A stretch of 64,000 nt of DNA, taken from Chitinophagaceae bacterium BSSC1 (GTDB taxonomy: Bacteria > Bacteroidota > Bacteroidia > Chitinophagales > Chitinophagaceae). Location: assembly GCA_002256435.1 (NCBI GenBank), contig NKJC01000001.1:868001-932000 (forward strand), in the 5' to 3' direction. A model generated the notes under the pieces. That model did not search any database. It had not been told where the DNA came from and saw only the letters and a program-made list of their open reading frames with translations. Made by a program: the position numbers and the translations under genes. Shown here in pieces: positions 1 through 64,000 of the stretch (the stretch's first letter is position 1; the number at the start of each line of letters is the position of its first letter).

Positions 1-299
1 TGGTATTTCAATTGGTTGATTTCTTTTAAAGCTTGTTCACGAGCCCTAGCTGGCATGGTAGCACTGTCTTTCTTGAAAATGCTATCTCTGCGCTGAAACT
101 CACCCACTTTGTATTCATAGTCAACTTGTAATGAATCCTTAGCGTAGCTCTGTAAAGCAACGGTAACCTTGTCAATATCTGGCATCAAACCCAAAACGCT
201 TTCTTCGTCAAACGTGCCTATTTTGGTTTGTGCATTGGTGTTGCTGCTGAACAAAAGGCTTCCAAGTACAGCCGCACACACAAATAATACTTTCTTCAT
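1..299 (-). CDS. OmpH/Skp-family periplasmic chaperone, 3' end cut by the window
   Basis: The ATG is at 299 and the frame stays open to position 1, giving 99 residues. They begin MKKVLFVCAAVLGSLL, a signal peptide ending near NTNAQ, followed by TKIGTFDEESVLGLMPDIDKV, the usual first strand and helix of OmpH/Skp proteins; a charged helical region follows. By family this is a periplasmic holdase for outer-membrane proteins on their way to BamA. It lies 27 bases after the stop of a second OmpH gene and is probably the last or next-to-last gene of the bamA operon. Paired ompH genes behind bamA are common in Bacteroidota. The C-terminus is not visible. Confidence 0.85.
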   Translation of the reverse strand, partial: MKKVLFVCAAVLGSLLFSSNTNAQTKIGTFDEESVLGLMPDIDKVTVALQSYAKDSLQVDYEYKVGEFQRRDSIFKKDSATMPARAREQALKEINQLKY

Positions 300-326
300 C
301 TTTGAGAATTTATAATTGTTGGTTGT

Positions 327-845
327 TTAAAATTTTATGCCCAATTCTTTCAAAACGTCATCACTCTTATCCAGCTTTGGGTCGGCAAATATAACGGTAA
401 TTCCTTCACTTTTATCTAGTACAAAATCATAGTTTCTAGCGGTAGCCAGTTTCTGTATGGCATTATAAATCTTGTCCTGAATGGGTTTTACCAGTCTTTG
501 GCGCTCTTTAAACAGGTCTCCCTCGTAGCCAAAACGCTTTTTCTGTAAATCCCTCACTTCTTTTTCTCTAACAAAGAGCTCGTCTTCTCTTTTTTTCTTG
601 AGTTCGTCTGTTAACATGAACTGTTCAGCATCATAGTTCTTGTACATTTTGTCAAGAACACCCTGACGGTCATCTATTTCCTTTTGCCATTGCTGACTAA
701 CAGCTGCCAATTTCTTGTCAGCGTCTTTGTATTCTGGAACCTTGTCCAGGATAAACTTGGTGTCAATTACTGCATAACGTTGCTGCGCTTGCAGGCCTAG
801 GCCCAAGCCGCAAACCATTAACAAAGAGAGTACTAATTTTTTCAT
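327..845 (-). CDS. ompH: OmpH/Skp-family periplasmic chaperone
   Basis: 172 residues. A signal peptide (MKKLVLSLLMVCGLGLGLQAQ) is followed by RYAVIDTKFILDKVPEY, the conserved OmpH start, then a Lys/Glu/Arg-rich coiled coil (about residues 35-120) and a C-terminal strand pair (NYDFVLDKSEGITVIFADP). The family forms jellyfish-like trimers that hold unfolded outer-membrane proteins in the periplasm. The start lies 17 bases after the bamA stop and the gene is followed by a paralogue, so the three are almost certainly co-transcribed. Length is normal for the family. Confidence 0.93.
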   Translation of the reverse strand: MKKLVLSLLMVCGLGLGLQAQQRYAVIDTKFILDKVPEYKDADKKLAAVSQQWQKEIDDRQGVLDKMYKNYDAEQFMLTDELKKKREDELFVREKEVRDLQKKRFGYEGDLFKERQRLVKPIQDKIYNAIQKLATARNYDFVLDKSEGITVIFADPKLDKSDDVLKELGIKF

Positions 846-862
846 GATGCTTGTTTTTAGGT

Positions 863-3610
863 TTATTCCGGTTCAAAGCCCAGCATGAAGGTGAATCTTG
901 CTGCATCTTTCAACGCGTTGTTTGGTGTAAACCTATCCAATCCTATGCCATAATCAAATCCAAGCAGACCGAACATGGGCAAAAAGAAGCGCATCCCAAT
1001 ACCAACGGACCTTCTAAGCTGGAAAGGATTGTAATCTTTCATAGAATACCAACCATTGGCTGCTTCAAAGAAGCCCAAAGCGTAGATAGTACTACTTGGG
1101 TTCAAGCTAAGCGGGTAGCGCAACTCCATGGTGTATTTGTTGAATATGGTAAAGTACTGACGGGTACTTTGTTGGTCAGGGTTGATCTTAGGATTAGAAC
1201 TGCTATATACAGGATATCCACGGTGCGCAATAATATCATAACCCAAGAGTGCAAACTGGTTACTCAAACCGGCGTCACCCACTTGGAATCGTTCAAAAGG
1301 AGAAACCTGTAAGTCTTGGTTATACCTGCCCAAGAAGCCCAATTTAACAGAGGTTCTGATCACAAATTGTTTGTTGTGTTCTGCTCCACCTGGCTTGCCC
1401 AAAGGAATAAACCATTCTCCATTGAAACGCCATTTATGGTATTCAATCCACTCGTAAGGGTTGGTTGAATTAGCAATCTTATCGCTGATCATGGTGTAAG
1501 GAGGCGTAAACTGCACACTGGCCATGAAGTTAGAACCGCTTCTAGGGAACAAAGGTTGGTCCACAGAAGAACGTTGTAAAGTCAGTTTCAGGTTCACGTT
1601 ATGCGCATAACCATTGTCAAAACCAGGAAGGTTTACGGGGTCAATGGCATAGTTATTTAAGTTATATCGCGTAAAGCTTACAGCAGTTGTCAGAGAGAAA
1701 TAGTCATCTGGCCATTTCAATTGTTTAGCCAAAGCCACGGTTACACCAGTAGTAGTAATAGAACTTTGGTTAGAATAGTTGGGGTCATACTGACCTGTAA
1801 CAGGGTTATAGGTTTGACCGTACTTGGTATTATAAATACTAAATGACAAGGCATTTCTTTTCTTACCACCAAACCAAGGCTCGGTGAAAGAGAAGTTATA
1901 AGAACGGAAGGCCTTACCATTACTTTGGATACGCAAGCTTAGTTTTTGACCATCTCCCATGGGTAATGGATCCCAAGCAGATTTCTTCCAAATATTGCGA
2001 ATAGAGAAGTTGTTAAAAGAAACACCCAAGGTTCCTGTTAAACCAATTACACCACCCCAACCAGCACTCAATTCTAACTGATCGCTAGATTTTTCTTCTA
2101 CGGTATAGTTGATATCAACGGTTCCGTCTTCAGGATTAGGAATGGGTTGGATATTGATTTTTTCTTGGTTAAAATAGTTCAACTGTGCAATCTCTCTATT
2201 AGAACGCACCAAGTCTGTTCTGCTGAATTTCTCACCAGGAATGGTTCTTAATTCTCTTCTGATTACATACTCCTTGGTTCTATCATTACCAGCAATCCTG
2301 ATATTCTTGATAGTAGCTTGAGGACCTTCTACTATTCTAATTTCAAAGTCAATGGTATCATTGTATACCGCTGTTTCAACAGGGTCTGTACGGAAGAACA
2401 AGTAACCATCATCTTGGTACAGACCGCTAATATCTCCCCCTTCGGGCGATGCGTTCTTACCCAATTTCTTGTCTAAGATTTCCATGTTATAGGTATCGCC
2501 TTTGCGGATGCCCATAATAGAAGTTAAAACAGAGTCACTGAATTTGGTATTACCTCTCCAGGTAATATTTCCAAAATAATATTTTCTACCTTCTTGTAAT
2601 TTGATGTCTACATTCAAATCACCTTTCTTGGTATGGTACACGGTGTCTTGCAAAATCACCGCATCGCGATAGCCCAAACTATTATAGTAAGTTAAGATAT
2701 TGTCTAAGTCAGACTCAAATTTCTTGTCATTGAATTTGGCAGAAGAAAACTTGATTCGCACATAAGGATCCAATACTTTCTTGGTTCTGCTAAAAGTGAG
2801 GTAGCCCTTTTCTTTTAAGTAATCATCAAAAGTATAGTGCTTGGCTTCAACAATCATTCCCTTGTCATAAGTGGGGAATAGGGTAAACCTAGATTGTTCG
2901 TGGGTGTCTTTTAATTGCTTTTTCAGCTTGCCTTCTTCTACATTGGCATTGCCACCAAAATTGATATTGTTGATATGCACTTTAATGCCTTTGTCAACAA
3001 TGAAATTCAAAGTAAGGGTATTGTTTAAGCTAGAATCCTTGGTTTCTTGAATCTCTACTTTTGCGTCTTGGAAACCTTTTTCAGCGTAGTATTTTTTAAT
3101 GGCTTCTACCGCAGTAATCTTCATGTTTTCGGTTACCACGCGATTGGGAACCAAACCTGTTTTACCAGATAAATCTTCGCTTTCTGATTTACGGGTATTT
3201 CTAAAATAGAATTTAGACAACCTAGGTCTTTCTGTCACTTCAATTTCTACCCAAATATTTTTACCTTCTAGTTTGGTCAAATAAATTTCAATATTGCTGA
3301 AATAATTCTGACTCCAGAGTTTGGTAATGGCTTTGGCAAAATTGTCGCCTCCAGGAATTTTAATATCATCACCTACGTTGATATTAGCAATGGAGATCAG
3401 CAAGTTCTCGTCAAAGAAACGGTTGCCCACCACTTTCACGCCAGCCACTTTATAAGTCTTAGGTGTTTTCTGTTGGAAGATATTGACCAAATCTGCTTCA
3501 ATGGAAGTGATGGTGGTATCTGTTGAACCCGTGGATGATTGAGACTGGGCCTTATTACCCAACAACAAAACAAGGAAAGCCAACACTAAATATTTGTACA
3601 ATTTCTGCAT
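863..3610 (-). CDS. bamA: Outer membrane protein assembly factor BamA
   Basis: 915 residues from the ATG at 3610; the frame extends to a TTG at 3673, but only the ATG places a signal peptide (LYKYLVLAFLVLLLGNKAQS) at the N-terminus. About residues 60-480 form five POTRA repeats (for example AGVKVVGNRFFDENLL and NIRIAGNDRTKEYVIRREL). The rest is the Omp85 16-strand barrel, including LQRSSVDQPLFPRSGS and RGYPVY, a match to the lid-loop RGY motif. The C-terminus is FTFMLGFEPE, so the last aromatic is four residues from the end rather than terminal. The protein folds and inserts outer-membrane barrels. It lies between uppS and ompH. Confidence 0.96.
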   Translation of the reverse strand: MQKLYKYLVLAFLVLLLGNKAQSQSSTGSTDTTITSIEADLVNIFQQKTPKTYKVAGVKVVGNRFFDENLLISIANINVGDDIKIPGGDNFAKAITKLWSQNYFSNIEIYLTKLEGKNIWVEIEVTERPRLSKFYFRNTRKSESEDLSGKTGLVPNRVVTENMKITAVEAIKKYYAEKGFQDAKVEIQETKDSSLNNTLTLNFIVDKGIKVHINNINFGGNANVEEGKLKKQLKDTHEQSRFTLFPTYDKGMIVEAKHYTFDDYLKEKGYLTFSRTKKVLDPYVRIKFSSAKFNDKKFESDLDNILTYYNSLGYRDAVILQDTVYHTKKGDLNVDIKLQEGRKYYFGNITWRGNTKFSDSVLTSIMGIRKGDTYNMEILDKKLGKNASPEGGDISGLYQDDGYLFFRTDPVETAVYNDTIDFEIRIVEGPQATIKNIRIAGNDRTKEYVIRRELRTIPGEKFSRTDLVRSNREIAQLNYFNQEKINIQPIPNPEDGTVDINYTVEEKSSDQLELSAGWGGVIGLTGTLGVSFNNFSIRNIWKKSAWDPLPMGDGQKLSLRIQSNGKAFRSYNFSFTEPWFGGKKRNALSFSIYNTKYGQTYNPVTGQYDPNYSNQSSITTTGVTVALAKQLKWPDDYFSLTTAVSFTRYNLNNYAIDPVNLPGFDNGYAHNVNLKLTLQRSSVDQPLFPRSGSNFMASVQFTPPYTMISDKIANSTNPYEWIEYHKWRFNGEWFIPLGKPGGAEHNKQFVIRTSVKLGFLGRYNQDLQVSPFERFQVGDAGLSNQFALLGYDIIAHRGYPVYSSSNPKINPDQQSTRQYFTIFNKYTMELRYPLSLNPSSTIYALGFFEAANGWYSMKDYNPFQLRRSVGIGMRFFLPMFGLLGFDYGIGLDRFTPNNALKDAARFTFMLGFEPE

Positions 3611-3761
3611 CCGGTTCTTTTTGTGATATTCCAGTCTAAAAACAGGTTCCAAGCTGCTTTCAGCGTTTTTCAAGGTTTTAAGTTGGGCAAATTAACGGGA
3701 ATAATTAAAAGTGTTTGTTAAAACCCCCTTTATTAACCAACTGTTTTGAATATAAGTTGTT

Positions 3762-4526
3762 TCAGACCAATTGGGCTTCCTCCTCAATCTGTTTGTCTGT
3801 CTTCCCAAAACGCCGTTTCCGACCTTGGAAATCCAGTATGGCTTCAACCAGGTTTTCTTTCCTGAAATCGGGCCAACGGGTATTGGTAAAATAGAGTTCC
3901 GCATAAGCCAATTGGTACAAAAGAAAATTACTAATGCGGTATTCTCCACTGGTTCTAATCATGAGTTCGGGATCAGGAAACTCACTGGTAGCAAGGTATT
4001 GCTCCAATACTTCCTGATTAATACTAGCTGCTTGAATTTTGCCAGCTTCAACGTCTAGGCCAATTTGTTTAACTGCATTCACCAATTCCCAACGGCTGCT
4101 ATAACTTAAGGCCAGAATCACATTCAGACCCGTATTATGGCTGGTCATGTCTAGTGCTTCATGCAGTTCACTATGCGCATCTGCGGGTAATAAGCTTAAG
4201 TCTCCAATCACATGCAGGCGAATATTGTTTTTGTTCAAAACAGGTACTTCTTTGCGAATAGTGTCTACAAACAAAGACATCAAGCCCTCTACTTCTTGTT
4301 TGGGTCTGTCCCAGTTTTCGGTACTAAACGCATACAAAGTCAGGTATTCAATACCCAACTCAGCACAGCCTTCTACAATGATTCTCACAGATTCTACCCC
4401 ATGGAAATGCCCATAGAGGCGCTCCTGGCCTTGCTCCTCTGCCCAACGTCCATTCCCATCCATAATGATGGCAATATGCCTAGGCAGGCGATCTGTTTTT
4501 ATTTTAACAATGAGGTCTTCCAGCAT
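3762..4526 (-). CDS. uppS: Isoprenyl transferase (undecaprenyl diphosphate synthase)
   Basis: 254 residues, ATG start. All signature motifs are present: HIAIIMDGNGRWA near residue 18 (catalytic Asp in MDGNGRW), LTLYAFSTENWDRP, and the C-terminal MIRTSGEYRISNFLLYQ with ELYFTNTRWPDF. The enzyme condenses isopentenyl diphosphate onto farnesyl diphosphate in cis to make the C55 carrier used for peptidoglycan and O-antigen. It sits about 150 bases upstream of bamA in an envelope operon. Length and motifs are standard, so the call is firm. Confidence 0.96.
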   Translation of the reverse strand: MLEDLIVKIKTDRLPRHIAIIMDGNGRWAEEQGQERLYGHFHGVESVRIIVEGCAELGIEYLTLYAFSTENWDRPKQEVEGLMSLFVDTIRKEVPVLNKNNIRLHVIGDLSLLPADAHSELHEALDMTSHNTGLNVILALSYSSRWELVNAVKQIGLDVEAGKIQAASINQEVLEQYLATSEFPDPELMIRTSGEYRISNFLLYQLAYAELYFTNTRWPDFRKENLVEAILDFQGRKRRFGKTDKQIEEEAQLV

Positions 4527-4629
4527 GGTATACCCTTCATTTAGGCTGCAAAATTAACAAAAAGGCTTGTGTTGACAGGATTTAATTGCAGAAAAAAGGG
4601 CCCAAATCTCTGATTATGCAAGAATTAAG

Positions 4630-5484
4630 CTAGTAATTGGTGGCTTTGGGGCAGCGATAGCTTTGCAAATTGAAGGAAAGCCCCACTTGAACGGTCAAAT
4701 ATGCGTCTTTTTGAAGGCTATTTCCTCTCTGGCGCCCCTTGATGCCTATGGAAGTTCCCGTTTCATAACTTCTGTCTTGTAACAAGAAAGCTGTGGAGGG
4801 AGAACCATCTGGTAGGGGAGGAAATGCATCTGGCGCATACGTGGTACTTACGTCATCTAAGAAATCTGTTCTGGTAAAATGGTAGACCGCTTCACCAAAC
4901 ACATTCATTCTATCGGTTAAAGCATATTTAACGCCCACCCCAAATGGAATGGTTAAGGCTATGGGATTATAGGGCAATCTGTCTGGATACAAACTACTAC
5001 CCTGACCTTCAGTACCCAATGGACGAAGCAGGTATTTCTCCCCATTCAAATAAGCATAGGGATCAAAAGACATGACGCCCAAACCCAAGCTGATATAAGG
5101 TGTATAGCGGTATTGCTCAAAACCAGGAATGAATTTGAAAAAGTTGAAATCGCCAGAAACGCTGAGTTCCCAAACATTGCTGTTAAAGCTCAGGTTGCGC
5201 TGTTTTTCTGTGGGATTGCTGCTATATACATCGGAATAACCCAAGAAAGCATAGCCTCCCGTGATCCGCACCCCTATGTAATTGTTAAACTGTTTTCTAA
5301 AGAACAAACTACCCGAGAACTTGGGCCTGTTGATTTGCATATTGGTATTCAGGTCTCCAAAATAATGACCCAAACCAACGGCAAAGCCATACTCACCTTG
5401 GTGCACATAGCTTTCCATGCTCTGCGATTTTGCAGTCATGGAAGACAAAAACAGTAAAACAACAACTGCAATTCTGTAACGCAT
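4630..5484 (-). CDS. porG: PorG-like outer membrane beta-barrel (DUF6089 type), probable T9SS component
   Basis: 284 residues with a signal peptide (MRYRIAVVVLLFLSSMTAKSQ) then alternating aromatic/polar strands of a small barrel (YGFAVGLGHYFGDLNTN, GVRITGGYAFLGYSD, YISLGLGVMSFDPYAYL, GVGVKYALTDRMNVFGEA). DUF6089-type proteins of this size lie between nadK and uppS-bamA-ompH in many Bacteroidota. In Porphyromonas gingivalis PorG occupies the same place beside uppS, omp85 and the ompH pair, where it is an outer-membrane partner of the PorK/PorN ring of T9SS. Assignment as porG rests on this gene order plus barrel character, so family is firmer than name. A generic envelope barrel is the alternative. 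Confidence 0.72.
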   Translation of the reverse strand: MRYRIAVVVLLFLSSMTAKSQSMESYVHQGEYGFAVGLGHYFGDLNTNMQINRPKFSGSLFFRKQFNNYIGVRITGGYAFLGYSDVYSSNPTEKQRNLSFNSNVWELSVSGDFNFFKFIPGFEQYRYTPYISLGLGVMSFDPYAYLNGEKYLLRPLGTEGQGSSLYPDRLPYNPIALTIPFGVGVKYALTDRMNVFGEAVYHFTRTDFLDDVSTTYAPDAFPPLPDGSPSTAFLLQDRSYETGTSIGIKGRQRGNSLQKDAYLTVQVGLSFNLQSYRCPKATNY

Positions 5485-5539
5485 GTGACTATTGGATCTG
5501 GTTATTGTAAAATAGCACCAAATTTTTTGAACGTAAAAG

Positions 5540-6418
5540 TTAATTTCTTTTATCTAATCCCCAAGTGAGCTTGGTCCGGAGGGTGGAGAGGAAGTTATTT
5601 TCATTCAATCTGGCCAGATTTACATAAAAATTCTCCTTTCTAACCGCCAATTGAATGGTTTTGTTCACAATCTCTCTTCTGGCGTCCAAGGCACAAATGA
5701 ATTGGTCGGCACGGCCTTCCACTTCAAAAGAAATCACATTGGAATCAGGTACTACGATGGATCTAACATTTAGGTTGTGTGGCGCCACTGGTGTTATCAC
5801 AAAACTGCTAGATTCTGGAAATACAATGGGACCATTGCAACTCATATTATAACCCGTTGAACCAGTAGGGGTAGAAACTATCAAACCATCGGCCCAGTAG
5901 GTGTTCAGGAATTCTCCATTCAAATAAGTATGAATTTTCACCATGGGAGAAATATCCCTTTTGTGTATGGCAAATTCATTCAAAGCAAAAGGAATATCAC
6001 CAAACAAACCCTCATTAGAATCTAGGTGAATCAGGGTTCTTTTTTCAATCAAAAAGGTTCTATTGATCAGGGCATCAACTGCCAAAGACAGTTCATTCCG
6101 GCTAATGCTGGCCAGAAACCCAAGACGGCCAAAATTGATACCCAGAATAGGAATATTCTTTTGTTTCACCAAGGTAACGGCGTCTAACATGGTGCCATCG
6201 CCGCCAAGGCTAATCAAAATATCTATATCGTTACTTAAATCGGCTGAATTATAAAAAGGCTTGAGTTTTTCCTGCATTTGGGGCGGGAAACTAAACTGTT
6301 CCAATAATTGATGGAAGATCAGAATACTAGTTTCATGCCGCATGAGTTCCTCTAACAATAGTTGAATGGGGTTCTCCTGCTCAAAATCCAAACCGCGGCT
6401 GTAGATGGCTACTTTCAT
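5540..6418 (-). CDS. nadK: NAD kinase
   Basis: 292 residues, ATG start. It contains LISLGGDGTMLDAV (GGDGT at 72-76, the ATP/NAD diphosphate loop), GINFGRLGFLA, ALNEFAIHKRDIS (the NE motif) and GLIVSTPTGSTGYNMS, the nucleotide-binding strand-turn shared with diacylglycerol kinases. It phosphorylates NAD to NADP in the cytoplasm. It lies between the PorG-like barrel and a BamA-like barrel with gaps of tens of bases, in the same transcription direction. No anomalies. Confidence 0.97.
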   Translation of the reverse strand: MKVAIYSRGLDFEQENPIQLLLEELMRHETSILIFHQLLEQFSFPPQMQEKLKPFYNSADLSNDIDILISLGGDGTMLDAVTLVKQKNIPILGINFGRLGFLASISRNELSLAVDALINRTFLIEKRTLIHLDSNEGLFGDIPFALNEFAIHKRDISPMVKIHTYLNGEFLNTYWADGLIVSTPTGSTGYNMSCNGPIVFPESSSFVITPVAPHNLNVRSIVVPDSNVISFEVEGRADQFICALDARREIVNKTIQLAVRKENFYVNLARLNENNFLSTLRTKLTWGLDKRN

Positions 6419-6445
6419 TGCTGTAATTGAGTGGTGCCTAGGGCA

Positions 6446-7927
6446 CTAGAAATCGTTTCTGCTCTGTAAATATAAGCCATCCTTGCCTAGCTGGTTAAAG
6501 CTATATTCAATCTTGAACACAAAATCATAGATAGAAATAATGTCTAGCCCAAAGCCATACGTGTGTAAAACCTTGTTATTGAGGGTGTTAGTAGCTTTTG
6601 GACTGGTAATATGGGCATACCCAAGGTCAGTATAGGCTTTTAGATAGAGTCTAAAAGGAATTTTATCATGGGTCTTGCTTTTAAAAGGATTCTTCACATC
6701 AAACCCTATTAATTTCTGGTGGATGGTGGTTTTGAGCATCCCCCCCTTCATACCATCCACTACATTGTATTCCAAACCCCGCATTTGCATGCTACCATAA
6801 CCCATTAAGCGCTGGTCAGTAAATGCGCTATTCACCGGAAACTTCATTTGTACCAAACCTTCTAAGTGCAGAAAAGATGTTTTGGCTAACGGTAACGCAT
6901 ATACGGCTCGGGCATTGACCATCCAGAGTTGTGACTTTCCAAAACCTCCGCGCTGGTAAAGATTACCCTCAAACAAAAAGCCATCGGTGGGGTAAGCATT
7001 ATAGTCTGCATTATAAAATTTAAACCGATAGTTCAGGTCTAGATAACGAAACTGCTTTTCCTGATTAATAAAATAATTGGGTGTTTTTTTAATCACCGTA
7101 TCGTCTACAGATTCATCGTTATAAGATATGCGTATGCTATGTCTTTGTTTTACGCCAGGGCGATAGGAATAAGTAAGATCTGCTCTAATTAATTTTCTCA
7201 AATAGCGATCTTCTAACTTGAAAAACTGTTGCTTGTTATCAGCGGTGGCATAATTGACTTCTTTCTGTGTGCCATAAGCCAATCCAACATTAAATCCACT
7301 CCTGAGTTTTTTATCAATAAAGGGTAAATCATATCTCAGGGTTACTTGTTGGGTATACCCTGTAATGAGCCAAATATCTAGGTTGTCATTTCTACCAGTA
7401 ACATTGTTTTGAATGAATTTTACACCATAGTTCACCCTGTCTAAACTTCTTTTCTGTTCTACCCACCACTGGTTAAAATTTCTATCAATGAGTTTAAAAT
7501 AAGGCAGGGGAAATAAATACCAACGCTCTTTTAATTGCACTTGCATTTCTACCGTAGAATCTGTTTGAACAGGTATTACTTGTGCGTCTACAAACAAAGC
7601 CGTATTCATCAACTGGCGCTTAGCAAGTAGGGTCTCTCTTTCAAGATCATGTTTGGCAATGGGTGTTCCTTCTTGAAAAGGAAGTTCCCTTCTCACAATC
7701 ATGAGTTTGGTACGCTTATTTCCAGTTACCAAAATAGACTTTACCCAAACCGTGTCAGAAGTTTTGGCTGGAATCAAAATGCTATCCCATTTTTCTTTTT
7801 TTGAAAAACTCTTTTCTTGTGCCAACGTGTTTAAAGAAAACAATACTGAAAGAACCAGCAACAAAATGCTGAATAACCTTTTAGGGCAGCCATTACAATA
7901 CATTATGGAAGTAGGCTGGCTAGACAT
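6446..7927 (-). CDS. BamA/TamA-like outer membrane protein with a POTRA domain
   Basis: 493 residues from the ATG at 7927, which overlaps the upstream CBS gene stop by 8 bases; an ATG at 7903 would give a cleaner signal peptide (MYCNGCPKRLFSILLLVLSV) and remove the overlap. One POTRA-like unit follows (VKSILVTGNKRTKLMIVRREL, about residues 60-140). A barrel then runs to the C-terminus, which ends in Phe (YLQSRNDF), the classical beta-signal. The protein belongs to the surface antigen/Omp85 superfamily but has too few POTRA units for BamA. Its substrate is unknown; TamA-like export is one possibility. It is in the bamA operon. Confidence 0.8.
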   Translation of the reverse strand: MSSQPTSIMYCNGCPKRLFSILLLVLSVLFSLNTLAQEKSFSKKEKWDSILIPAKTSDTVWVKSILVTGNKRTKLMIVRRELPFQEGTPIAKHDLERETLLAKRQLMNTALFVDAQVIPVQTDSTVEMQVQLKERWYLFPLPYFKLIDRNFNQWWVEQKRSLDRVNYGVKFIQNNVTGRNDNLDIWLITGYTQQVTLRYDLPFIDKKLRSGFNVGLAYGTQKEVNYATADNKQQFFKLEDRYLRKLIRADLTYSYRPGVKQRHSIRISYNDESVDDTVIKKTPNYFINQEKQFRYLDLNYRFKFYNADYNAYPTDGFLFEGNLYQRGGFGKSQLWMVNARAVYALPLAKTSFLHLEGLVQMKFPVNSAFTDQRLMGYGSMQMRGLEYNVVDGMKGGMLKTTIHQKLIGFDVKNPFKSKTHDKIPFRLYLKAYTDLGYAHITSPKATNTLNNKVLHTYGFGLDIISIYDFVFKIEYSFNQLGKDGLYLQSRNDF

Positions 7928-8579
7928 TCAGGTAAGCCAGTAAGTGGTTGTAATTGTCTTTCAATTCATTGGTGTAAGACTCTTCACCAAAATAATATCG
8001 CACCGCGTAATCATAGCGCTGAAATGTAGCAACAATAGCAGAGATCTCTATCTTATTTACTTTGAGTGTAATAATGATGAGTCCAGTTTCTGGTTCAGTA
8101 AAAGTATTACACTGGGTAATTAAAGCGTCATTGGTTTCTACCAAACGGCTGATCTCTCCAAAGCTGTAATTCCGTTTAGAAATTTCCAAAACAATCACAC
8201 CTCCTTTTTCTTCATTGCCTACAAAACGGGATAATTGTTGAATCAGGTTAGAGAGGGTAATCACACCCAATAATTCAGACTGTTCATTGATCACGGGCAC
8301 CAAAGAAAATTCTCTTTCTGCGGCCATTTTCAGGGCTACCAGAAAATGCTCTTCTCCCTTGATAGAGAGGTTGGCAAACTGGTCTTGAATAGTAGCAATA
8401 GTTTGATCTTCGTCAACATCAAGCAAATCAGATTTGGCTATTAACCCAACATAGTGCTCCTCGCTCAACACGGGTAAGTGTTGTACGTCATATTCATCCA
8501 TTAACTGTAATGCCAATGAAACCCTGTCTGTGAGGTGCAAAGAGGGGAATCCAGTATGCAGTATCTGTGAAGCTAACAT
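7920..8579 (-). CDS. CBS-domain pair protein
   Basis: 219 residues, no signal peptide. Two CBS repeats occupy about residues 1-120 (LALQLMDEYDVQHLPVLSEEHYVGLIAKSDLL in two parts, then EFSLVPVINEQSELLGVITLSNL), followed by an ACT-like C-terminal fold (GVIVLEISKRNYSFGEISRLV). CBS pairs bind adenosyl nucleotides and usually act as energy sensors. The gene is first in the minus-strand run that goes on through nadK, porG, uppS and bamA, a place where Bacteroidota often carry such a protein. The regulated partner is not known. Confidence 0.82.
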   Translation of the reverse strand: MLASQILHTGFPSLHLTDRVSLALQLMDEYDVQHLPVLSEEHYVGLIAKSDLLDVDEDQTIATIQDQFANLSIKGEEHFLVALKMAAEREFSLVPVINEQSELLGVITLSNLIQQLSRFVGNEEKGGVIVLEISKRNYSFGEISRLVETNDALITQCNTFTEPETGLIIITLKVNKIEISAIVATFQRYDYAVRYYFGEESYTNELKDNYNHLLAYLNV

Positions 8580-8607
8580 GTGCCGTTTTCAAATGATACA
8601 ACAAAAA

Positions 8608-9387
8608 TTAAGCAAGGGTTGCTGCTGGCGCCTTCAATTTATCTAAAAATGTTTCTAGAATTTGATTGAACTCACCGGGAACTTCCATCATAGGTGCGTG
8701 ACCACATTTGTCTATAAAATGCAGTTCTGAATTGGGAATCAGCTTATTGAATTCTTGTCCAACAAATGGGGGTGTAATGCTGTCATTGTTTCCCCAGATC
8801 AATAAAGTAGGTTGCTTGATCCCACTAATTTCTTCACCCAGATTATTACGGATAGCACTTTTGGCTAGAGAAATAATCTTGATGACTTTGATCCTGTTAT
8901 TGGTAATTTCAAATACTTCGTCTACCAATTCTTTGGTGGCAGTAGCGGGATCATAGAAAGTAACCTGTGTTTTTTTCTTGATGTATTCGTAGTCACCACG
9001 TTTGGGATAACTATCGCCCATGCCATTTTCAAACAAGCCACTGCTACCAGTGAGAATGAGTGATTTAATTTTTTCTGGTTGTTTGAGTACGTGCACCAAG
9101 GCCACATGACCTCCCAATGAATTACCCAATAAATGAATATTGTTGTACCCACGTAGTTCAATAAACTTGTGTACGTGTTTTTGCAAACCGCCCACCGTGG
9201 TATGAAAAATGTCTAATTCAAATAGGGGCAATAAGGGTACAATTACTTTGTACTTTCCCCTAAAATGTTCTACCAAATCAGCAAAATTGCTAAGTGCACC
9301 AAAAAGCCCGTGTAACAATAAAAGCGGCTCTCCCTCTCCCTCCTCTATAAATTTGAATTTATCCTGTTGTTTGATCTCGTAATCCAT
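8608..9387 (-). CDS. Alpha/beta hydrolase
   Basis: 259 residues from the ATG at 9387 (MDYEIKQQDKFKFIEEG); the frame could extend to a GTG at 9432, but that adds an unconserved tail. It shows the oxyanion loop LLLLHGLFG, the nucleophile elbow LLGNSLGGH (Ser in GNSLGG), an acid in LLIWGNNDSITPP and the catalytic His in DKCGHAPMMEVP, so the triad is complete. The fold is that of MhpC/BioH-type esterases and hydrolases; no substrate can be assigned. It precedes the CBS gene by 28 bases on the same strand. Confidence 0.85.
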   Translation of the reverse strand: MDYEIKQQDKFKFIEEGEGEPLLLLHGLFGALSNFADLVEHFRGKYKVIVPLLPLFELDIFHTTVGGLQKHVHKFIELRGYNNIHLLGNSLGGHVALVHVLKQPEKIKSLILTGSSGLFENGMGDSYPKRGDYEYIKKKTQVTFYDPATATKELVDEVFEITNNRIKVIKIISLAKSAIRNNLGEEISGIKQPTLLIWGNNDSITPPFVGQEFNKLIPNSELHFIDKCGHAPMMEVPGEFNQILETFLDKLKAPAATLA

Positions 9388-9539
9388 GTTATAATTTCTT
9401 ATGCAAGCACGCTTGGTTTCATTTAACGGCACGGCCCAGATTTAAAACGCTTTTTCTCTTACAATCGTATCTGCATCTGCAAAATACAGATTTTAAGCTA
9501 AAACAGGGCAATTAGCGGCTTTATCAATAGGTTAAGGGC

Positions 9540-10073
9540 TTAGTTTTTGGCAATTCTTTCAAAAAACAAGGTCAATTCCTGAAAACTGTCCTTGAAAATG
9601 GGAATGACCTTTCCAAACCAATGCATCATGGTGGGAGCCAGAGATTCCAAGTAAGGATAGGCTTTTGAAGCGGATAGGTCTACCGATTGTAATAGTTGCA
9701 ACTGTTTGGCGTAAAAAAGCAGGATGCTAAAAACGGTCAGGTATAAAAAACCATAGACCAATACACCCCCCACCGTATTCAACCAACCCAATAAAACCAT
9801 TTCAAATGCGGCTTTTACCAAGGCTGCACCCATTCGCACCAATACCCAAACACCCAACATGATCAACAAAAAAGCCAAAAAGGGTAACCAGCCTGCGGCA
9901 ATATGGGTATAGTTGCCCAAGGCTTTGGCCAACATAGCACTTAATTTAAGTGCTGCTGCTAGCCCAATGAAAATGCCCAGAAAAGCAAACACCGCTACTA
10001 CAAGGCCTTTTTGAAAACCCTTGTAAATGGCAAGTGCCAGCAAAACCAGGCAAATCACATCTATGCTACCCAT
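9540..10073 (-). CDS. CvpA family membrane protein
   Basis: 177 residues, ATG start. MGSIDVICLVLLALAIYKGFQKGLV, read in two parts, is the typical CvpA opening, with a hydrophobic helix then YKGFQKGL. Four membrane segments follow (about residues 5-22, 28-48, 62-84, 100-122). The family is linked to colicin V production and envelope homeostasis in Proteobacteria; the biochemical role is unclear. The stop codon falls about 150 bases before the hydrolase start, and YqeY ends 8 bases upstream, so it is probably co-transcribed with yqeY and gldC. Confidence 0.85.
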   Translation of the reverse strand: MGSIDVICLVLLALAIYKGFQKGLVVAVFAFLGIFIGLAAALKLSAMLAKALGNYTHIAAGWLPFLAFLLIMLGVWVLVRMGAALVKAAFEMVLLGWLNTVGGVLVYGFLYLTVFSILLFYAKQLQLLQSVDLSASKAYPYLESLAPTMMHWFGKVIPIFKDSFQELTLFFERIAKN

Positions 10074-10080
10074 GCGGTGA

Positions 10081-10530
10081 TTATCCCAATAGGGTTTTTA
10101 CAGCTGCAGAAATGGCTTTGCCCTCGGCCTTGCCCGCCAATTGTTTGCTGGCAACACCCATTACTTTTCCCATGTCTTTGGCACCTGCGGCACCGGTTTC
10201 AGCAATGATGGCTTTTAAAGCAGCTTCTAATTCTTCTGCACTCATTTGTTGGGGCAGGAATTTTTCAATCACAGCAATCTCTTCTGATTCCTTGGCTGCT
10301 AAATCTGGTCTATTCTGTGTTTGATATATTTCTAAAGAGTCCTTTCTAGACTTTACCAGTTTTTGTAACAATTTGATTTCAGTATCTGCGTTAATTTCTC
10401 CGTTGGCTCCTGGCTCTGTTTTGGCCTTGATAATTTCAGCTTTAATAGCCCTCAAACCACGCAACAATGGTTCGTTCTTAGACTTCATGGCATCTTTCAT
10501 CTGGTCCATCACCTGTGTTTCTAAACTCAT
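10081..10530 (-). CDS. GatB/YqeY domain protein
   Basis: 149 residues beginning MSLETQVMDQMKDAMKSKN and rich in Lys, Glu and Ala helices; LRGLRAIKAEI, FLPQQMSAEELEAAL and KDMGKVMGVASKQLAGKA are typical of YqeY. The domain is related to the tRNA-binding tail of GatB and may take part in tRNA-dependent amidation or other tRNA binding, but its exact role is not settled. Small gaps to gldC (10 bases) and cvpA (7 bases) suggest one transcript. Confidence 0.9.
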   Translation of the reverse strand: MSLETQVMDQMKDAMKSKNEPLLRGLRAIKAEIIKAKTEPGANGEINADTEIKLLQKLVKSRKDSLEIYQTQNRPDLAAKESEEIAVIEKFLPQQMSAEELEAALKAIIAETGAAGAKDMGKVMGVASKQLAGKAEGKAISAAVKTLLG

Positions 10531-10540
10531 ATACTAGGTT

Positions 10541-10885
10541 TTATTTGTTCTCTTTTAATTGAATGTCTCTGAATTTTTTATAGAAATCCTTGGCATAAGC
10601 TTTCATTTCTTCCACCAATTCTGTTTGTTGGGTAGCCCGATGAAAAGTATCGGCCATGCCCATAAATGTTTGGTAATAAAAATCGGCCATCTCGTCTACC
10701 ATCATGTCTTTGGTCCAAAGGTCAATCCTTAGGGCAGACTTGTCTTGGGCGTCCCAAAAAGCCACCATCATAGACTTGGCGGGCTGCATGGCATCAGCGG
10801 TGGAGTCAGAAGCTGACCAGTTGATCTGATCCGGTACTTTGTTTTCATCTAAATGAATATCAATGGAAATGGTTGATTTGTGCAT
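10541..10885 (-). CDS. gldC: Gliding motility-associated protein GldC
   Basis: 114 residues, ATG start, no signal peptide. The sequence MHKSTISIDIHLDENKVPDQINW is, in two parts, a close match to the GldC opening; SALRIDLWTKDMMVDEMADFYYQTF and LVEEMKAYAKDFYKKF complete the family pattern. GldC is a cytoplasmic accessory factor associated with Bacteroidota gliding and GldB, and is restricted to this phylum. Other gliding genes are not adjacent. It starts a short minus-strand run with yqeY and cvpA. Confidence 0.88.
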   Translation of the reverse strand: MHKSTISIDIHLDENKVPDQINWSASDSTADAMQPAKSMMVAFWDAQDKSALRIDLWTKDMMVDEMADFYYQTFMGMADTFHRATQQTELVEEMKAYAKDFYKKFRDIQLKENK

Positions 10886-10936
10886 ATTGCTATTTTTAAA
10901 TACTGGCGCAAAACTACGTTTTCTGTTGCAAGTAGC

Positions 10937-12061
10937 TTATTTGGCTATGGCAAGGATGATTTCCCAAACCCCTTGAGCGGTTTTATCCCAACTAAAATCT
11001 TGGGCCCTTTCCAAACCTTTTTCAATTTGAAAATTGCGCAGTTTTTCGTCTTTATAGAGTAGGAGCATTTGTTTTGCTATGGCATCTGGGTCATTGGGGT
11101 CTGCGTATAAAGCGGCGTCTGCCCCAACTTCTGGCATACTGCTGGTATTGCTGGCAATCACAGGCACACCAGACTGCATGGCTTCCAAGATGGGCATACC
11201 AAAACCTTCAAAAAAACTAGGATACACCAAGGCATAGGCCGATGCTGTAATTCGGGTTAATTGTGCTTCTTCTAAAGCTCCCAATAAAACCAAATCTTCT
11301 CGGTATTTATAGGTTTTGATTTTCTCTAAAAGGTCTTCATATTGCCAGGCCATTCTTCCGGCCACCAATAATTTCATATTGCTTTTCTGCCATTTTTTAA
11401 ACAGCGAAAAAGCTTTTAAAAGGTTGAGTAGATTTTTCCTAGGATGAATACCACCCACAAATAAAAAATATTCTCTACCATCAGAAAAACTGTCTTTTAC
11501 TTGGTTCTTTTCTTCCCAACTCAAGGGCTGGAAACCTGCACGGGCAGCGGGATAGACCGTATTAATTTCATTTACAGCACTTGGAAAATTTTTCTCAATA
11601 TCTGCTTTTGAAAAATCAGAAACCGTTAATACCTGCTTGGCTTTTTTAATAAATCGGGGCGTAAATAATTTGTAATACCAGTACTGGTGCCAAGCAATAA
11701 ATTTGGGATAATGCAAATAGGCTAGGTCATGCACCATTAACAATTGTGGAATGCTAGTAGTAGTGCTACAAAAGCCATAAGGATTAACCCAAACATCGGG
11801 TTTGTACTTTCTCAATGCAGCCGGAGCCGCAATATTGTACCAATAGAAAAAATTGCCCGGATGCCTAGCTGGGGGTCCAACAACAATAGCTTTGCAATTG
11901 GGCGCAAACACAAAACTTTCATCATAAGGTCTGTCAAAAACGAATAAAAATTGGTGCGCTGGATATTGCGTGGCCAAGCGGCTAAATACCTCCTGTACAA
12001 ACCAACCATAACCTTCCATCTTACCCTTCTGAAGAAATATTGCATTAACCGCTATGAGCAT
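10937..12061 (-). CDS. Family 4 glycosyltransferase
   Basis: 374 residues, ATG start at 12061, GT-B fold. The N-terminal half has MLIAVNAIFLQKGKMEGYGWF and a conserved VHDLAYLHYPKF stretch. The C-terminal half has FLFVGGIHPRKNLLNLLKAF (the GT4 RKN/R-N motif) and the nucleotide-sugar site YPSFFEGFGMPILEAMQSG near residue 280 (an E-x7-E motif). It transfers a sugar from a nucleotide donor, probably for a surface glycan, but donor and acceptor are unknown. It stands alone: the downstream gene gldC has a 51-base gap and its own promoter region. Confidence 0.88.
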   Translation of the reverse strand: MLIAVNAIFLQKGKMEGYGWFVQEVFSRLATQYPAHQFLFVFDRPYDESFVFAPNCKAIVVGPPARHPGNFFYWYNIAAPAALRKYKPDVWVNPYGFCSTTTSIPQLLMVHDLAYLHYPKFIAWHQYWYYKLFTPRFIKKAKQVLTVSDFSKADIEKNFPSAVNEINTVYPAARAGFQPLSWEEKNQVKDSFSDGREYFLFVGGIHPRKNLLNLLKAFSLFKKWQKSNMKLLVAGRMAWQYEDLLEKIKTYKYREDLVLLGALEEAQLTRITASAYALVYPSFFEGFGMPILEAMQSGVPVIASNTSSMPEVGADAALYADPNDPDAIAKQMLLLYKDEKLRNFQIEKGLERAQDFSWDKTAQGVWEIILAIAK

Positions 12062-12113
12062 CTGGCAAAACTAGGCTTTGCTCAGTCAAAATTCAAAATT
12101 TGACTTTTCAGTT

Positions 12114-12220
12114 TTCACTTTCTTCCTCACTCTTCACTCTTCACTCTTCACTCTTCACTTTCTTCCTCACTCTTCACTCTTCACTCTTCACTTTCTTCCT
12201 CCCCTCTTCACTCTTCACTT
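12114..12220. repeat. Tandem heptamer repeat (TCTTCAC)n in two higher-order blocks
   Basis: About 105 bases made of head-to-tail TCTTCAC units, interrupted by TTTCTTCC spacers. Reading plus: an incomplete unit with spacer, four heptamers, spacer, three to four heptamers, spacer with an extra C run, then two heptamers. The array ends exactly at the hbd-like stop codon (TGA on minus, 12215-12217), which is itself inside the last unit. The strand asymmetry (pyrimidine-rich on plus) and the block structure point to growth by slippage. No coding role is seen. Confidence 0.9.
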
Positions 12221-13081
12221 ATATTCATAGAAACCCTTGCCGCTCTTCTTTCCCAAATTCCCTTCGGCCAGTTTCTGCGCTTGAATGGGTGATGGTTTGA
12301 GTCTTTCAGGTTGACCAAGTGCATCATACACAATTTGGCTTACCCCATAATTAATATCCATACCTATTAGGTCCATGAGCTGAAAAGGCCCCATTTTAAA
12401 ACCACTGGCAGTTAGGATCTTGTCAATGCTGGCGGGGTTAATTTCTTCTCCATTTTCCTTTGCCTGAGCCAACAGCCACATGGCTTCTAGATAATAATGT
12501 CTGGCCACCCTATTGACAATAAAACCGGGTGCGTCTTTGCAAACAACCGCAGTCTTGCCCATTTTCTGACAAATTGCTTGGAGTAGGGTAATCACTTTTT
12601 CATTGGTATCCTGACCTTGAACCAGCTCCACCAATTTCATCACCGGTGCGGGATTAAAAAAATGCATTCCCACAAAACGAGAAGGATGTTCTAGTCCCTG
12701 GGCAATGGTATTAATAGAAATAGAAGAAGTATTGCTGGCTAAAATGGTATTCAATGGGTTAATCTGTTCCAACTCCCTAAACAGGTCTGTTTTGGCCACT
12801 AGTTTTTCAATAATGGCTTCAATAATCAGGTCTGCCTGACAATCAGCGAGCTTATCGGTAAACTTGATCAGGGACTGAAACTGGGCCAAATCATCAGAAT
12901 TGATTTTCCCCTTGGCTAAGAGTTGGTTCCAACCTGTTTCAATAGATGCCTGTGCTTTTTCCAGCACGGTTCCATTCAAATCAAATAGAATGGTATTAAA
13001 ACCAGCCTGCGCAGACACCATGGCAATTCCGGACCCCATGGTTCCAGCTCCACAAATACAGATGGTCTTGATTTGGTGCAT
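12215..13081 (-). CDS. 3-hydroxybutyryl-CoA dehydrogenase
   Basis: 288 residues, ATG at 13081. The N-terminal Rossmann domain carries ICICGAGTMGSGIA (GxGxxG), then NTILASNTSSISI, the HFFNPAPVMKLVE segment with its catalytic His, and the C-terminal helical domain GFIVNRVARHYYLEAMWLL with GPFQLMDLIGMDI. It oxidises 3-hydroxyacyl-CoA with NAD or NADP in fatty-acid or butyrate metabolism. It is transcribed away from the merR gene. The stop codon lies inside the adjoining heptamer array, so slippage there could alter the tail. Confidence 0.93.
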   Translation of the reverse strand: MHQIKTICICGAGTMGSGIAMVSAQAGFNTILFDLNGTVLEKAQASIETGWNQLLAKGKINSDDLAQFQSLIKFTDKLADCQADLIIEAIIEKLVAKTDLFRELEQINPLNTILASNTSSISINTIAQGLEHPSRFVGMHFFNPAPVMKLVELVQGQDTNEKVITLLQAICQKMGKTAVVCKDAPGFIVNRVARHYYLEAMWLLAQAKENGEEINPASIDKILTASGFKMGPFQLMDLIGMDINYGVSQIVYDALGQPERLKPSPIQAQKLAEGNLGKKSGKGFYEYK

Positions 13082-13192
13082 GTGCTTTTTTGCAAAGCTA
13101 GCATTTCAATAGCTTTCCCCAGTAAAAGCCTTCTTTTCCACCATGGCCCTTGGGCTGTAACAGGGCCAAGTTAGTTGTACTACTTTTAGGGC

Positions 13193-13828
13193 ATGGCAGG
13201 ACCTTTGCAACAATTAGACTTATTTGGATTTCCCATTGAAACAGCGGCACCAAAGCCCAAGAAAGAACGCGTTGCCAAACCTGCTGCTCCCAAACCACCG
13301 GTTGAAGTATTACAGGTGCCCGTGGCAGAACCCGCCATGGTCTATGAAAACCAAAATATTGGGGTCAGGATCAAGGTTAAAAAAATAGCCGAGCCCAAGG
13401 AATCCATTGCCATTGAAGAGAAGAAAGCCAGCAAACGTGGTAGAAAGTCTTTTCGGGAAATGGATACGGAACTTGACCTGATTGATGTTCCAGAAGAAAG
13501 CATTTTGGCTCAGAAGCTCTATTATAGCATCAGCGAAGTAGCGGGTTGGTTCAAAGTAAACACATCGCTCTTGCGCTACTGGGAAAATGAATTTGACATT
13601 CTGCAACCAAGAAAGACCAGAAAGGGAGACCGTTTGTTCCGTGTAGAAGATATCAAGAATTTACAACTGATTTATTTTCTGTTACGCCAACGCAAATTCT
13701 CTATTGAAGGCGCCAAGAATTATTTGAAAAACAATAAGGCCCAGGCCGATACTCAGGCACAATTGGTACAGACCCTGAACAAATTCAAAGGATTTCTTTT
13801 GGAATTAAAATCCAATCTGGCTTCATGA
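13193..13828 (+). CDS. MerR-family transcriptional regulator
   Basis: 211 residues, ATG start. A disordered Pro/Lys/Ala-rich N-terminal segment (residues 1-95) precedes a MerR winged helix: YYSISEVAGWFKVNTSLLRYW, ENEFDILQPRKTRKGDRLF, then a C-terminal helix FSIEGAKNYLKNN. There is no cysteine-rich effector domain, so the signal is unknown. The stop overlaps the next start (ATGA). A 7-base inverted repeat (TGGCCCT and AGGGCCA, 13144-13168) lies just upstream and could be an autoregulatory operator, but this is inference. Confidence 0.85.
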   Translation: MAGPLQQLDLFGFPIETAAPKPKKERVAKPAAPKPPVEVLQVPVAEPAMVYENQNIGVRIKVKKIAEPKESIAIEEKKASKRGRKSFREMDTELDLIDVPEESILAQKLYYSISEVAGWFKVNTSLLRYWENEFDILQPRKTRKGDRLFRVEDIKNLQLIYFLLRQRKFSIEGAKNYLKNNKAQADTQAQLVQTLNKFKGFLLELKSNLAS

Positions 13829-14355
13829 TACGCTCCCTGTTTGCCATTTTTTTATCCGTACTCTTATTATCCTGTGCTACTAGCAAACAAAGCGCCAAAC
13901 CCAATTACCAAGTATTTACAGATACCAATGGTACCAAGGCTTTAAAGGGCATTATCAATAAATCCTTATTGGTGAATGAACCCAGCTTTCAATGGTTTAT
14001 AGAGAATGGCAAATACGGTGACGCCGATGCCAGTGCTGTGGCTGCTTTTCAAAAAAACGGTTCTAAAATTAGCCTCTTGGTATTCTGTGGAACATGGTGC
14101 CATGATTCACAAAACCTACTTCCCAAATTTTATAAACTGATAGACAAAGCAGGATTTCCTGAATCGAAAATTGTCTTGGTGGCAGTAGACAAATCCAAAA
14201 TTGCAGTGCAAAATCTGCATGTGAAATACCAATTGAAAACGGTTCCCACTTTTATTGTGTTGGTCAATGGCAAAGAAGTTGGAAGAGTTGAAGAATATGG
14301 CAAGACCGGCTATATGGAAAAAGAGCTAGGAGAAATAGTAGCTGCCATTCAGTAA
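13825..14355 (+). CDS. Thioredoxin-fold lipoprotein
   Basis: 176 residues. The N-terminus MIRSLFAIFLSVLLLSCATSK is a lipoprotein signal with lipobox Cys17. The thioredoxin segment is LVFCGTWCHDSQNLLPKFY, then KTVPTFIVLVNGKEVGRVEE with the cis-Pro. The usual CxxC is WCHDS, so the second Cys is Ser; Cys also appears three residues before Trp, giving CGTWC. It probably sits on the periplasmic face and acts as a thiol reductant or a single-cysteine variant. Start overlaps the merR stop by 4 bases, so the two are translationally coupled. Confidence 0.82.
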   Translation: MIRSLFAIFLSVLLLSCATSKQSAKPNYQVFTDTNGTKALKGIINKSLLVNEPSFQWFIENGKYGDADASAVAAFQKNGSKISLLVFCGTWCHDSQNLLPKFYKLIDKAGFPESKIVLVAVDKSKIAVQNLHVKYQLKTVPTFIVLVNGKEVGRVEEYGKTGYMEKELGEIVAAIQ

Positions 14356-14360
14356 TCTAT

Positions 14361-15464
14361 CTATACCTCAGCCGTATAATTCTTAACCACTACTTCTGTA
14401 TTCTGTGCGGCCAATTCTATTTTATGCTGCTCTAGTAATTCTAAAATGCCTAAGTTAATCTGCTCTCTGGTTTCATTAAAGTCTTCAATATTTTGCTCCA
14501 TGCTGGTAAAATATTCCAAGCTTATCTGGTGAACTGTTTTACCCGTATCGGCAAAAAACAAGGTATAGGTTTCTATATCTGGATGATTTTGCAACAAAGA
14601 GCGGAGTTCTTTCATCCAAGCTTTTGTTTGAGCCGCAGTGGTAAGCAAACTCAATTCCAATTTCAATTCTACCTTGCGTTGAGAGCGCAGAGAAATATTG
14701 TCTATAATGCTGTCAACCATTTGTTTGTTGGGCACAGAAATCAAGGTCTTTTCAAGGGTTCTAATTCTGGTACTACGCAGACCAATCTTTTCAATATTGC
14801 CTTGGAAATTGCTGCCTTTAACTAGGTCTCCTGTAACAAAGGGCTTGTCAAAGAAAATGATAAAAGAGGCAATCAGGTTTTCCATACTCTCGCGCATAGC
14901 CAGTGCAATGGCTGCACCCACAATGCTCAAACCAGTGAGTAGGTTGCTCACGTCTTTGTTAAAAGAGAAATGGAAGACCATCAAGAACCCAATGATCACC
15001 AGTAGCACTTTGAAAAAGTCTTTGAAAAAAACAATCAATTGGTTATCACTCTGGTCCTTGGTTAGATTTGCCTTGTCTTCTAAGATCAGGGCAATAAATT
15101 CTATGACCCGAATGCAGAGCCAGATGAATAAAATAATCATGACCCCATTGGCTACAGACTCCAATAATTGCCTAAGGGTTATATGATAGACCTTAACTTC
15201 AAAGGCTTTGGGGTAGTTGAGCTGGTCAATGGCAATTAGTGAAATCACCACTACCAAGAACATGTCTAGGGGTTGCACCACCAAATCAAAAAAGGATTGC
15301 TTCTTTATATTTTTACCTGCTTTGCCCACCATTTTGTAGAGCAGGCTAGCAAAATATTTAGAGATCAAACGCTTGCAGATAATGGCCAATGTAATAATGG
15401 CAATGACCATCAAATAGCTTTCAATGCTATTATTGAGCAGGATGGTTTGCAAAATCTTTTCCAT
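14361..15464 (-). CDS. Small-conductance mechanosensitive channel family protein (MscS)
   Basis: 367 residues, ATG start. Five hydrophobic helices occupy about residues 15-190; the pore-lining helix is NLLTGLSIVGAAIALAMRES, followed by the beta domain FIIFFDKPFVTGDLVKGSNF and GNIEKIGLRSTRIRTLEKTLI, the conserved MscS core. These channels release solutes on hypo-osmotic shock. It converges on the thioredoxin gene with a 5-base gap and begins 3 bases after the stop of the LpxH-like gene, so those two are probably an operon. Confidence 0.9.
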   Translation of the reverse strand: MEKILQTILLNNSIESYLMVIAIITLAIICKRLISKYFASLLYKMVGKAGKNIKKQSFFDLVVQPLDMFLVVVISLIAIDQLNYPKAFEVKVYHITLRQLLESVANGVMIILFIWLCIRVIEFIALILEDKANLTKDQSDNQLIVFFKDFFKVLLVIIGFLMVFHFSFNKDVSNLLTGLSIVGAAIALAMRESMENLIASFIIFFDKPFVTGDLVKGSNFQGNIEKIGLRSTRIRTLEKTLISVPNKQMVDSIIDNISLRSQRKVELKLELSLLTTAAQTKAWMKELRSLLQNHPDIETYTLFFADTGKTVHQISLEYFTSMEQNIEDFNETREQINLGILELLEQHKIELAAQNTEVVVKNYTAEV

Positions 15465-15467
15465 AGC

Positions 15468-16232
15468 TTAGGATGATTCCCATTTGTGTAAGTTCAACGA
15501 TTGACCATCAAAACTGGCATAGGTAAAATTCCTAATCCAATCACCCAAGTTTAGGTAATAAGCTCCTCCTTCTAATGGCAGTTTGATAGGGTAATGTCTA
15601 TGACCAAAAATAAAATAGTCAACCGGATCTTTTTTCAAATAGTCTTTTGAAAAAATAATCAACCATTCATTCTCTTCGCCCAAGAAATTGGCATCAGCAT
15701 CTCCCGTTTTTTCCCTGCTTTTGCGGCTGAAAAAATTGGCCAACCCAATGGCCCAGTTGGGATGTAATAAATTTCCAAACAGCCATTGACAAATAGGACT
15801 TCTAAAAATCTTCTTGATAAATTTAAAACCGTGATCACCTGGTCCTAGCCCATCGCCGTGGCCAATAAAAAATCGTTTGCCCGCGCGCTCAATGATCTCG
15901 GGTTCAAAATAAACTGGAATATTGAATTCCTCTTTAAAATAACCACGCATCCACATATCATGGTTACCCACAAACACGTGCATGGGTATGCCGCTATCAG
16001 AGAGTTCGGCCAGCTTACCAAATAACCTGGTAAAGCCTTTGGGAACAACGGTTTTGTATTCAAACCAAAAATCAAAAATATCTCCAACAATAAAAATCTC
16101 GGCGGCTTTGTCTTTAATGGAATCCAAGAATGCCACCAGTTTTTTTTCTCTGATCAAACTCTGCGCATGATTGGGTGCACCTAAATGAAAATCGGACAAA
16201 AAATAAATCTGCTTTCCTGGGTTAATCTCCAT
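15468..16232 (-). CDS. lpxH: UDP-2,3-diacylglucosamine diphosphatase-like metallophosphatase (LpxH type)
   Basis: 254 residues from the ATG at 16232; an upstream TTG at 16286 lies within the preceding gene and is not supported. The metal-site motifs are in order: FLSDFHLGAP, FIVGDIFDFWFEYK, FVGNHDMW, FIGHGDGLGP and FGHRHYPIK. These are the LpxH-family calcineurin-like residues that hydrolyse UDP-2,3-diacylglucosamine to lipid X in lipid A synthesis on the cytoplasmic membrane face. The gene follows the GGCT-like gene by 1 base and precedes the mscS-like gene by 3 bases. Confidence 0.87.
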   Translation of the reverse strand: MEINPGKQIYFLSDFHLGAPNHAQSLIREKKLVAFLDSIKDKAAEIFIVGDIFDFWFEYKTVVPKGFTRLFGKLAELSDSGIPMHVFVGNHDMWMRGYFKEEFNIPVYFEPEIIERAGKRFFIGHGDGLGPGDHGFKFIKKIFRSPICQWLFGNLLHPNWAIGLANFFSRKSREKTGDADANFLGEENEWLIIFSKDYLKKDPVDYFIFGHRHYPIKLPLEGGAYYLNLGDWIRNFTYASFDGQSLNLHKWESS

Positions 16233-16233
16233 C

Positions 16234-16671
16234 TTATTTTTTTTGTTGCTGTTGGTGCAGGTATTCCAACACATCGCCGGAGGCAATTAAAGGTTTGTCT
16301 GCTATGCTACCACTAAACCAATAAATCCAAGCAATGGTATTGCCAGATTCAGTGATCACTTCTACCAGTTCTCTTTTAAAAGAAACGGGTGAGTCTTCTG
16401 GAGATTCATTAATACCCTCGTATTCATCCAATTGGTCTAAGGCCCAACCAAATTCTTCTTCCTGTTTAATGGCGTATAATTCACCCAGCAAAAAATGGTC
16501 TTGTTGAGTGGGAACAGCAGCAGGGTATTCGCCCATATCAAAGAGTAGTCCTCTCACTTTGGCCGGTGCTACCAATTGAAAATAGCGGCTGATATATTCA
16601 TAAGCAGGGGCATTGAATCCGCTGCGTAGGGATCCATATACAAAAATCTGATGAACGGTTGTCTGGTTCAT
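16234..16671 (-). CDS. Gamma-glutamylcyclotransferase-like protein
   Basis: 145 residues, ATG start. HQIFVYGSLRSGFNAPAYEY is the YGSL loop that binds the gamma-glutamyl group, then LLFDMGEYPAAVPTQQ and LDQLDEYEGINE carry the conserved catalytic Glu (in EYEG). The family (GGCT/AIG2) releases 5-oxoproline from gamma-glutamyl compounds. Position between LUD and LpxH-like genes gives no clue to substrate. Spacing to the lpxH-like start is 1 base. Confidence 0.87.
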   Translation of the reverse strand: MNQTTVHQIFVYGSLRSGFNAPAYEYISRYFQLVAPAKVRGLLFDMGEYPAAVPTQQDHFLLGELYAIKQEEEFGWALDQLDEYEGINESPEDSPVSFKRELVEVITESGNTIAWIYWFSGSIADKPLIASGDVLEYLHQQQQKK

Positions 16672-16694
16672 AGGTTAAAGATACTGCTAAGTGT

Positions 16695-17330
16695 TTATTG
16701 CCTGTCTAGTAAAAAGCAAAAAACTTCTTTGGGACCATGCACACCCACCACCAAGGTTTTTTCAATATCGGCAGTACGGCTGGGACCAGAAGCAAGGGTA
16801 ATCAATGAGGGAAGATTTAACCTATAACGGTCTATTAATCCATTAATCCCATCAGCAATATCATAGACCAATTGGTCTGTATACGCCACGCAAATATGTA
16901 CGGGTGCATAAACGCTCACGGTTCTTCCACTGGCCTGTCCACTACTTAGCAAGAGAGAGCCTGTTCTGGCTACCAACTGTTCACAATAAGTAATAGAAGC
17001 ATCGCAGGATGCAAGGTCTGTAGCGTTTGTATTGGTAAAGCCTTTTTCTGCTAAGACTGTTTTTAAAGCGGGTTCAATGCAATAGACTTTAGACCATTTG
17101 CGCTGAGCGGCCAGTGCGTTTAATTGCACCGCCAACTCGGCTTCATTGGCACAGTAAGAAAACCTACCCTGTAATTGGGTAAAGTTTTCAGCAAAAATGA
17201 TTTCTAAATCTTGGTCTGCAGGTTGAAACAAAAACTCGTTTCCTTCTGAGGCAGGAAAGGGAACAGGCACTGGTTGTTTCAGTGCCTGTTTAATCCTGTT
17301 CATGATATTTTCTCTAGCGTTATCGGCCAT
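16695..17330 (-). CDS. LUD domain protein (LutC/YkgG type)
   Basis: 211 residues, ATG start at 17330. MADNARENIMNRIKQAL begins the family, and CDASITYCEQLVARTGSLLL, SGQASGRTVSVYAP and LITLASGPSRTADIEKTLV match the LutC domain. LutC is the small subunit of the L-lactate utilisation complex LutABC, but lutA and lutB are not in this window. It lies 10 bases after the ftsH stop and is likely co-transcribed. The function may be lactate oxidation with distant partners or a separate role. Confidence 0.85.
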   Translation of the reverse strand: MADNARENIMNRIKQALKQPVPVPFPASEGNEFLFQPADQDLEIIFAENFTQLQGRFSYCANEAELAVQLNALAAQRKWSKVYCIEPALKTVLAEKGFTNTNATDLASCDASITYCEQLVARTGSLLLSSGQASGRTVSVYAPVHICVAYTDQLVYDIADGINGLIDRYRLNLPSLITLASGPSRTADIEKTLVVGVHGPKEVFCFLLDRQ

Positions 17331-17340
17331 TTTTCAACAA

Positions 17341-19392
17341 TTAGCTGATGGGGGCAATAGGTTCTTCATCTGTTCCAATGATTGGAATAATGGGTAACTC
17401 TCCTGGTGTTGGAGGAATGGGCACTTCTAAGATTTTCTTTTCTTCAAAAGGCCTTTTACCAATCAATTCTTCTACATCAGATTTGTGTAAGACTTCTTTG
17501 TCTAACAATTCCTTGGCCAAGAGTTCTACTTCTGCCCTACGCTCAGTGAGCAAGGCAATAGTGCGTTGATAAGCTTCACTCACCAGTTTACGAACCTCGT
17601 CATCAATCATCTTACCAGTCTCTTCACTAAAAGGTTTGGTAAAGGTATTTTCTTGAGAAGGATCATAGAAACTGATATTACCAATCTTATCATTCATACC
17701 ATAAGTGGTGATCATGGAATAAGCCATCTTGGTAATCTGTTGCAAGTCATTAGACGCACCAGTAGAAATTTTACCAAAGAAGATTTCTTCTGCAGCCCTT
17801 CCACCCAAGGTCATACACAATTGGTCAATCAATTGCTCAGTGGTATATAGGTATTGTTCTTTGGGTGTATACTGCGCGTAACCCAATGCAGCGGTACCTC
17901 TTGGAACAATGGTCACTTTTAACAAAGGATAAGCGTGTTCTAAGAACCAACCACAAATAGCGTGTCCCGCTTCGTGGTAAGCAATCACTTCTTTCTCGTC
18001 CGGAGAAATGATTTTGTTCTTTTTCTCTAGACCACCAATCACACGGTCAATGGCGTCTTGGAAATCGCTCATATCTACGGCCAACTTATCTTTTCTTGCA
18101 GCAATCAATGCGGCTTCATTACATACGTTAGCAATATCAGCGCCTGCAAAACCTGGGGTTTGCTCGGCCAGTTTATGAATGTCTAATGTTTCAGAAATTT
18201 TGATGGCCATCAAATGCACTTTGAAAATGGCTTCTCTACCTACCACGTCTGGGCGGTCAATAGAAATCTGACGGTCAAAACGGCCTGGACGCAATAAGGC
18301 TGAATCCAATACGTCTGGACGGTTGGTTGCTGCAAGGATAATGATGCCAGTGTCTCCACCAAATCCATCCATCTCTACCAACAATTGGTTCAAGGTATTT
18401 TCACGCTCGTCATTGCTCATCATGGCATTTCTACCACGTGCCCTACCAATAGCGTCAATCTCATCAATGAAAATAATACATGGTGCTTTTTCACGAGCTT
18501 GCTTAAACAAGTCACGCACACGGCTAGCACCCACACCCACAAACATCTCCACAAAATCACTACCGCTCAAGCTAAAGAAAGGCACTTGTGCTTCACCCGC
18601 CATGGCTTTTGCCAAGAGGGTTTTACCGGTACCGGGAGGTCCAATGAGCAAAGCGCCTTTTGGAATCTTACCACCTAGAGAAGTATATTTCTTGGGATTT
18701 TTTAAGAAGTCTACAATCTCCATCACTTCTACCTTGGCTTCATCCAAACCAGCTACATCAGAGAAAGTGATATTTACTTTAGCGCCTTTGTCAAACAAAG
18801 TAGCTTTTGATTTTCCAATATTGAAAATGCCACCTGGGCCACCACCACCTGATGGGCCACCCATTTTGCGCATGAGCAATACCCAAGCAGCAATGATGAT
18901 CACCAATGAGAAGATGGTATTGGCAACTGGTCCAAACCATTCGCCCTCGTCTTTAATGGTTGCAGCTACTTGTTTTACTTCTGGATGGGCTACATAGAAT
19001 TCTTTCAAATTATCATTGAAACTTTTCCAATCTGTTACTTTGAATTCAAACAAAGCCACTCCATCAAACTTGGTTTTGTCCAATGGTTTCTTGCTGAACT
19101 TTTGGGTATAGAACGCTTTAGACAAACTATCTTTTGAGATAAAAACCCTAACCAGGTTTTTGTTGCTAATCAGATCTAGTTTCTGAACATCGCCCTTGGC
19201 CAACATTTCCTGTTTGAATTCCAGTTCATTGGTACTGGTAATGTCTGGAGAGAAACTCCATAAATTAGAGGTGATTAAAACCACGGCAATGATTCCGTAA
19301 ATCCAATATAAATTGAATTTAGGTCCTTTGCGTGGGCTATCGCCCTTATCGTTCTGAATGTTGAATTTTGGACTCTTGTTTTCCTGTGACAT
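17341..19392 (-). CDS. ftsH: ATP-dependent zinc metalloprotease FtsH
   Basis: 683 residues, ATG start. Two membrane helices lie at 29-47 and 156-175, with the periplasmic domain between them. The AAA domain has Walker A GPPGTGKT at 251-258, Walker B IIFIDEID at 306-313 and the [23 protein letters not shown]. The metalloprotease motif HEAGH is at 473-477. The hexamer degrades membrane proteins and regulators such as LpxC. A Pro/Ile-rich tail ([15 protein letters not shown]) ends the protein. It sits between rsfS and lutC. Confidence 0.98.
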
Positions 19393-19430
19393 ATCTTAAT
19401 TCCTTCTAGTAATTGATGATCTATGATTGC

Positions 19431-19841
19431 TTATTCGTTGTCATTGTGTAGTAGCGCAGATGCGTCACTCCACATTTCTTCTAGTTGATAAAACTTACGA
19501 GCTTCTGGTTGCATTACGTGCACTACTATGTTCACATAATCAATTAAAGCCCATTGACCGGTGGTTCTACCCTCGTGTTTGTAAGGCAATTCGCCGCAGG
19601 CCAAACGCACTTGCTCTTCCACAAAATCGCTAATGGCTTTTACCTGGGTAGTAGAAGTAGCTTGGCAAACCACAAAAAAGTCTGCAGATGCTTCTTCAAT
19701 TTTTCTCAGGTCCAAACTGATCAGGTTTTCCCCTTTCTTGTCTTGGATGGCTTTGACAATGGTTTTGAAAATCTTTGAATTTCGGGTAAGCCGGCTACCA
19801 GTGGTCTTTGTTCGGCTATTAGATAGAGAAAGCGTTGCCAA
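19431..19841 (-). CDS. rsfS: Ribosomal silencing factor RsfS
   Basis: 136 residues. The conserved core starts at KIFKTIVKAIQDKKGENLISL, with DLRKIEEASADFFVVCQATS, PYKHEGRTTGQWALIDYVNIV and FYQLEEMWSDA. RsfS binds L14 and blocks subunit joining under starvation. The start is unusual: no ATG lies in frame between the stop at 19887 and the core, so translation must begin at TTG (19841) or another rare codon such as ATT (19859). It is 38 bases upstream of ftsH and divergent from birA. Confidence 0.92.
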   Translation of the reverse strand: MATLSLSNSRTKTTGSRLTRNSKIFKTIVKAIQDKKGENLISLDLRKIEEASADFFVVCQATSTTQVKAISDFVEEQVRLACGELPYKHEGRTTGQWALIDYVNIVVHVMQPEARKFYQLEEMWSDASALLHNDNE

Positions 19842-19919
19842 TAATTGTGTTTGTTTAATAGTGATTTTATCTTGAGAACTCCGGGTTTACCTCAGTTGTT
19901 CTAAACCTTTTGATGACCC

Positions 19920-20717
19920 ATGAGTGCTACCTTTGTCAAAAATAGTAATTCTTTGTTACCTATAAATGCTAAAACTCCCATTGGTCACCCATTTTTGGTA
20001 TTAGCTCAAGTAGATAGTACCAACATCTATGCCATTGACAAGGTTCAGGCTAATTTGGCTGCTCATGGAGCGGCTTTCTTTGCTCATCACCAAACCAAGG
20101 GTAAGGGACAAATGGGTAAACAATGGAAAGACGATTCAGGTTCAAACATATTGTTATCCGTGGTCATAAATACCCAATTTTTGTTAATTAGCCAGCAATT
20201 TGCCATTAGCATCATGACCGCTCTGGCCTGTTATGACTTTTTTAGCCAATATGCGGGGGATGAAACCAAGATGAAATGGCCAAATGATTTGTATTGGCGT
20301 GACAGAAAGGCAGGGGGCATTCTCATTGAAAACCATCTAAAAGGCAGTAACTGGCAGTATTCCGTTTTAGGGATGGGTATTAATATTAACCAAACCGTTT
20401 TTGATAGCCAGCTCAATAACCCCGTTTCTTTAAAACAGATTACGGGCAAAAAATTTAATCCGGTTGAGTTAGCCAAGCAGCTTTGCCAATCTTTGGAAAA
20501 AAGATTCCAAGAATTGGAAAATGGCGGTATGCAAGCGCAGTTAGAAGCTTATAATCAAATCTTGTATAAAAAAGGTGAAAGGGTTTCTTTGAAAAAAGAC
20601 AATATCTTGTTCCAACCCATCATTAAAGCAGTTAGGGCCAATGGCCGATTGGTGGTGGATAATGGCCTAGAAGAAGATTATGACCTGGGCCAATTGGTTT
20701 GGGTAATTCCAAGTTGA
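19920..20717 (+). CDS. birA: Biotin-[acetyl-CoA-carboxylase] ligase
   Basis: 265 residues, ATG start. It has QVDSTNIYAID, the glycine-rich loop HHQTKGKGQMGKQWKDDSGSN in two parts (the GRGRxGR equivalent is KGKGQMGKQW), MKWPNDLYWRDRKAGGILIEN, and VLGMGININQT. Class I form: there is no N-terminal helix-turn-helix, so it acts as biotin ligase without the repressor function seen in E. coli BirA. It is divergent from rsfS and 31 bases ahead of selD. Confidence 0.94.
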   Translation: MSATFVKNSNSLLPINAKTPIGHPFLVLAQVDSTNIYAIDKVQANLAAHGAAFFAHHQTKGKGQMGKQWKDDSGSNILLSVVINTQFLLISQQFAISIMTALACYDFFSQYAGDETKMKWPNDLYWRDRKAGGILIENHLKGSNWQYSVLGMGININQTVFDSQLNNPVSLKQITGKKFNPVELAKQLCQSLEKRFQELENGGMQAQLEAYNQILYKKGERVSLKKDNILFQPIIKAVRANGRLVVDNGLEEDYDLGQLVWVIPS

Positions 20718-20724
20718 TTGACCG

Positions 20725-20731
20725 TAATTTG
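20725..20731 (+). promoter_or_regulatory. Putative -7 box before selD
   Basis: TAATTTG followed by C resembles the Bacteroidota -7 element TAnnTTTG with one base less. It lies 18 bases upstream of the selD ATG and 8 bases after the birA stop. Similar TA-n-TTTGC boxes precede feoB, carB and the transketolase gene here. No clear -33 TTTG at the usual distance was found; tttg at 20698-20701 is slightly far. Confidence 0.35.
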
Positions 20732-20748
20732 CAGTTCAAATAGATTCC

Positions 20749-21798
20749 ATGTCTGAGATTAGATTAACACAATATTCCCATGGCGGTGGCTGTGGATGCA
20801 AAATATCTCCTGCTGTTCTGAGCAATATTTTAAAAACAGCCGTGGTGGCACCGGATTATCCTGCCCTCTTGGTGGGGAATGCCAGCAATGATGACGCAGC
20901 AGCCTATGATCTTGGAAATGGAACGGCCCTGATTAGTACCACGGATTTTTTCATGCCCATTGTTGATGATGCTTATGCTTTTGGTCAAATAGCATCTGCC
21001 AATAGTATTTCTGATGTCTATGCCATGGGGGGCAAACCTTTAATGGCCATTGCCATACTGGGATGGCCCGTAGAAAAACTACCCGCAGAACTGGCGCAAA
21101 GGGTGTTGGAAGGTGCGCGTAGCATTTGTTTGGAAGCTGGTATTCCACTGGCTGGCGGGCATAGTATTGATAGCCCCGAACCCATTTTTGGTTTGGCCGT
21201 TACTGGACTAGTAGACCTACCCAACCTCAAAAGAAATAATACGGCACAAGAAGGAGACCTGCTTTTTTTAACCAAGCCCATTGGTGTGGGAATTTTGGCA
21301 ACGGCTTCTAAAAGAGAGAAAATCAGTACCGAACACTTGGAGCAATTGATCAAACAACTGACTACTTTGAACAAGGCTGGCGAAGCCCTAGGAAAAATTG
21401 CGGGCGTACACGCCATGACCGATGTAACCGGTTTTGGACTAATTGGTCACTTAATGGAAATGGCCCAGGGTAGTGGACTTGGTGCAGAATTGGATTATGG
21501 CAAGACGCCTATTTTGGAATCGGCCAGGGTATACCAACAACAAAAGATTGGACCCGATGCTACATTCCGTAACTGGAATAGTTATAGCAGTCAGGTAGGA
21601 TTTGGCCCGGGCGTGAACGTGATGGAAGCGTTTCATTTGTTGCCTGATCCTCAGACTAATGGTGGACTACTCATAGCCGCAGCACCAACTGCTGTTGCTG
21701 AAGTACAAGCTGTTTTGGCATCTTTTGGACTGGAAGCATTTGCTCAACCCATTGGAAGATTAACCGCAGCGGGAGAAAAAACCATTCAGGTAATTTAG
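20749..21798 (+). CDS. selD: Selenide, water dikinase
   Basis: 349 residues, ATG start. The N-terminal catalytic loop is GGGCGCKISP: Cys15 and Cys17, encoded TGT and TGC, so this is the cysteine form and not a selenoprotein. The ATP-binding half has NASNDDAAAYDLGNGTAL and TDFFMPIVDDAY, and the C-terminal half AMTDVTGFGLIGHL and LPDPQTNGGLL. SelD makes selenophosphate for selenocysteine or 2-selenouridine tRNA. Neither selA/selB nor a selU-type gene lies in the window. It may be co-transcribed with birA (31-base gap). Confidence 0.95.
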   Translation: MSEIRLTQYSHGGGCGCKISPAVLSNILKTAVVAPDYPALLVGNASNDDAAAYDLGNGTALISTTDFFMPIVDDAYAFGQIASANSISDVYAMGGKPLMAIAILGWPVEKLPAELAQRVLEGARSICLEAGIPLAGGHSIDSPEPIFGLAVTGLVDLPNLKRNNTAQEGDLLFLTKPIGVGILATASKREKISTEHLEQLIKQLTTLNKAGEALGKIAGVHAMTDVTGFGLIGHLMEMAQGSGLGAELDYGKTPILESARVYQQQKIGPDATFRNWNSYSSQVGFGPGVNVMEAFHLLPDPQTNGGLLIAAAPTAVAEVQAVLASFGLEAFAQPIGRLTAAGEKTIQVI

Positions 21799-21804
21799 AA
21801 CTGG

Positions 21805-22251
21805 CTAGAAAATCATATTGCCCTTGTTCTTGATCTGCTCATTGGTGAGTTCCACCACCAACTGCACACCAGCAATACTATTCACTGTTTGACGAATAAA
21901 CTGGCATTTTTCGTCGTCTACAAAATCGCCCTTCATGAGCCAGAGATAATCTATATGTCTAAATTCTGGCAATAGGTATTCTCCGTCAAATTGGTTGTGG
22001 TAGAGATAGTGTTCTAAAAAACTATTGGGTTCAGAAGATTGATAGACCGAGAAATAATAGTTGCGATCTTTTTTGCGCACATGAATATCAATATCTGTGT
22101 TCAACCTAAACTGATAGCCCAATAAACCATTGAGTTGCAAACAGAGCTGGTAACTTTTTAAAGGAGCCATAATACCCAGCAGACGCGTGTCTTCAAAGAA
22201 ATCTTCGTTGATTTCATCCATGTTTAACCGCAGCTTCTGCACTTGACTCAT
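21805..22251 (-). CDS. IPExxxVDY family protein
   Basis: 148 residues, ATG start, no signal peptide. The name-giving motif appears as LPEFRHIDYLWLMKGDF (Leu and Ile replacing the outer residues). The rest fits this short Bacteroidota-specific family: MAPLKSYQLCLQLNGLLGYQF and FSVYQSSEPNSFLEHYLY. Its function is unknown; it is small, acidic and conserved in the phylum. It converges on selD with a 6-base gap and lies 3 bases after the M28 peptidase stop. Confidence 0.82.
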   Translation of the reverse strand: MSQVQKLRLNMDEINEDFFEDTRLLGIMAPLKSYQLCLQLNGLLGYQFRLNTDIDIHVRKKDRNYYFSVYQSSEPNSFLEHYLYHNQFDGEYLLPEFRHIDYLWLMKGDFVDDEKCQFIRQTVNSIAGVQLVVELTNEQIKNKGNMIF

Positions 22252-22254
22252 AAA

Positions 22255-23898
22255 CTAGAATTGTACCTCAAATGTTTTTTCTTCTGTGCCTCTTTTGATT
22301 TTCAAACTGGTTTTATCACCCTTATTGAATTTGCCCAAAGAAGTCATATAACTATTCACGTCTACAAATTTGAACTCACCCAATTGCAAGAGTACATCAC
22401 CCGCTTGCAGACCCAATTTTTCTGCTAGCTTACCAGGGCTCACACCGTCTATGCGCATACCTGTTCCACTATAACCATAATCAGGAATCACACCCAAACT
22501 CACGCTAAAACTGCGTTTGCCAGTTTGCTGTTCGCGGGTTTTGGTAAAAGCCAGTTTACCCTTGTCATCCATATAAACGATTAATTGGTAGATAGATTGT
22601 ACAATCTGGCGCTCTGCCTCATAATTGATTTTATCCCAATCGTCTGTGGCTTTGTGATAGTCAGGATGGCTACCCGTAAAATAAAATAATACGGGCATGT
22701 CTTTTCTGTAAAAACTAGCATGGTCGCTGGGTCCACTACCTGCGCTGTCTAGTTTCACCATCAGGTTGGTACTTGGATTGGCGCTAAAATAAGCACCCCA
22801 AGCTGGAGAAGTACCGTAACCACCAATAGTGAGTTTGTGTGCGGTATCATAGCGGCCCACCATATCCATATTCAGCATATAGTTGGGGGTAATGGTAGTG
22901 GTAGGATTGTCTAACCAATACTTGCTACCAAATAATCCCAGCTCTTCTGCAGAAAAATGAATGATCAAATAGTTGTTGTTCTTAGGTGCCGATTTTTTGA
23001 GCAAACGGGCCAATTCTAATAAGGCTGCGGTTCCACTAGCATTGTCATCAGCACCATTGTGGATGATATGGCCAGTGTCTAAAGCGTTTTTGTCTTCATT
23101 ATAACCCAGGTGGTCATAGTGTGCACCAAGAATCACGGTATTGGTTGCATTATTATTGATATAGCCCACTACATTAGTAGCATTGCGTTTGCGCTCACTG
23201 ATAGAGATTTTCAGGCTTAGTTGCAAACTGGCAGAAAGGTCTGAAAAATGGTCTTTGATCCCTGTTTTGGTAATATACACAACCGGAATGGGTAGGTCTG
23301 CGGTTTTATCATTTTTATTAAACTGTACATTGTCAGTAATGCTAGAACTATTGTACAAGAATAATGCAGTTGCGCCTTTGCCTGCTACCGCCATAGCGTC
23401 TTTTTGAATGGTCTGATCAAGGTCAAAATGTGGATTGGTTTTATTCTCTTCCAATACCTCTTTTAGGTCTTTGAACCAGGGTTGACCGCGCTCGTTCAAA
23501 GCCATGGCAGGACTGCCTTTTAGGCTTTTCTGAGCACTATTGGCTAGTGGAAAAAAATCTGTATGTAGGTCAAGTGATTTGTCATTGACTACCAAGGAAC
23601 TACTGGGATCAATTTGTTTGCCCTCATTGATCTCAAAAGTTTGCAAATACCCATCCTTACCCTTGGGCTCTAAACCCATTTGGGAGTATTGCTGTACTAG
23701 GTACTGGTAAGCTAGTTGCTCACCCTTGGTACCCGTTCTTCTACCTTCTAATTTATCATCGGCCAAGAACTGCACGTGTTGCTTTAGATTGGTCATGATT
23801 TCCATGGCTGCTTTCTCTTCAGCCTGGCGTTTTTTCTTTTTACTTTGGGCATTGGCAACTGTTGTAAATAACAGGACTAGCAGCAGGAGTTTTTTCAT
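22255..23898 (-). CDS. Secreted M28 family zinc peptidase with C-terminal PDZ domain
   Basis: 547 residues with a signal peptide (MKKLLLLVLLFTTVANA). The zinc-site motifs are in order: LGAHYDHLGYNED, NGADDNASGTAALLEL, SAEELGLFGS, NMDMVGR and FTGSHPDYHKATDDWDKIN. A PA-type insert region lies before it and a PDZ domain (GTGMRIDGVSPGKLAEKLGL, residues about 475-545) closes the protein. It is a periplasmic or surface aminopeptidase. The domain order (M28 plus PDZ) is common in Bacteroidota. It is divergent from feoB. Confidence 0.92.
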   Translation of the reverse strand: MKKLLLLVLLFTTVANAQSKKKKRQAEEKAAMEIMTNLKQHVQFLADDKLEGRRTGTKGEQLAYQYLVQQYSQMGLEPKGKDGYLQTFEINEGKQIDPSSSLVVNDKSLDLHTDFFPLANSAQKSLKGSPAMALNERGQPWFKDLKEVLEENKTNPHFDLDQTIQKDAMAVAGKGATALFLYNSSSITDNVQFNKNDKTADLPIPVVYITKTGIKDHFSDLSASLQLSLKISISERKRNATNVVGYINNNATNTVILGAHYDHLGYNEDKNALDTGHIIHNGADDNASGTAALLELARLLKKSAPKNNNYLIIHFSAEELGLFGSKYWLDNPTTTITPNYMLNMDMVGRYDTAHKLTIGGYGTSPAWGAYFSANPSTNLMVKLDSAGSGPSDHASFYRKDMPVLFYFTGSHPDYHKATDDWDKINYEAERQIVQSIYQLIVYMDDKGKLAFTKTREQQTGKRSFSVSLGVIPDYGYSGTGMRIDGVSPGKLAEKLGLQAGDVLLQLGEFKFVDVNSYMTSLGKFNKGDKTSLKIKRGTEEKTFEVQF

Positions 23899-23991
23899 GG
23901 TAGGGTTCCTTTGGTTTGCAAAAATACAGGTGCGGGTTCAATTCTTTGCCTTTTGTTACCAATCTCGTAAGGATTAGCCATTGAATGCCAG

Positions 23992-23999
23992 TACTTTTG
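23992..23999 (+). promoter_or_regulatory. Putative -7 box before feoB
   Basis: TACTTTTG followed by C matches the Bacteroidota TAnnTTTG element exactly, 16 bases ahead of the feoB ATG at 24016. A -33 TTTG at the expected distance is not evident. The same spacing from box to ATG is seen before carB (22 bases) and the transketolase gene (20 bases). Confidence 0.5.
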
Positions 24000-24015
24000 C
24001 CCCCTTAATGTATTG

Positions 24016-26130
24016 ATGCAGAAACCTTATCTACATATTGCCTTGGTTGGAAACCCCAATAGCGGAAAAACCTCCCTGTTCAATGCCCTCACGGGTTTGA
24101 ACCAACAAGTGGGCAATTTCCCGGGTGTTACGGTAGATAAGAAAACGGGAATGGTAAATTTGGACAATGGGCTTAAAACCCAGTTAATTGATTTACCAGG
24201 TACTTATAGCCTTTATCCCCGGAGGGCAGATGAGTGGGTAGCTTATAAAGTACTCATGCACGCCGACCAAGAAGTGGAACCAGATTTGGTACTCTTGGTG
24301 GCCGATGCCAGCAATCTGAAACGCAATCTCTTGTTTTGTAGTCAAATCATTGACTTGCGTGTACCCGTTGTAGTAGCCCTGACAATGAATGATTTGGCTG
24401 AGAAGAAAGGCACTATCATAGACGTTAAGGGATTGGAAGCAGAATTGGGTGTACCCATAGTGTTGGTGAATCCCAGAAAGAATAAGGGCCTGGCAGAATT
24501 GAAAACCATTTTGGCCAATTTTGCCAAAGCTCCAGCTATCAACAATCGCGCAGACTTTATTGAGAATCAGAAAATGGCACCAACAGCCATTGCAGAAGTA
24601 CAAAAGCTATTTCCACACTTAAGTGATTATGCGGCGGTGCATTATTTGATTAACCACGAGAATTTTCCGCTTTCAAGTACCGTACAAGAACAGATTGAAC
24701 AAATTGAAATAGACAATCAGTTTAATCCTACCAAAACACAGGCAGACGAGATTGTGCAGCGCTATGGTCATATCCGTCAGATTATGAAGGACCATGTTAC
24801 GGAGCCTGACCCCATGGAAAGCAAAATGTTCTCTGATAAATTAGATGACCTATTGCTACATCGCGTTTGGGGTTATCTGATTTTGATGGCGGTTTTGTTT
24901 CTCTTATTCCAATCCGTTTTTTGGATGGCCAAATATCCCATGGATGGCATTGAATCTGCCTTCAAGGGATTGGCAACTTATTTGACCACGCATTTGGAAC
25001 CCGGTTGGTTTGAAGACTTGTTGGTGAATGGGATTGTAGCGGGTCTGAGTGGCATATTTGTGTTCATTCCACAGATCATGATTCTGTTTGGAATTATCAC
25101 CATTTTAGAAGACACGGGCTATATGGCCAGGATTAGTTTTCTGAGTGATAAACTCATGCGCAAAGTGGGTTTGAATGGCAAGAGTGTGATGCCCATGATC
25201 AGTGGCTTTGCATGTGCCGTTCCTGCCATCATGAGTGCCCGGAATATTGAAAATAAAAAAGAAAGATTGCTCACCATCATGGTTACACCCTTGATGAGTT
25301 GCAGTGCCAGACTACCGGTATATACCATTTTGATTTCTTTGGTTGTAGACGAACACTACTATTTTGGTTTCTTGAGTTTACAAGGTTTGGTGATGATGGG
25401 TCTTTATTTATTGGGAACGGTGATGGCCTTGATTGTGAGCTGGGTGATGAAGTTTACCATTCGCATTAAAGAGAAAAGTTTCTTCATTTTGGAACTGCCT
25501 ATCTATAGGGCTCCGCGCTGGAAAAATGTGGGTATTACCATGGTAGAAAAGGCCAAGATTTTTGTGACCGATGCGGGAAAAATTATCATGATCATCAGCA
25601 TGCTACTTTGGTTTTTGTGTTCACACGGACCCGGCACGCGCATTGCCGATGTAGAAACCAAGTATGCCGCGCAAATACAGGCCAGACCTGCCGATGAAGC
25701 ACAACTAAGCAAACAATTATCCGCAGAAAAATTGCAAAATTCTTATGCAGGCATATTGGGTAAAACCATTGAACCCGCCATTAGGCCCTTGGGTTATGAT
25801 TGGAAAATTGGGATTGCCTTAATTACTTCCATTGCAGCGCGTGAAGTATTTGTGGGTACCATGGCTACTTTGTATAGTGTAGAAGAAACCGATGATAGTT
25901 CTCTCAGACAAAAATTAAAATCGGCCAAGCACGCAGACGGTAGTCCTGTGTATACTTTACCTGCAGCTTTTTCTTTGATGATTTTTTATGTATTGGCCAT
26001 GCAGTGTATGAGTACTTTGGCTGTTGTAAAAAGAGAAACCAAGAGTTGGAAATGGCCCGTGATTCAATTTGTCTATATGACGGGGCTGGCTTATTTGATG
26101 AGCTTATTGGTCTACCAAGTATTTAGTTAG
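24016..26130 (+). CDS. feoB: Ferrous iron transporter FeoB
   Basis: 704 residues from the ATG at 24016; a TTG one codon earlier is ignored. The N-terminal G domain has GNPNSGKTSLFNALTG, the switch NFPGVTVDKKTG, LIDLPGTYSLYPRR and a TMNDLAEK G4-like site. The membrane part has two Gate motifs, GFACAVPAIMSARNIENKKE and AAREVFVGTMATLY. It imports Fe2+ with GTP hydrolysis. feoA is not adjacent. The stop overlaps the 3' end of the histidine kinase gene by 4 bases. Confidence 0.96.
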   Translation: MQKPYLHIALVGNPNSGKTSLFNALTGLNQQVGNFPGVTVDKKTGMVNLDNGLKTQLIDLPGTYSLYPRRADEWVAYKVLMHADQEVEPDLVLLVADASNLKRNLLFCSQIIDLRVPVVVALTMNDLAEKKGTIIDVKGLEAELGVPIVLVNPRKNKGLAELKTILANFAKAPAINNRADFIENQKMAPTAIAEVQKLFPHLSDYAAVHYLINHENFPLSSTVQEQIEQIEIDNQFNPTKTQADEIVQRYGHIRQIMKDHVTEPDPMESKMFSDKLDDLLLHRVWGYLILMAVLFLLFQSVFWMAKYPMDGIESAFKGLATYLTTHLEPGWFEDLLVNGIVAGLSGIFVFIPQIMILFGIITILEDTGYMARISFLSDKLMRKVGLNGKSVMPMISGFACAVPAIMSARNIENKKERLLTIMVTPLMSCSARLPVYTILISLVVDEHYYFGFLSLQGLVMMGLYLLGTVMALIVSWVMKFTIRIKEKSFFILELPIYRAPRWKNVGITMVEKAKIFVTDAGKIIMIISMLLWFLCSHGPGTRIADVETKYAAQIQARPADEAQLSKQLSAEKLQNSYAGILGKTIEPAIRPLGYDWKIGIALITSIAAREVFVGTMATLYSVEETDDSSLRQKLKSAKHADGSPVYTLPAAFSLMIFYVLAMQCMSTLAVVKRETKSWKWPVIQFVYMTGLAYLMSLLVYQVFS

Positions 26131-27413
26131 GCTAGGGCCGATGCAGCTTTTTTATTGATGGCCATTTCATTGGGAAAACGAATAGTAACTGATGTTCCCT
26201 GACCAATTTCGCTTTCTACTTTTACGGTTCCACCAAGCAATTCAATAAAGTCTTTGGTCAAGATCAATCCCAAACCAGAACCTTTTTCATTACCCGTACC
26301 AGACGTGCTTTCATTCTGGTCTCCGTGAAATAATTTTTTGCAGGTTTGTTTGTCCATACCCACACCTGTATCACTAATAGAAAGTATTATTTGTTGTCCT
26401 TCAGCTTGTGCAAAAACGGTGATCACGCCCTCTTTGGTAAACTTGTTGGCATTGCTCATGATATTGCGCAAAATAAAACGCATGGCGTTGATGTCTGCGT
26501 GAATAAACAAATCATCATCCACCAAATTGGCCATAATATTACTCTTGAGCGATGCTATGACTTCAAAACTCTTGTACATATTACTCACCAAGGTATAGAG
26601 GTGAATTTTTTCTGCCTCTGCTCCCTTGCCCTTCATTTGCATGGAACCCCAGTCTACCAAGTTGTTCAGCAATTCAACCGTTCCGTCAATTTGCTTGGCA
26701 GCCATTTGCATGAGTGCTGCAGCGTCTTGTTTACTCAGGAGTTTTTTACTACTGAGTTCAATGATAGATTTTACTGCGCCAACGGGATTGCGCACATCGT
26801 GCGCAATGATGGAAAGAATTCGGTTCTGCAATTCCATCTGCTCTTGCAGCTTAATCCTTTGTTGTTCTAATTGCTTGTTGACAATATGCTGATCCAATAA
26901 TTTAATTACCTGCTTTGCCAGGGTTTGCAAGAAAAAGATTTCATCATCATTGAGTAAGTGTGGCTCCTGGTCCATGACCATGAGCGCACCCATGGTGAAT
27001 CCATTTTTGTTCACCAACCTGATGCCCGCAAAAAATCGTACAAAGGGTGCACCCGTTACCAAGGGATTGTCTAAAAAACGCTCGTCTTGATGGGTATCCG
27101 ATACTTCAAAAAATAAATTATTGGCTTCTAGAAAATGAGAGGAAAAAGAAACGTCTCGGGGAAAAGCATGGGCGTCAATACCCAATTTTGCTTTGAACCA
27201 TTCGCGTTCGGCGTCTATCAAAGAAATTACTGCAATAGAAGTATCGCAGATGCGAGCCGCCATGGCCACAATATCATTGAACTCTGCTTCATCACCTGTG
27301 TCTAATACCCCATAGCCATGCAGTTCTTTCAGACGCAACCGGTCATTCGGTGGAATCTGAGGGGGTGGCATGAACAAGCTAATTTGAGCCAGTGGCTCTT
27401 TCTTTTTCTGCAT
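26127..27413 (-). CDS. GAF-domain sensor histidine kinase
   Basis: 428 residues, ATG start, no membrane segment. A GAF domain occupies about residues 30-185 (LIDAEREWFKAKLGIDA, FFAGIRLVNKNGFTMGAL), a coiled coil 185-215, HisKA with the H-box IIAHDVRNPVGAVKSIIEL, and a HATPase_c domain with N-box NIMSNANKFTKEG, DTGVGMD and GSGLGLILTKDFIELLGG. It is a soluble phosphorelay kinase. No response regulator lies beside it, so the partner is elsewhere. The 3' end overlaps feoB convergently. Confidence 0.92.
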   Translation of the reverse strand: MQKKKEPLAQISLFMPPPQIPPNDRLRLKELHGYGVLDTGDEAEFNDIVAMAARICDTSIAVISLIDAEREWFKAKLGIDAHAFPRDVSFSSHFLEANNLFFEVSDTHQDERFLDNPLVTGAPFVRFFAGIRLVNKNGFTMGALMVMDQEPHLLNDDEIFFLQTLAKQVIKLLDQHIVNKQLEQQRIKLQEQMELQNRILSIIAHDVRNPVGAVKSIIELSSKKLLSKQDAAALMQMAAKQIDGTVELLNNLVDWGSMQMKGKGAEAEKIHLYTLVSNMYKSFEVIASLKSNIMANLVDDDLFIHADINAMRFILRNIMSNANKFTKEGVITVFAQAEGQQIILSISDTGVGMDKQTCKKLFHGDQNESTSGTGNEKGSGLGLILTKDFIELLGGTVKVESEIGQGTSVTIRFPNEMAINKKAASALA

Positions 27414-27491
27414 AGGGGATGCCGATGTTCCCTCTAAAACGTATAGATGTGCTTTTTAGTGTATTTGTAGTTGAGAATTACTGCTTTATAA

Positions 27492-27524
27492 CAAAAAATG
27501 CCCCCGAAATCGGAGGCATTCTAG
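27492..27524 (-). terminator. Rho-independent terminator of bcp
   Basis: On plus, ATGCCCCCGA and TCGGAGGCAT (27498-27519) pair over 10 bases with one mismatch. Read on minus the hairpin is followed by a run of six Ts (the A run at 27493-27498). It lies 20-odd bases after the bcp stop and before the histidine kinase start. Confidence 0.8.
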
Positions 27525-27540
27525 TTTTTTAACCTTTGTC

Positions 27541-28011
27541 CTATCCAAGTTCTGCCCAAGCCGCCAGAATTTCTTCTGTATGGTTCTTGGTGTCTGGCTT
27601 TGCAATGATTTTGACAATTTTACCTGTCTCGTCAATCAGGAAAGTGGTTCTGGTGGTACCCATATAAGTACGACCCATGAATTTTTTCTCGCCCCAAAGA
27701 TTGTATTTGTCTACAATTTTCTTGTCTTCATCAGACACTAATGGGAAGGGTAATTCAAATTTTTCCTCAAATTTCTTGTGGCTAGCCACAGAATCAGTGC
27801 TCACACCTACTACTTGAAAACCTTTTTTGATCAAGGCACTGTAATTGTCTTTAAGGTTGCAGGCCTGTGCCGTGCACCCCGGTGTATCGTCCTTTGGATA
27901 GAAATATAGGATGACTTTTTTTCCTTTGAAATCGTTGAGGGAGATTGGCTTGCCGTTTTGGTCTACTGCTTTGAAAACGGGCGCCTTGCTACCTTCTTTT
28001 AATACTGCCAT
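27541..28011 (-). CDS. bcp: Thioredoxin-dependent thiol peroxidase (Bcp/PrxQ)
   Basis: 156 residues, ATG start. KVILYFYPKDDTPGCTAQACNLKDN contains the peroxidatic Cys (PGCT) and the resolving Cys five residues later (QAC), the atypical 2-Cys PrxQ pattern. GVSTDSVASHKKFEEKFELPF and GKKFMGRTY-like text complete the fold. It reduces peroxides and hydroperoxides in the cytoplasm. It stands alone with its own terminator and is divergent from the carB half gene. Confidence 0.94.
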   Translation of the reverse strand: MAVLKEGSKAPVFKAVDQNGKPISLNDFKGKKVILYFYPKDDTPGCTAQACNLKDNYSALIKKGFQVVGVSTDSVASHKKFEEKFELPFPLVSDEDKKIVDKYNLWGEKKFMGRTYMGTTRTTFLIDETGKIVKIIAKPDTKNHTEEILAAWAELG

Positions 28012-28116
28012 GTTATTTTGTTTATGTATTCAATCAATAATATAACCTCTAATCAAGGCTTTTGTTCTTAAAAAGCCTCTAAAGAAAAATTAATGCCAAT
28101 TTTGGGCCTTCCACCT

Positions 28117-28124
28117 TACATTTG
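28117..28124 (+). promoter_or_regulatory. Putative -7 box before carB
   Basis: TACATTTG followed by C matches the TAnnTTTG consensus. It lies 22 bases ahead of the ATG at 28147 but downstream of another in-frame ATG at 28093, so transcription from here would exclude the longer product and supports 28147 as the start. Confidence 0.5.
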
Positions 28125-28146
28125 CACAATTTATTTTTTTGCAACC

Positions 28147-29793
28147 ATGCCCAAAGACAATTCCATCAAATCAGTTTTAATCATCGGATCCGGTCCAATC
28201 ATTATTGGACAGGCCTGTGAATTCGATTATTCCGGCACCCAGGCCGCCAGAAGCCTACGTGAAGAGGGGATTAAAGTGATACTGATCAACAGCAACCCTG
28301 CTACTATCATGACCGATCCAATGATGGCTGACAAGGTTTACTTGCTTCCTTTGACCGTTGAAAGTATAGAAAAAATATTAGAAGAGAACCAAATAGATGC
28401 GGTTTTGCCCACAATGGGTGGTCAAACAGCCCTAAATCTCTGTAAAGAAGCGGACGAATTGGGTGTTTGGGAGCGCTATAACTGCCGTATGATTGGGGTA
28501 GACGTTGCCGCCATTGACACGGCAGAAGACAGGGAGAAGTTCCGTCAATTGATGGTGAAGATTGGTATGGCCGTGGCTCCAAGCCGTGTAGCCAACAGTT
28601 TTCTAGAAGGAAAAGAATTTGCCCAAGAAATTGGATTCCCACTGGTAATTCGACCATCTTTTACTTTGGGTGGAACCGGAGGCGGATTTGTACATACCAA
28701 GGATGATTTGGATGCGGCGCTGGAAAGAGGTTTGAAAGCATCACCTATTCACGAGGTATTGGTTGAAAAAGCCGTTTTGGGTTGGAAAGAATATGAATTG
28801 GAATTGCTGCGCGATCGTAATGACAATGTTGTTATTATCTGTACCGTAGAAAACCTTGACCCCATGGGTGTGCATACCGGAGATTCTATTACCGTAGCAC
28901 CCGCCATGACGCTGAGCGATACTGCTTTCCAAGAAATGCGTAATAAAGCCATGCTGATGATGCGATCCCTGGGTAATTTCTGGGGAGGATGTAACGTACA
29001 GTTTGCCTTGAACCCAGAAACCGAAGAACTGATTGCCGTAGAGATTAACCCGCGCGTAAGCCGTTCTTCTGCCCTAGCTTCTAAAGCAACCGGTTATCCT
29101 ATTGCCAAGATTGCGGCTAAACTAGCCATTGGCTATTCTTTGGATGAATTGAAAAACCAAATTACCCAGACTACATCGGCCTATTTTGAACCCGCATTGG
29201 ACTATGTAATTGTAAAAGTACCCCGTTGGAACTTTGACAAATTCAAAGGCGCTAATGACACTTTGGGTTTACAAATGAAGAGCGTGGGTGAGGTAATGGC
29301 CATTGGTCGTTGCTTTACAGAAGCTTTGCAAAAAGCCTGTCAGAGTTTGGAAAATGAAGCAGTTGGTTTGGGCTATTATGGTAAGAGTTTGATGAAGAGC
29401 GAGGAGATTGTAGAATATATCAAGACTCCAAAATGGGATAGGATTTTCAGGATCAAAGACGCGCTGATGCAGGGTTCTACCGTAAAATCCATCGCGCAAG
29501 CAACTGGGATTGACCGTTGGTTTTTGTACCAAATTCAGCAGATCTGCCATATTGAAAAAGAGATTGCCAATTATACCCTAGATACCATTCCTACTGCGCT
29601 ACTCAAAGAAGCCAAGAAAAATGGTTTCTCTGATATTCAGATAGTGAAGATTCTACAAAATACTTGTACAGAAGACGAAGTGTATGAGAAAAGAAAGGCC
29701 CTAGGCATTACCCGTGTCTACAAAATGGTGGATACCTGCGCAGCAGAGTTTGAAGCCAAAACTCCTTATTTCTACAGTAGTTTTGAGGGATAA
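28147..29793 (+). CDS. carB: Carbamoyl-phosphate synthase large chain, N-terminal half only
   Basis: 548 residues from the ATG at 28147 ([20 protein letters not shown]); an ATG at 28093 adds a hydrophobic leader and is less likely. It covers the carboxyphosphate ATP-grasp domain ([40 protein letters not shown]) and the oligomerisation domain, ending [21 protein letters not shown]. Full CarB has about 1,070 residues, and this end matches the natural midpoint. A terminator follows at once, so the second ATP-grasp half must be a separate gene, as in split CarB of Aquifex and methanogens. No frame continuation is seen. Confidence 0.88.
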
Positions 29794-29818
29794 GACCCTT
29801 TTAAAAATATGATAAAGT

Positions 29819-29855
29819 AAGTCCTGCTAAAATTTTAGCGGGACTTTCTGTTTAA
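29819..29855 (+). terminator. Rho-independent terminator after carB
   Basis: AAGTCCTGCTAAAA pairs with TTTTAGCGGGACTT (29819-29846, one G-T wobble in 14 pairs, with little or no loop), followed by TTCTGTTT. The palindrome lies 26 bases after the carB stop. Confidence 0.8.
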
Positions 29856-29892
29856 CTTGCAGTCTAGCATCATTTTTGCTTCTTAACCCCCT

Positions 29893-32800
29893 ATGGCTCC
29901 CAAAGAACCCGTACAAATATTTCAGACCAATAACCCTACTCGCTGGCAGCGATTTAAGTGGGGAGGAAGGTTTATCCTGTTTTTAATGGTCATGGCCATT
30001 GCGGTAGTAACCATTGCCCTTAAGAACCTATACATGCCCAACCTACCACAGGTAAGGGGTCAGGTGATGAAAGAAGTATTGCAATCAGACAAACCCACTA
30101 CAGAACTTGCTAAGAATTACCAGGGTTTTAGAAAATTCATAGATGATAAATGGAAAAGAGGAGCCGGTTATAGACAGGAAGATAGTTTGGACAACCAAAT
30201 AGGTTCTTTGGCCAATATTGATAGCTTGGGAATTAGGGCTGCATTTTATGTGGCTTGGGATGCACAGGCATTTTTCTCCTTGAAAAGGAATATCAACAAA
30301 ATGAACTTGGTGATTCCCGAATGGTTTTTTCTGGATGCCAAGGGCGATTCTGTTTATACCAATATTGACAAACGTGGACAGGCTGTGATCAAGGCTTCTG
30401 GCGTGAAGGTCATGCCCATGCTCACCAATAATATCAATGGCGTTTTCCGAGGCGATGTGGTTCACCGAATTCTGAACAATCCAGCCAAAAAAGAAAAACT
30501 GATTTCAGACCTAATTAGGCTCATCAAACAAAACGGTTTTGTAGGAATCAATATTGATCTAGAAGAATTAATTGAAGAGAACAATGAGACCCTAAGCAAT
30601 TTTCAAAAGGAATTGTATACCCGTTTTCACGCTGAGAATTTATTGGTCTCACAAGACGTGATGCCTTTTAACGAGGACTACGAATACAGCGCCTTGGGCA
30701 AATACAATGACTATGTTTTTCTAATGGCTTATGATGAACACAGCTCTGATACCAAACCCGGGCCCATTAGTTCACAAAGATGGATTGAAGCAGCCGTTGA
30801 CCAGATGGCCAAAAAAGTGCCCATGCACAAAATTGTATTGTGTATGGCGGCATATGGTTATGACTGGGTAAAAGGAGGTGAGGGCGTAGACGTTACCTAT
30901 CAACAAGCACTCACCATTGCCAGAGAAAGTGAGGGTAAAGTGATCTATGACAATGACACGTATAATTTGAAATACCATTATTGGGATGAGTATGACAAAT
31001 ACCACGAAGTGCATTTTACGGATGCAGCTACCAACTTTAATACTTTGCGTTTTGCCACTGAATATCCACTAGCAGGAACAGCGCTTTGGAGAATGGGTAG
31101 TGAAGACAGTAGGATCTGGGACTTCTACCACAAATCCATGAGCAGAAAGGCTTTGGAGAAATTTGATTTTACAGAATTCAACAAAGTAGAAGCAACGGAT
31201 GATGTGGATTTTATGGGAGACGGAGAAATTCTTGATGTACTCTCTACGCCTCGTGAAGGGCATATCACCCCAGAGATGGATCTGGAACAAATGCTGATTA
31301 GTGAAGAGCGTTATGATAGCTTACCTAGCATGTTTGTGGTTAAACAAATGGGACGCGCAACGGGTAAAAAATTGGTGCTCACTTTTGACGACGGACCAGA
31401 CCCTGTGTATACCAAACAGATCTTAGACATACTAGCCAAATACAAAGTGCCCGCTAGTTTTTTTGTGGTGGGGTTAGAAGCAGAGAATAATATCCCCTTA
31501 GTCAAACGCATTTTTAATGAGGGACATGAATTAGGGAATCACACATTTACGCATCCCAATATGGCCAAAGTGAGCAGACAGCGGGCGCTCTTAGAAATGG
31601 ATGCTACTAGGCTACTCATAGAATGTATTACAGGTCATAGCACCATCATGTTCCGCGCTCCCTTTAATGCCGATGCCCAACCAGAAAAAATGGAAGAATT
31701 GATTCCGGTGGCACTAAGCAGGACCAGAAACTATTTGACCATTGGAGAAAATATTGACCCAGAAGACTGGGCTGTAGATGAAGTGCCGCATTTTAATGCA
31801 GACACCATTTTTAATAGGGTAATGCAATTAAAAGACAGGGGCAATATTATTTTGTTGCACGATGCGGGCGGAGACAGAAGACCCACCGTAGAAGCCCTTC
31901 CAAGAATTATTGAAGCCCTACAAAAAGAGGGTTACACATTTACAACAGTAGCAGATTTATTGGGTAAGAAAAAAGAAGACCTGATGCCACCCGTACCTCC
32001 AGGAAGTGGTTATAAATTGCTTCAGTTCAACAGCTTTTTGGCAGAGTTGGGTTATTATACGGGACAATTATTTTATGCACTCTTTGTCATCTTCTTAATC
32101 TTGGGTAGTATTAGATTAATCATGATGTTGGGTCTTTCTATTTTGCAACGCAAAAAGGAAAAAGCCAATGCCTTGCTACCCTTTGTAGGAACCCCCTTGG
32201 TTTCCATTATTGTACCTGCTTATAATGAAGAAGTAAATGCAGTAAGCTCATTAGAGAACCTACTCAAATGTGACTATCCCAATTTTAATATTGTGTTTGT
32301 AGATGATGGGAGCAAGGACCAGACTTTTGAAAAAGTGTCTGCTACTTTTGCAAACCATCCCAAAGTACAGGTCTTTAGCAAACCCAATGGTGGCAAAGCT
32401 TCAGCACTTAACTATGGCATTGCACAAACCAATGCCGAATACGTGGTTTGTATAGACGCTGACACCAAACTCTTGACCGATGCCGTGAGTAAACTCATGG
32501 TGCATTTTAGAAATGAGCAAGTTGGCGCCGTGGCTGGAAATGTAAAAGTGGGTAATGAAGTAAACATACTTACGCGTTGGCAGAGCATTGAATATATTTC
32601 TAGTCAGAACGTAGACAGAAAAGCATTTGCTTATTTGAATGCCATTACGGTGGTGCCTGGTGCAATTGGTGCGTTTAGAAAAGAAGCCATTGAAACAGCG
32701 GGTGGATTTAGTACCGATACCTTGGCCGAAGACTGTGACCTAACCATTCGAATTCTGCGTTGTGGTTATTTAATAGACAATGAGAACAAAGCCATTGCCA

Positions 32801-33279
32801 TGACCGAAGCCCCAGAAACCTTGAGTCAGTTTATGAAGCAACGTTTCCGCTGGACTTTTGGGGTGATGCAAACATTCTGGAAAAACAGAGATGCACTCTT
32901 TAATGTGCGTTACAAAACCTTGGGTTGGTTGGCCCTGCCCGATATTTTGTTGTTCAAATACATTATTCCATTGTTTGCACCACTGGCAGATCTATTGATG
33001 CTGATTGGACTATTCACGGGCAATGCAGAAAAAATTGGGGTCTATTACCTGATTTTTATGCTGGTAGACGCTGCCATTGCAGCACTAGCCTTCTTCTTTG
33101 AGAAAGAGCCTTTGTGGAAACTGATCTGGCTCTTACCTCAGCGATTAATCTATAGGTGGTTGATGCTGGTAGTATTATTTAAGACTTATAGAAAGGCGCT
33201 TAAGGGAGAATTACAACACTGGGGCGTACTCAAGCGCACGGGCAATGTAAAAGACGTAGCAACAGCTTCAGAAACTTAA
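29893..33279 (+). CDS. GH18-like / polysaccharide deacetylase / GT2 fusion protein for exopolysaccharide synthesis
   Basis: 1128 residues, ATG start. Order of parts: an N-terminal membrane helix (about 23-45); a GH18-type domain (about 95-420, GFVGINIDLEEL, with the catalytic-type D-x-E at 217-225); a NodB deacetylase (about 490-680, LVLTFDDGPDPVYTKQILD, HTFTHPNM, LLHDAGG); a membrane helix (715-750); a GT2 synthase (LVSIIVPAYNEEVNA near 768, VCIDADTKL, LAEDCDL, QRFRWTFG near 983); and C-terminal membrane helices (1015-1095). By family logic it polymerises an N-acetylhexosamine chain and deacetylates or trims it outside, a one-polypeptide counterpart of PgaB plus PgaC. The polymer is unknown. 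Confidence 0.9.
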   Translation: MAPKEPVQIFQTNNPTRWQRFKWGGRFILFLMVMAIAVVTIALKNLYMPNLPQVRGQVMKEVLQSDKPTTELAKNYQGFRKFIDDKWKRGAGYRQEDSLDNQIGSLANIDSLGIRAAFYVAWDAQAFFSLKRNINKMNLVIPEWFFLDAKGDSVYTNIDKRGQAVIKASGVKVMPMLTNNINGVFRGDVVHRILNNPAKKEKLISDLIRLIKQNGFVGINIDLEELIEENNETLSNFQKELYTRFHAENLLVSQDVMPFNEDYEYSALGKYNDYVFLMAYDEHSSDTKPGPISSQRWIEAAVDQMAKKVPMHKIVLCMAAYGYDWVKGGEGVDVTYQQALTIARESEGKVIYDNDTYNLKYHYWDEYDKYHEVHFTDAATNFNTLRFATEYPLAGTALWRMGSEDSRIWDFYHKSMSRKALEKFDFTEFNKVEATDDVDFMGDGEILDVLSTPREGHITPEMDLEQMLISEERYDSLPSMFVVKQMGRATGKKLVLTFDDGPDPVYTKQILDILAKYKVPASFFVVGLEAENNIPLVKRIFNEGHELGNHTFTHPNMAKVSRQRALLEMDATRLLIECITGHSTIMFRAPFNADAQPEKMEELIPVALSRTRNYLTIGENIDPEDWAVDEVPHFNADTIFNRVMQLKDRGNIILLHDAGGDRRPTVEALPRIIEALQKEGYTFTTVADLLGKKKEDLMPPVPPGSGYKLLQFNSFLAELGYYTGQLFYALFVIFLILGSIRLIMMLGLSILQRKKEKANALLPFVGTPLVSIIVPAYNEEVNAVSSLENLLKCDYPNFNIVFVDDGSKDQTFEKVSATFANHPKVQVFSKPNGGKASALNYGIAQTNAEYVVCIDADTKLLTDAVSKLMVHFRNEQVGAVAGNVKVGNEVNILTRWQSIEYISSQNVDRKAFAYLNAITVVPGAIGAFRKEAIETAGGFSTDTLAEDCDLTIRILRCGYLIDNENKAIAMTEAPETLSQFMKQRFRWTFGVMQTFWKNRDALFNVRYKTLGWLALPDILLFKYIIPLFAPLADLLMLIGLFTGNAEKIGVYYLIFMLVDAAIAALAFFFEKEPLWKLIWLLPQRLIYRWLMLVVLFKTYRKALKGELQHWGVLKRTGNVKDVATASET

Positions 33280-33325
33280 TACCTGAAAATAGAGCCCTAA
33301 TGGCCAATAACTGCCCTTCTTTTTG

Positions 33326-33334
33326 TTACTTTGC
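33326..33334 (+). promoter_or_regulatory. Putative -7 box before the transketolase gene
   Basis: TTACTTTGC, close to TAnnTTTG with one base missing, lies 19 bases ahead of the ATG at 33354. It suggests that the gene has its own promoter although only 74 bases separate it from the fusion gene. Confidence 0.35.
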
Positions 33335-33353
33335 AGCAATTTAAAACCAGCGG

Positions 33354-34316
33354 ATGAAACTCAAGGATATTCAAGTTCTGAATGAAAAGGAAACAAGGGG
33401 TGGCTTCGGAGAAGGCATTCATGAAATAGGTAAAGAAAACGAAAACGTAGTGGTGCTCACAGCAGACTTGGCTGGCTCCCTAAAACTAGGACCCTTTATC
33501 AAGGATTTTCCCAACCGTTATGTACAAGTGGGTATTGCAGAAGCCAATATGATTGGGATTGCTGCTGGTATGACCATTGGCGGAAAGATTCCATATACCA
33601 CCACATTTGCCAACTTTTCTACTGGCCGCGTTTATGACCAAATTAGGCAGAGTGTGGCTTATAGCGGAAAGAACGTAAAAATCTGTGCATCGCACGCTGG
33701 TCTTACCCTTGGTGAAGACGGTGCTACCCACCAGATCTTGGAAGATATTGGACTGATGAAAATGTTACCTGGCATGACCGTGATTGTGCCATGTGACTTT
33801 AACCAAACCAAGGCTGCCACCAAAGCCATTGCTGCTTATGAAGGTCCTGTTTACCTGCGTTTTGGCCGACCCAAATGGCCCAATTTCACCGCAGAAGACG
33901 GTTCTGATTTTGTGATTGGCAAAGCCCAACAATTGAGTGAGGGAACCGATGTTTCCATTTTTGCTTGTGGTCATATGGTATGGAAAGCCATTGAAGCCGG
34001 TAGAATTTTGGAAGAAAAAGGCATTAGTGTAGAAGTCATCAACATCCATACCATTAAGCCATTGGATGAAGCAGCTGTAATAGCTTCTATTAGCAAAACC
34101 AAGTGTGCTGTTACCGTAGAAGAGCACAATGTAATTGGTGGCTTGGGCGATGCCATTGCACAAGTAGCTGCTAAGCACTTACCTATTCCAATTGAATATA
34201 TTGGCACCAATGATACTTTTGGAGAAAGTGGCAAACCCACCGAACTCTTAACCAAGTATGGTTTGGACACTCCTTATATTGTTGCCGCTGCTGAAAAAGT
34301 AATGGCTAGAAAATAA
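33354..34316 (+). CDS. Transketolase C-terminal subunit
   Basis: 320 residues, ATG start. It holds the pyrimidine-binding domain (NVVVLTADLAGSLKLGPF, RYVQVGIAEANMIGIAAGM, PYTTTFANFSTGRVYDQIRQ, catalytic-site-like ASHAGLTLGEDGATHQILED) and the transketolase C-terminal domain (VEVINIHTIKPLDEAAVI, VEEHNVIGGLGDAIA). Split transketolases of N-subunit about 280 residues and C-subunit about 320 are known. The thiamine-diphosphate N-subunit is not adjacent here, so it must be encoded elsewhere. It is followed by a strong terminator. Confidence 0.93.
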   Translation: MKLKDIQVLNEKETRGGFGEGIHEIGKENENVVVLTADLAGSLKLGPFIKDFPNRYVQVGIAEANMIGIAAGMTIGGKIPYTTTFANFSTGRVYDQIRQSVAYSGKNVKICASHAGLTLGEDGATHQILEDIGLMKMLPGMTVIVPCDFNQTKAATKAIAAYEGPVYLRFGRPKWPNFTAEDGSDFVIGKAQQLSEGTDVSIFACGHMVWKAIEAGRILEEKGISVEVINIHTIKPLDEAAVIASISKTKCAVTVEEHNVIGGLGDAIAQVAAKHLPIPIEYIGTNDTFGESGKPTELLTKYGLDTPYIVAAAEKVMARK

Positions 34317-34342
34317 ACTGTAGATCCACTTTAAATAGTTTG

Positions 34343-34376
34343 AAAAGGTTCCGAGATTTCGGGACCTTTTTTGTTT
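34343..34376 (+). terminator. Rho-independent terminator after the transketolase gene
   Basis: AAAAGGTTCCGA and TCGGGACCTTTT (34343-34370) form a 12-pair stem with one G-T wobble, then a T run ending TTTTTTG. It marks the end of housekeeping sequence before the accessory island. Confidence 0.88.
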
Positions 34377-34452
34377 TATGATTTCATTTGCATAGTTGCG
34401 CACGGCATTTGTTTTAGTAAGGGTAAAGATCCAATCACCTAAAACCAAACAA

Positions 34453-34884
34453 ATGAAAAACAACTCTACGCTTAAAATGATCAGCCTTAGTATGGCCATC
34501 TTGCTACTGGCTTCCGTTGCTTCTTTTGCACAAAGGGGAAGGGACAGAGATGAGAGAAATGAACGTTATGATCGTGATGACCGCAATGAGCGTTATGAAC
34601 GCCGTGATCGTGACCGTTATGACCACGACAATCGCAACAATCGTAACCGCCGCAATGATTGGGATGACCGTTATGACAACCGTTATAGAAATTCACGTGG
34701 CCCCGTTATAGTCTATCAACAAAGACCTTCTTTCTATATTGGTTATGAAACCAGAATCATGCCTCGTGATGCAAGAATAGTCATGCTCAATGGCTGCAGA
34801 CACTATGCATATAATGGTTATCTCTACCGTGAAATGCCTAGAAGAAATGGATTGATTTCATTTCAGATTACTGCTAGACTATAG
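34453..34884 (+). CDS. Secreted protein with an Arg/Asp/Asn/Tyr-rich repeat region
   Basis: 143 residues from the ATG at 34453; the frame could open earlier but lacks a good start. A signal peptide (MKNNSTLKMISLSMAILLLASVASFAQ, cut near residue 27) is followed by a 50-residue low-complexity segment with many DRD/NER/YDR units (for example ERYDRDDRNERYERRDRDRY), then a conserved-looking tail: GPVIVYQQRPSFYIGYETR and CRHYAYNGYLYREMPRR. Positive and negative charges alternate. No family is recognised. Coding use of CGT, GAC and TAT repeats makes an antisense frame open as well; that is a by-product. Confidence 0.75.
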   Translation: MKNNSTLKMISLSMAILLLASVASFAQRGRDRDERNERYDRDDRNERYERRDRDRYDHDNRNNRNRRNDWDDRYDNRYRNSRGPVIVYQQRPSFYIGYETRIMPRDARIVMLNGCRHYAYNGYLYREMPRRNGLISFQITARL

Positions 34885-34898
34885 ATTGCATTAAACTA

Positions 34899-34986
34899 GG
34901 GTCACAATGTTATGCCGTGATTAGCGCTTGAGCGGCGATAGTCCGTTTAGTTGGGGGAATGTTATGGTGACTGTAGATTATGTTTT
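34899..34986. repeat. Left copy of an island-flanking inverted element (short form)
   Basis: Aligns to the reverse complement of 36235-36438. Block A (34899-34926 against 36411-36438) agrees at 25 of 28 bases, with ATGTTATGCCGTGATT identical. Block B (34927-34986 against 36235-36296) agrees at about 50 of 60, with CTTGAGCGGCGATA identical. The 115-base hairpin that separates the two blocks in the right copy is absent here. Neither copy encodes a protein. Confidence 0.85.
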
Positions 34987-35018
34987 TTAATGAAGAACTT
35001 AGTTATCGACTACAATAA

Positions 35019-35084
35019 TCATACCTCAACCTGAGTGAGCCATTCGGCTAATTGATCTTCTATTTTTATGACTGCTTTACGCAA
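35019..35084 (-). pseudogene. Possible HipA N-terminal stump
   Basis: Minus-strand frame from a TTG at 35084: MRKAVIKIEDQLAEWLTQVEV then stop (TGA at 35019). The pattern MRKA-V-x6-LA-x-WL resembles the start of HipA N-terminal domains, and it lies just downstream of the hipB-like gene where hipA normally sits. Only about 21 residues remain before a stop; the left inverted element begins 33 bases later. The evidence is short and only suggestive. Confidence 0.4.
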
Positions 35085-35128
35085 TGTTTAGATCTTTAAA
35101 TGTTTATTCAGGATGTTGGAAGAAAGTA

Positions 35129-35338
35129 TCAAGTATCCGATTTAGATGTTGAGGGTACAGCACCTATTTGGTGGCCAAAAAGTTGGAGCACCTGGTTCAC
35201 TTTATCCAAGCGCAAGGTTTCCTTTCCCTGTTCCAATTCACGAATAAAACGCAGTCCAACACCCGCCTTTTCGGCCAGTTCCGGTTGGGTAAGCTTTACC
35301 AATTTTCGTTTGTTTTTTACAAAGTCTGCAAGGTTCAT
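35129..35338 (-). CDS. HipB-like XRE antitoxin/repressor
   Basis: 69 residues, ATG start. A single XRE helix-turn-helix: FVKNKRKLVKLTQPELAEKA, GVGLRFIRELEQGKETLRLD, then VNQVLQLFGHQIGAVP, the ending typical of HipB proteins of HipBA modules. HipB represses its operon and neutralises the kinase HipA. Here a HipA gene is missing except for a possible stump, so the protein may now act only as a repressor. Three inverted repeats upstream (35343-35436) look like its operators. Confidence 0.85.
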   Translation of the reverse strand: MNLADFVKNKRKLVKLTQPELAEKAGVGLRFIRELEQGKETLRLDKVNQVLQLFGHQIGAVPSTSKSDT

Positions 35339-35342
35339 TTTA

Positions 35343-35356
35343 TACCCTTTTGGGTA
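35343..35356. promoter_or_regulatory. HipB operator O1
   Basis: TACCCTTTTGGGTA, five-base arms around four bases, ending 5 bases upstream of the hipB ATG, so it covers the ribosome-binding region. It shares ACCC-n4-GGGT with O2 and O3. Confidence 0.65.
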
Positions 35357-35382
35357 AAAATTTAGTACTTAATTTCAAATTT

Positions 35383-35400
35383 GTACCCTATCGGGTGTAC
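35383..35400. promoter_or_regulatory. HipB operator O2
   Basis: GTACCCTATCGGGTGTAC, with ACCC-n4-GGGT arms. Its centre lies 41 bases from that of O1 and 40 from that of O3, close to four helical turns each. Confidence 0.65.
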
Positions 35401-35423
35401 TTATTTAAATATATTGACAATTA

Positions 35424-35439
35424 TACCCTATCGGGTGTA
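35424..35439. promoter_or_regulatory. HipB operator O3
   Basis: TACCCTATCGGGTGTA, identical to the O2 core. A further half-site (TTTTACCCTATTCTAG) follows at 35451. Three sites at regular spacing suggest cooperative HipB binding; the assignment is by position and symmetry only. Confidence 0.65.
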
Positions 35440-35595
35440 AATAGTGCAAATTTTACCCTATTCTAGTTGGCTATTGCTCCATTCTCTGCCAATTTGTAAG
35501 TATCAAATATTGGCAATAAAACATCCAAATTGTGGTTGGTGAGTATCTATAAAATATGCTTGTTAACTTGGCAAGTAAGTAAGGATATTTTGGGT

Positions 35596-35859
35596 TCAAG
35601 AAAACATCACTCTCAAGATTTTTAAAATGTCTTGCCCGGTTTCAGCATCAAGGCTTCCAAGAAGTTTAGAAAGCCGGCTTTTATCAACTCCTCTAATTTG
35701 GTCTAACATTACTTGACCATCTTCATTTTTAAAATTGGTAAACACCCTAGTTGGATAGCTTTTTTGTGTATGTGTAAGAGGTGCTATTAATACGGTATTC
35801 AAAGAAATATTCATTGCCTGTGGAGATATAATCACACTTGGTCTTTTGCTATTTATTTC
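35596..35859 (-). pseudogene. mazF: MazF/PemK-type endoribonuclease lacking its N-terminus
   Basis: The conserved core VIISPQAMN-x-SLNTVLIAPLT, KSYPTRVFTNFKN, VMLDQIRGVDKSRL is intact and the C-terminus is complete. The only usable start is GTG (35835), which begins inside the first conserved strand. Upstream in frame the homologous text EINSKRPS is present without any start codon, and a TGA closes the frame 10 codons upstream of the core. About 20 residues of the usual opening (DVY..NLDPT) are missing, and the arginine of KRP, a catalytic residue in the family, lies outside any translatable frame. The toxin is predicted inactive. Confidence 0.75.
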
Positions 35860-36155
35860 AAGGAATAATCAAATGTATTTGACATGTTTTCAAACACATC
35901 TTTTTCAGGCAGCTGCCCATTTTTAATTGCTAATTTAAACTGCGCTTCCCATGTAGATAAGTTTAAATTTAAATGAGGTCGCATTTTCTTTTCAATTTTA
36001 ATTGGTTTTAAAACTAATGCTGATTCATCATTTATAAAAACTTCTATCTCTTGTCCATCAATAATATTTGATTTATCTAAAATTTTCTTAGACAATATTA
36101 CAGCAATTGAATTACCTATTTTACTCAATTTGGTTTTCATTATTATCTGTTTCAT
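35853..36155 (-). CDS. MazE-like AbrB/SpoVT antitoxin
   Basis: 100 residues from the ATG at 36155; an ATG at 36140 (MKTKLSKIGNSIAVILSKK) is the better match to the family opening. A swapped-hairpin AbrB domain (residues 6-52) with KIGNSIAVILSKKILD and GQEIEVFINDESALVLKPI precedes a toxin-binding tail ending FDYSLK. In intact operons the tail usually ends in an acidic aromatic motif (FD-x-WEW); the change here fits a deletion that fused the end of mazE to the inside of mazF. It is A+T-rich relative to neighbours. Confidence 0.85.
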   Translation of the reverse strand: MKQIIMKTKLSKIGNSIAVILSKKILDKSNIIDGQEIEVFINDESALVLKPIKIEKKMRPHLNLNLSTWEAQFKLAIKNGQLPEKDVFENMSNTFDYSLK

Positions 36156-36234
36156 AAAAACAATTTTAAAACATTATAAAAATAGTAATTAAAAATTCTG
36201 ATTAATAATAATTGACTTACAAAAGCAAACAAAA

Positions 36235-36438
36235 CATTGGCAATAAACTACAGGCACCAAAACATCCCCCAAATAAACGGATTATCGCCGCTCAAGAGTT
36301 GTGTCTTCTGAGCGACATTTCTGGAGCGGTGCCGGAGGCAGGGCAATTAGCAGCTCTGCTGCTTTTTGACCAGCTCCAGGGTAGACGCGAAGGAGATACA
36401 ACTTTGAGCAAGTGCAAATCACGGCATAACATTCTGAC
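36235..36438. repeat. Right copy of the island-flanking inverted element, with long imperfect hairpin
   Basis: This lies within the 330-base gene-free stretch 36156-36485. It matches the left copy in inverted orientation at both ends. Between the blocks is a palindrome: GCTCAAGAGTTGTGTC (36290-36305) against GATACAACTTTGAGC (36395-36409), with one unpaired base; CTGGAGC (36321-36327) against GCTCCAG (36373-36379); and an apical AGCAG/CTGCT (36349-36360). The left copy lacks this hairpin. No protein frame with family similarity was found. Confidence 0.82.
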
Positions 36439-36485
36439 CGTCTACAAGACAGTGACAAATTTCAAATGCCTCAGTTTTGCTGCAG

Positions 36486-37907
36486 CTAAAAAAACAGCAT
36501 GGCTACAAAAATGGCGGCAATCACAGAGATTAGGTCTACTAGTAACATGGTGAATAAAGTGTAACGCGTGTTTTTGACTTTGATGCTACCAAAATAAACG
36601 GCAATCACATAGAAGGTGGTTTCAGCAGCACATTGAAAAATGCTGGCCAGACGGCCGGTGAAAGAATCAGCGCCATAAGTGCGCATGGAATCAATGAGAA
36701 AGCCCCTGGAACCCGCGGCATTAAAGGGACGCAGGATGGCAATGGGAAGCGCGTTGACAATGTCTTTGTCAACACCAAAAGCCAGGAAGAGCTTGGCCAT
36801 CCATCCAGAGATGATTTCAAAAACACCACTATTGCGGAACAAAGAAATGGCCACCAACATGCCCAAGATATAAGGGAAGATTCTTTTACCCGTGCTTAGA
36901 CCAGAAGCGGCGCCTTCCACAAAAGAGCTGAAAATGTCTTTGTCATTGGCAGCAAAATATTTCTCGCGCATAAAGGCATAAAGCAGAATAGCAAAGATGA
37001 TCACCAACAAGATCACGTTAGAAAGGTTATTGGTAAAATGGTTTTTACCAATGATGTCTAGGCTGGTGATATAAAATAAAAGACCCGCAATAACACCAAT
37101 GATGGTACCAATAGAAATGATCAGCGATGCACTTTTAAAATTGATCTTTTGTCTAATACCCACAATGACCAATGCCGCAATGGTACCAATAAAAGAAGTG
37201 ATGATGCATGGTAGCATTACATCGGCAGGGTTCTGTGCATTTTGAGCTGCGCGATAGCCAATGATAGAAGTAGGAATTAAAGTGAGACCTGCAGCGTGCA
37301 GGGCCATAAACATGATCTGAGAATTACTGGCTTTGTCTTTGTCTTGATTGAGTTCTTGCAAGCTCTCCATGGCTTTTAAACCAAAGGGTGTGGCAGCAGA
37401 ATCCAGCCCCAAAAAGTTGGCAGCAAAATTCAATGTCATATAAGAAATGGAAGGGTGATTCTTAGGAACTTCCGGAAACACTTTTACAAAAACGGGGCTT
37501 AAGAGTTTGGCTAATTTTTCAGACGCACCAGAATCAATGAGCAATTGCAGGATGCCGCAGAAAAAAGAGAGATAGGCAATCAGTGGTAAGAGCAAATCAA
37601 AAATGGTATTCTTGGCCGTTGGCAAAATGCCATCTGTTGCTTGCTTGCCAACTGCAATGCGTACAATTTTATTATCCAAGATGTACAAGGAATCATTAAA
37701 GGTTACACGGTGGTCCTTGGCTTTTTGCAATGTGTCTTGCAATTGAACAGACAACTGGTTTAGGTACAATTCTTTCTTAACTAGTGGATCATCTTTCTTG
37801 CCATTGACAACATAGTCAATAGAATAACTGCTGCCACTAAACAGAGAAGCTAGAATATAGGTAACAGAGACCAAGATGATGGTGAGCCAGAATCTACTAA
37901 GTGCCAT
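36486..37907 (-). CDS. Nucleoside recognition (Gate) domain membrane protein, SpmA-SpmB fusion type
   Basis: 473 residues, ATG start. An N-terminal helix and a periplasmic segment precede two Gate domains, SpmA-like (about 100-290: NFAANFLGLDSAATPFGLKAM, MALHAAGLTLIPTSIIGYRAA) and SpmB-like (about 310-470: NALPIAILRPFNAAGSRGFLI). The family is related to spore maturation proteins and nucleoside transporters, but no substrate is proven in Bacteroidota. It precedes no obvious partner: pdxH ends 48 bases upstream on the same strand. Confidence 0.87.
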   Translation of the reverse strand: MALSRFWLTIILVSVTYILASLFSGSSYSIDYVVNGKKDDPLVKKELYLNQLSVQLQDTLQKAKDHRVTFNDSLYILDNKIVRIAVGKQATDGILPTAKNTIFDLLLPLIAYLSFFCGILQLLIDSGASEKLAKLLSPVFVKVFPEVPKNHPSISYMTLNFAANFLGLDSAATPFGLKAMESLQELNQDKDKASNSQIMFMALHAAGLTLIPTSIIGYRAAQNAQNPADVMLPCIITSFIGTIAALVIVGIRQKINFKSASLIISIGTIIGVIAGLLFYITSLDIIGKNHFTNNLSNVILLVIIFAILLYAFMREKYFAANDKDIFSSFVEGAASGLSTGKRIFPYILGMLVAISLFRNSGVFEIISGWMAKLFLAFGVDKDIVNALPIAILRPFNAAGSRGFLIDSMRTYGADSFTGRLASIFQCAAETTFYVIAVYFGSIKVKNTRYTLFTMLLVDLISVIAAIFVAMLFF

Positions 37908-37955
37908 ATCAAAAGATTATCTGGCAATATATTCCATTTAGCCAATACTTGTATC

Positions 37956-38600
37956 TTATGGGGCCAAACGCTCAATAATCCAAAGACCTTGATCATTTTT
38001 GCGGTACTTAATCCTATCGTGCAAACGACTGCTCCTACCCTGCCAGAATTCAACGCTTTGAGGTTGTACTAGGTAGCCTCCCCAATGATCGGGTTTGGGA
38101 ATGGGACCATCGCCAAACTGGGCTTGGTACTTGGTAATATTGTCTTCTAAAATTTGTCTGTCAGCAATCACGGTGCTTTGAGGAGAACACCAGGCACCAA
38201 TTCTGCTACCCACGGGTCTGGATTGAAAATAAGCATCGCTTTCAGCAACAGATACTTTTTCAATGCTACCACTGATATTCACCTGACGCTCTAATTCCTT
38301 CCAAAAAAAGACCAGGGATACTCTGGGATTAGCAGCAATGTCTTGCCCCTTCTTGCTATTATAATTGGTGAAAAATACAAAGCCTCTTTCATCATAACCC
38401 TTTAACAACACAATTCTGGCCGATGGTGCACCAGTTGCATCGGCCGTGGCCAATGTCATGGCATTTACTTCATCCAACTCACTTTCAATAGCGTCTTTCC
38501 ACCACCTGTCAAACTGAGCAATGGGTTGTTCTGCTACGTCTTTTTCTTGCAAGGATTGCAGTTTGTAGTCTCTGCGAATATCGGCAATGATGTTTCCCAT
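37956..38600 (-). CDS. pdxH: Pyridoxamine 5'-phosphate oxidase
   Basis: 214 residues from the ATG at 38600, matching the usual family length; an upstream TTG (38633) is rejected. It has the FMN/PLP motifs LATADATGAPSARIVLLKGYD, GFVFFTNYNSKKGQDI, RQVNISGSIEKVS, YFQSRPVGSRIGAWCSPQS and GGYLVQPQSVEFWQGRSSRLHD. It oxidises pyridoxamine or pyridoxine 5'-phosphate to pyridoxal 5'-phosphate with FMN. No anomalies. Confidence 0.96.
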   Translation of the reverse strand: MGNIIADIRRDYKLQSLQEKDVAEQPIAQFDRWWKDAIESELDEVNAMTLATADATGAPSARIVLLKGYDERGFVFFTNYNSKKGQDIAANPRVSLVFFWKELERQVNISGSIEKVSVAESDAYFQSRPVGSRIGAWCSPQSTVIADRQILEDNITKYQAQFGDGPIPKPDHWGGYLVQPQSVEFWQGRSSRLHDRIKYRKNDQGLWIIERLAP

Positions 38601-38663
38601 CTGTTGGAATTTAGACTGCAAAGTTACCCGCAACAGGGTTAATAAAAACTAATAATTATCATG

Positions 38664-38690
38664 AAAAAAGCCCCGTGTTTTACGGGGCCT
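38664..38690 (-). terminator. Rho-independent terminator of the RND operon
   Basis: GCCCCGT and ACGGGGC pair around GTTTT (38670-38688). Read on minus, the stem is followed by six Ts (A run at 38664-38669). It lies 57 bases after the pump gene stop and before pdxH. Confidence 0.85.
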
Positions 38691-38746
38691 TCACTATTGG
38701 TAAAGATGTTTCAAAAAGGATTCAAATTCTTTAAAATGACATCCGT

Positions 38747-41700
38747 TTATTCACTGATTTCTATTTTCTCTGTTTTGTGTTTGCTAGAGATATACGTGTA
38801 TACCGCAGGAATCACAAAAAGGGTTAGCACCAAGGAGAACATAATTCCACCCACGATAACTATACCCAAAGGAATACGGCTGGTACTGGCTGCACCCAAA
38901 CTCAGGGCAATGGGTAGGGCTCCCAAAGCGGTAGCTAAGCTGGTCATGAGAATGGGTCTTAAGCGTTGGGCCGCAGCGTCTAATACGGCTGTTTTTTTAT
39001 CTAGTCCAAATTCTCTTTTCTGGTTGGCAAATTCCACAATCAAGATCCCGTTTTTGGTAACCAGACCAATCAGCATGATCATCCCAATCTGAGAGAAGAT
39101 ATTCAAGGTTTGATCAAATACCCACAAACTGAGCAAGGCACCCGCTACGGCCAGTGGTACGGTAATCATGATGGTAAATGGATCCGTGAAACTTTCAAAC
39201 TGTCCGGCCAATACTAGGTAGATTAAGACCAAGGCCAAGATCAAAGCAAAATTGGTATTGGAAGAAGATTCTACATAGTCTCTGGAAGGGCCACTCAAAT
39301 CATTTTGAAAGGATTCATCCAAAACCCTTGCACCAATGGCTTGCATAGCTTTTACCCCGTCTCCAATGGTCTTACCATCGGCCAAGGAAGCAGAAATAGT
39401 TGCTGCTTTAAAACGGTTAAAGTGATACAGGGTTGGAGGGTTACTATTCTCTTCTAATTTCACTACCGCGGTTAAAGGAATATTGTCTCCACGGTTATTG
39501 CGCACATAGAGTTTTTCAATATCAATGGGTTCATTTCTATCGGCCCTCTCTACTTGATTAATTACTTGGTACTGTTTACCATTCATGACAAAATAAGCAG
39601 CGCGCGCACCACTAAATGCGGATTGAACGGTAGCAGCTACATCGGTAGTAGTGAGTCCCAAATCTTTGACCTTCATGCGGTCAATGGTCAACTGCATTTC
39701 TGGTTTATTAAATTTCAGGTTCACGTCTACGTTTTGGAAGGTCTTGTCTTTTCTAGCTTCTTCCAAGAATTTTGGAATCACAGCTTTGATTTTTTCAAAG
39801 TCTAGATTTTCAATAATGTATTGCACAGGTAAAGACCCTCTAGAACCCAAACCAATAGAAATAGTTTGTTCTTGTACTGCAAAGATTCTAGCGTCATTGA
39901 ATCGGCCTACTTTCTTTTGCAGATCCATGGCAATTTCATTCTGACTGCGCTTTCTCTCAGCGGCTGGAACTAATCCAATACGGGCAATAGCACTATTTAC
40001 CCCCGTACTTGAAAAACTTGGGGTACTATTAAACACAAACTCTCTTTCTGGAACTGAATCAGTTAAATAATTGGTTACTGCTTCCGATGTTTTGAGCATT
40101 TTGTCATAACTGGTTCCCTCTGGTGCAGTAAAACTAAAACGTACACTGTTCTTGTCCTCCATGGGGGCAATCTCACTCTGCATGTCTTTGCCTATAAAGA
40201 AAATGATCCCCAAACAAATGACCACTATGACCCATGCCATCCAACGGATTTTCAAAAAGCTGGTGAGCAAGGATTTATAGCCATCTTCCATACCACGGAA
40301 AAAGGGTTCTGTTTTTTCATAGAACTTGCCATGACCCATGTCTTTTTTATTCAGGTACACGTTCAGTACCGGGGTAATGGTCAGCGATACAAAGGCTGAG
40401 ATCAATACCGCACAAGCCACTACAATTCCAAACTCACGGAACAGTGATCCCACAAAACCTTGTAAGAAAATCACGGGTAAGAATACCACGGCTAGGGTAA
40501 TAGAAGTGGAGATAACCGCAAAGAAAATTTCCTTACTACCCTCCAATGCCGCTTGTCTAATAGGTAAGCCCCCTTCTAGTTTTCTAAAGATATTTTCCGT
40601 GACCACAATTCCATCATCTACCACCAATCCCGTTGCTAGTACAATCCCCAACAAAGTCAATACATTAATAGAGAAGCCCGCCACATACATGATAAAGAAA
40701 GTAGCCACCAAGGAAATTGGAATATCTATCAGTGGTCTAATGGCAATTAACCAGTTTCTAAAGAAGAAGAAAATTACTAATACCACCAAGCTAAATGAGA
40801 TCATCAAAGTCTCAATTACTTCTTCTAAAGACTTGCGAATATTGCGGGTATTATCAATCAGTACGTGAAACTCAATATCGGATTTATTGCTTTTTTGAAT
40901 CTGTGCCAGACGCTTGTTAAACTCATCCGAGATGCGGATATAGTTGGCTCCTGGTTGGGGTGTAATATTGATGCCCACGGCTGGAACCCCATTGTATTTC
41001 CAAGAGAACTCTTCATTTTCTGGACCCAATTCTACTTTGGCTACATCGCTCAAGCGAACAATACCATTCGCGTCTTCTTTGATGATCAGGTCATTGAATT
41101 GCTTTTCAGTAGTTAGCTTACCCAGGGTACGAATAATCAATTCTGTATTGTTGCCATACAATTTACCCGCGGGTAATTCTACGTTCTCTCTATTGAGTGC
41201 TGTTTGAATATCATTGAATGCAACTCCATAGGCAGATAATTTATCGGGCTTGGTCCAGATGCGCATAGAATAACGCTTCTGTCCAAATATGGAAACCCCA
41301 CTTACTTCATTGATGGTTTGGAATCTTTCTTGCAACACGTTCTCTGCATAATCACTCAACTCTAACAAACTCTTGGTATGACTCTGAATAGCCATGAGGA
41401 TAATGAAATCACTATTGGCATCTGATTTGGCTACCACGGGTGGTGCGTCAATATCTTGTGGAAGATTACGAATGGCCTGACTCACTTTGTCTCTCACGTC
41501 ATTGGCAGCTGTTTCCAAAGCCACGCCCAGGTTGAATTCTACGGTAATATTACTAGAGCCGTTTGAGCTAGATGAATTGATACTGCGGATGCCCGGAATA
41601 CCATTGATCTGTTTTTCTAATGGTTCGGTAATCTGGCTTTCTATAACATCGGCGTTAGCCCCTGTATAAGAAGTTCTCACGTTGACCGTTGGTGGGTCAA

Positions 41701-41818
41701 TGGCGGGATAATCCCTTACTGCCAAAAAGGTAAAACCTACCACACCAAAAAGCACAATCATGATATTCATGACCGTGGCTAGTACTGGTCTTTTTAACGA
41801 TAGTTCTGATATATTCAT
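38747..41818 (-). CDS. RND efflux pump inner-membrane subunit (AcrB/MexF family)
   Basis: 1023 residues, ATG start. The opening helix (LKRPVLATVMNIMIVLFGVVG) and YPAIDPPTVNVRTSYTGANA match hydrophobe/amphiphile RND exporters. The proton relay VDDGIVVTEN is in TM4 with paired Asp, and the TM11-12 region has FTDPFTIMITVPLAVAGAL and GILIVEFANQ. About 12 membrane helices. It exports drugs or other hydrophobic compounds as a trimer with the adjacent membrane fusion protein; the TolC partner is not in the window. Confidence 0.95.
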   Translation of the reverse strand: MNISELSLKRPVLATVMNIMIVLFGVVGFTFLAVRDYPAIDPPTVNVRTSYTGANADVIESQITEPLEKQINGIPGIRSINSSSSNGSSNITVEFNLGVALETAANDVRDKVSQAIRNLPQDIDAPPVVAKSDANSDFIILMAIQSHTKSLLELSDYAENVLQERFQTINEVSGVSIFGQKRYSMRIWTKPDKLSAYGVAFNDIQTALNRENVELPAGKLYGNNTELIIRTLGKLTTEKQFNDLIIKEDANGIVRLSDVAKVELGPENEEFSWKYNGVPAVGINITPQPGANYIRISDEFNKRLAQIQKSNKSDIEFHVLIDNTRNIRKSLEEVIETLMISFSLVVLVIFFFFRNWLIAIRPLIDIPISLVATFFIMYVAGFSINVLTLLGIVLATGLVVDDGIVVTENIFRKLEGGLPIRQAALEGSKEIFFAVISTSITLAVVFLPVIFLQGFVGSLFREFGIVVACAVLISAFVSLTITPVLNVYLNKKDMGHGKFYEKTEPFFRGMEDGYKSLLTSFLKIRWMAWVIVVICLGIIFFIGKDMQSEIAPMEDKNSVRFSFTAPEGTSYDKMLKTSEAVTNYLTDSVPEREFVFNSTPSFSSTGVNSAIARIGLVPAAERKRSQNEIAMDLQKKVGRFNDARIFAVQEQTISIGLGSRGSLPVQYIIENLDFEKIKAVIPKFLEEARKDKTFQNVDVNLKFNKPEMQLTIDRMKVKDLGLTTTDVAATVQSAFSGARAAYFVMNGKQYQVINQVERADRNEPIDIEKLYVRNNRGDNIPLTAVVKLEENSNPPTLYHFNRFKAATISASLADGKTIGDGVKAMQAIGARVLDESFQNDLSGPSRDYVESSSNTNFALILALVLIYLVLAGQFESFTDPFTIMITVPLAVAGALLSLWVFDQTLNIFSQIGMIMLIGLVTKNGILIVEFANQKREFGLDKKTAVLDAAAQRLRPILMTSLATALGALPIALSLGAASTSRIPLGIVIVGGIMFSLVLTLFVIPAVYTYISSKHKTEKIEISE

Positions 41819-41861
41819 CTGATAATTTGGGTCAAACTGGTAAGTAATGCTGTTGGCTAGA

Positions 41862-42908
41862 CTAGTTGATCAGGTCTTCTATCTTTTTCACAGAACGCAC
41901 TTTTAATGGTGCTCCCGGACGTGCAAACAACACACCGGTTACCACTACGCTGTCTCCCACTTGCAAGCCCTTGGTCACTTCTACTGCTCCGGTATTGCGC
42001 ACACCGGTTACAATGTCTACAAAACTTGCTTTGCCTTTTTTCACTACTATCACTTTCTTGTTTCTAGCTTCTGGAATAATGGCATTGGCTGGAACCATGA
42101 TGCTCTTGCTATTTTCACCTGCGTCTACATAGACTTTTACAAATGCACCGGGATTGGCTTTCCCGTCTAGGTAAGCCCTAACTTTTAAGTTTCTTGTGGC
42201 GGTATTCACCAGTGGCTCGGTAGCATAAATGGTGGCTTTCTTTTTACCGGTTCTGCCGCCATCCACATCTACTTCAATGGTTTTGCCTTTGTGAATTAAG
42301 TAGCTATAATTTTCTGGTAGGGTAAAATCAATTTTTAGTTTGTTTACCTGCTGAATACTGGTGATGATTGTGGTGGGAGTAATATAAGCGCCTGGACTAA
42401 TTAGTCTCAGACCAAGAACGCCGTCAAAAGGTGCTTTTACAACTGTCTTGTCTATGAGTGTTTGGGTATAAGCCAGGTCTGCTTTTAGGGTGTTTACCTG
42501 ATTCAGAGCCACGTCATAGTCATTTTGATTGATGCCTGAGATGTTGAGCAATTTGCGATTGCGCTGCTCAGTGATCTCAGCCAAATGCAATTGGACCTTG
42601 GTTTTAGCTATCTGGGCTTGTAGATCTGCGTCATTGATGCGGGCAATCACGGTGCCTTTGCTCACATAAGCTCCTTCGGCCACATTCAATGCCACTACGC
42701 GGCCACTGACTTCGGGTTTTAGCTCGGCATATTCATTTGCCAAGACATTACCATTGGCTTCTACGGTATTGCTAATCTTTTGGGTACTGGCAATAATCAC
42801 GTCTACGGTAGCATTTTGTGGACCGTTATTCTGCTTGGGTTCGGCTTTTTTTGACTTGCAGGCAACTAAGAAAAGCAAGCTGGTACCGAATACATAGATA
42901 AGTTTCAA
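41862..42908 (-). CDS. RND membrane fusion lipoprotein (HlyD/AcrA type)
   Basis: 348 residues. The only start giving a signal sequence is TTG at 42908; a TGA lies 39 bases upstream in frame with no ATG between. The sequence MKLIYVFGTSLLFLVACKSKK has lipobox Cys17. A barrel-sandwich/lipoyl half (ALNVAEGAYVSKGTVIARIND), an alpha-hairpin (about 110-160), its return strand (VKAPFDGVLGLRLISPGAYI) and a beta-barrel domain (LPENYSYLIHKGKTIEV) follow. It bridges the pump to the outer-membrane channel. The gap to the pump gene is 43 bases. Confidence 0.92.
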   Translation of the reverse strand: MKLIYVFGTSLLFLVACKSKKAEPKQNNGPQNATVDVIIASTQKISNTVEANGNVLANEYAELKPEVSGRVVALNVAEGAYVSKGTVIARINDADLQAQIAKTKVQLHLAEITEQRNRKLLNISGINQNDYDVALNQVNTLKADLAYTQTLIDKTVVKAPFDGVLGLRLISPGAYITPTTIITSIQQVNKLKIDFTLPENYSYLIHKGKTIEVDVDGGRTGKKKATIYATEPLVNTATRNLKVRAYLDGKANPGAFVKVYVDAGENSKSIMVPANAIIPEARNKKVIVVKKGKASFVDIVTGVRNTGAVEVTKGLQVGDSVVVTGVLFARPGAPLKVRSVKKIEDLIN

Positions 42909-43098
42909 AGGCTGAAGTTTTGGAAAGCTAAAGATAGAAATAATTCAGCAGCAAGCCTTTACAATCCATGAATGGTTGAAGCCTTGAATTAATCCGATAA
43001 ATAATTAGCAAAAAAGGGCAATTGCTATGTAAATTCATAGAATTGAAGGGATTAGACAAAACGCTATTCACCGACAAAGCAACGATTAATGCCGCCAT

Positions 43099-43941
43099 AT
43101 GTACCAATTAAGCAAATCTCACCCTGCTAAAAGGGCTTTTATTACTGGTGCCGCTTCCGGTTTGGGAAGGGCTTTTTCTCATGAACTAGCTGCTGATGGA
43201 TGGACCATTGGCATGGCCGATATTAATGAAACAGAACTGGCTGCCGCTGCTGCGGAAGTGGAAGCCGCGGGTGGTAAGCCGCTAACCTACCGATTAGACG
43301 TATCGGACAAAGTGCAATACAAACAAGTTGCCGAAGCATTTCTGCAAGACGCAGGTGGCATTGACCTGCTTTTTAATAATGCCGGCGTGGGCGATGGTAG
43401 TCCTTTTGAAGAATACGCTTTGGAGAACTATGAATGGATGACGGGGATTAACCAATTGGGTGTGGTCTATGGTTGTTATTATTTTATCCCAGCCATGAAA
43501 AAACAACAATCGGGTCATATTCTGAATACGGCAAGTGCCGCGGCCATTGGTTGCGCGCCTACTATGGGAGCATATAATATGACCAAGGCCGCGGTGGTAG
43601 CCATTAGTGAAACACTTTACGGTGAGCTGATGGATCATGGCATTCAGGTCTCTTGTATTCAGCCCACTTATTTTAAAACCAATGTGATTCAGTACGCCCG
43701 TGGTGGTGCGCTGGTAAAGAAAGCCACGCAAATGTTTATAGACCGTTCGGGACTAGAAGCCAAGGAAGTGGCGCAGGAGATTTTGGAGCGCGCGGGGAAG
43801 AAGGAACTCTATATTATCCTGCCCAAGTCCGCGCGGACCATGTGGAACATGAAAAGATTGGCACCCACCTGGTTTAGAAAAAAAGTAAAAGAGCAGTTCA
43901 TGGATGCTATGAAAAAAGCCATGAAAAGAACCAAAGCATAA
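43099..43941 (+). CDS. Short-chain dehydrogenase/reductase
   Basis: 280 residues, ATG start. It has the classical SDR features: AFITGAASGLGRAF (TGxxxGxG), NNAGVGDGSPF, the catalytic Ser in LNTASAAAIGCAPTMGAYNMTKAA and the YxxxK motif (Y-N-M-T-K). The C-terminal region is basic and ends in Lys/Arg-rich helices (KKVKEQFMDAMKKAMKRTKA). The substrate is unknown. It opens a plus-strand run of four genes with spacings of 58, 9 and 7 bases, suggesting one acyl or alcohol degradation unit. Confidence 0.88.
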   Translation: MYQLSKSHPAKRAFITGAASGLGRAFSHELAADGWTIGMADINETELAAAAAEVEAAGGKPLTYRLDVSDKVQYKQVAEAFLQDAGGIDLLFNNAGVGDGSPFEEYALENYEWMTGINQLGVVYGCYYFIPAMKKQQSGHILNTASAAAIGCAPTMGAYNMTKAAVVAISETLYGELMDHGIQVSCIQPTYFKTNVIQYARGGALVKKATQMFIDRSGLEAKEVAQEILERAGKKELYIILPKSARTMWNMKRLAPTWFRKKVKEQFMDAMKKAMKRTKA

Positions 43942-43999
43942 ACTCCGCGCGAAAATTTTTTAGCGCAGCAACCATATTCAACATCGTTCAACTATCAAC

Positions 44000-44770
44000 A
44001 TGACAGACGCCAATCAAATATTTAGTCTTCAAGGAAAAGTGGCCCTGGTAACCGGTGCCAGCAAGGGCATTGGAGAAGCCATTGCCCGATTTTTTGCGGC
44101 CTGCGGTGCTACCGTAGTGATCAATTCAAGAAAACAAGAAGACCTAGACCAAGTAGCTGCCAGCATCAGAGATGCAGGAGGTAATTGTGTAGGTATGGCC
44201 GCCAATGCGGGTGACTTGGATGCTTGCAAAGAACTTGTGACAAAAGTGATTGCCCAATTTGGGGGCATAGATATCTTAGTCAATAACGCAGCTACCAATC
44301 CCATTTATGGCCCGCTCTTGCAAGCCGAGGAATGGGCTTTTGACAAGATCATGAACGTGAATGTAAAAGCCCCTTTTGAATTGGGCAAGTTGGTACACCA
44401 TAGCATGAAGTCAAGGGGTGGCGGCTCTATTATCAATATCAGTTCTATATCAGGTATAACACCAGATCCCGGTTTGAGTTTGTATTCTGTTTCCAAAGCC
44501 GCACTCAATATGCTCACCAAGGCCTGCGCCAAAGAATGGGGGCCCGATGGGATTCGCGTGAACGCCATTTGTCCGGGTCTGATTAAAACCAAATTCTCAG
44601 AAGCACTTTGGCAGAACGAGCAATGGCTGAACCGATTTGTAAAAATGGCCCCACTGAGCCGCATGGGAACAGTGGATGAAATTGCAGGACTGGCTTTGTT
44701 TCTGGCTTCTCCCGCATCGGGCTATTGCACTGGAACCTTATTCACTGCCGATGGCGGTGTTACCATTTAA
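44000..44770 (+). CDS. Short-chain dehydrogenase/reductase (FabG-like)
   Basis: 256 residues, ATG start. LVTGASKGIGEAIARFFAAC is the cofactor loop, NNAATNPIYGP the NNAG-like strand, INISSISGITPDPGLSLYSVSKAALN gives Ser and YxxxK, and the end is SRMGTVDEIAGLALFLASPASGYCTGTLFTADGG. The C-terminal motif is the substrate loop of FabG-type enzymes. It sits directly before the acyl-CoA dehydrogenase (9 bases) and probably acts on 3-hydroxyacyl-CoA. Confidence 0.92.
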   Translation: MTDANQIFSLQGKVALVTGASKGIGEAIARFFAACGATVVINSRKQEDLDQVAASIRDAGGNCVGMAANAGDLDACKELVTKVIAQFGGIDILVNNAATNPIYGPLLQAEEWAFDKIMNVNVKAPFELGKLVHHSMKSRGGGSIINISSISGITPDPGLSLYSVSKAALNMLTKACAKEWGPDGIRVNAICPGLIKTKFSEALWQNEQWLNRFVKMAPLSRMGTVDEIAGLALFLASPASGYCTGTLFTADGGVTI

Positions 44771-44779
44771 TCTTGGATC

Positions 44780-46006
44780 ATGGAAGCCCTATTTGCAACC
44801 GAGCGCATAAAAGAACTAGCGCCCATTCTCAAACAATTTGTGTTAGAAGAATTGGTACCACTAGAGAAGGATCATTTGACCCGTCCTTTTAAACAAACAG
44901 AAATTATTCTGCAAGAGAAGCGAGAAAAAGTAAAAGCATTGGGGCTTTGGGGATTACACTTGCCCAAGGAAGAAGGTGGACAAGGATTAACCCTTTGTGA
45001 GTTTGGACAATTATCTGAACTCATGTCTCTAGCACCCTATTATGGGCAATACAGTTTTAACTGTCAACCACCCGATATTGGCAACACAGAATTGATTAGC
45101 AAGTTTGGTTCTGAAAGTATCAAGCAACAATTTTTGCAACCCTTGTTAGAAGGAAAAATCAGGAGTTGTTTTTCCATGACTGAACCAGAATTTCCTGGCT
45201 CTAATCCAACGCGTTTGGGAACTACTGCGGTGCGCGATGGAGACCATTATGTGATCAACGGACACAAGTGGTTTACTTCTTCTGCCGATGGTGCTGCATT
45301 TGCTGTTGTGATGGCGGTAACCAATCCGGAAGCCTTGCCGCATGAGCGCGCCAGCATGATTATTGTTCCAACCGATACGCCGGGCTTTGAGCTGGTGCGC
45401 AATATTCCCATTTTTGGTGAAACCGGTGAGGGCTGGGCCAGTCACGCAGAAATCAGGTATACTAATTGCCGCGTGCCGGTGAGTAATTTGATTGGTCAGG
45501 AGGGGGCAGGTTTTAGACTGGCGCAAGAGCGATTGGGACCGGGTAGGATTCACCACTGTATGCGCTGGATTGGCATTGCAGAAAAAGCATTTGACCTTTT
45601 GTGTAAGCGTGCAGTAAGCCGTGAAATGGAAGAAGGTGTGATGCTGGGTGAGAAACAATTTATCCAAGGATTTATTGCAGAGAGCCGGGTAGAAATTGAT
45701 GCTGCGCGATTGCTGGTGTTGAGAACTGCACACAATATTGATTTGTATGGGGCTAAAGCCACCCGTGATCAAATTGCCGGGATTAAATTTTATGTAGCCA
45801 ATATGTTTTTGAAAGTATTGGACAGAGCCATTCAAGTACATGGCGGCATGGGTCTCACCGATGAAACCATGCTAGCTAATTTGTACCAACACGAACGTGG
45901 TGCAAGAATTTGGGATGGTGCAGATGAAGTACACAAACAAAGTTTGGCATTGAGCATTCTCAAACAATATGGTCTAGACATAAAAAAGAAAAAGGCAAAC
46001 AAATAA
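44780..46006 (+). CDS. Acyl-CoA dehydrogenase
   Basis: 408 residues, ATG start. The three-domain ACAD pattern is clear: helical N-domain, middle beta domain (CFSMTEPEFPGSNPTRLGT and INGHKWFTSSADGAAFAVVM) and C-terminal helices with IQVHGGMGLTDETMLANLYQHERGARIWDGADEVHKQ in two parts. The catalytic base is not marked by a unique motif that I can assign. It dehydrogenates an acyl-CoA with FAD. It resembles the ACAD10/11 class that works with the downstream phosphotransferase-fold gene. Confidence 0.92.
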   Translation: MEALFATERIKELAPILKQFVLEELVPLEKDHLTRPFKQTEIILQEKREKVKALGLWGLHLPKEEGGQGLTLCEFGQLSELMSLAPYYGQYSFNCQPPDIGNTELISKFGSESIKQQFLQPLLEGKIRSCFSMTEPEFPGSNPTRLGTTAVRDGDHYVINGHKWFTSSADGAAFAVVMAVTNPEALPHERASMIIVPTDTPGFELVRNIPIFGETGEGWASHAEIRYTNCRVPVSNLIGQEGAGFRLAQERLGPGRIHHCMRWIGIAEKAFDLLCKRAVSREMEEGVMLGEKQFIQGFIAESRVEIDAARLLVLRTAHNIDLYGAKATRDQIAGIKFYVANMFLKVLDRAIQVHGGMGLTDETMLANLYQHERGARIWDGADEVHKQSLALSILKQYGLDIKKKKANK

Positions 46007-46013
46007 TTCTTTC

Positions 46014-47078
46014 ATGCAAACATTTCCTTTAGATAGCGCCATTGCACTCAAAAATACTGCGGCATTTAACCAAGATGCACTGCAACAATATTTGGATAAA
46101 GCAGCGCCTTCCTTTGGAAAAATATTAAGCATCACTAAGTTTCCCGGCGGCTATTCCAACCAAACCTATTGTTTGCAAACAGAGCAACAGGAATGGGTTT
46201 TACGCATGCCGCCAGTAGGAGCTAATATTCAGAGTGCGCATGATATGGGTAGAGAATATAGGGTGCTCAATTTGTTAGAACCGCATTATAAAAAAATTCC
46301 AAAACCACTATTGCTCTGTGATGATGCCAGTATTATTGGCCAACCCTTCTACATTATGGAACGCTTGTCTGGCGTGATTTTGCGCGCAGGCAATGCTCCT
46401 AAATTAGGCATCTCATATCAAGAGATGCAAGACCTGTCCACAGCACTCATCAATAATCTAGTAGCATTACACGCCCTTGACATTACTACCACCGGACTAA
46501 ACCAACTTGGCAAACCAGAAGGTTATGTAGACAGACAGGTAGCCGGTTGGACCAAGCGATACCAAGCCGCACAAACAGATCAAATTGAGAGCCTTGATCA
46601 GGTTGCTAAATGGATTGCTGCCAATCATCCGCGTGCACAAGCAGCCACCCTATTGCACAATGATTACAAATATGATAACCTGATTCTTGACCCCAATAAC
46701 TTATCCAATATTATTGGTGTACTGGATTGGGAAATGGCCACAGTGGGTGATCCACTCATGGACCTTGGGGCCACGCTTGCTTATTGGTTTGAAGCGGATG
46801 AAAACGCTGTTTTTAGAAACTATAATTTGAGCTGGTTACCCGGAAACCTATCGCGCCAGCAATTGGTAGAAAACTATGCCCTTGCCACTGGCAGAGACTT
46901 GACTGATATTGTTTTCTACTATGTTTTTGGTTTATTTAAAAACGCCGTGATTGCCCAACAAATTTATCACAGGTATCAACAGGGCAATAGCAATGACCCA
47001 CGTTTTGGAGCCCTGCTTCCCATGATTCAATTACTTGGCGCTACTGCAGCATCTGCCATAGAGAAAGGAAAAATTTGA
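46014..47078 (+). CDS. APH-fold phosphotransferase (ACAD10/11-associated type)
   Basis: 354 residues, ATG start. The kinase-like fold is indicated by FPGGYSNQTYCLQTEQQEWVLRMPP (nucleotide-loop region), VALHALD, the catalytic-loop HNDYKYDNLILDPN and IGVLDWEMATVGDPLMDLG (a DFG-like DWE). In ACAD10/11 and their bacterial neighbours this fold phosphorylates 4-hydroxyacyl-CoA, which the dehydrogenase partner then processes. The order SDR-SDR-ACAD-phosphotransferase with 7-58-base gaps supports that role here, but it is inference. Confidence 0.85.
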   Translation: MQTFPLDSAIALKNTAAFNQDALQQYLDKAAPSFGKILSITKFPGGYSNQTYCLQTEQQEWVLRMPPVGANIQSAHDMGREYRVLNLLEPHYKKIPKPLLLCDDASIIGQPFYIMERLSGVILRAGNAPKLGISYQEMQDLSTALINNLVALHALDITTTGLNQLGKPEGYVDRQVAGWTKRYQAAQTDQIESLDQVAKWIAANHPRAQAATLLHNDYKYDNLILDPNNLSNIIGVLDWEMATVGDPLMDLGATLAYWFEADENAVFRNYNLSWLPGNLSRQQLVENYALATGRDLTDIVFYYVFGLFKNAVIAQQIYHRYQQGNSNDPRFGALLPMIQLLGATAASAIEKGKI

Positions 47079-47087
47079 AAAAGGGTA

Positions 47088-47116
47088 TAAAAAAAGCTGC
47101 CATAAATGGCAGCTTA
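47088..47116 (-). terminator. Rho-independent terminator of the zeta-toxin-like unit
   Basis: AAGCTGCCAT and ATGGCAGCTT (47094-47115) form a 10-pair stem with a two-base loop. Read on minus, a T run of at least seven follows (A run at 47089-47095). It lies 21 bases after the stop of the 57-residue gene. Confidence 0.82.
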
Positions 47117-47135
47117 GAAATTTAATTAGAAATAT

Positions 47136-47309
47136 TTAAGGCTTAACCCTAACAATTTTACCATTGATAGAATACACCAAATCTGTATTCATTTTCTTTT
47201 TGAATTCTATTAAGTTCTTGTGTACTTTTTCAAGTCCTTCTAAAAACTTATTTGCGTCTTCACTTCTATTAGAATGTTTGCTTACGCTTTTTGTTTTAGT
47301 TTGTTCCAT
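47136..47309 (-). CDS. Small hypothetical protein paired with the zeta-toxin-like gene
   Basis: 57 residues from the ATG at 47309: [20 protein letters not shown], then [19 protein letters not shown] and [15 protein letters not shown]. The helical part and the GKIVRVKP ending look like a conserved small protein that accompanies zeta-toxin-family genes in Bacteroidota, based on recollection of such neighbours and not on a search. The start overlaps the end of the zeta-like gene by 28 bases, so the two are coupled. It could be an antitoxin or an accessory factor. Confidence 0.6.
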
Positions 47310-47659
47310 TTTCCAAAATTTAGAATTTTCAATTCAGAAGTCTTTCTCTTTTCAGCAATTAATTCATGTTTAACTTCTGAATTATCAATAACTAGAAATT
47401 CATCAACTAAAGGTATATAAATATTGAACAAATTATAAATCCCTTTGCTATATCTCCTCACTATAACATCTTCTAAAATATTGTGTCCGCCCTCTAAAAC
47501 CACTGAAACTTTTTCTGGTTGAGATGGCGATAATCTATTTGCAATTTCATCTGCATTGATAAATTCTTGACAAAATAAAATCTCAGGTAAAATTGTAATA
47601 GAAGCAGTTGTTTTACCAGCACCATTGCAACCTGCAATAATGTATAATTTCTTGTTCAC
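47282..47659 (-). CDS. Zeta-toxin-family ATPase with an internal deletion
   Basis: 125 residues, ATG start; relatives are about 190-200. The N-terminus ([20 protein letters not shown], with Walker A) and [19 protein letters not shown] are normal, and the C-terminus ([36 protein letters not shown]) is also typical. These two conserved halves are joined at [13 protein letters not shown]; the 60-70 residues that usually separate them, including the ETTLA segment, are missing. The frame is kept. Walker A remains, but substrate and catalytic residues are lost, so it is probably inactive. Confidence 0.78.
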
Positions 47660-47754
47660 TAATTTTAATTATAATAATTTAAATTCAAAATGAATCCACT
47701 ATTACAATGTATTATTTAGAAAATCGAGAAACAATCTTTGTTACAAAAAGTATT

Positions 47755-48534
47755 TTAGTCATCCCTTCTTCTCAAACTACCGCGGTTCTTAGCTTTCTCA
47801 GACTTGTAGATGTCAAATGTTTTTTCAATATAATAGCCCAGTTCTAAGTCATTCATCTGTTGCATGATTTCATAGTCTGGACGGTAGCGGCGCATGAAAG
47901 TATCTAACTCTGGAGAATTGAGTTTGGTGAGTTTGCGCACAAAGGGTTTGGTATAACGATGGTCTACGTATTTGTCTTGTTCTTGTTGTAGCAATCGGTT
48001 TTGCAAATTCAGCAGACTCCTGTTGCGCTTAAAGCGAAACATATTGATGATCTCATCTAGGTCAAACCCAACGGTCACGCCACCTGGATTGTATCCAGGA
48101 TTATTACTCAAACGTAGACCCGGTTTTTTAAAGTCAAAAATCTTGGCGTAGTCTTTTCTATTTTGCACTGAGTCAAACTTGTAATAGTTGTTCCGCACTT
48201 TTACATCGGGCAGGTCAAAGGCACGAACATGGATCATCACATTAAAACTCTCAGTATTGGAAATGGTATCTACCGGATACTTCATGGTAGACTTGCCAAT
48301 CATGGAGAACCAAATGGAATCTTTGAGGGGAACCCGAATACTATACCTACCCATGGAGTCTGTGATCACCCCTTTGCCGGAAGTACTCATCACAGCAACG
48401 GCTTCCAAAGGTCTTCTGGCAGAAATATCGTACACCGTACCGCTGATATTGATGGATTGTGCTACCGCACGATGCCCCAACAGTCCGCAAAACAGGAATA
48501 TACAAACAAGAACCTGGTGTAGCTTTCTTCTCAA
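47755..48534 (-). CDS. Secreted protein with a carboxypeptidase-regulatory-like (CarboxypepD_reg) domain
   Basis: 259 residues. The start is TTG at 48534, since a TAA at 48544-48546 bars extension and no ATG precedes the signal peptide (KLHQVLVCIFLFCGLLGHRAVAQ). Residues 27-110 form a CarboxypepD_reg-like domain (INISGTVYDISARRPLEAVAV, GKGVITDSMGRYSIRVP). The rest is a charged helical region (RFKRNRSLLNLQNRLLQQEQ) of no known domain. The family is found in Bacteroidota envelope proteins. Role unknown. Confidence 0.72.
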   Translation of the reverse strand: MRRKLHQVLVCIFLFCGLLGHRAVAQSINISGTVYDISARRPLEAVAVMSTSGKGVITDSMGRYSIRVPLKDSIWFSMIGKSTMKYPVDTISNTESFNVMIHVRAFDLPDVKVRNNYYKFDSVQNRKDYAKIFDFKKPGLRLSNNPGYNPGGVTVGFDLDEIINMFRFKRNRSLLNLQNRLLQQEQDKYVDHRYTKPFVRKLTKLNSPELDTFMRRYRPDYEIMQQMNDLELGYYIEKTFDIYKSEKAKNRGSLRRRDD

Positions 48535-48617
48535 ACAGTGATATTAAGCTGTAATATTAAAACAGTAGGGGCAGATATCCTGAACAGTCAAATTGAATTA
48601 ACATGTTTTTGGAGAAT

Positions 48618-49349
48618 CTAGAACTTGTTCTCTAAAATATAGGGCAGCATTTTGATCCAAGTGGGCCAGTCATGCTTTATATCTTGTCCCCAAACGTCTA
48701 AATCATACCAAATGCCTTTTTCGTAAAGAATGCCAGCAAAACGCTTGCCTGCTTCAGGGTCTTCATAGTCCCCACTTCCGGTATAAATATGAATATGGTG
48801 GCTGGCTTTGATCTTGTCTAGATAATAAGGATCATTCAAACCCGGCATATAGTGCTCGGGGCTATTGTAGAAAACTTGGTCATCCCAAAAACCCTTGGTG
48901 TATTCGGTTAAATTATAGACCCCACTCATGCTAATGGCACCATTGATTATATCTGGTCTTTTCAAAAACAGGTTCATGGCGTGCAATGCTCCAAAACTAG
49001 CACCGCAGGTATAGATCATGATTTCAGGACTGGTGCTATTTCGGATAAATGGAATTACTTCATTAAACACATATTCGTTAAACTGATTATGTCTGATAGC
49101 TTTGTGCTCTCCCAACATTTGGTTGTTCATCCAGCTTTCCTTGTTCATACTATTGATGCTGTAGACCCGCAGTTTACCCGCGTTGATCATGGGTGCCAAA
49201 GCATCAATTAACTGAAAACGTTCGTATTCCAAATAATCCGCTGCGGCAGTTGGAATTAACAACAAGGCAAAACCATAATGACCATAAGATACTATGGGCA
49301 TTTCTTGTCCTATTGCAGGACTATGCCAGGAATTGATTTTTCTATCCAT
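48618..49349 (-). CDS. Esterase (EstA/Fes-like alpha/beta hydrolase)
   Basis: 243 residues from the ATG at 49349; a TTG at 49373 is the only longer option. The nucleophile elbow is CGASFGALHAMN (Ser in GASFG), with EIMIYTCGASFG before it and IYTGSGDYEDP then DIKHDWPTWIKM, which give acid and His candidates. Relatives hydrolyse acyl, feruloyl or formylglutathione esters. No signal peptide, so it is probably cytoplasmic. It lies between the ParA gene and the surface protein gene. Confidence 0.8.
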   Translation of the reverse strand: MDRKINSWHSPAIGQEMPIVSYGHYGFALLLIPTAAADYLEYERFQLIDALAPMINAGKLRVYSINSMNKESWMNNQMLGEHKAIRHNQFNEYVFNEVIPFIRNSTSPEIMIYTCGASFGALHAMNLFLKRPDIINGAISMSGVYNLTEYTKGFWDDQVFYNSPEHYMPGLNDPYYLDKIKASHHIHIYTGSGDYEDPEAGKRFAGILYEKGIWYDLDVWGQDIKHDWPTWIKMLPYILENKF

Positions 49350-49400
49350 TGGATTTGGGGTTTGAGGCGGCAACTAAGTTAGGGCTGCAAGATAAGCCAA

Positions 49401-50144
49401 TCAGGCAATACAGGTTTTCTTGATCTCTTTCCATAAATCCCGATAACACTGTGCTGCATAACTACTGGGTGCATAATTCTCCAAGGGAGATTCATTCATA
49501 CCCATTTTTTCTACATCGCTCAAATAAGGAATATAACTCTTGAAGAAAATTTTGTCTTTGTAAAACTGGTTCATCACTTCATGGTGTAGGTTTTTTCTAT
49601 GATCTACCATACTAAAAAAACAACGCAGTTTAGGCAAACTGAAACCATTTTGTTCAAAATATTCGTGTATGGTTTCATAAGAGCGAATAGACAAGGTAGT
49701 TGGAATATTGGGCATGATCACCCAATCCACTCCCGCAAAAATGGCATCGTGCAACAAAGAGATTCCTGGAGGGCAATCCAGAATGACCAAGTCATATTCT
49801 TTTTTTACACCTTGCAATAATTGTCCTATTTTTTTTCTGCCTTGCTTCATGTCATGCAACAAGGTTTCCGCATGACGTGCAGATAAATCTGCAGGAATCA
49901 CGTCTAAATTGTCATAGGCGGAGCTCAACACTGCTTCGGAGAGATCCATGTCTCCGCCAAACAATTTCTTGGATGCGTTCTTGGTATTTGAACTTGCCCC
50001 TAAATAAAAAGAAGCTGAACCCTGGGGATCCAAATCCCATACCAATGTTTTGTATCCTTCCTTGGCAGACAAATAAGCCAGGTTTACGGCGGACGCAGTT
50101 TTGCCCACACCGCCTTTGAGGTTATAGATTGCAATTGTGACCAT
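49401..50144 (-). CDS. ParA-family ATPase
   Basis: 247 residues, ATG start. It has the deviant Walker A NLKGGVGKTASAVNLAYL, Walker B-like DLVILDCPPGI and the switch region WDLDPQGSASFYLG. No ParB-like gene or parS-type repeat lies beside it, so this is an orphan ParA/MinD relative, possibly placing a membrane or cytoplasmic cargo. The neighbouring ChrA-type transporter is on the same strand but 34 bases upstream and unrelated in function. Confidence 0.88.
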   Translation of the reverse strand: MVTIAIYNLKGGVGKTASAVNLAYLSAKEGYKTLVWDLDPQGSASFYLGASSNTKNASKKLFGGDMDLSEAVLSSAYDNLDVIPADLSARHAETLLHDMKQGRKKIGQLLQGVKKEYDLVILDCPPGISLLHDAIFAGVDWVIMPNIPTTLSIRSYETIHEYFEQNGFSLPKLRCFFSMVDHRKNLHHEVMNQFYKDKIFFKSYIPYLSDVEKMGMNESPLENYAPSSYAAQCYRDLWKEIKKTCIA

Positions 50145-50177
50145 ACCCTAAGTTAAGGATTTATCCCTAAAATCTGC

Positions 50178-51443
50178 TCAAACCAGCCATCCTAGCAGCA
50201 GACAGCCCAAAACAATAAAGGGGGCTGGAATCTTATTGCTCTTTAAAAATAGGAAAGTGACTATCACTATACCCAGTTGCCAGAAGCCAATGGGCGATAA
50301 TTCAATGAGGTCAAACAGAAACTGATCCTTGATCAAATAGCAGGTGGCACCAGCCATAATGCCCACTACAGCTGCATTAATCCCCTCTAGAGATCGGAAG
50401 ATGACAGCATATTTTTTAAGGTTATGCCATACCGGAAAAAAGAAGAGTACCAACAAAGCACTGGGTAGAAAAAGGGCCACGGCACCAATGATACAACCCA
50501 TTAACTGAGCAAACATTCCCTGTTCCCGAAGCACCATGCCACCAGTAAAAGCCCCAATGGAAAAGACCGGGCCCGGTATAGCTCTCACGATGCCTGAGCC
50601 TGTTAGAAAATCCTCTTTGCGCATTTTTAATACGTCTCGCTTATTCTCCAATATTCGATTGGATTGCGGACGGGTTACATATTGCTCATACATCATGGGC
50701 ATGAGCACATCGCCCCCGCCAATTACCAGACTGCCATTACGGAAAGCACTTTCAAACAAGTTAAATGCTTTTCTATTGGACCAGTTTTCTCTAGTAGCTG
50801 TCTCTGAAAAATATCCGGCTACAGCAAAAATGGTCAAGAAAATGAGCAGATTGCCCCACTTGACTTTTTTTGGTGGAATACCTTTTTGCGGAATGCGTTT
50901 GTCAGAAAAATTGGTAGCAATCCCCGCGGCAACTATCAAACCGGGGAAAACCCAAGGTGTTTTAAAAGCCAAAAAAGTAACCAAACTGGCAACTATCATA
51001 ATCACCGTGGTAATGGTATTGTGTACACCCACGCCCCAGAACCGATAAGTGGAATAGGCAATAAATCCAATGGCCATGGGTTGGATAAACTTAAAGATCC
51101 CAAGTGGAACACTCTGATCATCCATATAATCCAAGAGAAAAGAAAGACCTCCCATAATGGCCGATGCGGGTAAGATCCAGATTAACAAAGTAAGAATGGC
51201 CAGTGGAATCCCACCCCGCTTATACCCAATCAGGGTAAGGGTTTGTGTAGATGATGCACCAGGTAGTAATTGACAAAACCCGTTGAATTCAACTAATTCT
51301 TCTTCTGTAACATCTCTGCGTTGTTGCACAAATGTTTTCATCATCATACCCATATGACCCTGCGGTCCGCCAAAAGCAGTAATGCTATGCAGGAGCACGG
51401 CTCGTAAAAAAGGTATATGACGGAATAAAATCAAAATTTTCAA
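50178..51443 (-). CDS. chrA: Chromate-type (CHR) transporter, two-domain
   Basis: 421 residues. The start is TTG at 51443; an in-frame stop lies 15 bases upstream and no ATG is available. The conserved CHR motif is present in the N-terminal half ([30 protein letters not shown]), and the second half repeats it ([17 protein letters not shown]-like text, [21 protein letters not shown]). About 10-12 helices. ChrA exports chromate by proton exchange; many homologues have no tested substrate. It is divergent from norC. Confidence 0.87.
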
Positions 51444-51704
51444 GCAATTTAATAATTAATATACAGTTACCGCTTAGCTATGAAAAGCATTTTATAAAAA
51501 AGAAGGACAGAAAAATGGGAAACACCTTAAAAAATAAAATAAAATTTTACAAAATCCAGCCTATTAATATTTTGATGTTTAAACTCCTAGTCTAATATTT
51601 TAACAACATGATTGGAAACATAAAACGGATTTTATAACTAAATTATTTTTACAATAATAGAATTCGATTAGCATACAATTTTTATACATTTTAAATCAAA
51701 TAAA

Positions 51705-52130
51705 ATGCTTTCAAAATCACAAGCCAAAGTATTCTTTCTGGGTGGCACCATTGTTACATTTTTAATCTTCCTTTTATTGTCATGGAATTCATTAAGTAAA
51801 GAAGTTCCCAAAAGAACACATGAAGAGAATCTCTCTGCTCAAGTAGTTGCAGGTAAACGTATTTGGGAAAAAAACAATTGTATGGGTTGTCATACTATTT
51901 TAGGTGAAGGTGCTTACTATGCACCCGAACTTACTAAAGTATATGAACGTAGGGGGGAAGTTTATATAAAAGCCGCATTAATGTCTAAAACACCTTGGCA
52001 ACCTAGAGGAAGGAAAATGGTAGCTTATGCTATGAATGAACAGGATGCAAATAACGTAGTTGCATTTTTAAAATGGATTGGAGAAATTGATTTGAATGGA
52101 TTTCCGCCAAAACCAGATTTAAAAAAATAA
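51705..52130 (+). CDS. norC: Nitric oxide reductase subunit C (membrane cytochrome c)
   Basis: 141 residues, ATG start. An N-terminal helix (residues 8-27) anchors a periplasmic cytochrome with the haem motif C59-MGC-H63 (NNCMGCHTILGEGAYYAPEL) and a candidate Met ligand near residue 105-110 (RKMVAYAM). It feeds electrons to NorB. It opens a run of six genes on plus. The surrounding sequence is A+T-rich; a line inside norD (54481-54540) has 18 G+C in 60 against 26 in 60 for selD at 21001-21060. Confidence 0.94.
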   Translation: MLSKSQAKVFFLGGTIVTFLIFLLLSWNSLSKEVPKRTHEENLSAQVVAGKRIWEKNNCMGCHTILGEGAYYAPELTKVYERRGEVYIKAALMSKTPWQPRGRKMVAYAMNEQDANNVVAFLKWIGEIDLNGFPPKPDLKK

Positions 52131-52155
52131 TGTTTTAAATTTTAAACACACTAAC

Positions 52156-53505
52156 ATGAAATATAAATCACAAAAAGTAGCATACTGGTTCTTTGCCTTC
52201 TCTATGTTACTCTTGGTTTTACAAATTATTTACGGTTTCATTATGGCTTTTGCCCATACCGGATATGACACACTACATCCAGTAATCGCCTTTAATACCG
52301 CAAGGGCTGTACATACAAATCTTTTAGTGGTTTGGCTCCTTTCTGGATTTATGGGTGCTGCATATTATATAATACCTGAAGAAGCAGAAAATGAATTGGT
52401 TAATGTTAAATTAGCTTATATACAATTAATCACACTAGCACTAGTTGGTGTAACTGCTGTAATTGGCTATCACTTTAACTATTGGGAAGGTAGGAAATTT
52501 TTAGAAATTCCCAGACCCTTGGATTGGTTAGTAGTTGCAAACGTACTTACATTTTTAGGAATCATATTAGCCACCCTTTTTAAAGGAAAAAAACGAACTA
52601 CCACTTCACTAGTTTTGACTATGGGTTTGGTATTTGCAGCTTTGCTTTATCTGCCAGGTATGATTTGGTTTGACAACCAAACAATGGATTCATTTTTTCG
52701 TTGGTGGGTGGTGCATCTTTGGGTAGAAGGAGTATGGGAATTGATTATGGGAGGCATCCTTGCTTTCTTATTAATCAAAATTACAGGAGTTGATAGAGAA
52801 GTAATAGAAAAATGGTTATATGTAATTGTTGGATTAACGTTTATATCTGGTATTCTAGGAACAGGACACCATTATTATTATATAGGTGTTGGAAAAGTCT
52901 GGTTAATTATTGGAGGCATATTCTCTGCACTTGAACCATTGGCTTTTTTAGGTATGGCATTATTTGCAATAGCAATGTATAGAAAAGGCGAGAAAAAACA
53001 TCCAAATAAAATAGCTTTGAGTTGGACACTGGGAACAGCCATTGTTTCTTTTGTAGGTGCCGGTCTTTTGGGGTTAGCACATACCCTTCCACAAGTAAAT
53101 ATGTATACCCATGGCACTTTAGTAACAGCTATGCATGGTCACCTAGCCTTTTGGGGGGCCTATGGCATGATTGTACTTGCATTTATTAGCTATTCTTTGC
53201 CAAATTTAACAGGCAGAAAATTATATGATAGCACCTCTGGTTTATTAGCCTTTTGGCTATCAAATATTGGAATGATTGGAATGACAGTTGCATTTGGAGT
53301 TGCAGGAGTTGCCCAAGTATATCTTGAGAGAAAGGTGGGCTTAGAATTTGGTGATGTTCAAAAAGAAATACAAGTACATTTCCTAATTTTAATTATTTGT
53401 GCTACTATGTTTACAACGGGTATAGGTATGTTCATTTATGAGTTTGTAAAATACGGACAACCAAATGACGAAGCCTTGATTGCAGTTACAGAACAAGAAG
53501 CCTAA
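52156..53505 (+). CDS. norB: Nitric oxide reductase subunit B
   Basis: 449 residues, ATG start, about 12 helices. Haem and metal ligands of the haem-copper family are in place: H53 (VHTNLL), H187 (HLWVEGVWE, with E191 and E195 as in NorB), H238/H239 (GTGHHYYYIG), H319 (THG) and H327/H329 (HGHLAFWG). The glutamates and lack of the Tyr-His crosslink pattern mark a cytochrome c-type NO reductase and not an oxidase. It reduces 2 NO to N2O. The norC stop is 25 bases upstream. Confidence 0.95.
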   Translation: MKYKSQKVAYWFFAFSMLLLVLQIIYGFIMAFAHTGYDTLHPVIAFNTARAVHTNLLVVWLLSGFMGAAYYIIPEEAENELVNVKLAYIQLITLALVGVTAVIGYHFNYWEGRKFLEIPRPLDWLVVANVLTFLGIILATLFKGKKRTTTSLVLTMGLVFAALLYLPGMIWFDNQTMDSFFRWWVVHLWVEGVWELIMGGILAFLLIKITGVDREVIEKWLYVIVGLTFISGILGTGHHYYYIGVGKVWLIIGGIFSALEPLAFLGMALFAIAMYRKGEKKHPNKIALSWTLGTAIVSFVGAGLLGLAHTLPQVNMYTHGTLVTAMHGHLAFWGAYGMIVLAFISYSLPNLTGRKLYDSTSGLLAFWLSNIGMIGMTVAFGVAGVAQVYLERKVGLEFGDVQKEIQVHFLILIICATMFTTGIGMFIYEFVKYGQPNDEALIAVTEQEA

Positions 53506-53537
53506 TTCGGGGTCAATTGAATCAATCTAAATTTAAT

Positions 53538-53590
53538 GAAAGGGTGGAACTGCTTAAAATGTTTTAATAAGCAGCCTCCCTTTCTTTATA
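53538..53590 (+). terminator. Stem-loop between norB and norQ
   Basis: AAAGGGTGGAACTGCTT pairs with AAGCAGCCTCCCTTT (53539-53583) over about 15 pairs with a two-base bulge, followed by CTTTATAT. It looks like a partial terminator or processing site that would set norCB mRNA above norQDEF. The T run is short, so leakage is likely. Confidence 0.6.
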
Positions 53591-53613
53591 TGTAATACAA
53601 ATAAAAAAAATAC

Positions 53614-54393
53614 ATGGCAGAGAGCATTCCATATTATCACCCCATAGGCAAGGAAATAGAAGTCTTTTCCCATGCCTATCAAAACAAATTACCTGTCTTA
53701 TTAAAAGGACCTACTGGATCTGGTAAATCCAGATTTATAGAATATATGGCCAGTCAATTGAATAAAAAATTGTTGACCATCAGTTGTCATGAAGAGACAT
53801 CTTCTACAGATTTAATAGGAAGATTTATTATTAAAGGAGCTCAAACCATTTGGATTGATGGCCCATTAACCATTGCCTTAAAAGAAGGACATATAATTTA
53901 TTTAGATGAAATAGCAGAAGCAAGACCAGATGTGATAGTAGCCATACATCCATTAACCGATCACCGTAGAGAATTATATATTGATAAACTAGGTGAAACC
54001 TTTAAAGCACATGAAGATTTTATGTTGGTAGCATCTTTTAATCCGGGATATCAGCGGGGGTTTAAAGAATTAAAACCATCCACAAGACAACGATTTGTTG
54101 CCATGTCATTTAATTACCCAAGTGCAAAAATAGAAGCAGAAATTCTAATTATAGAAAGCAAATTAGAAACTGAAATGGCTAAACTGTTGGTTGCCCTTGG
54201 CTGTAAAATCAGGAACCTTACAGAACTTGGCCTTACAGAAACAGTTTCTACTAGACTTTTAATAGATGCAGGTAAGTTAATTAAATCTGGCTTGCCAAAA
54301 CGACTTGCTGTTAAGGTGGCGGTTGTAGAACCACTGACAGATGACCCCCAGATTTTAACAGCATTGAACGACTTGACCGATTTAATGATTTAA
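53614..54393 (+). CDS. norQ: NorQ/CbbQ-type MoxR AAA ATPase
   Basis: 259 residues, ATG start. Walker A is GPTGSGKSRFIEYM (32-39), followed by LTISCHEETSSTDLIGRF and IIYLDEIAEARPDVI (Walker B), then LVASFNPGYQRGFKELKPSTRQRF (sensor 1 and arginine finger). Such ATPases work with a VWA protein to insert the non-haem iron in NorB. The gene is 59 bases before norD. Confidence 0.93.
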   Translation: MAESIPYYHPIGKEIEVFSHAYQNKLPVLLKGPTGSGKSRFIEYMASQLNKKLLTISCHEETSSTDLIGRFIIKGAQTIWIDGPLTIALKEGHIIYLDEIAEARPDVIVAIHPLTDHRRELYIDKLGETFKAHEDFMLVASFNPGYQRGFKELKPSTRQRFVAMSFNYPSAKIEAEILIIESKLETEMAKLLVALGCKIRNLTELGLTETVSTRLLIDAGKLIKSGLPKRLAVKVAVVEPLTDDPQILTALNDLTDLMI

Positions 54394-54452
54394 AGAATTT
54401 ATTTACTTATTGATGTGATGAATTTTTAGAAATACATTAAATTTTTTAATGG

Positions 54453-56219
54453 ATGTCATTAGATGAATACTTATTTGGAAAAGCTGCAAATTACTTTAGG
54501 AAAACAAAAAAAGTATCAGCAGAAATTACTGAAAGAACAGTAGAATTGGAGCATATAAAACAACGGCTCATCATATTATCTAGGGCTATTACCGGAGATA
54601 CTATTGAAATATTTCCTGCGGAAAGAGAAGGTGGATACAAAGACAATAATTTTTTTCTCCCTTCCACTTTTGCGCTATTTCCAGAACAACAAGAAAACCT
54701 TTCCTATTATTTCTTTAGAATTCTATTTTTGTCAATACAAAAAAAGCTTGTACTTAATTGGTATGGTCCCGAAACTTTACCTTTAAATGAAGCTCGAAAA
54801 TCTGCAGAAGAATCTGCACCACTAGTCTTAGCGCAACTTTTCAATGAATTCCCATCAACTATAGAACTACATCAAATATTTAAGGCTCATTTAAATGATT
54901 TTGCAACACCAAAAATTGGTCCAGATTATAGTTGGCTTTATGGCAAGTGGATGCTTGATAGTATTTCAAAAAAACAACAGGCCGATTTGCAAAATATTTC
55001 AGCCCAATCAAAGTTAGTTACAGAACAGAAAACACCAACGGTGATAAAAGCAAAAGCTGTTGAAGAAGTAATATCTATTGAGGTTGATAAAAAACAACAA
55101 GAAGAATATGTGTTTACCCACAATTTTGAAAAAGTAGAAACAGCAGATGAATTTAATGGAGTTTGGCGTGACTTTGATGGAGAAGACGAGTTGGAAAAAC
55201 AAGCTAATGCCTTAAATGAGTTAAAAATGAAATATACGGTAAGGGTAGACGATATGGCGCATTCTGTTTATCAAGCAGACTTTACAGAAAATACTAACTT
55301 GAGTTATTGTGTTGAAACGGAAACATTGGGGCTTCATTTTCCTTACCCAGAATGGGACTATTCCAAACAAGCATATAAAGAAAATTTTTGTAAGGTCTAT
55401 CTCTCTAATCCATCAAAAAAGACCATTAATTATTATTTAGAAACCTTAAATAAAAATTCATCTACACTTTTAGGCCTTCGTAAAATGTTAACGCATGTAA
55501 ATAACAAAATGCAACAGCAAAGGAGACAGGTTCAAGGAAATGAATTTGAGATAGACGCTGTTACAGATTTATATGCAGACATACACTCGGGCCATACTCC
55601 TTCTGAAAAAATATACCTCTCAAATAGAAAAATAGAAAAAGATTTAAGTATCCTAATTTTACTTGATATTAGTTTATCAAGTGATGGTTATGCAAATGGA
55701 AATAGGGTAATTGATGTTGAAAAACAAGTAACCATTTTATTTGGAGAAATACTAAATGAATTCAAAATTGATTTTTCTATCAATTGTTTTTATTCTAAAA
55801 CTAGAAATCATTCTTCCTATTTAACCATAAAGGGATTTGATGAAACTTGGAATGAAGCCAAATACAAAATAGGAGCTGTTGAACCCTGCGGCTACACCAG
55901 AATTGGTGCGGCTCTCAGGCATTCAGGAACTTTACTTGACCAGCGTAACTTTAAAAATAAATGGGTCCTTTTAATATCAGATGGCAAACCAAATGATTAC
56001 GATAAATACGAGGGGAAATATGGCATCCAAGACGTAAAACAAGCATTAAGAGAATTGAATATCCGTCAAATCAATTCATATGCACTTGCCATTGAAGCAG
56101 AGGCTAAATTCTATCTGCCACAAATGTTCGGCCAAAATCACTATCAAATTCTAACAACACCAGTAGAATTATTACATGCATTGGTAAAACTTTACGAAAA
56201 AATTAAACACCAATCATAA
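54453..56219 (+). CDS. norD: NorD-type VWA-domain protein
   Basis: 588 residues from the ATG at 54453; an ATG four bases before is closed by TGA. The long N-terminal half is variable and charged. The C-terminal VWA domain begins LSILILLDISLSSDGYANG near residue 400, a DxSxS MIDAS site, with GYTRIGAALRHSGTLLDQR and KWVLLISDGKPNDYDKYEGK completing it. With NorQ it matures the NO reductase catalytic centre. The coding is A+T-rich. Confidence 0.93.
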   Translation: MSLDEYLFGKAANYFRKTKKVSAEITERTVELEHIKQRLIILSRAITGDTIEIFPAEREGGYKDNNFFLPSTFALFPEQQENLSYYFFRILFLSIQKKLVLNWYGPETLPLNEARKSAEESAPLVLAQLFNEFPSTIELHQIFKAHLNDFATPKIGPDYSWLYGKWMLDSISKKQQADLQNISAQSKLVTEQKTPTVIKAKAVEEVISIEVDKKQQEEYVFTHNFEKVETADEFNGVWRDFDGEDELEKQANALNELKMKYTVRVDDMAHSVYQADFTENTNLSYCVETETLGLHFPYPEWDYSKQAYKENFCKVYLSNPSKKTINYYLETLNKNSSTLLGLRKMLTHVNNKMQQQRRQVQGNEFEIDAVTDLYADIHSGHTPSEKIYLSNRKIEKDLSILILLDISLSSDGYANGNRVIDVEKQVTILFGEILNEFKIDFSINCFYSKTRNHSSYLTIKGFDETWNEAKYKIGAVEPCGYTRIGAALRHSGTLLDQRNFKNKWVLLISDGKPNDYDKYEGKYGIQDVKQALRELNIRQINSYALAIEAEAKFYLPQMFGQNHYQILTTPVELLHALVKLYEKIKHQS

Positions 56220-56221
56220 GT

Positions 56222-56806
56222 ATGATGAAAACCGATAATGCTAGTTCTAATAAAATATTTTATCCTCCGGGTGGAATTCTTCTCTGGATTATTATTTTCT
56301 TAGAATTAATCACTTTTGGAATGGGTATTATAGCCTTTGTGTATTATGGCAAACAAGATTCGGAACTGTTTCATCTAAGTAAGTTGAATTTGAATAAAAC
56401 AATTGGAGTAATTAATACGCTTCTATTGTTAACGAGTGGATTTTTTATGGCTGAATCTGTAAAAGGTATTAGACATTTAAATCTACAAAAAACTAAATCC
56501 TATTTACAATTAACCATGATGGGAGGATTGCTTTTTACTATACTAAAAGGTATAGAATATTTTCAAAAAATACAAGCCGGAATTACCCTAGAAACTAATT
56601 TGTTTTATACTTTTTATTGGCTATTAACAGGCTTTCATCTAGCTCATATAGTTGTAGGAATGATAATCTTATATTTTATGTATCATCAGTTAACTAAGAA
56701 AATAGCCACTGTTGATGTAGATGATTTTGAAGCAAGTGCAGCATTTTGGCATATGTGTGATTTGATTTGGCTGTTATTATTCCCAGTGCTATACCTTCTT
56801 TATTAA
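56222..56806 (+). CDS. norE: NorE-like cytochrome c oxidase subunit III family protein
   Basis: 194 residues (ATG at 56222 or 56225), five helices. FYPPGGILLWIIIFLELITFGMG and AGITLETNLFYTFYWLLTGFHLAHIVVG follow the subunit III pattern of NorE, with the ending DMICDLIWLLLFPVLYLLY-like WHMCDLIW. NorE improves NO reductase activity but is not required in all species. The stop of norD is 2 bases before its ATG, so it is translationally linked. Confidence 0.88.
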   Translation: MMKTDNASSNKIFYPPGGILLWIIIFLELITFGMGIIAFVYYGKQDSELFHLSKLNLNKTIGVINTLLLLTSGFFMAESVKGIRHLNLQKTKSYLQLTMMGGLLFTILKGIEYFQKIQAGITLETNLFYTFYWLLTGFHLAHIVVGMIILYFMYHQLTKKIATVDVDDFEASAAFWHMCDLIWLLLFPVLYLLY

Positions 56807-56819
56807 AAATCTTCAACCC

Positions 56820-57059
56820 ATGGAAATGAAAATTAACAATAGAATTACTTGGGTTGTCCTAATACTACTAACCACTACAACTGCGCTTATTACTGAATTT
56901 AAATATGCCGCCTATTTCATTATGGGGATTTCAGTGATTAAATCAATGTTGGTTGCCTTTCAATTTATGGAATTAAAATACGCGCACCCATTTTGGAAAA
57001 CTGCACTACCCTTGCTTATTTTACTATTAGCAATTATTATCTTACTAATTCTACAATAG
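56820..57059 (+). CDS. norF: NorF/COX4-like small membrane protein
   Basis: 79 residues with three helices (MKINNRITWVVLILLTTTTA, YFIMGISVIKSMLVAFQFME and FWKTALPLLILLLAIIILLI). The pattern fits prokaryotic COX IV/NorF proteins placed after norE. It closes the operon 13 bases after norE. Its role is probably assembly or stability of the NO reductase complex. Confidence 0.8.
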   Translation: MEMKINNRITWVVLILLTTTTALITEFKYAAYFIMGISVIKSMLVAFQFMELKYAHPFWKTALPLLILLLAIIILLILQ

Positions 57060-57099
57060 TCATAAAATAGGAAAGAGAAAACTAGCAACTTTTAAAAAC

Positions 57100-58044
57100 C
57101 TATTTTTTTAAACCAATTTCTCTAAGACGCTCATCTAGGTATTCACCTGCGGTGATGTCTTCATAGACTTTTGGATGTTCCGCGTCTATACAACCAGGCA
57201 AACAGGCCAGACTCATTTCACTGAGTGGATGCAAAAAGAAAGGCATAGAAAAACGACTGGTATGCCAATGCTCTCTTGCTGGATTCACTACCCTGTGCGT
57301 GGTGCTGCGCAGTTTATTATTGGTGAGTCTCTGCAACATGTCTCCCACATTCACCACAATCTGGTCTGGCAAAGAAGTTACGGCTACCCAGTCTCCTTGT
57401 TTGGTCAGAATCTGCAAACCATCGGCCGATGCGCCAACCAATAAAGTAATCAGGTTAATGTCTTCGTGTTGTTCGGCCCTAATAGCACTCTTGGGTTCTA
57501 CTATAATGGGTGGATAATGGATGCATCGTAAAATGCTATTCCCGTTTTTGATATGTGGGTCAAAATAAAATTCATCCAAACCCAAGTAAAGGGCAATGGC
57601 CTGTAACATAGCCCCACCGCTTTTTTCAAAATGCCTGTAGGCACTAAAGATGGTGGGATTAAAAGCAGGAATTTCTGCTACTTGTACATTGTCAGGATAG
57701 TGTTCGTTCACAACATCGCCATTGGCAAGTGTTTGGCCGTATTGAAAAAACTCTTTTAAGTCTGGTGCTTCACTGCCCTTGGCGTGCTCTCTTCCAAAAC
57801 TGGTATAACCACGCTGACCAGCTAGTCCAGGAATTTCATAAGTCAATTTTTTCTCTAGTGGTAGGGAGAAAAATTGTTGCACATACTCGTATTGTTGGGC
57901 AATTAATTCATCTGGAATGCCATGATTTTTAACGGCCACAAAACCCACTGTTTCATAGGCTTCTCCCAATTCTTTGATAAAAGCCTGTTTGGATGCTGCC
58001 GTGCCATTTACAAATTGGTCAAGGTCAACTACTGGTATACCCAT
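57100..58044 (-). CDS. 2-oxoglutarate/Fe(II) oxygenase, isopenicillin N synthase family
   Basis: 314 residues, ATG start. IPVVDLDQFVNG and VGFVAVKNHGIPDELI are the family opening. The iron site appears as QHEDINLITLLVG (HxD) and TTHRVVNPAREHWHTSRFSMP (distal His and the RxS for 2-oxoglutarate). It hydroxylates or oxidises an unknown substrate. Flanking genes are unrelated, and it converges on norF. Confidence 0.9.
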   Translation of the reverse strand: MGIPVVDLDQFVNGTAASKQAFIKELGEAYETVGFVAVKNHGIPDELIAQQYEYVQQFFSLPLEKKLTYEIPGLAGQRGYTSFGREHAKGSEAPDLKEFFQYGQTLANGDVVNEHYPDNVQVAEIPAFNPTIFSAYRHFEKSGGAMLQAIALYLGLDEFYFDPHIKNGNSILRCIHYPPIIVEPKSAIRAEQHEDINLITLLVGASADGLQILTKQGDWVAVTSLPDQIVVNVGDMLQRLTNNKLRSTTHRVVNPAREHWHTSRFSMPFFLHPLSEMSLACLPGCIDAEHPKVYEDITAGEYLDERLREIGLKK

Positions 58045-58169
58045 ATGTTTGATTTTGAGGTCTGCAATCGGTTTTAAACTTCAACAGTAATAAAATTACA
58101 AAACAAGCCGCTATTTAGTTCCTATGTATAAAACTAGACAGTCTGCTAGTTTTTTATCAACTTTAGCGC

Positions 58170-59216
58170 ATGAAACATTTACGGCCCACCGCGTTCATAA
58201 TTGTTATTTGCCTATTGGCTGCCTGCTCCAACAAGTTAGCAAAAATTGCGCAGTTACCCGCTTATCAATTCAACAGCAATGACGGCGTACCGGATTATAG
58301 CCAGCTTCAGTATTGGGCAGCGCATCCACAAAAACACGACCCTTCCGATTCGGTTCCTGCTTCACTATTAGCAGATTATAGACCCGATAGCACGGTAGAT
58401 ATTTTCTTTGTGCATCCCACTAGCTATACCAAGGAAGGTCGTGAACTGGGATGGAATGCAGCCATTGATAACGCGGAACTCAATGCCAAAACGGACTATG
58501 GTTCTATCCTGTTTCAGGCATCGGTTTTTAATGCTGCGGGCAGGGTGTTTGCGCCAAGATACAGACAAGCGCATTTGTCTGCCTATTATCCCAAAGACGC
58601 AAGTGATAGTGCTGGCGCGATGGCTGCTTTTGAGCTGGCATACAAAGACGTGAAAACTGCTTTTGAGTATTATTTGGCGCATGAAAATAAGGGCAGACCC
58701 ATGATCATAGCTTCTCATAGTCAGGGAAGCACGCATGCCAAACGTTTATTGAAAGAATATTTTGACAACAAGACTTTGAAAAACCGATTGGTGGTGGCTT
58801 ATGTGGTGGGCATGGCTTTGGACCCCGCTATGTATAGCAGTATTCCTATTTGTAGCAACCCTAATCAAACCGGTTGTATCTGTGCCTGGAGAACATATCA
58901 AACAGATTATAAACCACCATTTGTACTCAAAGAAAATTTTGTTTCTGCAGTGACCAATCCGCTCAGCTGGGATACCAGTTCCGTTAAAGTAAGCCGTGAT
59001 TTAAACAAGGGAGGCATTCTACTCAATTTTAATAAAGCAGTTCCAAGAGTGACCAGTGCCCAAGTGGCAGGTGGTGTGCTCTGGACCGAGAAGCCACATT
59101 TCTTTGGAAGAATGTTTTATACCAGCAAGAACTACCATATTGCCGACTACAATTTATACTACCAAAATATTCGGGAGAATGTGGCTCAACGTATCAGCGC
59201 TTTTTGGAAACGATAG
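58170..59216 (+). CDS. DUF3089 lipoprotein, lipase-like hydrolase
   Basis: 348 residues, ATG start. The lipobox is at Cys19 (LLAACSNK), then VDIFFVHPTSY, FQASVFNAAGRVFAPRYRQ and the nucleophile elbow IIASHSQGSTHAKRLL (Ser in SHSQG). The family has an alpha/beta hydrolase fold and is presumed to hydrolyse esters or peptides at the cell surface. A weak terminator follows. Function in this organism is unknown. Confidence 0.86.
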   Translation: MKHLRPTAFIIVICLLAACSNKLAKIAQLPAYQFNSNDGVPDYSQLQYWAAHPQKHDPSDSVPASLLADYRPDSTVDIFFVHPTSYTKEGRELGWNAAIDNAELNAKTDYGSILFQASVFNAAGRVFAPRYRQAHLSAYYPKDASDSAGAMAAFELAYKDVKTAFEYYLAHENKGRPMIIASHSQGSTHAKRLLKEYFDNKTLKNRLVVAYVVGMALDPAMYSSIPICSNPNQTGCICAWRTYQTDYKPPFVLKENFVSAVTNPLSWDTSSVKVSRDLNKGGILLNFNKAVPRVTSAQVAGGVLWTEKPHFFGRMFYTSKNYHIADYNLYYQNIRENVAQRISAFWKR

Positions 59217-59218
59217 GC

Positions 59219-59250
59219 AAAAAAAGACCCCGCTCTTTCAAGCGAGGTCA
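59219..59250 (-). terminator. Terminator-like hairpin between the DUF3089 gene and the T9SS fragment
   Basis: GACCCCGCT and AGCGAGGTC (59226-59249) pair with one mismatch over nine bases. Read on minus, an A run (59219-59225) becomes a T run, so it suits the minus-strand fragment; on plus it lacks a T tail but may still act for the DUF3089 gene. Confidence 0.65.
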
Positions 59251-59276
59251 GCCGGTTTACCCTAGGAAATTGGATT

Positions 59277-59585
59277 TTACTGTTTGGTAAAACGGAAAGA
59301 CTTTATAAAAGAATCCCTAAAAAAAGCATTCAATACATAGACCCCGCTGCGCAAATCGCTCATATTCAAAGCTATTCGCTGATTGCCCTCTTCCATGGAA
59401 GTGACTACTGTTTTGGCCACCCTGCCCTGGATATCCAGAACTTTGAGTACCAACCTACCGGTTGTGCAGTCTAGCACAGTTAGGTGGCTGCTGTCTTCCA
59501 CCAGCATGGGTTGTAAACTTTCAATGTGCATCTGGATGCATTTATCAGTGAACGGTTTAGGGGCGGGGGGACAATCCAATGACAC
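59277..59585 (-). CDS. Orphan T9SS-type sorting-domain fragment
   Basis: 102 residues from a GTG at 59585; an ATG at 59531 (84 residues) is another option. The sequence LVLKVLDIQGRVAKTVVTSM, then NMSDLRSGVYVLNAFFRDSF and IKSFRFTKQ, has the beta-sandwich pattern of T9SS type A C-terminal domains (Ig-like, ending in KxxFxKQ). No passenger domain or signal peptide is attached. The frame is open upstream without a start until the XRE gene, so it may be the tail of a larger gene removed by recombination, or a small product of unknown use. Confidence 0.6.
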   Translation of the reverse strand: MSLDCPPAPKPFTDKCIQMHIESLQPMLVEDSSHLTVLDCTTGRLVLKVLDIQGRVAKTVVTSMEEGNQRIALNMSDLRSGVYVLNAFFRDSFIKSFRFTKQ

Positions 59586-59663
59586 CGCGGCAGCAAATTC
59601 TGCTGCTTGATTTTTTAAAAAGCGGAAAAATGGGGGTTTTATTGTGTTGCATGAATGGAATTT

Positions 59664-60020
59664 CTATTTTCCTACCTTTTTATTGGACTTTATCTCAGTT
59701 TTTAGGCTTTCTAATTCTTTTTGGAGGGCTAGAATCAATTGGTGAATGTTTTCAATTTCACGCTGGGTAGCGATGCCATATTTTTTAATATCGTCCTGGG
59801 CATTATTTAAAGGCACTGGATGGTCATGAAAGAAAACAGCTACATCCACTTCCAGAATTTCAGCAATCTGAAGCAATCGGGTTGCAGAAGGGTCTGATTC
59901 TCCCCTTTCTATTTTGGCATAGGCTCCAGCCGTTATACCCAATTCCATACCCATATTTTCCTGGCTATAATCCTTGCTCTCCCGGAGCTTTCTGATTCTA
60001 TTTCCGATGGTTTTCTTCAC
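59664..60020 (-). CDS. XRE-family transcriptional regulator of the restriction-modification locus
   Basis: 118 residues from a GTG start (60020; no ATG in frame upstream). The helix-turn-helix covers about residues 5-62: IRKLRESKDYSQENMGMELG, ITAGAYAKIERGESDPSATR. A helical tail (NIHQLILALQKELESLKTEI) may mediate dimerisation. It is divergent from mod. Two inverted repeats lie in the 135-base intergenic region, so it probably acts as a controller (C-type) protein delaying or balancing the RM genes. Confidence 0.8.
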   Translation of the reverse strand: MKKTIGNRIRKLRESKDYSQENMGMELGITAGAYAKIERGESDPSATRLLQIAEILEVDVAVFFHDHPVPLNNAQDDIKKYGIATQREIENIHQLILALQKELESLKTEIKSNKKVGK

Positions 60021-60054
60021 CCAATAAAATTCGCATACCCTTTTTTGCTGAACT

Positions 60055-60068
60055 GTCCTCAGACGGAC
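60055..60068. promoter_or_regulatory. Candidate operator 1 in the XRE/mod intergenic region
   Basis: GTCC-n6-GGAC (GTCCTCAGACGGAC), 34 bases upstream of the regulator start. It shares GGAC with the second site. Symmetric arms suggest binding by the XRE protein. Confidence 0.5.
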
Positions 60069-60123
60069 TATATCTGTTCTTAAAGTTCATTTATTGTCAT
60101 ATTAGTATATATTTGAAGCCTAA

Positions 60124-60139
60124 GGACAGTTTTTCTGTC
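60124..60139. promoter_or_regulatory. Candidate operator 2 in the XRE/mod intergenic region
   Basis: GACAG-n5-CTGTC (GGACAGTTTTTCTGTC), 16 bases upstream of the mod ATG. Perfect five-base arms, placed where binding would block mod transcription or translation. Confidence 0.5.
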
Positions 60140-60155
60140 GTTTGGGGACTATTAC

Positions 60156-61742
60156 ATGCCAATATTACACTGGATAGGTAAGGACAAGGTGATCAACCAC
60201 CATCTGGATGTTCCATTCAAGGTGTTGGAACAGCAGTACCATTATCCCAGTGAAGTATCCATCCTAGGCAATGAGTCCCCTTCTAGCGGAAACAAGATTA
60301 TTCACGGAGACAATTTGGAAGCTTTAAAAGCCCTATTACCTGAATATGAAGGCAAGATCAAATGCATTTATATAGATCCCCCTTACAATACTGGAAATGA
60401 GGGATGGGCGTACAATGACAATGTCAATGACCCCAAAATAAAAAAATGGTTATCTGAAACCGTAGGAAAAGAAGGAGAGGACCTTACTCGTCATGATAAG
60501 TGGTTATGCATGATGTACCCTAGATTAAAACTCTTGCACAAGTTATTGGCAGAGGACGGGGCGATATTTATTTCTATTGATGATAATGAACAGGCTAATC
60601 TGAAATTGATTTGTGATGAAATTTTTGGTATAGGAAACTTTGTTTCAAATATTATTTGGGAAAAAAATTACTCCCCTAGAAATGATGCCAAATTTTTTTC
60701 AGCATCGCATGATTTTATAATTACGTATTCAAAAAATAAAATCAAATGGAATAGAAATTTACTACCAAGAGGTGAAAAGCAAAATAAATTTTATAAATAC
60801 AATGATAATGATGGAAGAGGGAATTGGAGACCTGACAATATTCTTGTTAAAACATTTTCAGAATCAGGTGTATTCGAAATTTTTAATACTAAAACCGGAA
60901 AATATCATTTACCTCCAAAAGGTAGTTGCTATAGAATTTCTCGAGAAAAAGCCAATTCTCTTTTAGAAGAAAACAAAATCTATTTTGGAAAAGATGGAAA
61001 AGGTAAACCCCAACTTAAACGATATTTATCTGAAGTAATACAAGGAGTTGTGCCACAAACAATTTGGAAATATGATGAGGTTGGACATAATCAAATTGGC
61101 AAAAAAGAATTAAATGAAATTTTCGAAGATAATGTATTCGATACACCAAAGCCTTCAAAATTAATTGAGGCAATTATAAAATTATCCTCTAATAAAGGAG
61201 ATATTATCCTTGACAGTTTTGCTGGATCAGGAACCACCGCCCATGCTGTTATGAACTTGAACAAACAAGATGGCGGCAATAGAAAATTCATTTTGATTGA
61301 AATGGAAGACTATGCCAAAGACATTACCGCTGAAAGGGTAAAACGGGTAATATCAGGCTATGCCGATAAAGAAGGAACAGGAGGCAATTTTGATTATTAT
61401 GAATTAGGTGAATCCTTATTTGATGAAGATGGATTACTGAATCAAGCGGTTGCGCCAGAGAAGATCAGGTCTTATATCTATTACACGGAAACCAAGAAAG
61501 CATTAGCAAATAGTACTGAAACAGACAATGCTGCTTATCTGGGAATGGACAACCAAACTGCTTATTATTTTCATTATACACCCAATGAAACAACCAGTTT
61601 GAACCATGATTTTCTAGCCACCATCAAGACCAAGGCAGAACAATATATCATTTATGCTGACAACTGTAACCTTGCCAAATCATTTCTGAATCAGAACCAT
61701 ATTATTTTCAAAAAAATACCCCGAGACATTACCCGTTTTTAA
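60156..61742 (+). CDS. mod: Type III restriction-modification methyltransferase (Mod), beta class
   Basis: 528 residues, ATG start. The catalytic motif DPPYNTG at residue 74 precedes the AdoMet motif DSFAGSGTTAHAV at 354, the beta-class order of adenine-N6 methyltransferases. The middle (about 160-330) is the target-recognition region and is A+T-rich: 16 G+C in 60 at 60781-60840 against 23 in 60 at 60301-60360 and 26 in 60 at 61321-61380. The recognition sequence cannot be read from the protein. The res gene begins 9 bases after its stop. Confidence 0.93.
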   Translation: MPILHWIGKDKVINHHLDVPFKVLEQQYHYPSEVSILGNESPSSGNKIIHGDNLEALKALLPEYEGKIKCIYIDPPYNTGNEGWAYNDNVNDPKIKKWLSETVGKEGEDLTRHDKWLCMMYPRLKLLHKLLAEDGAIFISIDDNEQANLKLICDEIFGIGNFVSNIIWEKNYSPRNDAKFFSASHDFIITYSKNKIKWNRNLLPRGEKQNKFYKYNDNDGRGNWRPDNILVKTFSESGVFEIFNTKTGKYHLPPKGSCYRISREKANSLLEENKIYFGKDGKGKPQLKRYLSEVIQGVVPQTIWKYDEVGHNQIGKKELNEIFEDNVFDTPKPSKLIEAIIKLSSNKGDIILDSFAGSGTTAHAVMNLNKQDGGNRKFILIEMEDYAKDITAERVKRVISGYADKEGTGGNFDYYELGESLFDEDGLLNQAVAPEKIRSYIYYTETKKALANSTETDNAAYLGMDNQTAYYFHYTPNETTSLNHDFLATIKTKAEQYIIYADNCNLAKSFLNQNHIIFKKIPRDITRF

Positions 61743-61751
61743 CCCTACTAT

Positions 61752-64000
61752 ATGGAACTGAAAAACTATCAACAGGAAGCCATTACTGACCTTGAACGTT
61801 TTTTGGAGAATATTCAGGAAACAAAAGATGTTTATAGAGCTTACAATAATTTCTGGACCACCCATCCCCTATCTCCTGTTCAGCCCTTTCCAGGTAAACC
61901 CATAGAACCCTATAAAGACAATATTGTTGGTGTCCCTCATATTTGTTTTAAGATTCCAACTGCTGGAGGTAAAACTTTCGTTGCCTGTAATGCAATACAT
62001 AGCATTTTCAATGCCTTTCATTACCATGCCAAAAAAGCCGTTGTATGGCTGGTTCCCTCCATCACCATTTTAGAACAAACCATCAATAACTTAAAAGACA
62101 CCACTCATCCTTACAGGCAAAAAATTAATTCGCATTTTGGTAATAAAGTAGCTGTATTTGATAAAGCTGATTTATTAAATGGAACAGGCCTTAATCCCAG
62201 TAGCGTTTCAGAACAACTCAATATATTGGTACTTAGTTTTGATAGCCTTAGAGCCAAGAATAAAGAAGAAAGAAAGGTTTACCAAGAAAATGGCAATCTC
62301 CAACCATTTGCTCATGAATTGGGAGACAGGGAAGACATTTCATTAATGCGGGTCATTCAGTCATTGAACCCTGTGGTGATTGTTGATGAGAGTCATAACG
62401 CAGAAACGGATCTGAGCGTGGACATGCTCAAAAATCTGAACCCCTGTTTTATTTTGGACCTAACAGCCACACCAAGAAAAAATAGCAATATCATCAGTTT
62501 TGTTGACGCCATTGAATTGAAGAAAGCCAATATGGTCAAACTTCCTGTAATCTGTTATAACCATTCAGACAAATCGGAAGTCATCAATTCTGCCTTACAA
62601 TTGAGACATAAGCTAGAGGCACAAGCAATAGAAGAACAAAAAAAAGGTGGAAGGTATATTAGACCTATCGTGTTATTTCAAGCACAACCCAGAAATGCAG
62701 AAGACAATACCACTTTTGAAAAGCTTAAAGCGCAGTTGATAGAACTAAAAATTCCAGAAGAACAGATTAAAATCAAGACTGCTAGTATCAATGAAATAAA
62801 AGGACTTGATCTAATGAGTCCGGATTGTCCTGTACGATATATTATTACCATCAATGCCCTAAAAGAAGGATGGGATTGCCCATTTGCTTATATCTTGGCA
62901 TCACTTGCAGACAAATCATCAGCTGTTGATGTGGAACAAATATTGGGCAGGGTATTAAGGCAACCTTATGTTACCAAACATCAATTCCCCCTATTGAATC
63001 TATGCTATGTACTAACAGCTTCAGCCAAATTCCTTGAAACATTAGACAATATTGTGAAGGGCTTGAATAGGGCTGGATTTAGTGACCAAGACTATAAAAT
63101 GGCCGATCCCTTACAAGTGGAAATTGCCAGGGAAACGGAGAAAATTGACCAACTTAATGTCTTTACTCAATCCACCGTTCAACCCAACTTAATAGAGCAA
63201 ACAGAAGATATTGACCTTTCAAAAATTACACCCATTGATCAAATAGGCAACCATACAGTAGGATTAACTGCCATAGAAGAAACAGCTGTTGCAGAAGTAA
63301 TCAATTTTGAAAAACGTTTAGATGCAGCAGCTACTAATAACCATCTACCCATACCAACAGTTTTAGAAAAAATGGTCAAGAGCTATTCTATTAAACCTGT
63401 CTTTCAGGAAACAGCATCAAAGATCTACTTACCCCAATTCTATTTGCAATTGCCATTCTCTGATATGTTTGGTGGTGAAAAATTATTGGAAAAGGAGGAG
63501 CTCATTGAACAGTTCAAATTGGCTCAGGAAGACACTAAGATTTCCTTTGAAAATATTTCTTCGGAATTATACAAAATAGACCTTGATGAAACCAGACAGG
63601 GCCATACTCCAAGCTTTCTAAAAATTGATGGGAAATTCAAGGAAAGTATTTTATCCTACATTTTAGATCCATCTAGAAAAGAGGAAAGGGTTAAAAACTT
63701 TAGTAAAAGATTGGTAGATCAGATTGGAAAATTGGATCCCATACCCGAAGTAGATATCCTAAAATATGTACAAAGAATTTTAGAAAATTTTACAGATGAA
63801 CAGTTTAATGATTTGGCTAGTAAGGAATATAGTTACGCCAGAAAAATCAAAGAAAAAATCAGAGATTCCGCAGATAGATATTCTGAAAAAAACTTTTTCA
63901 AATACTTAGACATTGACAAGGTATTTATAAAGCCCTCGTACCAATTTCCAGAACAGATCATACCAGGCGCAACGGCCAAAGACATTACCAAGTCGCTTTA
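61752..64000 (+). CDS. res: Type III restriction endonuclease Res subunit, 3' end cut by the window
   Basis: ATG at 61752; the frame stays open for 749 codons to the window end. Helicase motifs: CFKIPTAGGKTFVACNAI (Walker A), VVIVDESHNAET (DExH), LDLTATPRKN (motif III) and VEQILGRVLRQPYVTKH (motif VI, QxxGRxxR). Res subunits are about 900-1,000 residues, so roughly 150-250, including the nuclease PD-ExK, lie outside. Res couples ATP-driven movement to cutting when two unmethylated sites meet. The frame is intact in the window. Confidence 0.93.
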   Translation, partial: MELKNYQQEAITDLERFLENIQETKDVYRAYNNFWTTHPLSPVQPFPGKPIEPYKDNIVGVPHICFKIPTAGGKTFVACNAIHSIFNAFHYHAKKAVVWLVPSITILEQTINNLKDTTHPYRQKINSHFGNKVAVFDKADLLNGTGLNPSSVSEQLNILVLSFDSLRAKNKEERKVYQENGNLQPFAHELGDREDISLMRVIQSLNPVVIVDESHNAETDLSVDMLKNLNPCFILDLTATPRKNSNIISFVDAIELKKANMVKLPVICYNHSDKSEVINSALQLRHKLEAQAIEEQKKGGRYIRPIVLFQAQPRNAEDNTTFEKLKAQLIELKIPEEQIKIKTASINEIKGLDLMSPDCPVRYIITINALKEGWDCPFAYILASLADKSSAVDVEQILGRVLRQPYVTKHQFPLLNLCYVLTASAKFLETLDNIVKGLNRAGFSDQDYKMADPLQVEIARETEKIDQLNVFTQSTVQPNLIEQTEDIDLSKITPIDQIGNHTVGLTAIEETAVAEVINFEKRLDAAATNNHLPIPTVLEKMVKSYSIKPVFQETASKIYLPQFYLQLPFSDMFGGEKLLEKEELIEQFKLAQEDTKISFENISSELYKIDLDETRQGHTPSFLKIDGKFKESILSYILDPSRKEERVKNFSKRLVDQIGKLDPIPEVDILKYVQRILENFTDEQFNDLASKEYSYARKIKEKIRDSADRYSEKNFFKYLDIDKVFIKPSYQFPEQIIPGATAKDITKSL

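Follow-up and report, generated by a model that had tools for sequence, protein, structure and literature searches.

The gene described here lies in a 64,000-nucleotide stretch of DNA, analysed as a whole (the window), from a genome of 4.34 Mb in 6 contigs. Its open reading frame starts with the ATG at 29893 and runs without internal stops to a stop codon that ends at 33279. The features of the locus, in window coordinates, are:

29819..29846, plus strand: terminator-like hairpin upstream of the gene, with a 12-pair stem (consensus match only)
29893..33279, plus strand: gene for the GH18-CE4-GT2 protein, 1128 aa, stop codon included
29965..30021, plus strand: TM1, residues 25-43, N-terminus inside (hydropathy, family-average hydropathy, charge bias)
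30226..31137, plus strand: GH18 TIM barrel, about residues 112-415, predicted periplasmic (Pfam, model, VIA-align)
30544..30564, plus strand: GH18 site G-I-N-I-D-L-E, residues 218-224
31198..31350, plus strand: small all-beta segment in the GH18/CE4 linker region, about residues 436-486 (full model)
31357..31971, plus strand: CE4 (NodB-type) deacetylase, residues 489-693
32005..32166, plus strand: long helix, residues 705-758, with TM2 at 730-748 (hydropathy, full model)
32194..32883, plus strand: GT2 synthase domain, residues 768-997, with DDG, DxD, ED and QxxRW
32905..33210, plus strand: C-terminal membrane helices, residues 1005-1106 (hydropathy, full model)

From the N- to the C-terminus, the protein carries GH18, CE4 and GT2 domains, each above its Pfam curated cut-off: Glyco_hydro_18 (PF00704) at residues 189-402 (E 1.9e-19; 70.9 bits versus a cut-off of 29.6), Polysacc_deac_1 at residues 489-591 (E 3.1e-29) and Glycos_transf_2 at residues 771-934 (E 1.6e-29). 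The first-pass annotation, which had described a single protein joining these three modules, was therefore correct in its coordinates, domain order and motif reading. A Pfam search of the full protein found no family at residues ∼436-486, where the full-length model places five strands (438-442, 446-451, 456-463, 468-476 and 481-486). We also considered a frameshift artefact and rejected it, because the protein has the same length in other genomes.

The gene upstream is carB, and the terminator-like hairpin stands between the two, so the GH18-CE4-GT2 gene is perhaps on its own transcript; such sites number 6 in the region, compared to a shuffle mean of 3.7 (sd 1.9). Downstream, a gene recognized by eye as the C-terminal half of transketolase starts 74 bases past the stop. 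The neighbours inspected look by eye like housekeeping genes, the transketolase half and a carB half among them. An operon with conserved partners was rejected, as the commonest neighbour family occurs at only 16 of 63 loci (62 relatives plus the window).

To sample homologues, we searched 123 loci at E 1e-60, of which 116 gave a match, and dropped six with fewer than 950 residues aligned (L016, L047, L056, L120, L121 and L122). The remaining 110 loci and the window protein were reduced to 63 members under 90% identity; 59 of these are Bacteroidota, and hence the counts given below speak mostly for that phylum. Among the best 80 of 147 relatives, the closest are Bacteroidota MAGs at 95-98% identity, followed by Chitinophagaceae and unplaced Bacteroidetes MAGs (79-82%) and then Sediminibacterium (65-71%), a series that would place the host among the Chitinophagaceae, close to Sediminibacterium. 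Homologues occur, for instance, in Sediminibacterium magnilacihabitans DSM 22423 (L039) and Hydrotalea sandarakina DSM 23241 (L042). Of 60 near genomes from one genus group (own included), 19 give a match at E 1e-30: two matches are partial and 17 nearly full length, one of the latter containing an internal stop. Two wider surveys also counted the own genome: at E 1e-100 the protein is present in 16 of 296 Bacteroidota genomes, and at E 1e-60 in 25 of 396 from the Bacteroidia. All 25 Bacteroidia matches span the three parts. They start at residues 6-8, or at residue 1 for the own genome, and extend to 1119 or beyond except for two that end at 1043, with the caveat that this survey scored the best candidates per genome only, and hence split forms could be missed.

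Plasmid records extend the distribution. At E 1e-40, coverage of the protein reaches 80% or more in 21 of 28 records, from Prevotella, Deinococcus, Novosphingobium, Sphingomonas, Sphingobium, Sulfitobacter and Limimaricola. For Kocuria and Streptomyces the match is confined to CE4-GT2, and for a single record apiece from Sphingomonas, Deinococcus and Halorussus it is confined to GT2. Pfam detects all three domains in a Deinococcus protein (L117; 37% identity) and a Sphingomonas protein (L118; 35%). Judged from these alignments, the three-domain fusion is genuine, not a product of chance, and is found repeatedly across many bacteria. As a separate observation, the gene adjoining the Kocuria CE4-GT2 gene on the opposite strand is annotated as a chitinase; its GH18 match is weak (22.9 bits) and below the cut-off.

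The assignment of the N-terminal part to GH18 depends on its having a TIM-barrel fold, and such a fold is predicted with confidence. Modelled alone from 20 sequences (residues 100-430), the region forms a (β/α)8 barrel with pLDDT 89.9 and pTM 0.89. In VIA-align, with rows within 1 Z counted as tied, the model is best matched by the Chromobacterium violaceum chitinase 5jh8 (Z 36.5, 2.0 Å over 302 residues), then SleL (4s3j; Z 35.9) and 4q6t (Z 35.1). Foldseek with the full model likewise places 5jh8 and SleL at the top, and the hyaluronan synthase 8smm lower in the ranking.

The window protein contains D222, E224, Y280 and D281, which we take to be the DxE motif with its catalytic Glu and the Tyr-Asp of strand 6. 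Across the 63 non-redundant members (window included), D222 is present in 63, D281 in 62, E224 in 61 and N220 in 58. The D-x-E pair is thus kept and preceded by Asn, as first annotated, but the Asn is no unusual feature. Only five members depart from it: L104, a Bacteroidota MAG, and the entire non-Bacteroidota set of four proteins (Deinococcus, Sphingomonas, Sphingobium and Sulfitobacter). At this position the five solved relatives displayed carry T, N, H, V and H, none having Asp. Loss of activity through Asn220 was rejected on these grounds and because SleL, which has no Asp there, is listed as a glucosaminidase in a table of PMC10653849. In the aligned family, Asn220 is the rule among Bacteroidota members and no lesion, and the position is free elsewhere.

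Among the three catalytic domains, the GH18 barrel is the most free to change, with a median identity to the window protein of 56%, compared to 69% for CE4 and 75% for GT2. It is the only GH18 match in the whole genome. Retention of E224 in 61 of 63 members suggests catalysis by GH18. One Chitinophagaceae MAG (L064) has Ser at this position, a lone case in which a sequencing fault is possible.

A different picture comes from the roseobacters, represented by nine plasmid records (eight Sulfitobacter, one Limimaricola), of which we examined five (L119, L120, L143, L144 and L145). Ser replaces E224 in every one of them, the strand-6 motif is altered too, and none gives a Pfam GH18 match, whereas their CE4 and GT2 parts score well; the annotation of L120 splits GT2 off as a separate gene behind the CE4 gene. 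The missing Pfam match alone is no sign of a dead site, since a Sphingobium homologue (L148) keeps D-x-E yet lacks a match as well. D-x-E is also kept in the sphingomonad rows L118, L123, L146 and L147. Given the Ser in all five roseobacters, cutting by GH18 cannot be general, and the persistence of a barrel that lacks the acid speaks for binding or guiding as a further role besides cutting.

The CE4 and GT2 sites are more uniform. In CE4, D499, D500, H550 and H554 are each present in 63 of 63 members, as are R588, P590, D625, W626, L654 and H656; we assume the usual NodB-type motif roles for these residues, with D-H-H as the metal triad. In GT2, D805, D855, D857, E946, D947, Q983, R986 and W987 are likewise invariant across the 63 non-redundant members (window included). 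The features of a processive synthase are all found: DDG, DxD, ED and QxxRW, together with C-terminal membrane helices.

Hydropathy peaks lie at residues 25-43 and 730-748, with several more within 1010-1095; a weaker peak at 758-776, where GT2 begins, is missing from the family average. Over the 63 members, K+R make up 20% of residues before TM1 and 16% after it, and D+E 2% before and 10% after, a weak charge contrast; around TM2, K+R rise from 8% before to 26% after. From these peaks and biases, we predict that the N-terminus is inside, that residues 45 to ∼715, comprising GH18 and CE4, are outside, and that GT2 is inside. The earlier proposal of a cytoplasmic synthase with deacetylase and GH18 modules tethered outside on the same chain is thus borne out by prediction, with CE4 placed outside and not in the cytoplasm. 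The full-length model has pLDDT 79.7 and pTM 0.54, and hence its individual domains can be trusted, whereas their mutual placement, including how the outer domains sit relative to the GT2 channel, is not reliable.

Our main reading, to which we assign a probability of roughly 0.7, is that the protein is a single-chain inner-membrane machine making partly deacetylated poly-GlcNAc. The cytoplasmic GT2 would join GlcNAc from UDP-GlcNAc into a β-linked polymer, which would leave the cytoplasm by way of the membrane helices. On the outer side, the tethered CE4 would strip part of the acetyl groups from the emerging chain, and the GH18 barrel would bind and probably cut it, thereby setting its length or releasing the polymer. 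The end product would be cationic, partly deacetylated poly-GlcNAc. The GH18-CE4-GT2 protein itself is real, conserved and sensible in its make-up, while most of this mechanism is what we infer, including the sugar, the linkage, processivity, the order of steps and export of the polymer across the outer membrane.

The best NCBIfam match of GT2 is PgaC_IcaA (TIGR03937), at 199.5 bits and below the cut-off of 422.3, compared to 101.1 for NodC and 82.1 for CelA. Genome-wide, the window GT2 is the top PgaC_IcaA match at 201.9 bits, the runner-up scoring 88.9 bits. In a 25-row tree, the window GT2 groups with Bacteroidota proteins, separate from the PgaC/IcaA clade, and NodC occupies a long outside branch in a region flagged as unsafe by the tool. 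The tree, which was built without MatB and carries a long-branch warning, gives no settled branching among the Bacteroidota, Deinococcus, sphingomonad, roseobacter and actinobacterial proteins. As GT2 falls below the PgaC cut-off and outside that clade, the identity of the sugar is putative.

A sharper form of the main reading holds that the product is PNAG (β-1,6), with GH18 mainly binding or guiding the chain or acting as an unusual β-1,6 cutter. We regard this as plausible, at somewhat less than even odds. Characterized GH18 enzymes cut β-1,4 bonds, which counts against it, and the acid found in 61 of 63 members suggests catalysis, but its apparent dispensability in the examined roseobacters fits a binding role. 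Similarly, the tree keeps the window GT2 outside PgaC/IcaA, yet PgaC_IcaA is the closest family; and PgaB, the known PNAG deacetylase, goes unmatched (17.8 bits), yet two proteins combine the same kinds of parts. One is the CE4-GT2 protein of Kocuria, with 205.3 bits to PgaC_IcaA and a PdaB-type CE4 (108.4 bits), and the other is Streptomyces MatB, which is needed for PNAG as judged with an antibody and dispersin B (PMC5972031).

GH18 and NodB-type CE4 enzymes are known mainly for β-1,4-GlcNAc substrates, and a β-1,6 linkage is hence only putative here. The CE4 part scores best with PdaB (137.8 bits), PgdA (127.1) and NodB (118.2), and reaches just 17.8 bits on the PgaB model (TIGR03938; cut-off 321.9), for which the E. 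coli PgaB control gives 880.0. By these scores, it is of the PdaB/PgdA/NodB type and not of the PgaB type. Such a CE4, a GH18 nearest to chitinases and SleL, and the activity of E. coli PgaB on β-1,6 linkages, as described in PMC5855634, would all suit a chitin- or chitosan-like product (β-1,4), the protein then being a bacterial chitosan synthase that carries its own chitinase in the same chain. We consider this alternative rather unlikely, though worth weighing: the NodC score of GT2 is half that of PgaC_IcaA, with NodC on its long (unsafe) outside branch, and the MatB CE4 is also PgdA/NodB-like, yet its product is PNAG (PMC5972031). Overall, PNAG is somewhat more likely, because MatB, with the same GT2/CE4 mix, makes it, and β-1,4 is a live rival.

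Gene neighbours in sphingomonads hint at a role. In Sphingobium TomTYG64, the next two genes encode a VirJ-family protein (PF06057, 87.9 bits) and a lysyl-phosphatidylglycerol synthase (PF09924, 302 bits), and in Sphingomonas parapaucimobilis the genes around the locus are mprF, a two-component pair and an AcvB/VirJ hydrolase. Polymer and lipid systems alike would lower the negative charge of the surface, a hint that comes from two genera; the genes flanking the two Novosphingobium loci carry no annotation. More speculative still, and in our view doubtful, is a one-polypeptide chitosan synthase that works without a dedicated porin in the control of surface charge, its GT2 making β-1,4-GlcNAc chains for the tethered CE4 and GH18 to deacetylate and size at the face of the membrane, and the roseobacter barrel having become a non-cutting chain guide; surface charge control, if true, would explain the siting beside lysyl-phosphatidylglycerol genes. 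Improbable is that CE4 and GH18 act on peptidoglycan, with GT2 a mere membrane anchor making an unrelated glycan: close relatives do include the peptidoglycan enzymes PgdA/PdaA (CE4) and SleL (GH18), but the 25 of 25 Bacteroidia matches spanning all parts (split forms could be missed) and the 21 of 28 plasmid records covering at least 80% point to parts linked for so long that they suggest one substrate.

Under the main reading, a single-chain poly-GlcNAc machine, the protein offers bacteria a candidate route, compact and recurring, to partly deacetylated poly-GlcNAc without a recognizable PgaA porin. In the source genome, no PgaA (TIGR03939) match exceeds the cut-off, the best of 18 weak matches scoring 25.8 bits versus 366.65. 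MatB without GH18, the window protein with GH18 intact and the roseobacter proteins without its acid form a natural set on which the role of a hydrolase within a synthase can be tested.

The GH18-CE4-GT2 architecture is already in print and is not new. Acetivibrio cellulolyticus ZP_09465738 is tabulated as GH18-CE4-GT2 (PMC3413522), the domain order as written equalling that of the window protein, and a 'CE4-GH18-GT2' protein of Sphingobacterium multivorum w15 is mentioned in PMC7065263. Likened by description, both have the same three CAZy families in one chain; the available parts of these sources give no function, and we found no functional study or activity test of a three-part protein in the open-licence literature. 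In sequence and fold, SleL, YaaH and YdhD belong with the nearest GH18 relatives, and they similarly have no Asp at the Asn220 position; they differ in being Bacillus sporulation proteins, whose solved chains have no synthase part.

PgaB plus PgaC of E. coli, and IcaB plus IcaA, likewise pair a synthase with a deacetylase, and PgaB too has a hydrolase barrel, described in PMC5933820 as a GH18-like fold without GH18 motifs. The first-pass annotation had equated the window protein with PgaB plus PgaC, only the hydrolase being swapped. The equivalence stands insofar as synthase, deacetylase and hydrolase are tethered and GT2 is PgaC/IcaA-like, though below the cut-off. It fails in that CE4 is not of the PgaB type either, the order (hydrolase, then deacetylase) is the reverse of that in PgaB, and PgaA is missing above the cut-off; moreover, the E. 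coli parts are separate proteins working with PgaA and PgaD. Also comparable are Gram-negative GT fusions to PgaB/IcaB-like deacetylases with undetectable pgaA/pgaD, for which the inner membrane face was suggested (PMC7112194). These also join synthase to deacetylase with no porin found, but are described as lacking a canonical hydrolase domain and as having a mainly N-terminal GT, in contrast to the C-terminal GT and N-terminal GH18 here; a figure legend in the same paper also mentions C-terminal putative hydrolase fusions.

Among studied proteins, Streptomyces MatB, the product of a deacetylase-GT2 gene (PMC4391728), comes nearest by analogy of design. PMC5972031 gives PgaC as the top match of its GT2 and PgdA as that of its CE4, with NodB among further matches; its authors predicted a 1,4 or 1,6 linkage and then found PNAG, using antibody F598 and dispersin B. 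MatB differs in its partner MatA, its Gram-positive envelope and the absence of a described GH18 part. The window protein has the same MatB-type order, with CE4 outside, a helix and a PgaC-like GT2 inside.

Between its GH18 and CE4 domains, the 1128-aa protein carries a further segment, in which some glycines are invariant and for which Pfam gives no match:

window 31198-31350, five-stranded all-beta segment

Elsewhere in the window's own genome (G000; C2 and C3 are contigs), PgaC-type GT2 matches weaker than that of the window protein fall in two very long open frames:

G000:C2:1033177-1034400, PgaC-type GT2 match of 88.9 bits, in a frame of 1168 aa
G000:C3:389403-390449, PgaC-type GT2 match of 85.6 bits, in a frame of 1230 aa

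Just 5' of the GH18-CE4-GT2 gene lies part of carB (carbamoyl-phosphate synthase large chain), which in this genome consists of two separate halves, ∼976 kb apart:

window 28093-29793, N half of carB, 566 aa
G000:C2:1873961-1875139, C half of carB, open frame of 412 aa

Scored alone, neither half reaches the family cut-off. A split form of carB is found in a few other prokaryotes. The family containing the window carB frame was found near the GH18-CE4-GT2 gene in 15 of 63 loci (62 relatives and the window).

In the five roseobacter homologues read (L119, L120, L143, L144 and L145), the GH18 acid is absent. A DUF3131 gene lies downstream of four of these five (L119, L143, L144 and L145), the exception being L120. 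The sphingomonad homologues (L118, L123 and L148) are adjoined by genes for VirJ/AcvB, lysyl-phosphatidylglycerol synthase and two-component proteins; in L123 the presumed counterparts of the first two are annotated as hypothetical. In Deinococcus sp. KNUC1210, a gene next to the homologue may point to control by c-di-GMP:

L117 9327-10862, diguanylate cyclase gene with GAF and GGDEF domains, just 3' of the homologue

A plasmid of Staphylococcus hominis carries a glycosylhydrolase gene that directly precedes icaA, icaD and icaB and whose product is possibly a dispersin-like PNAG hydrolase:

L151 1-558, family-20 glycosylhydrolase gene, directly 5' of icaA, icaD and icaB
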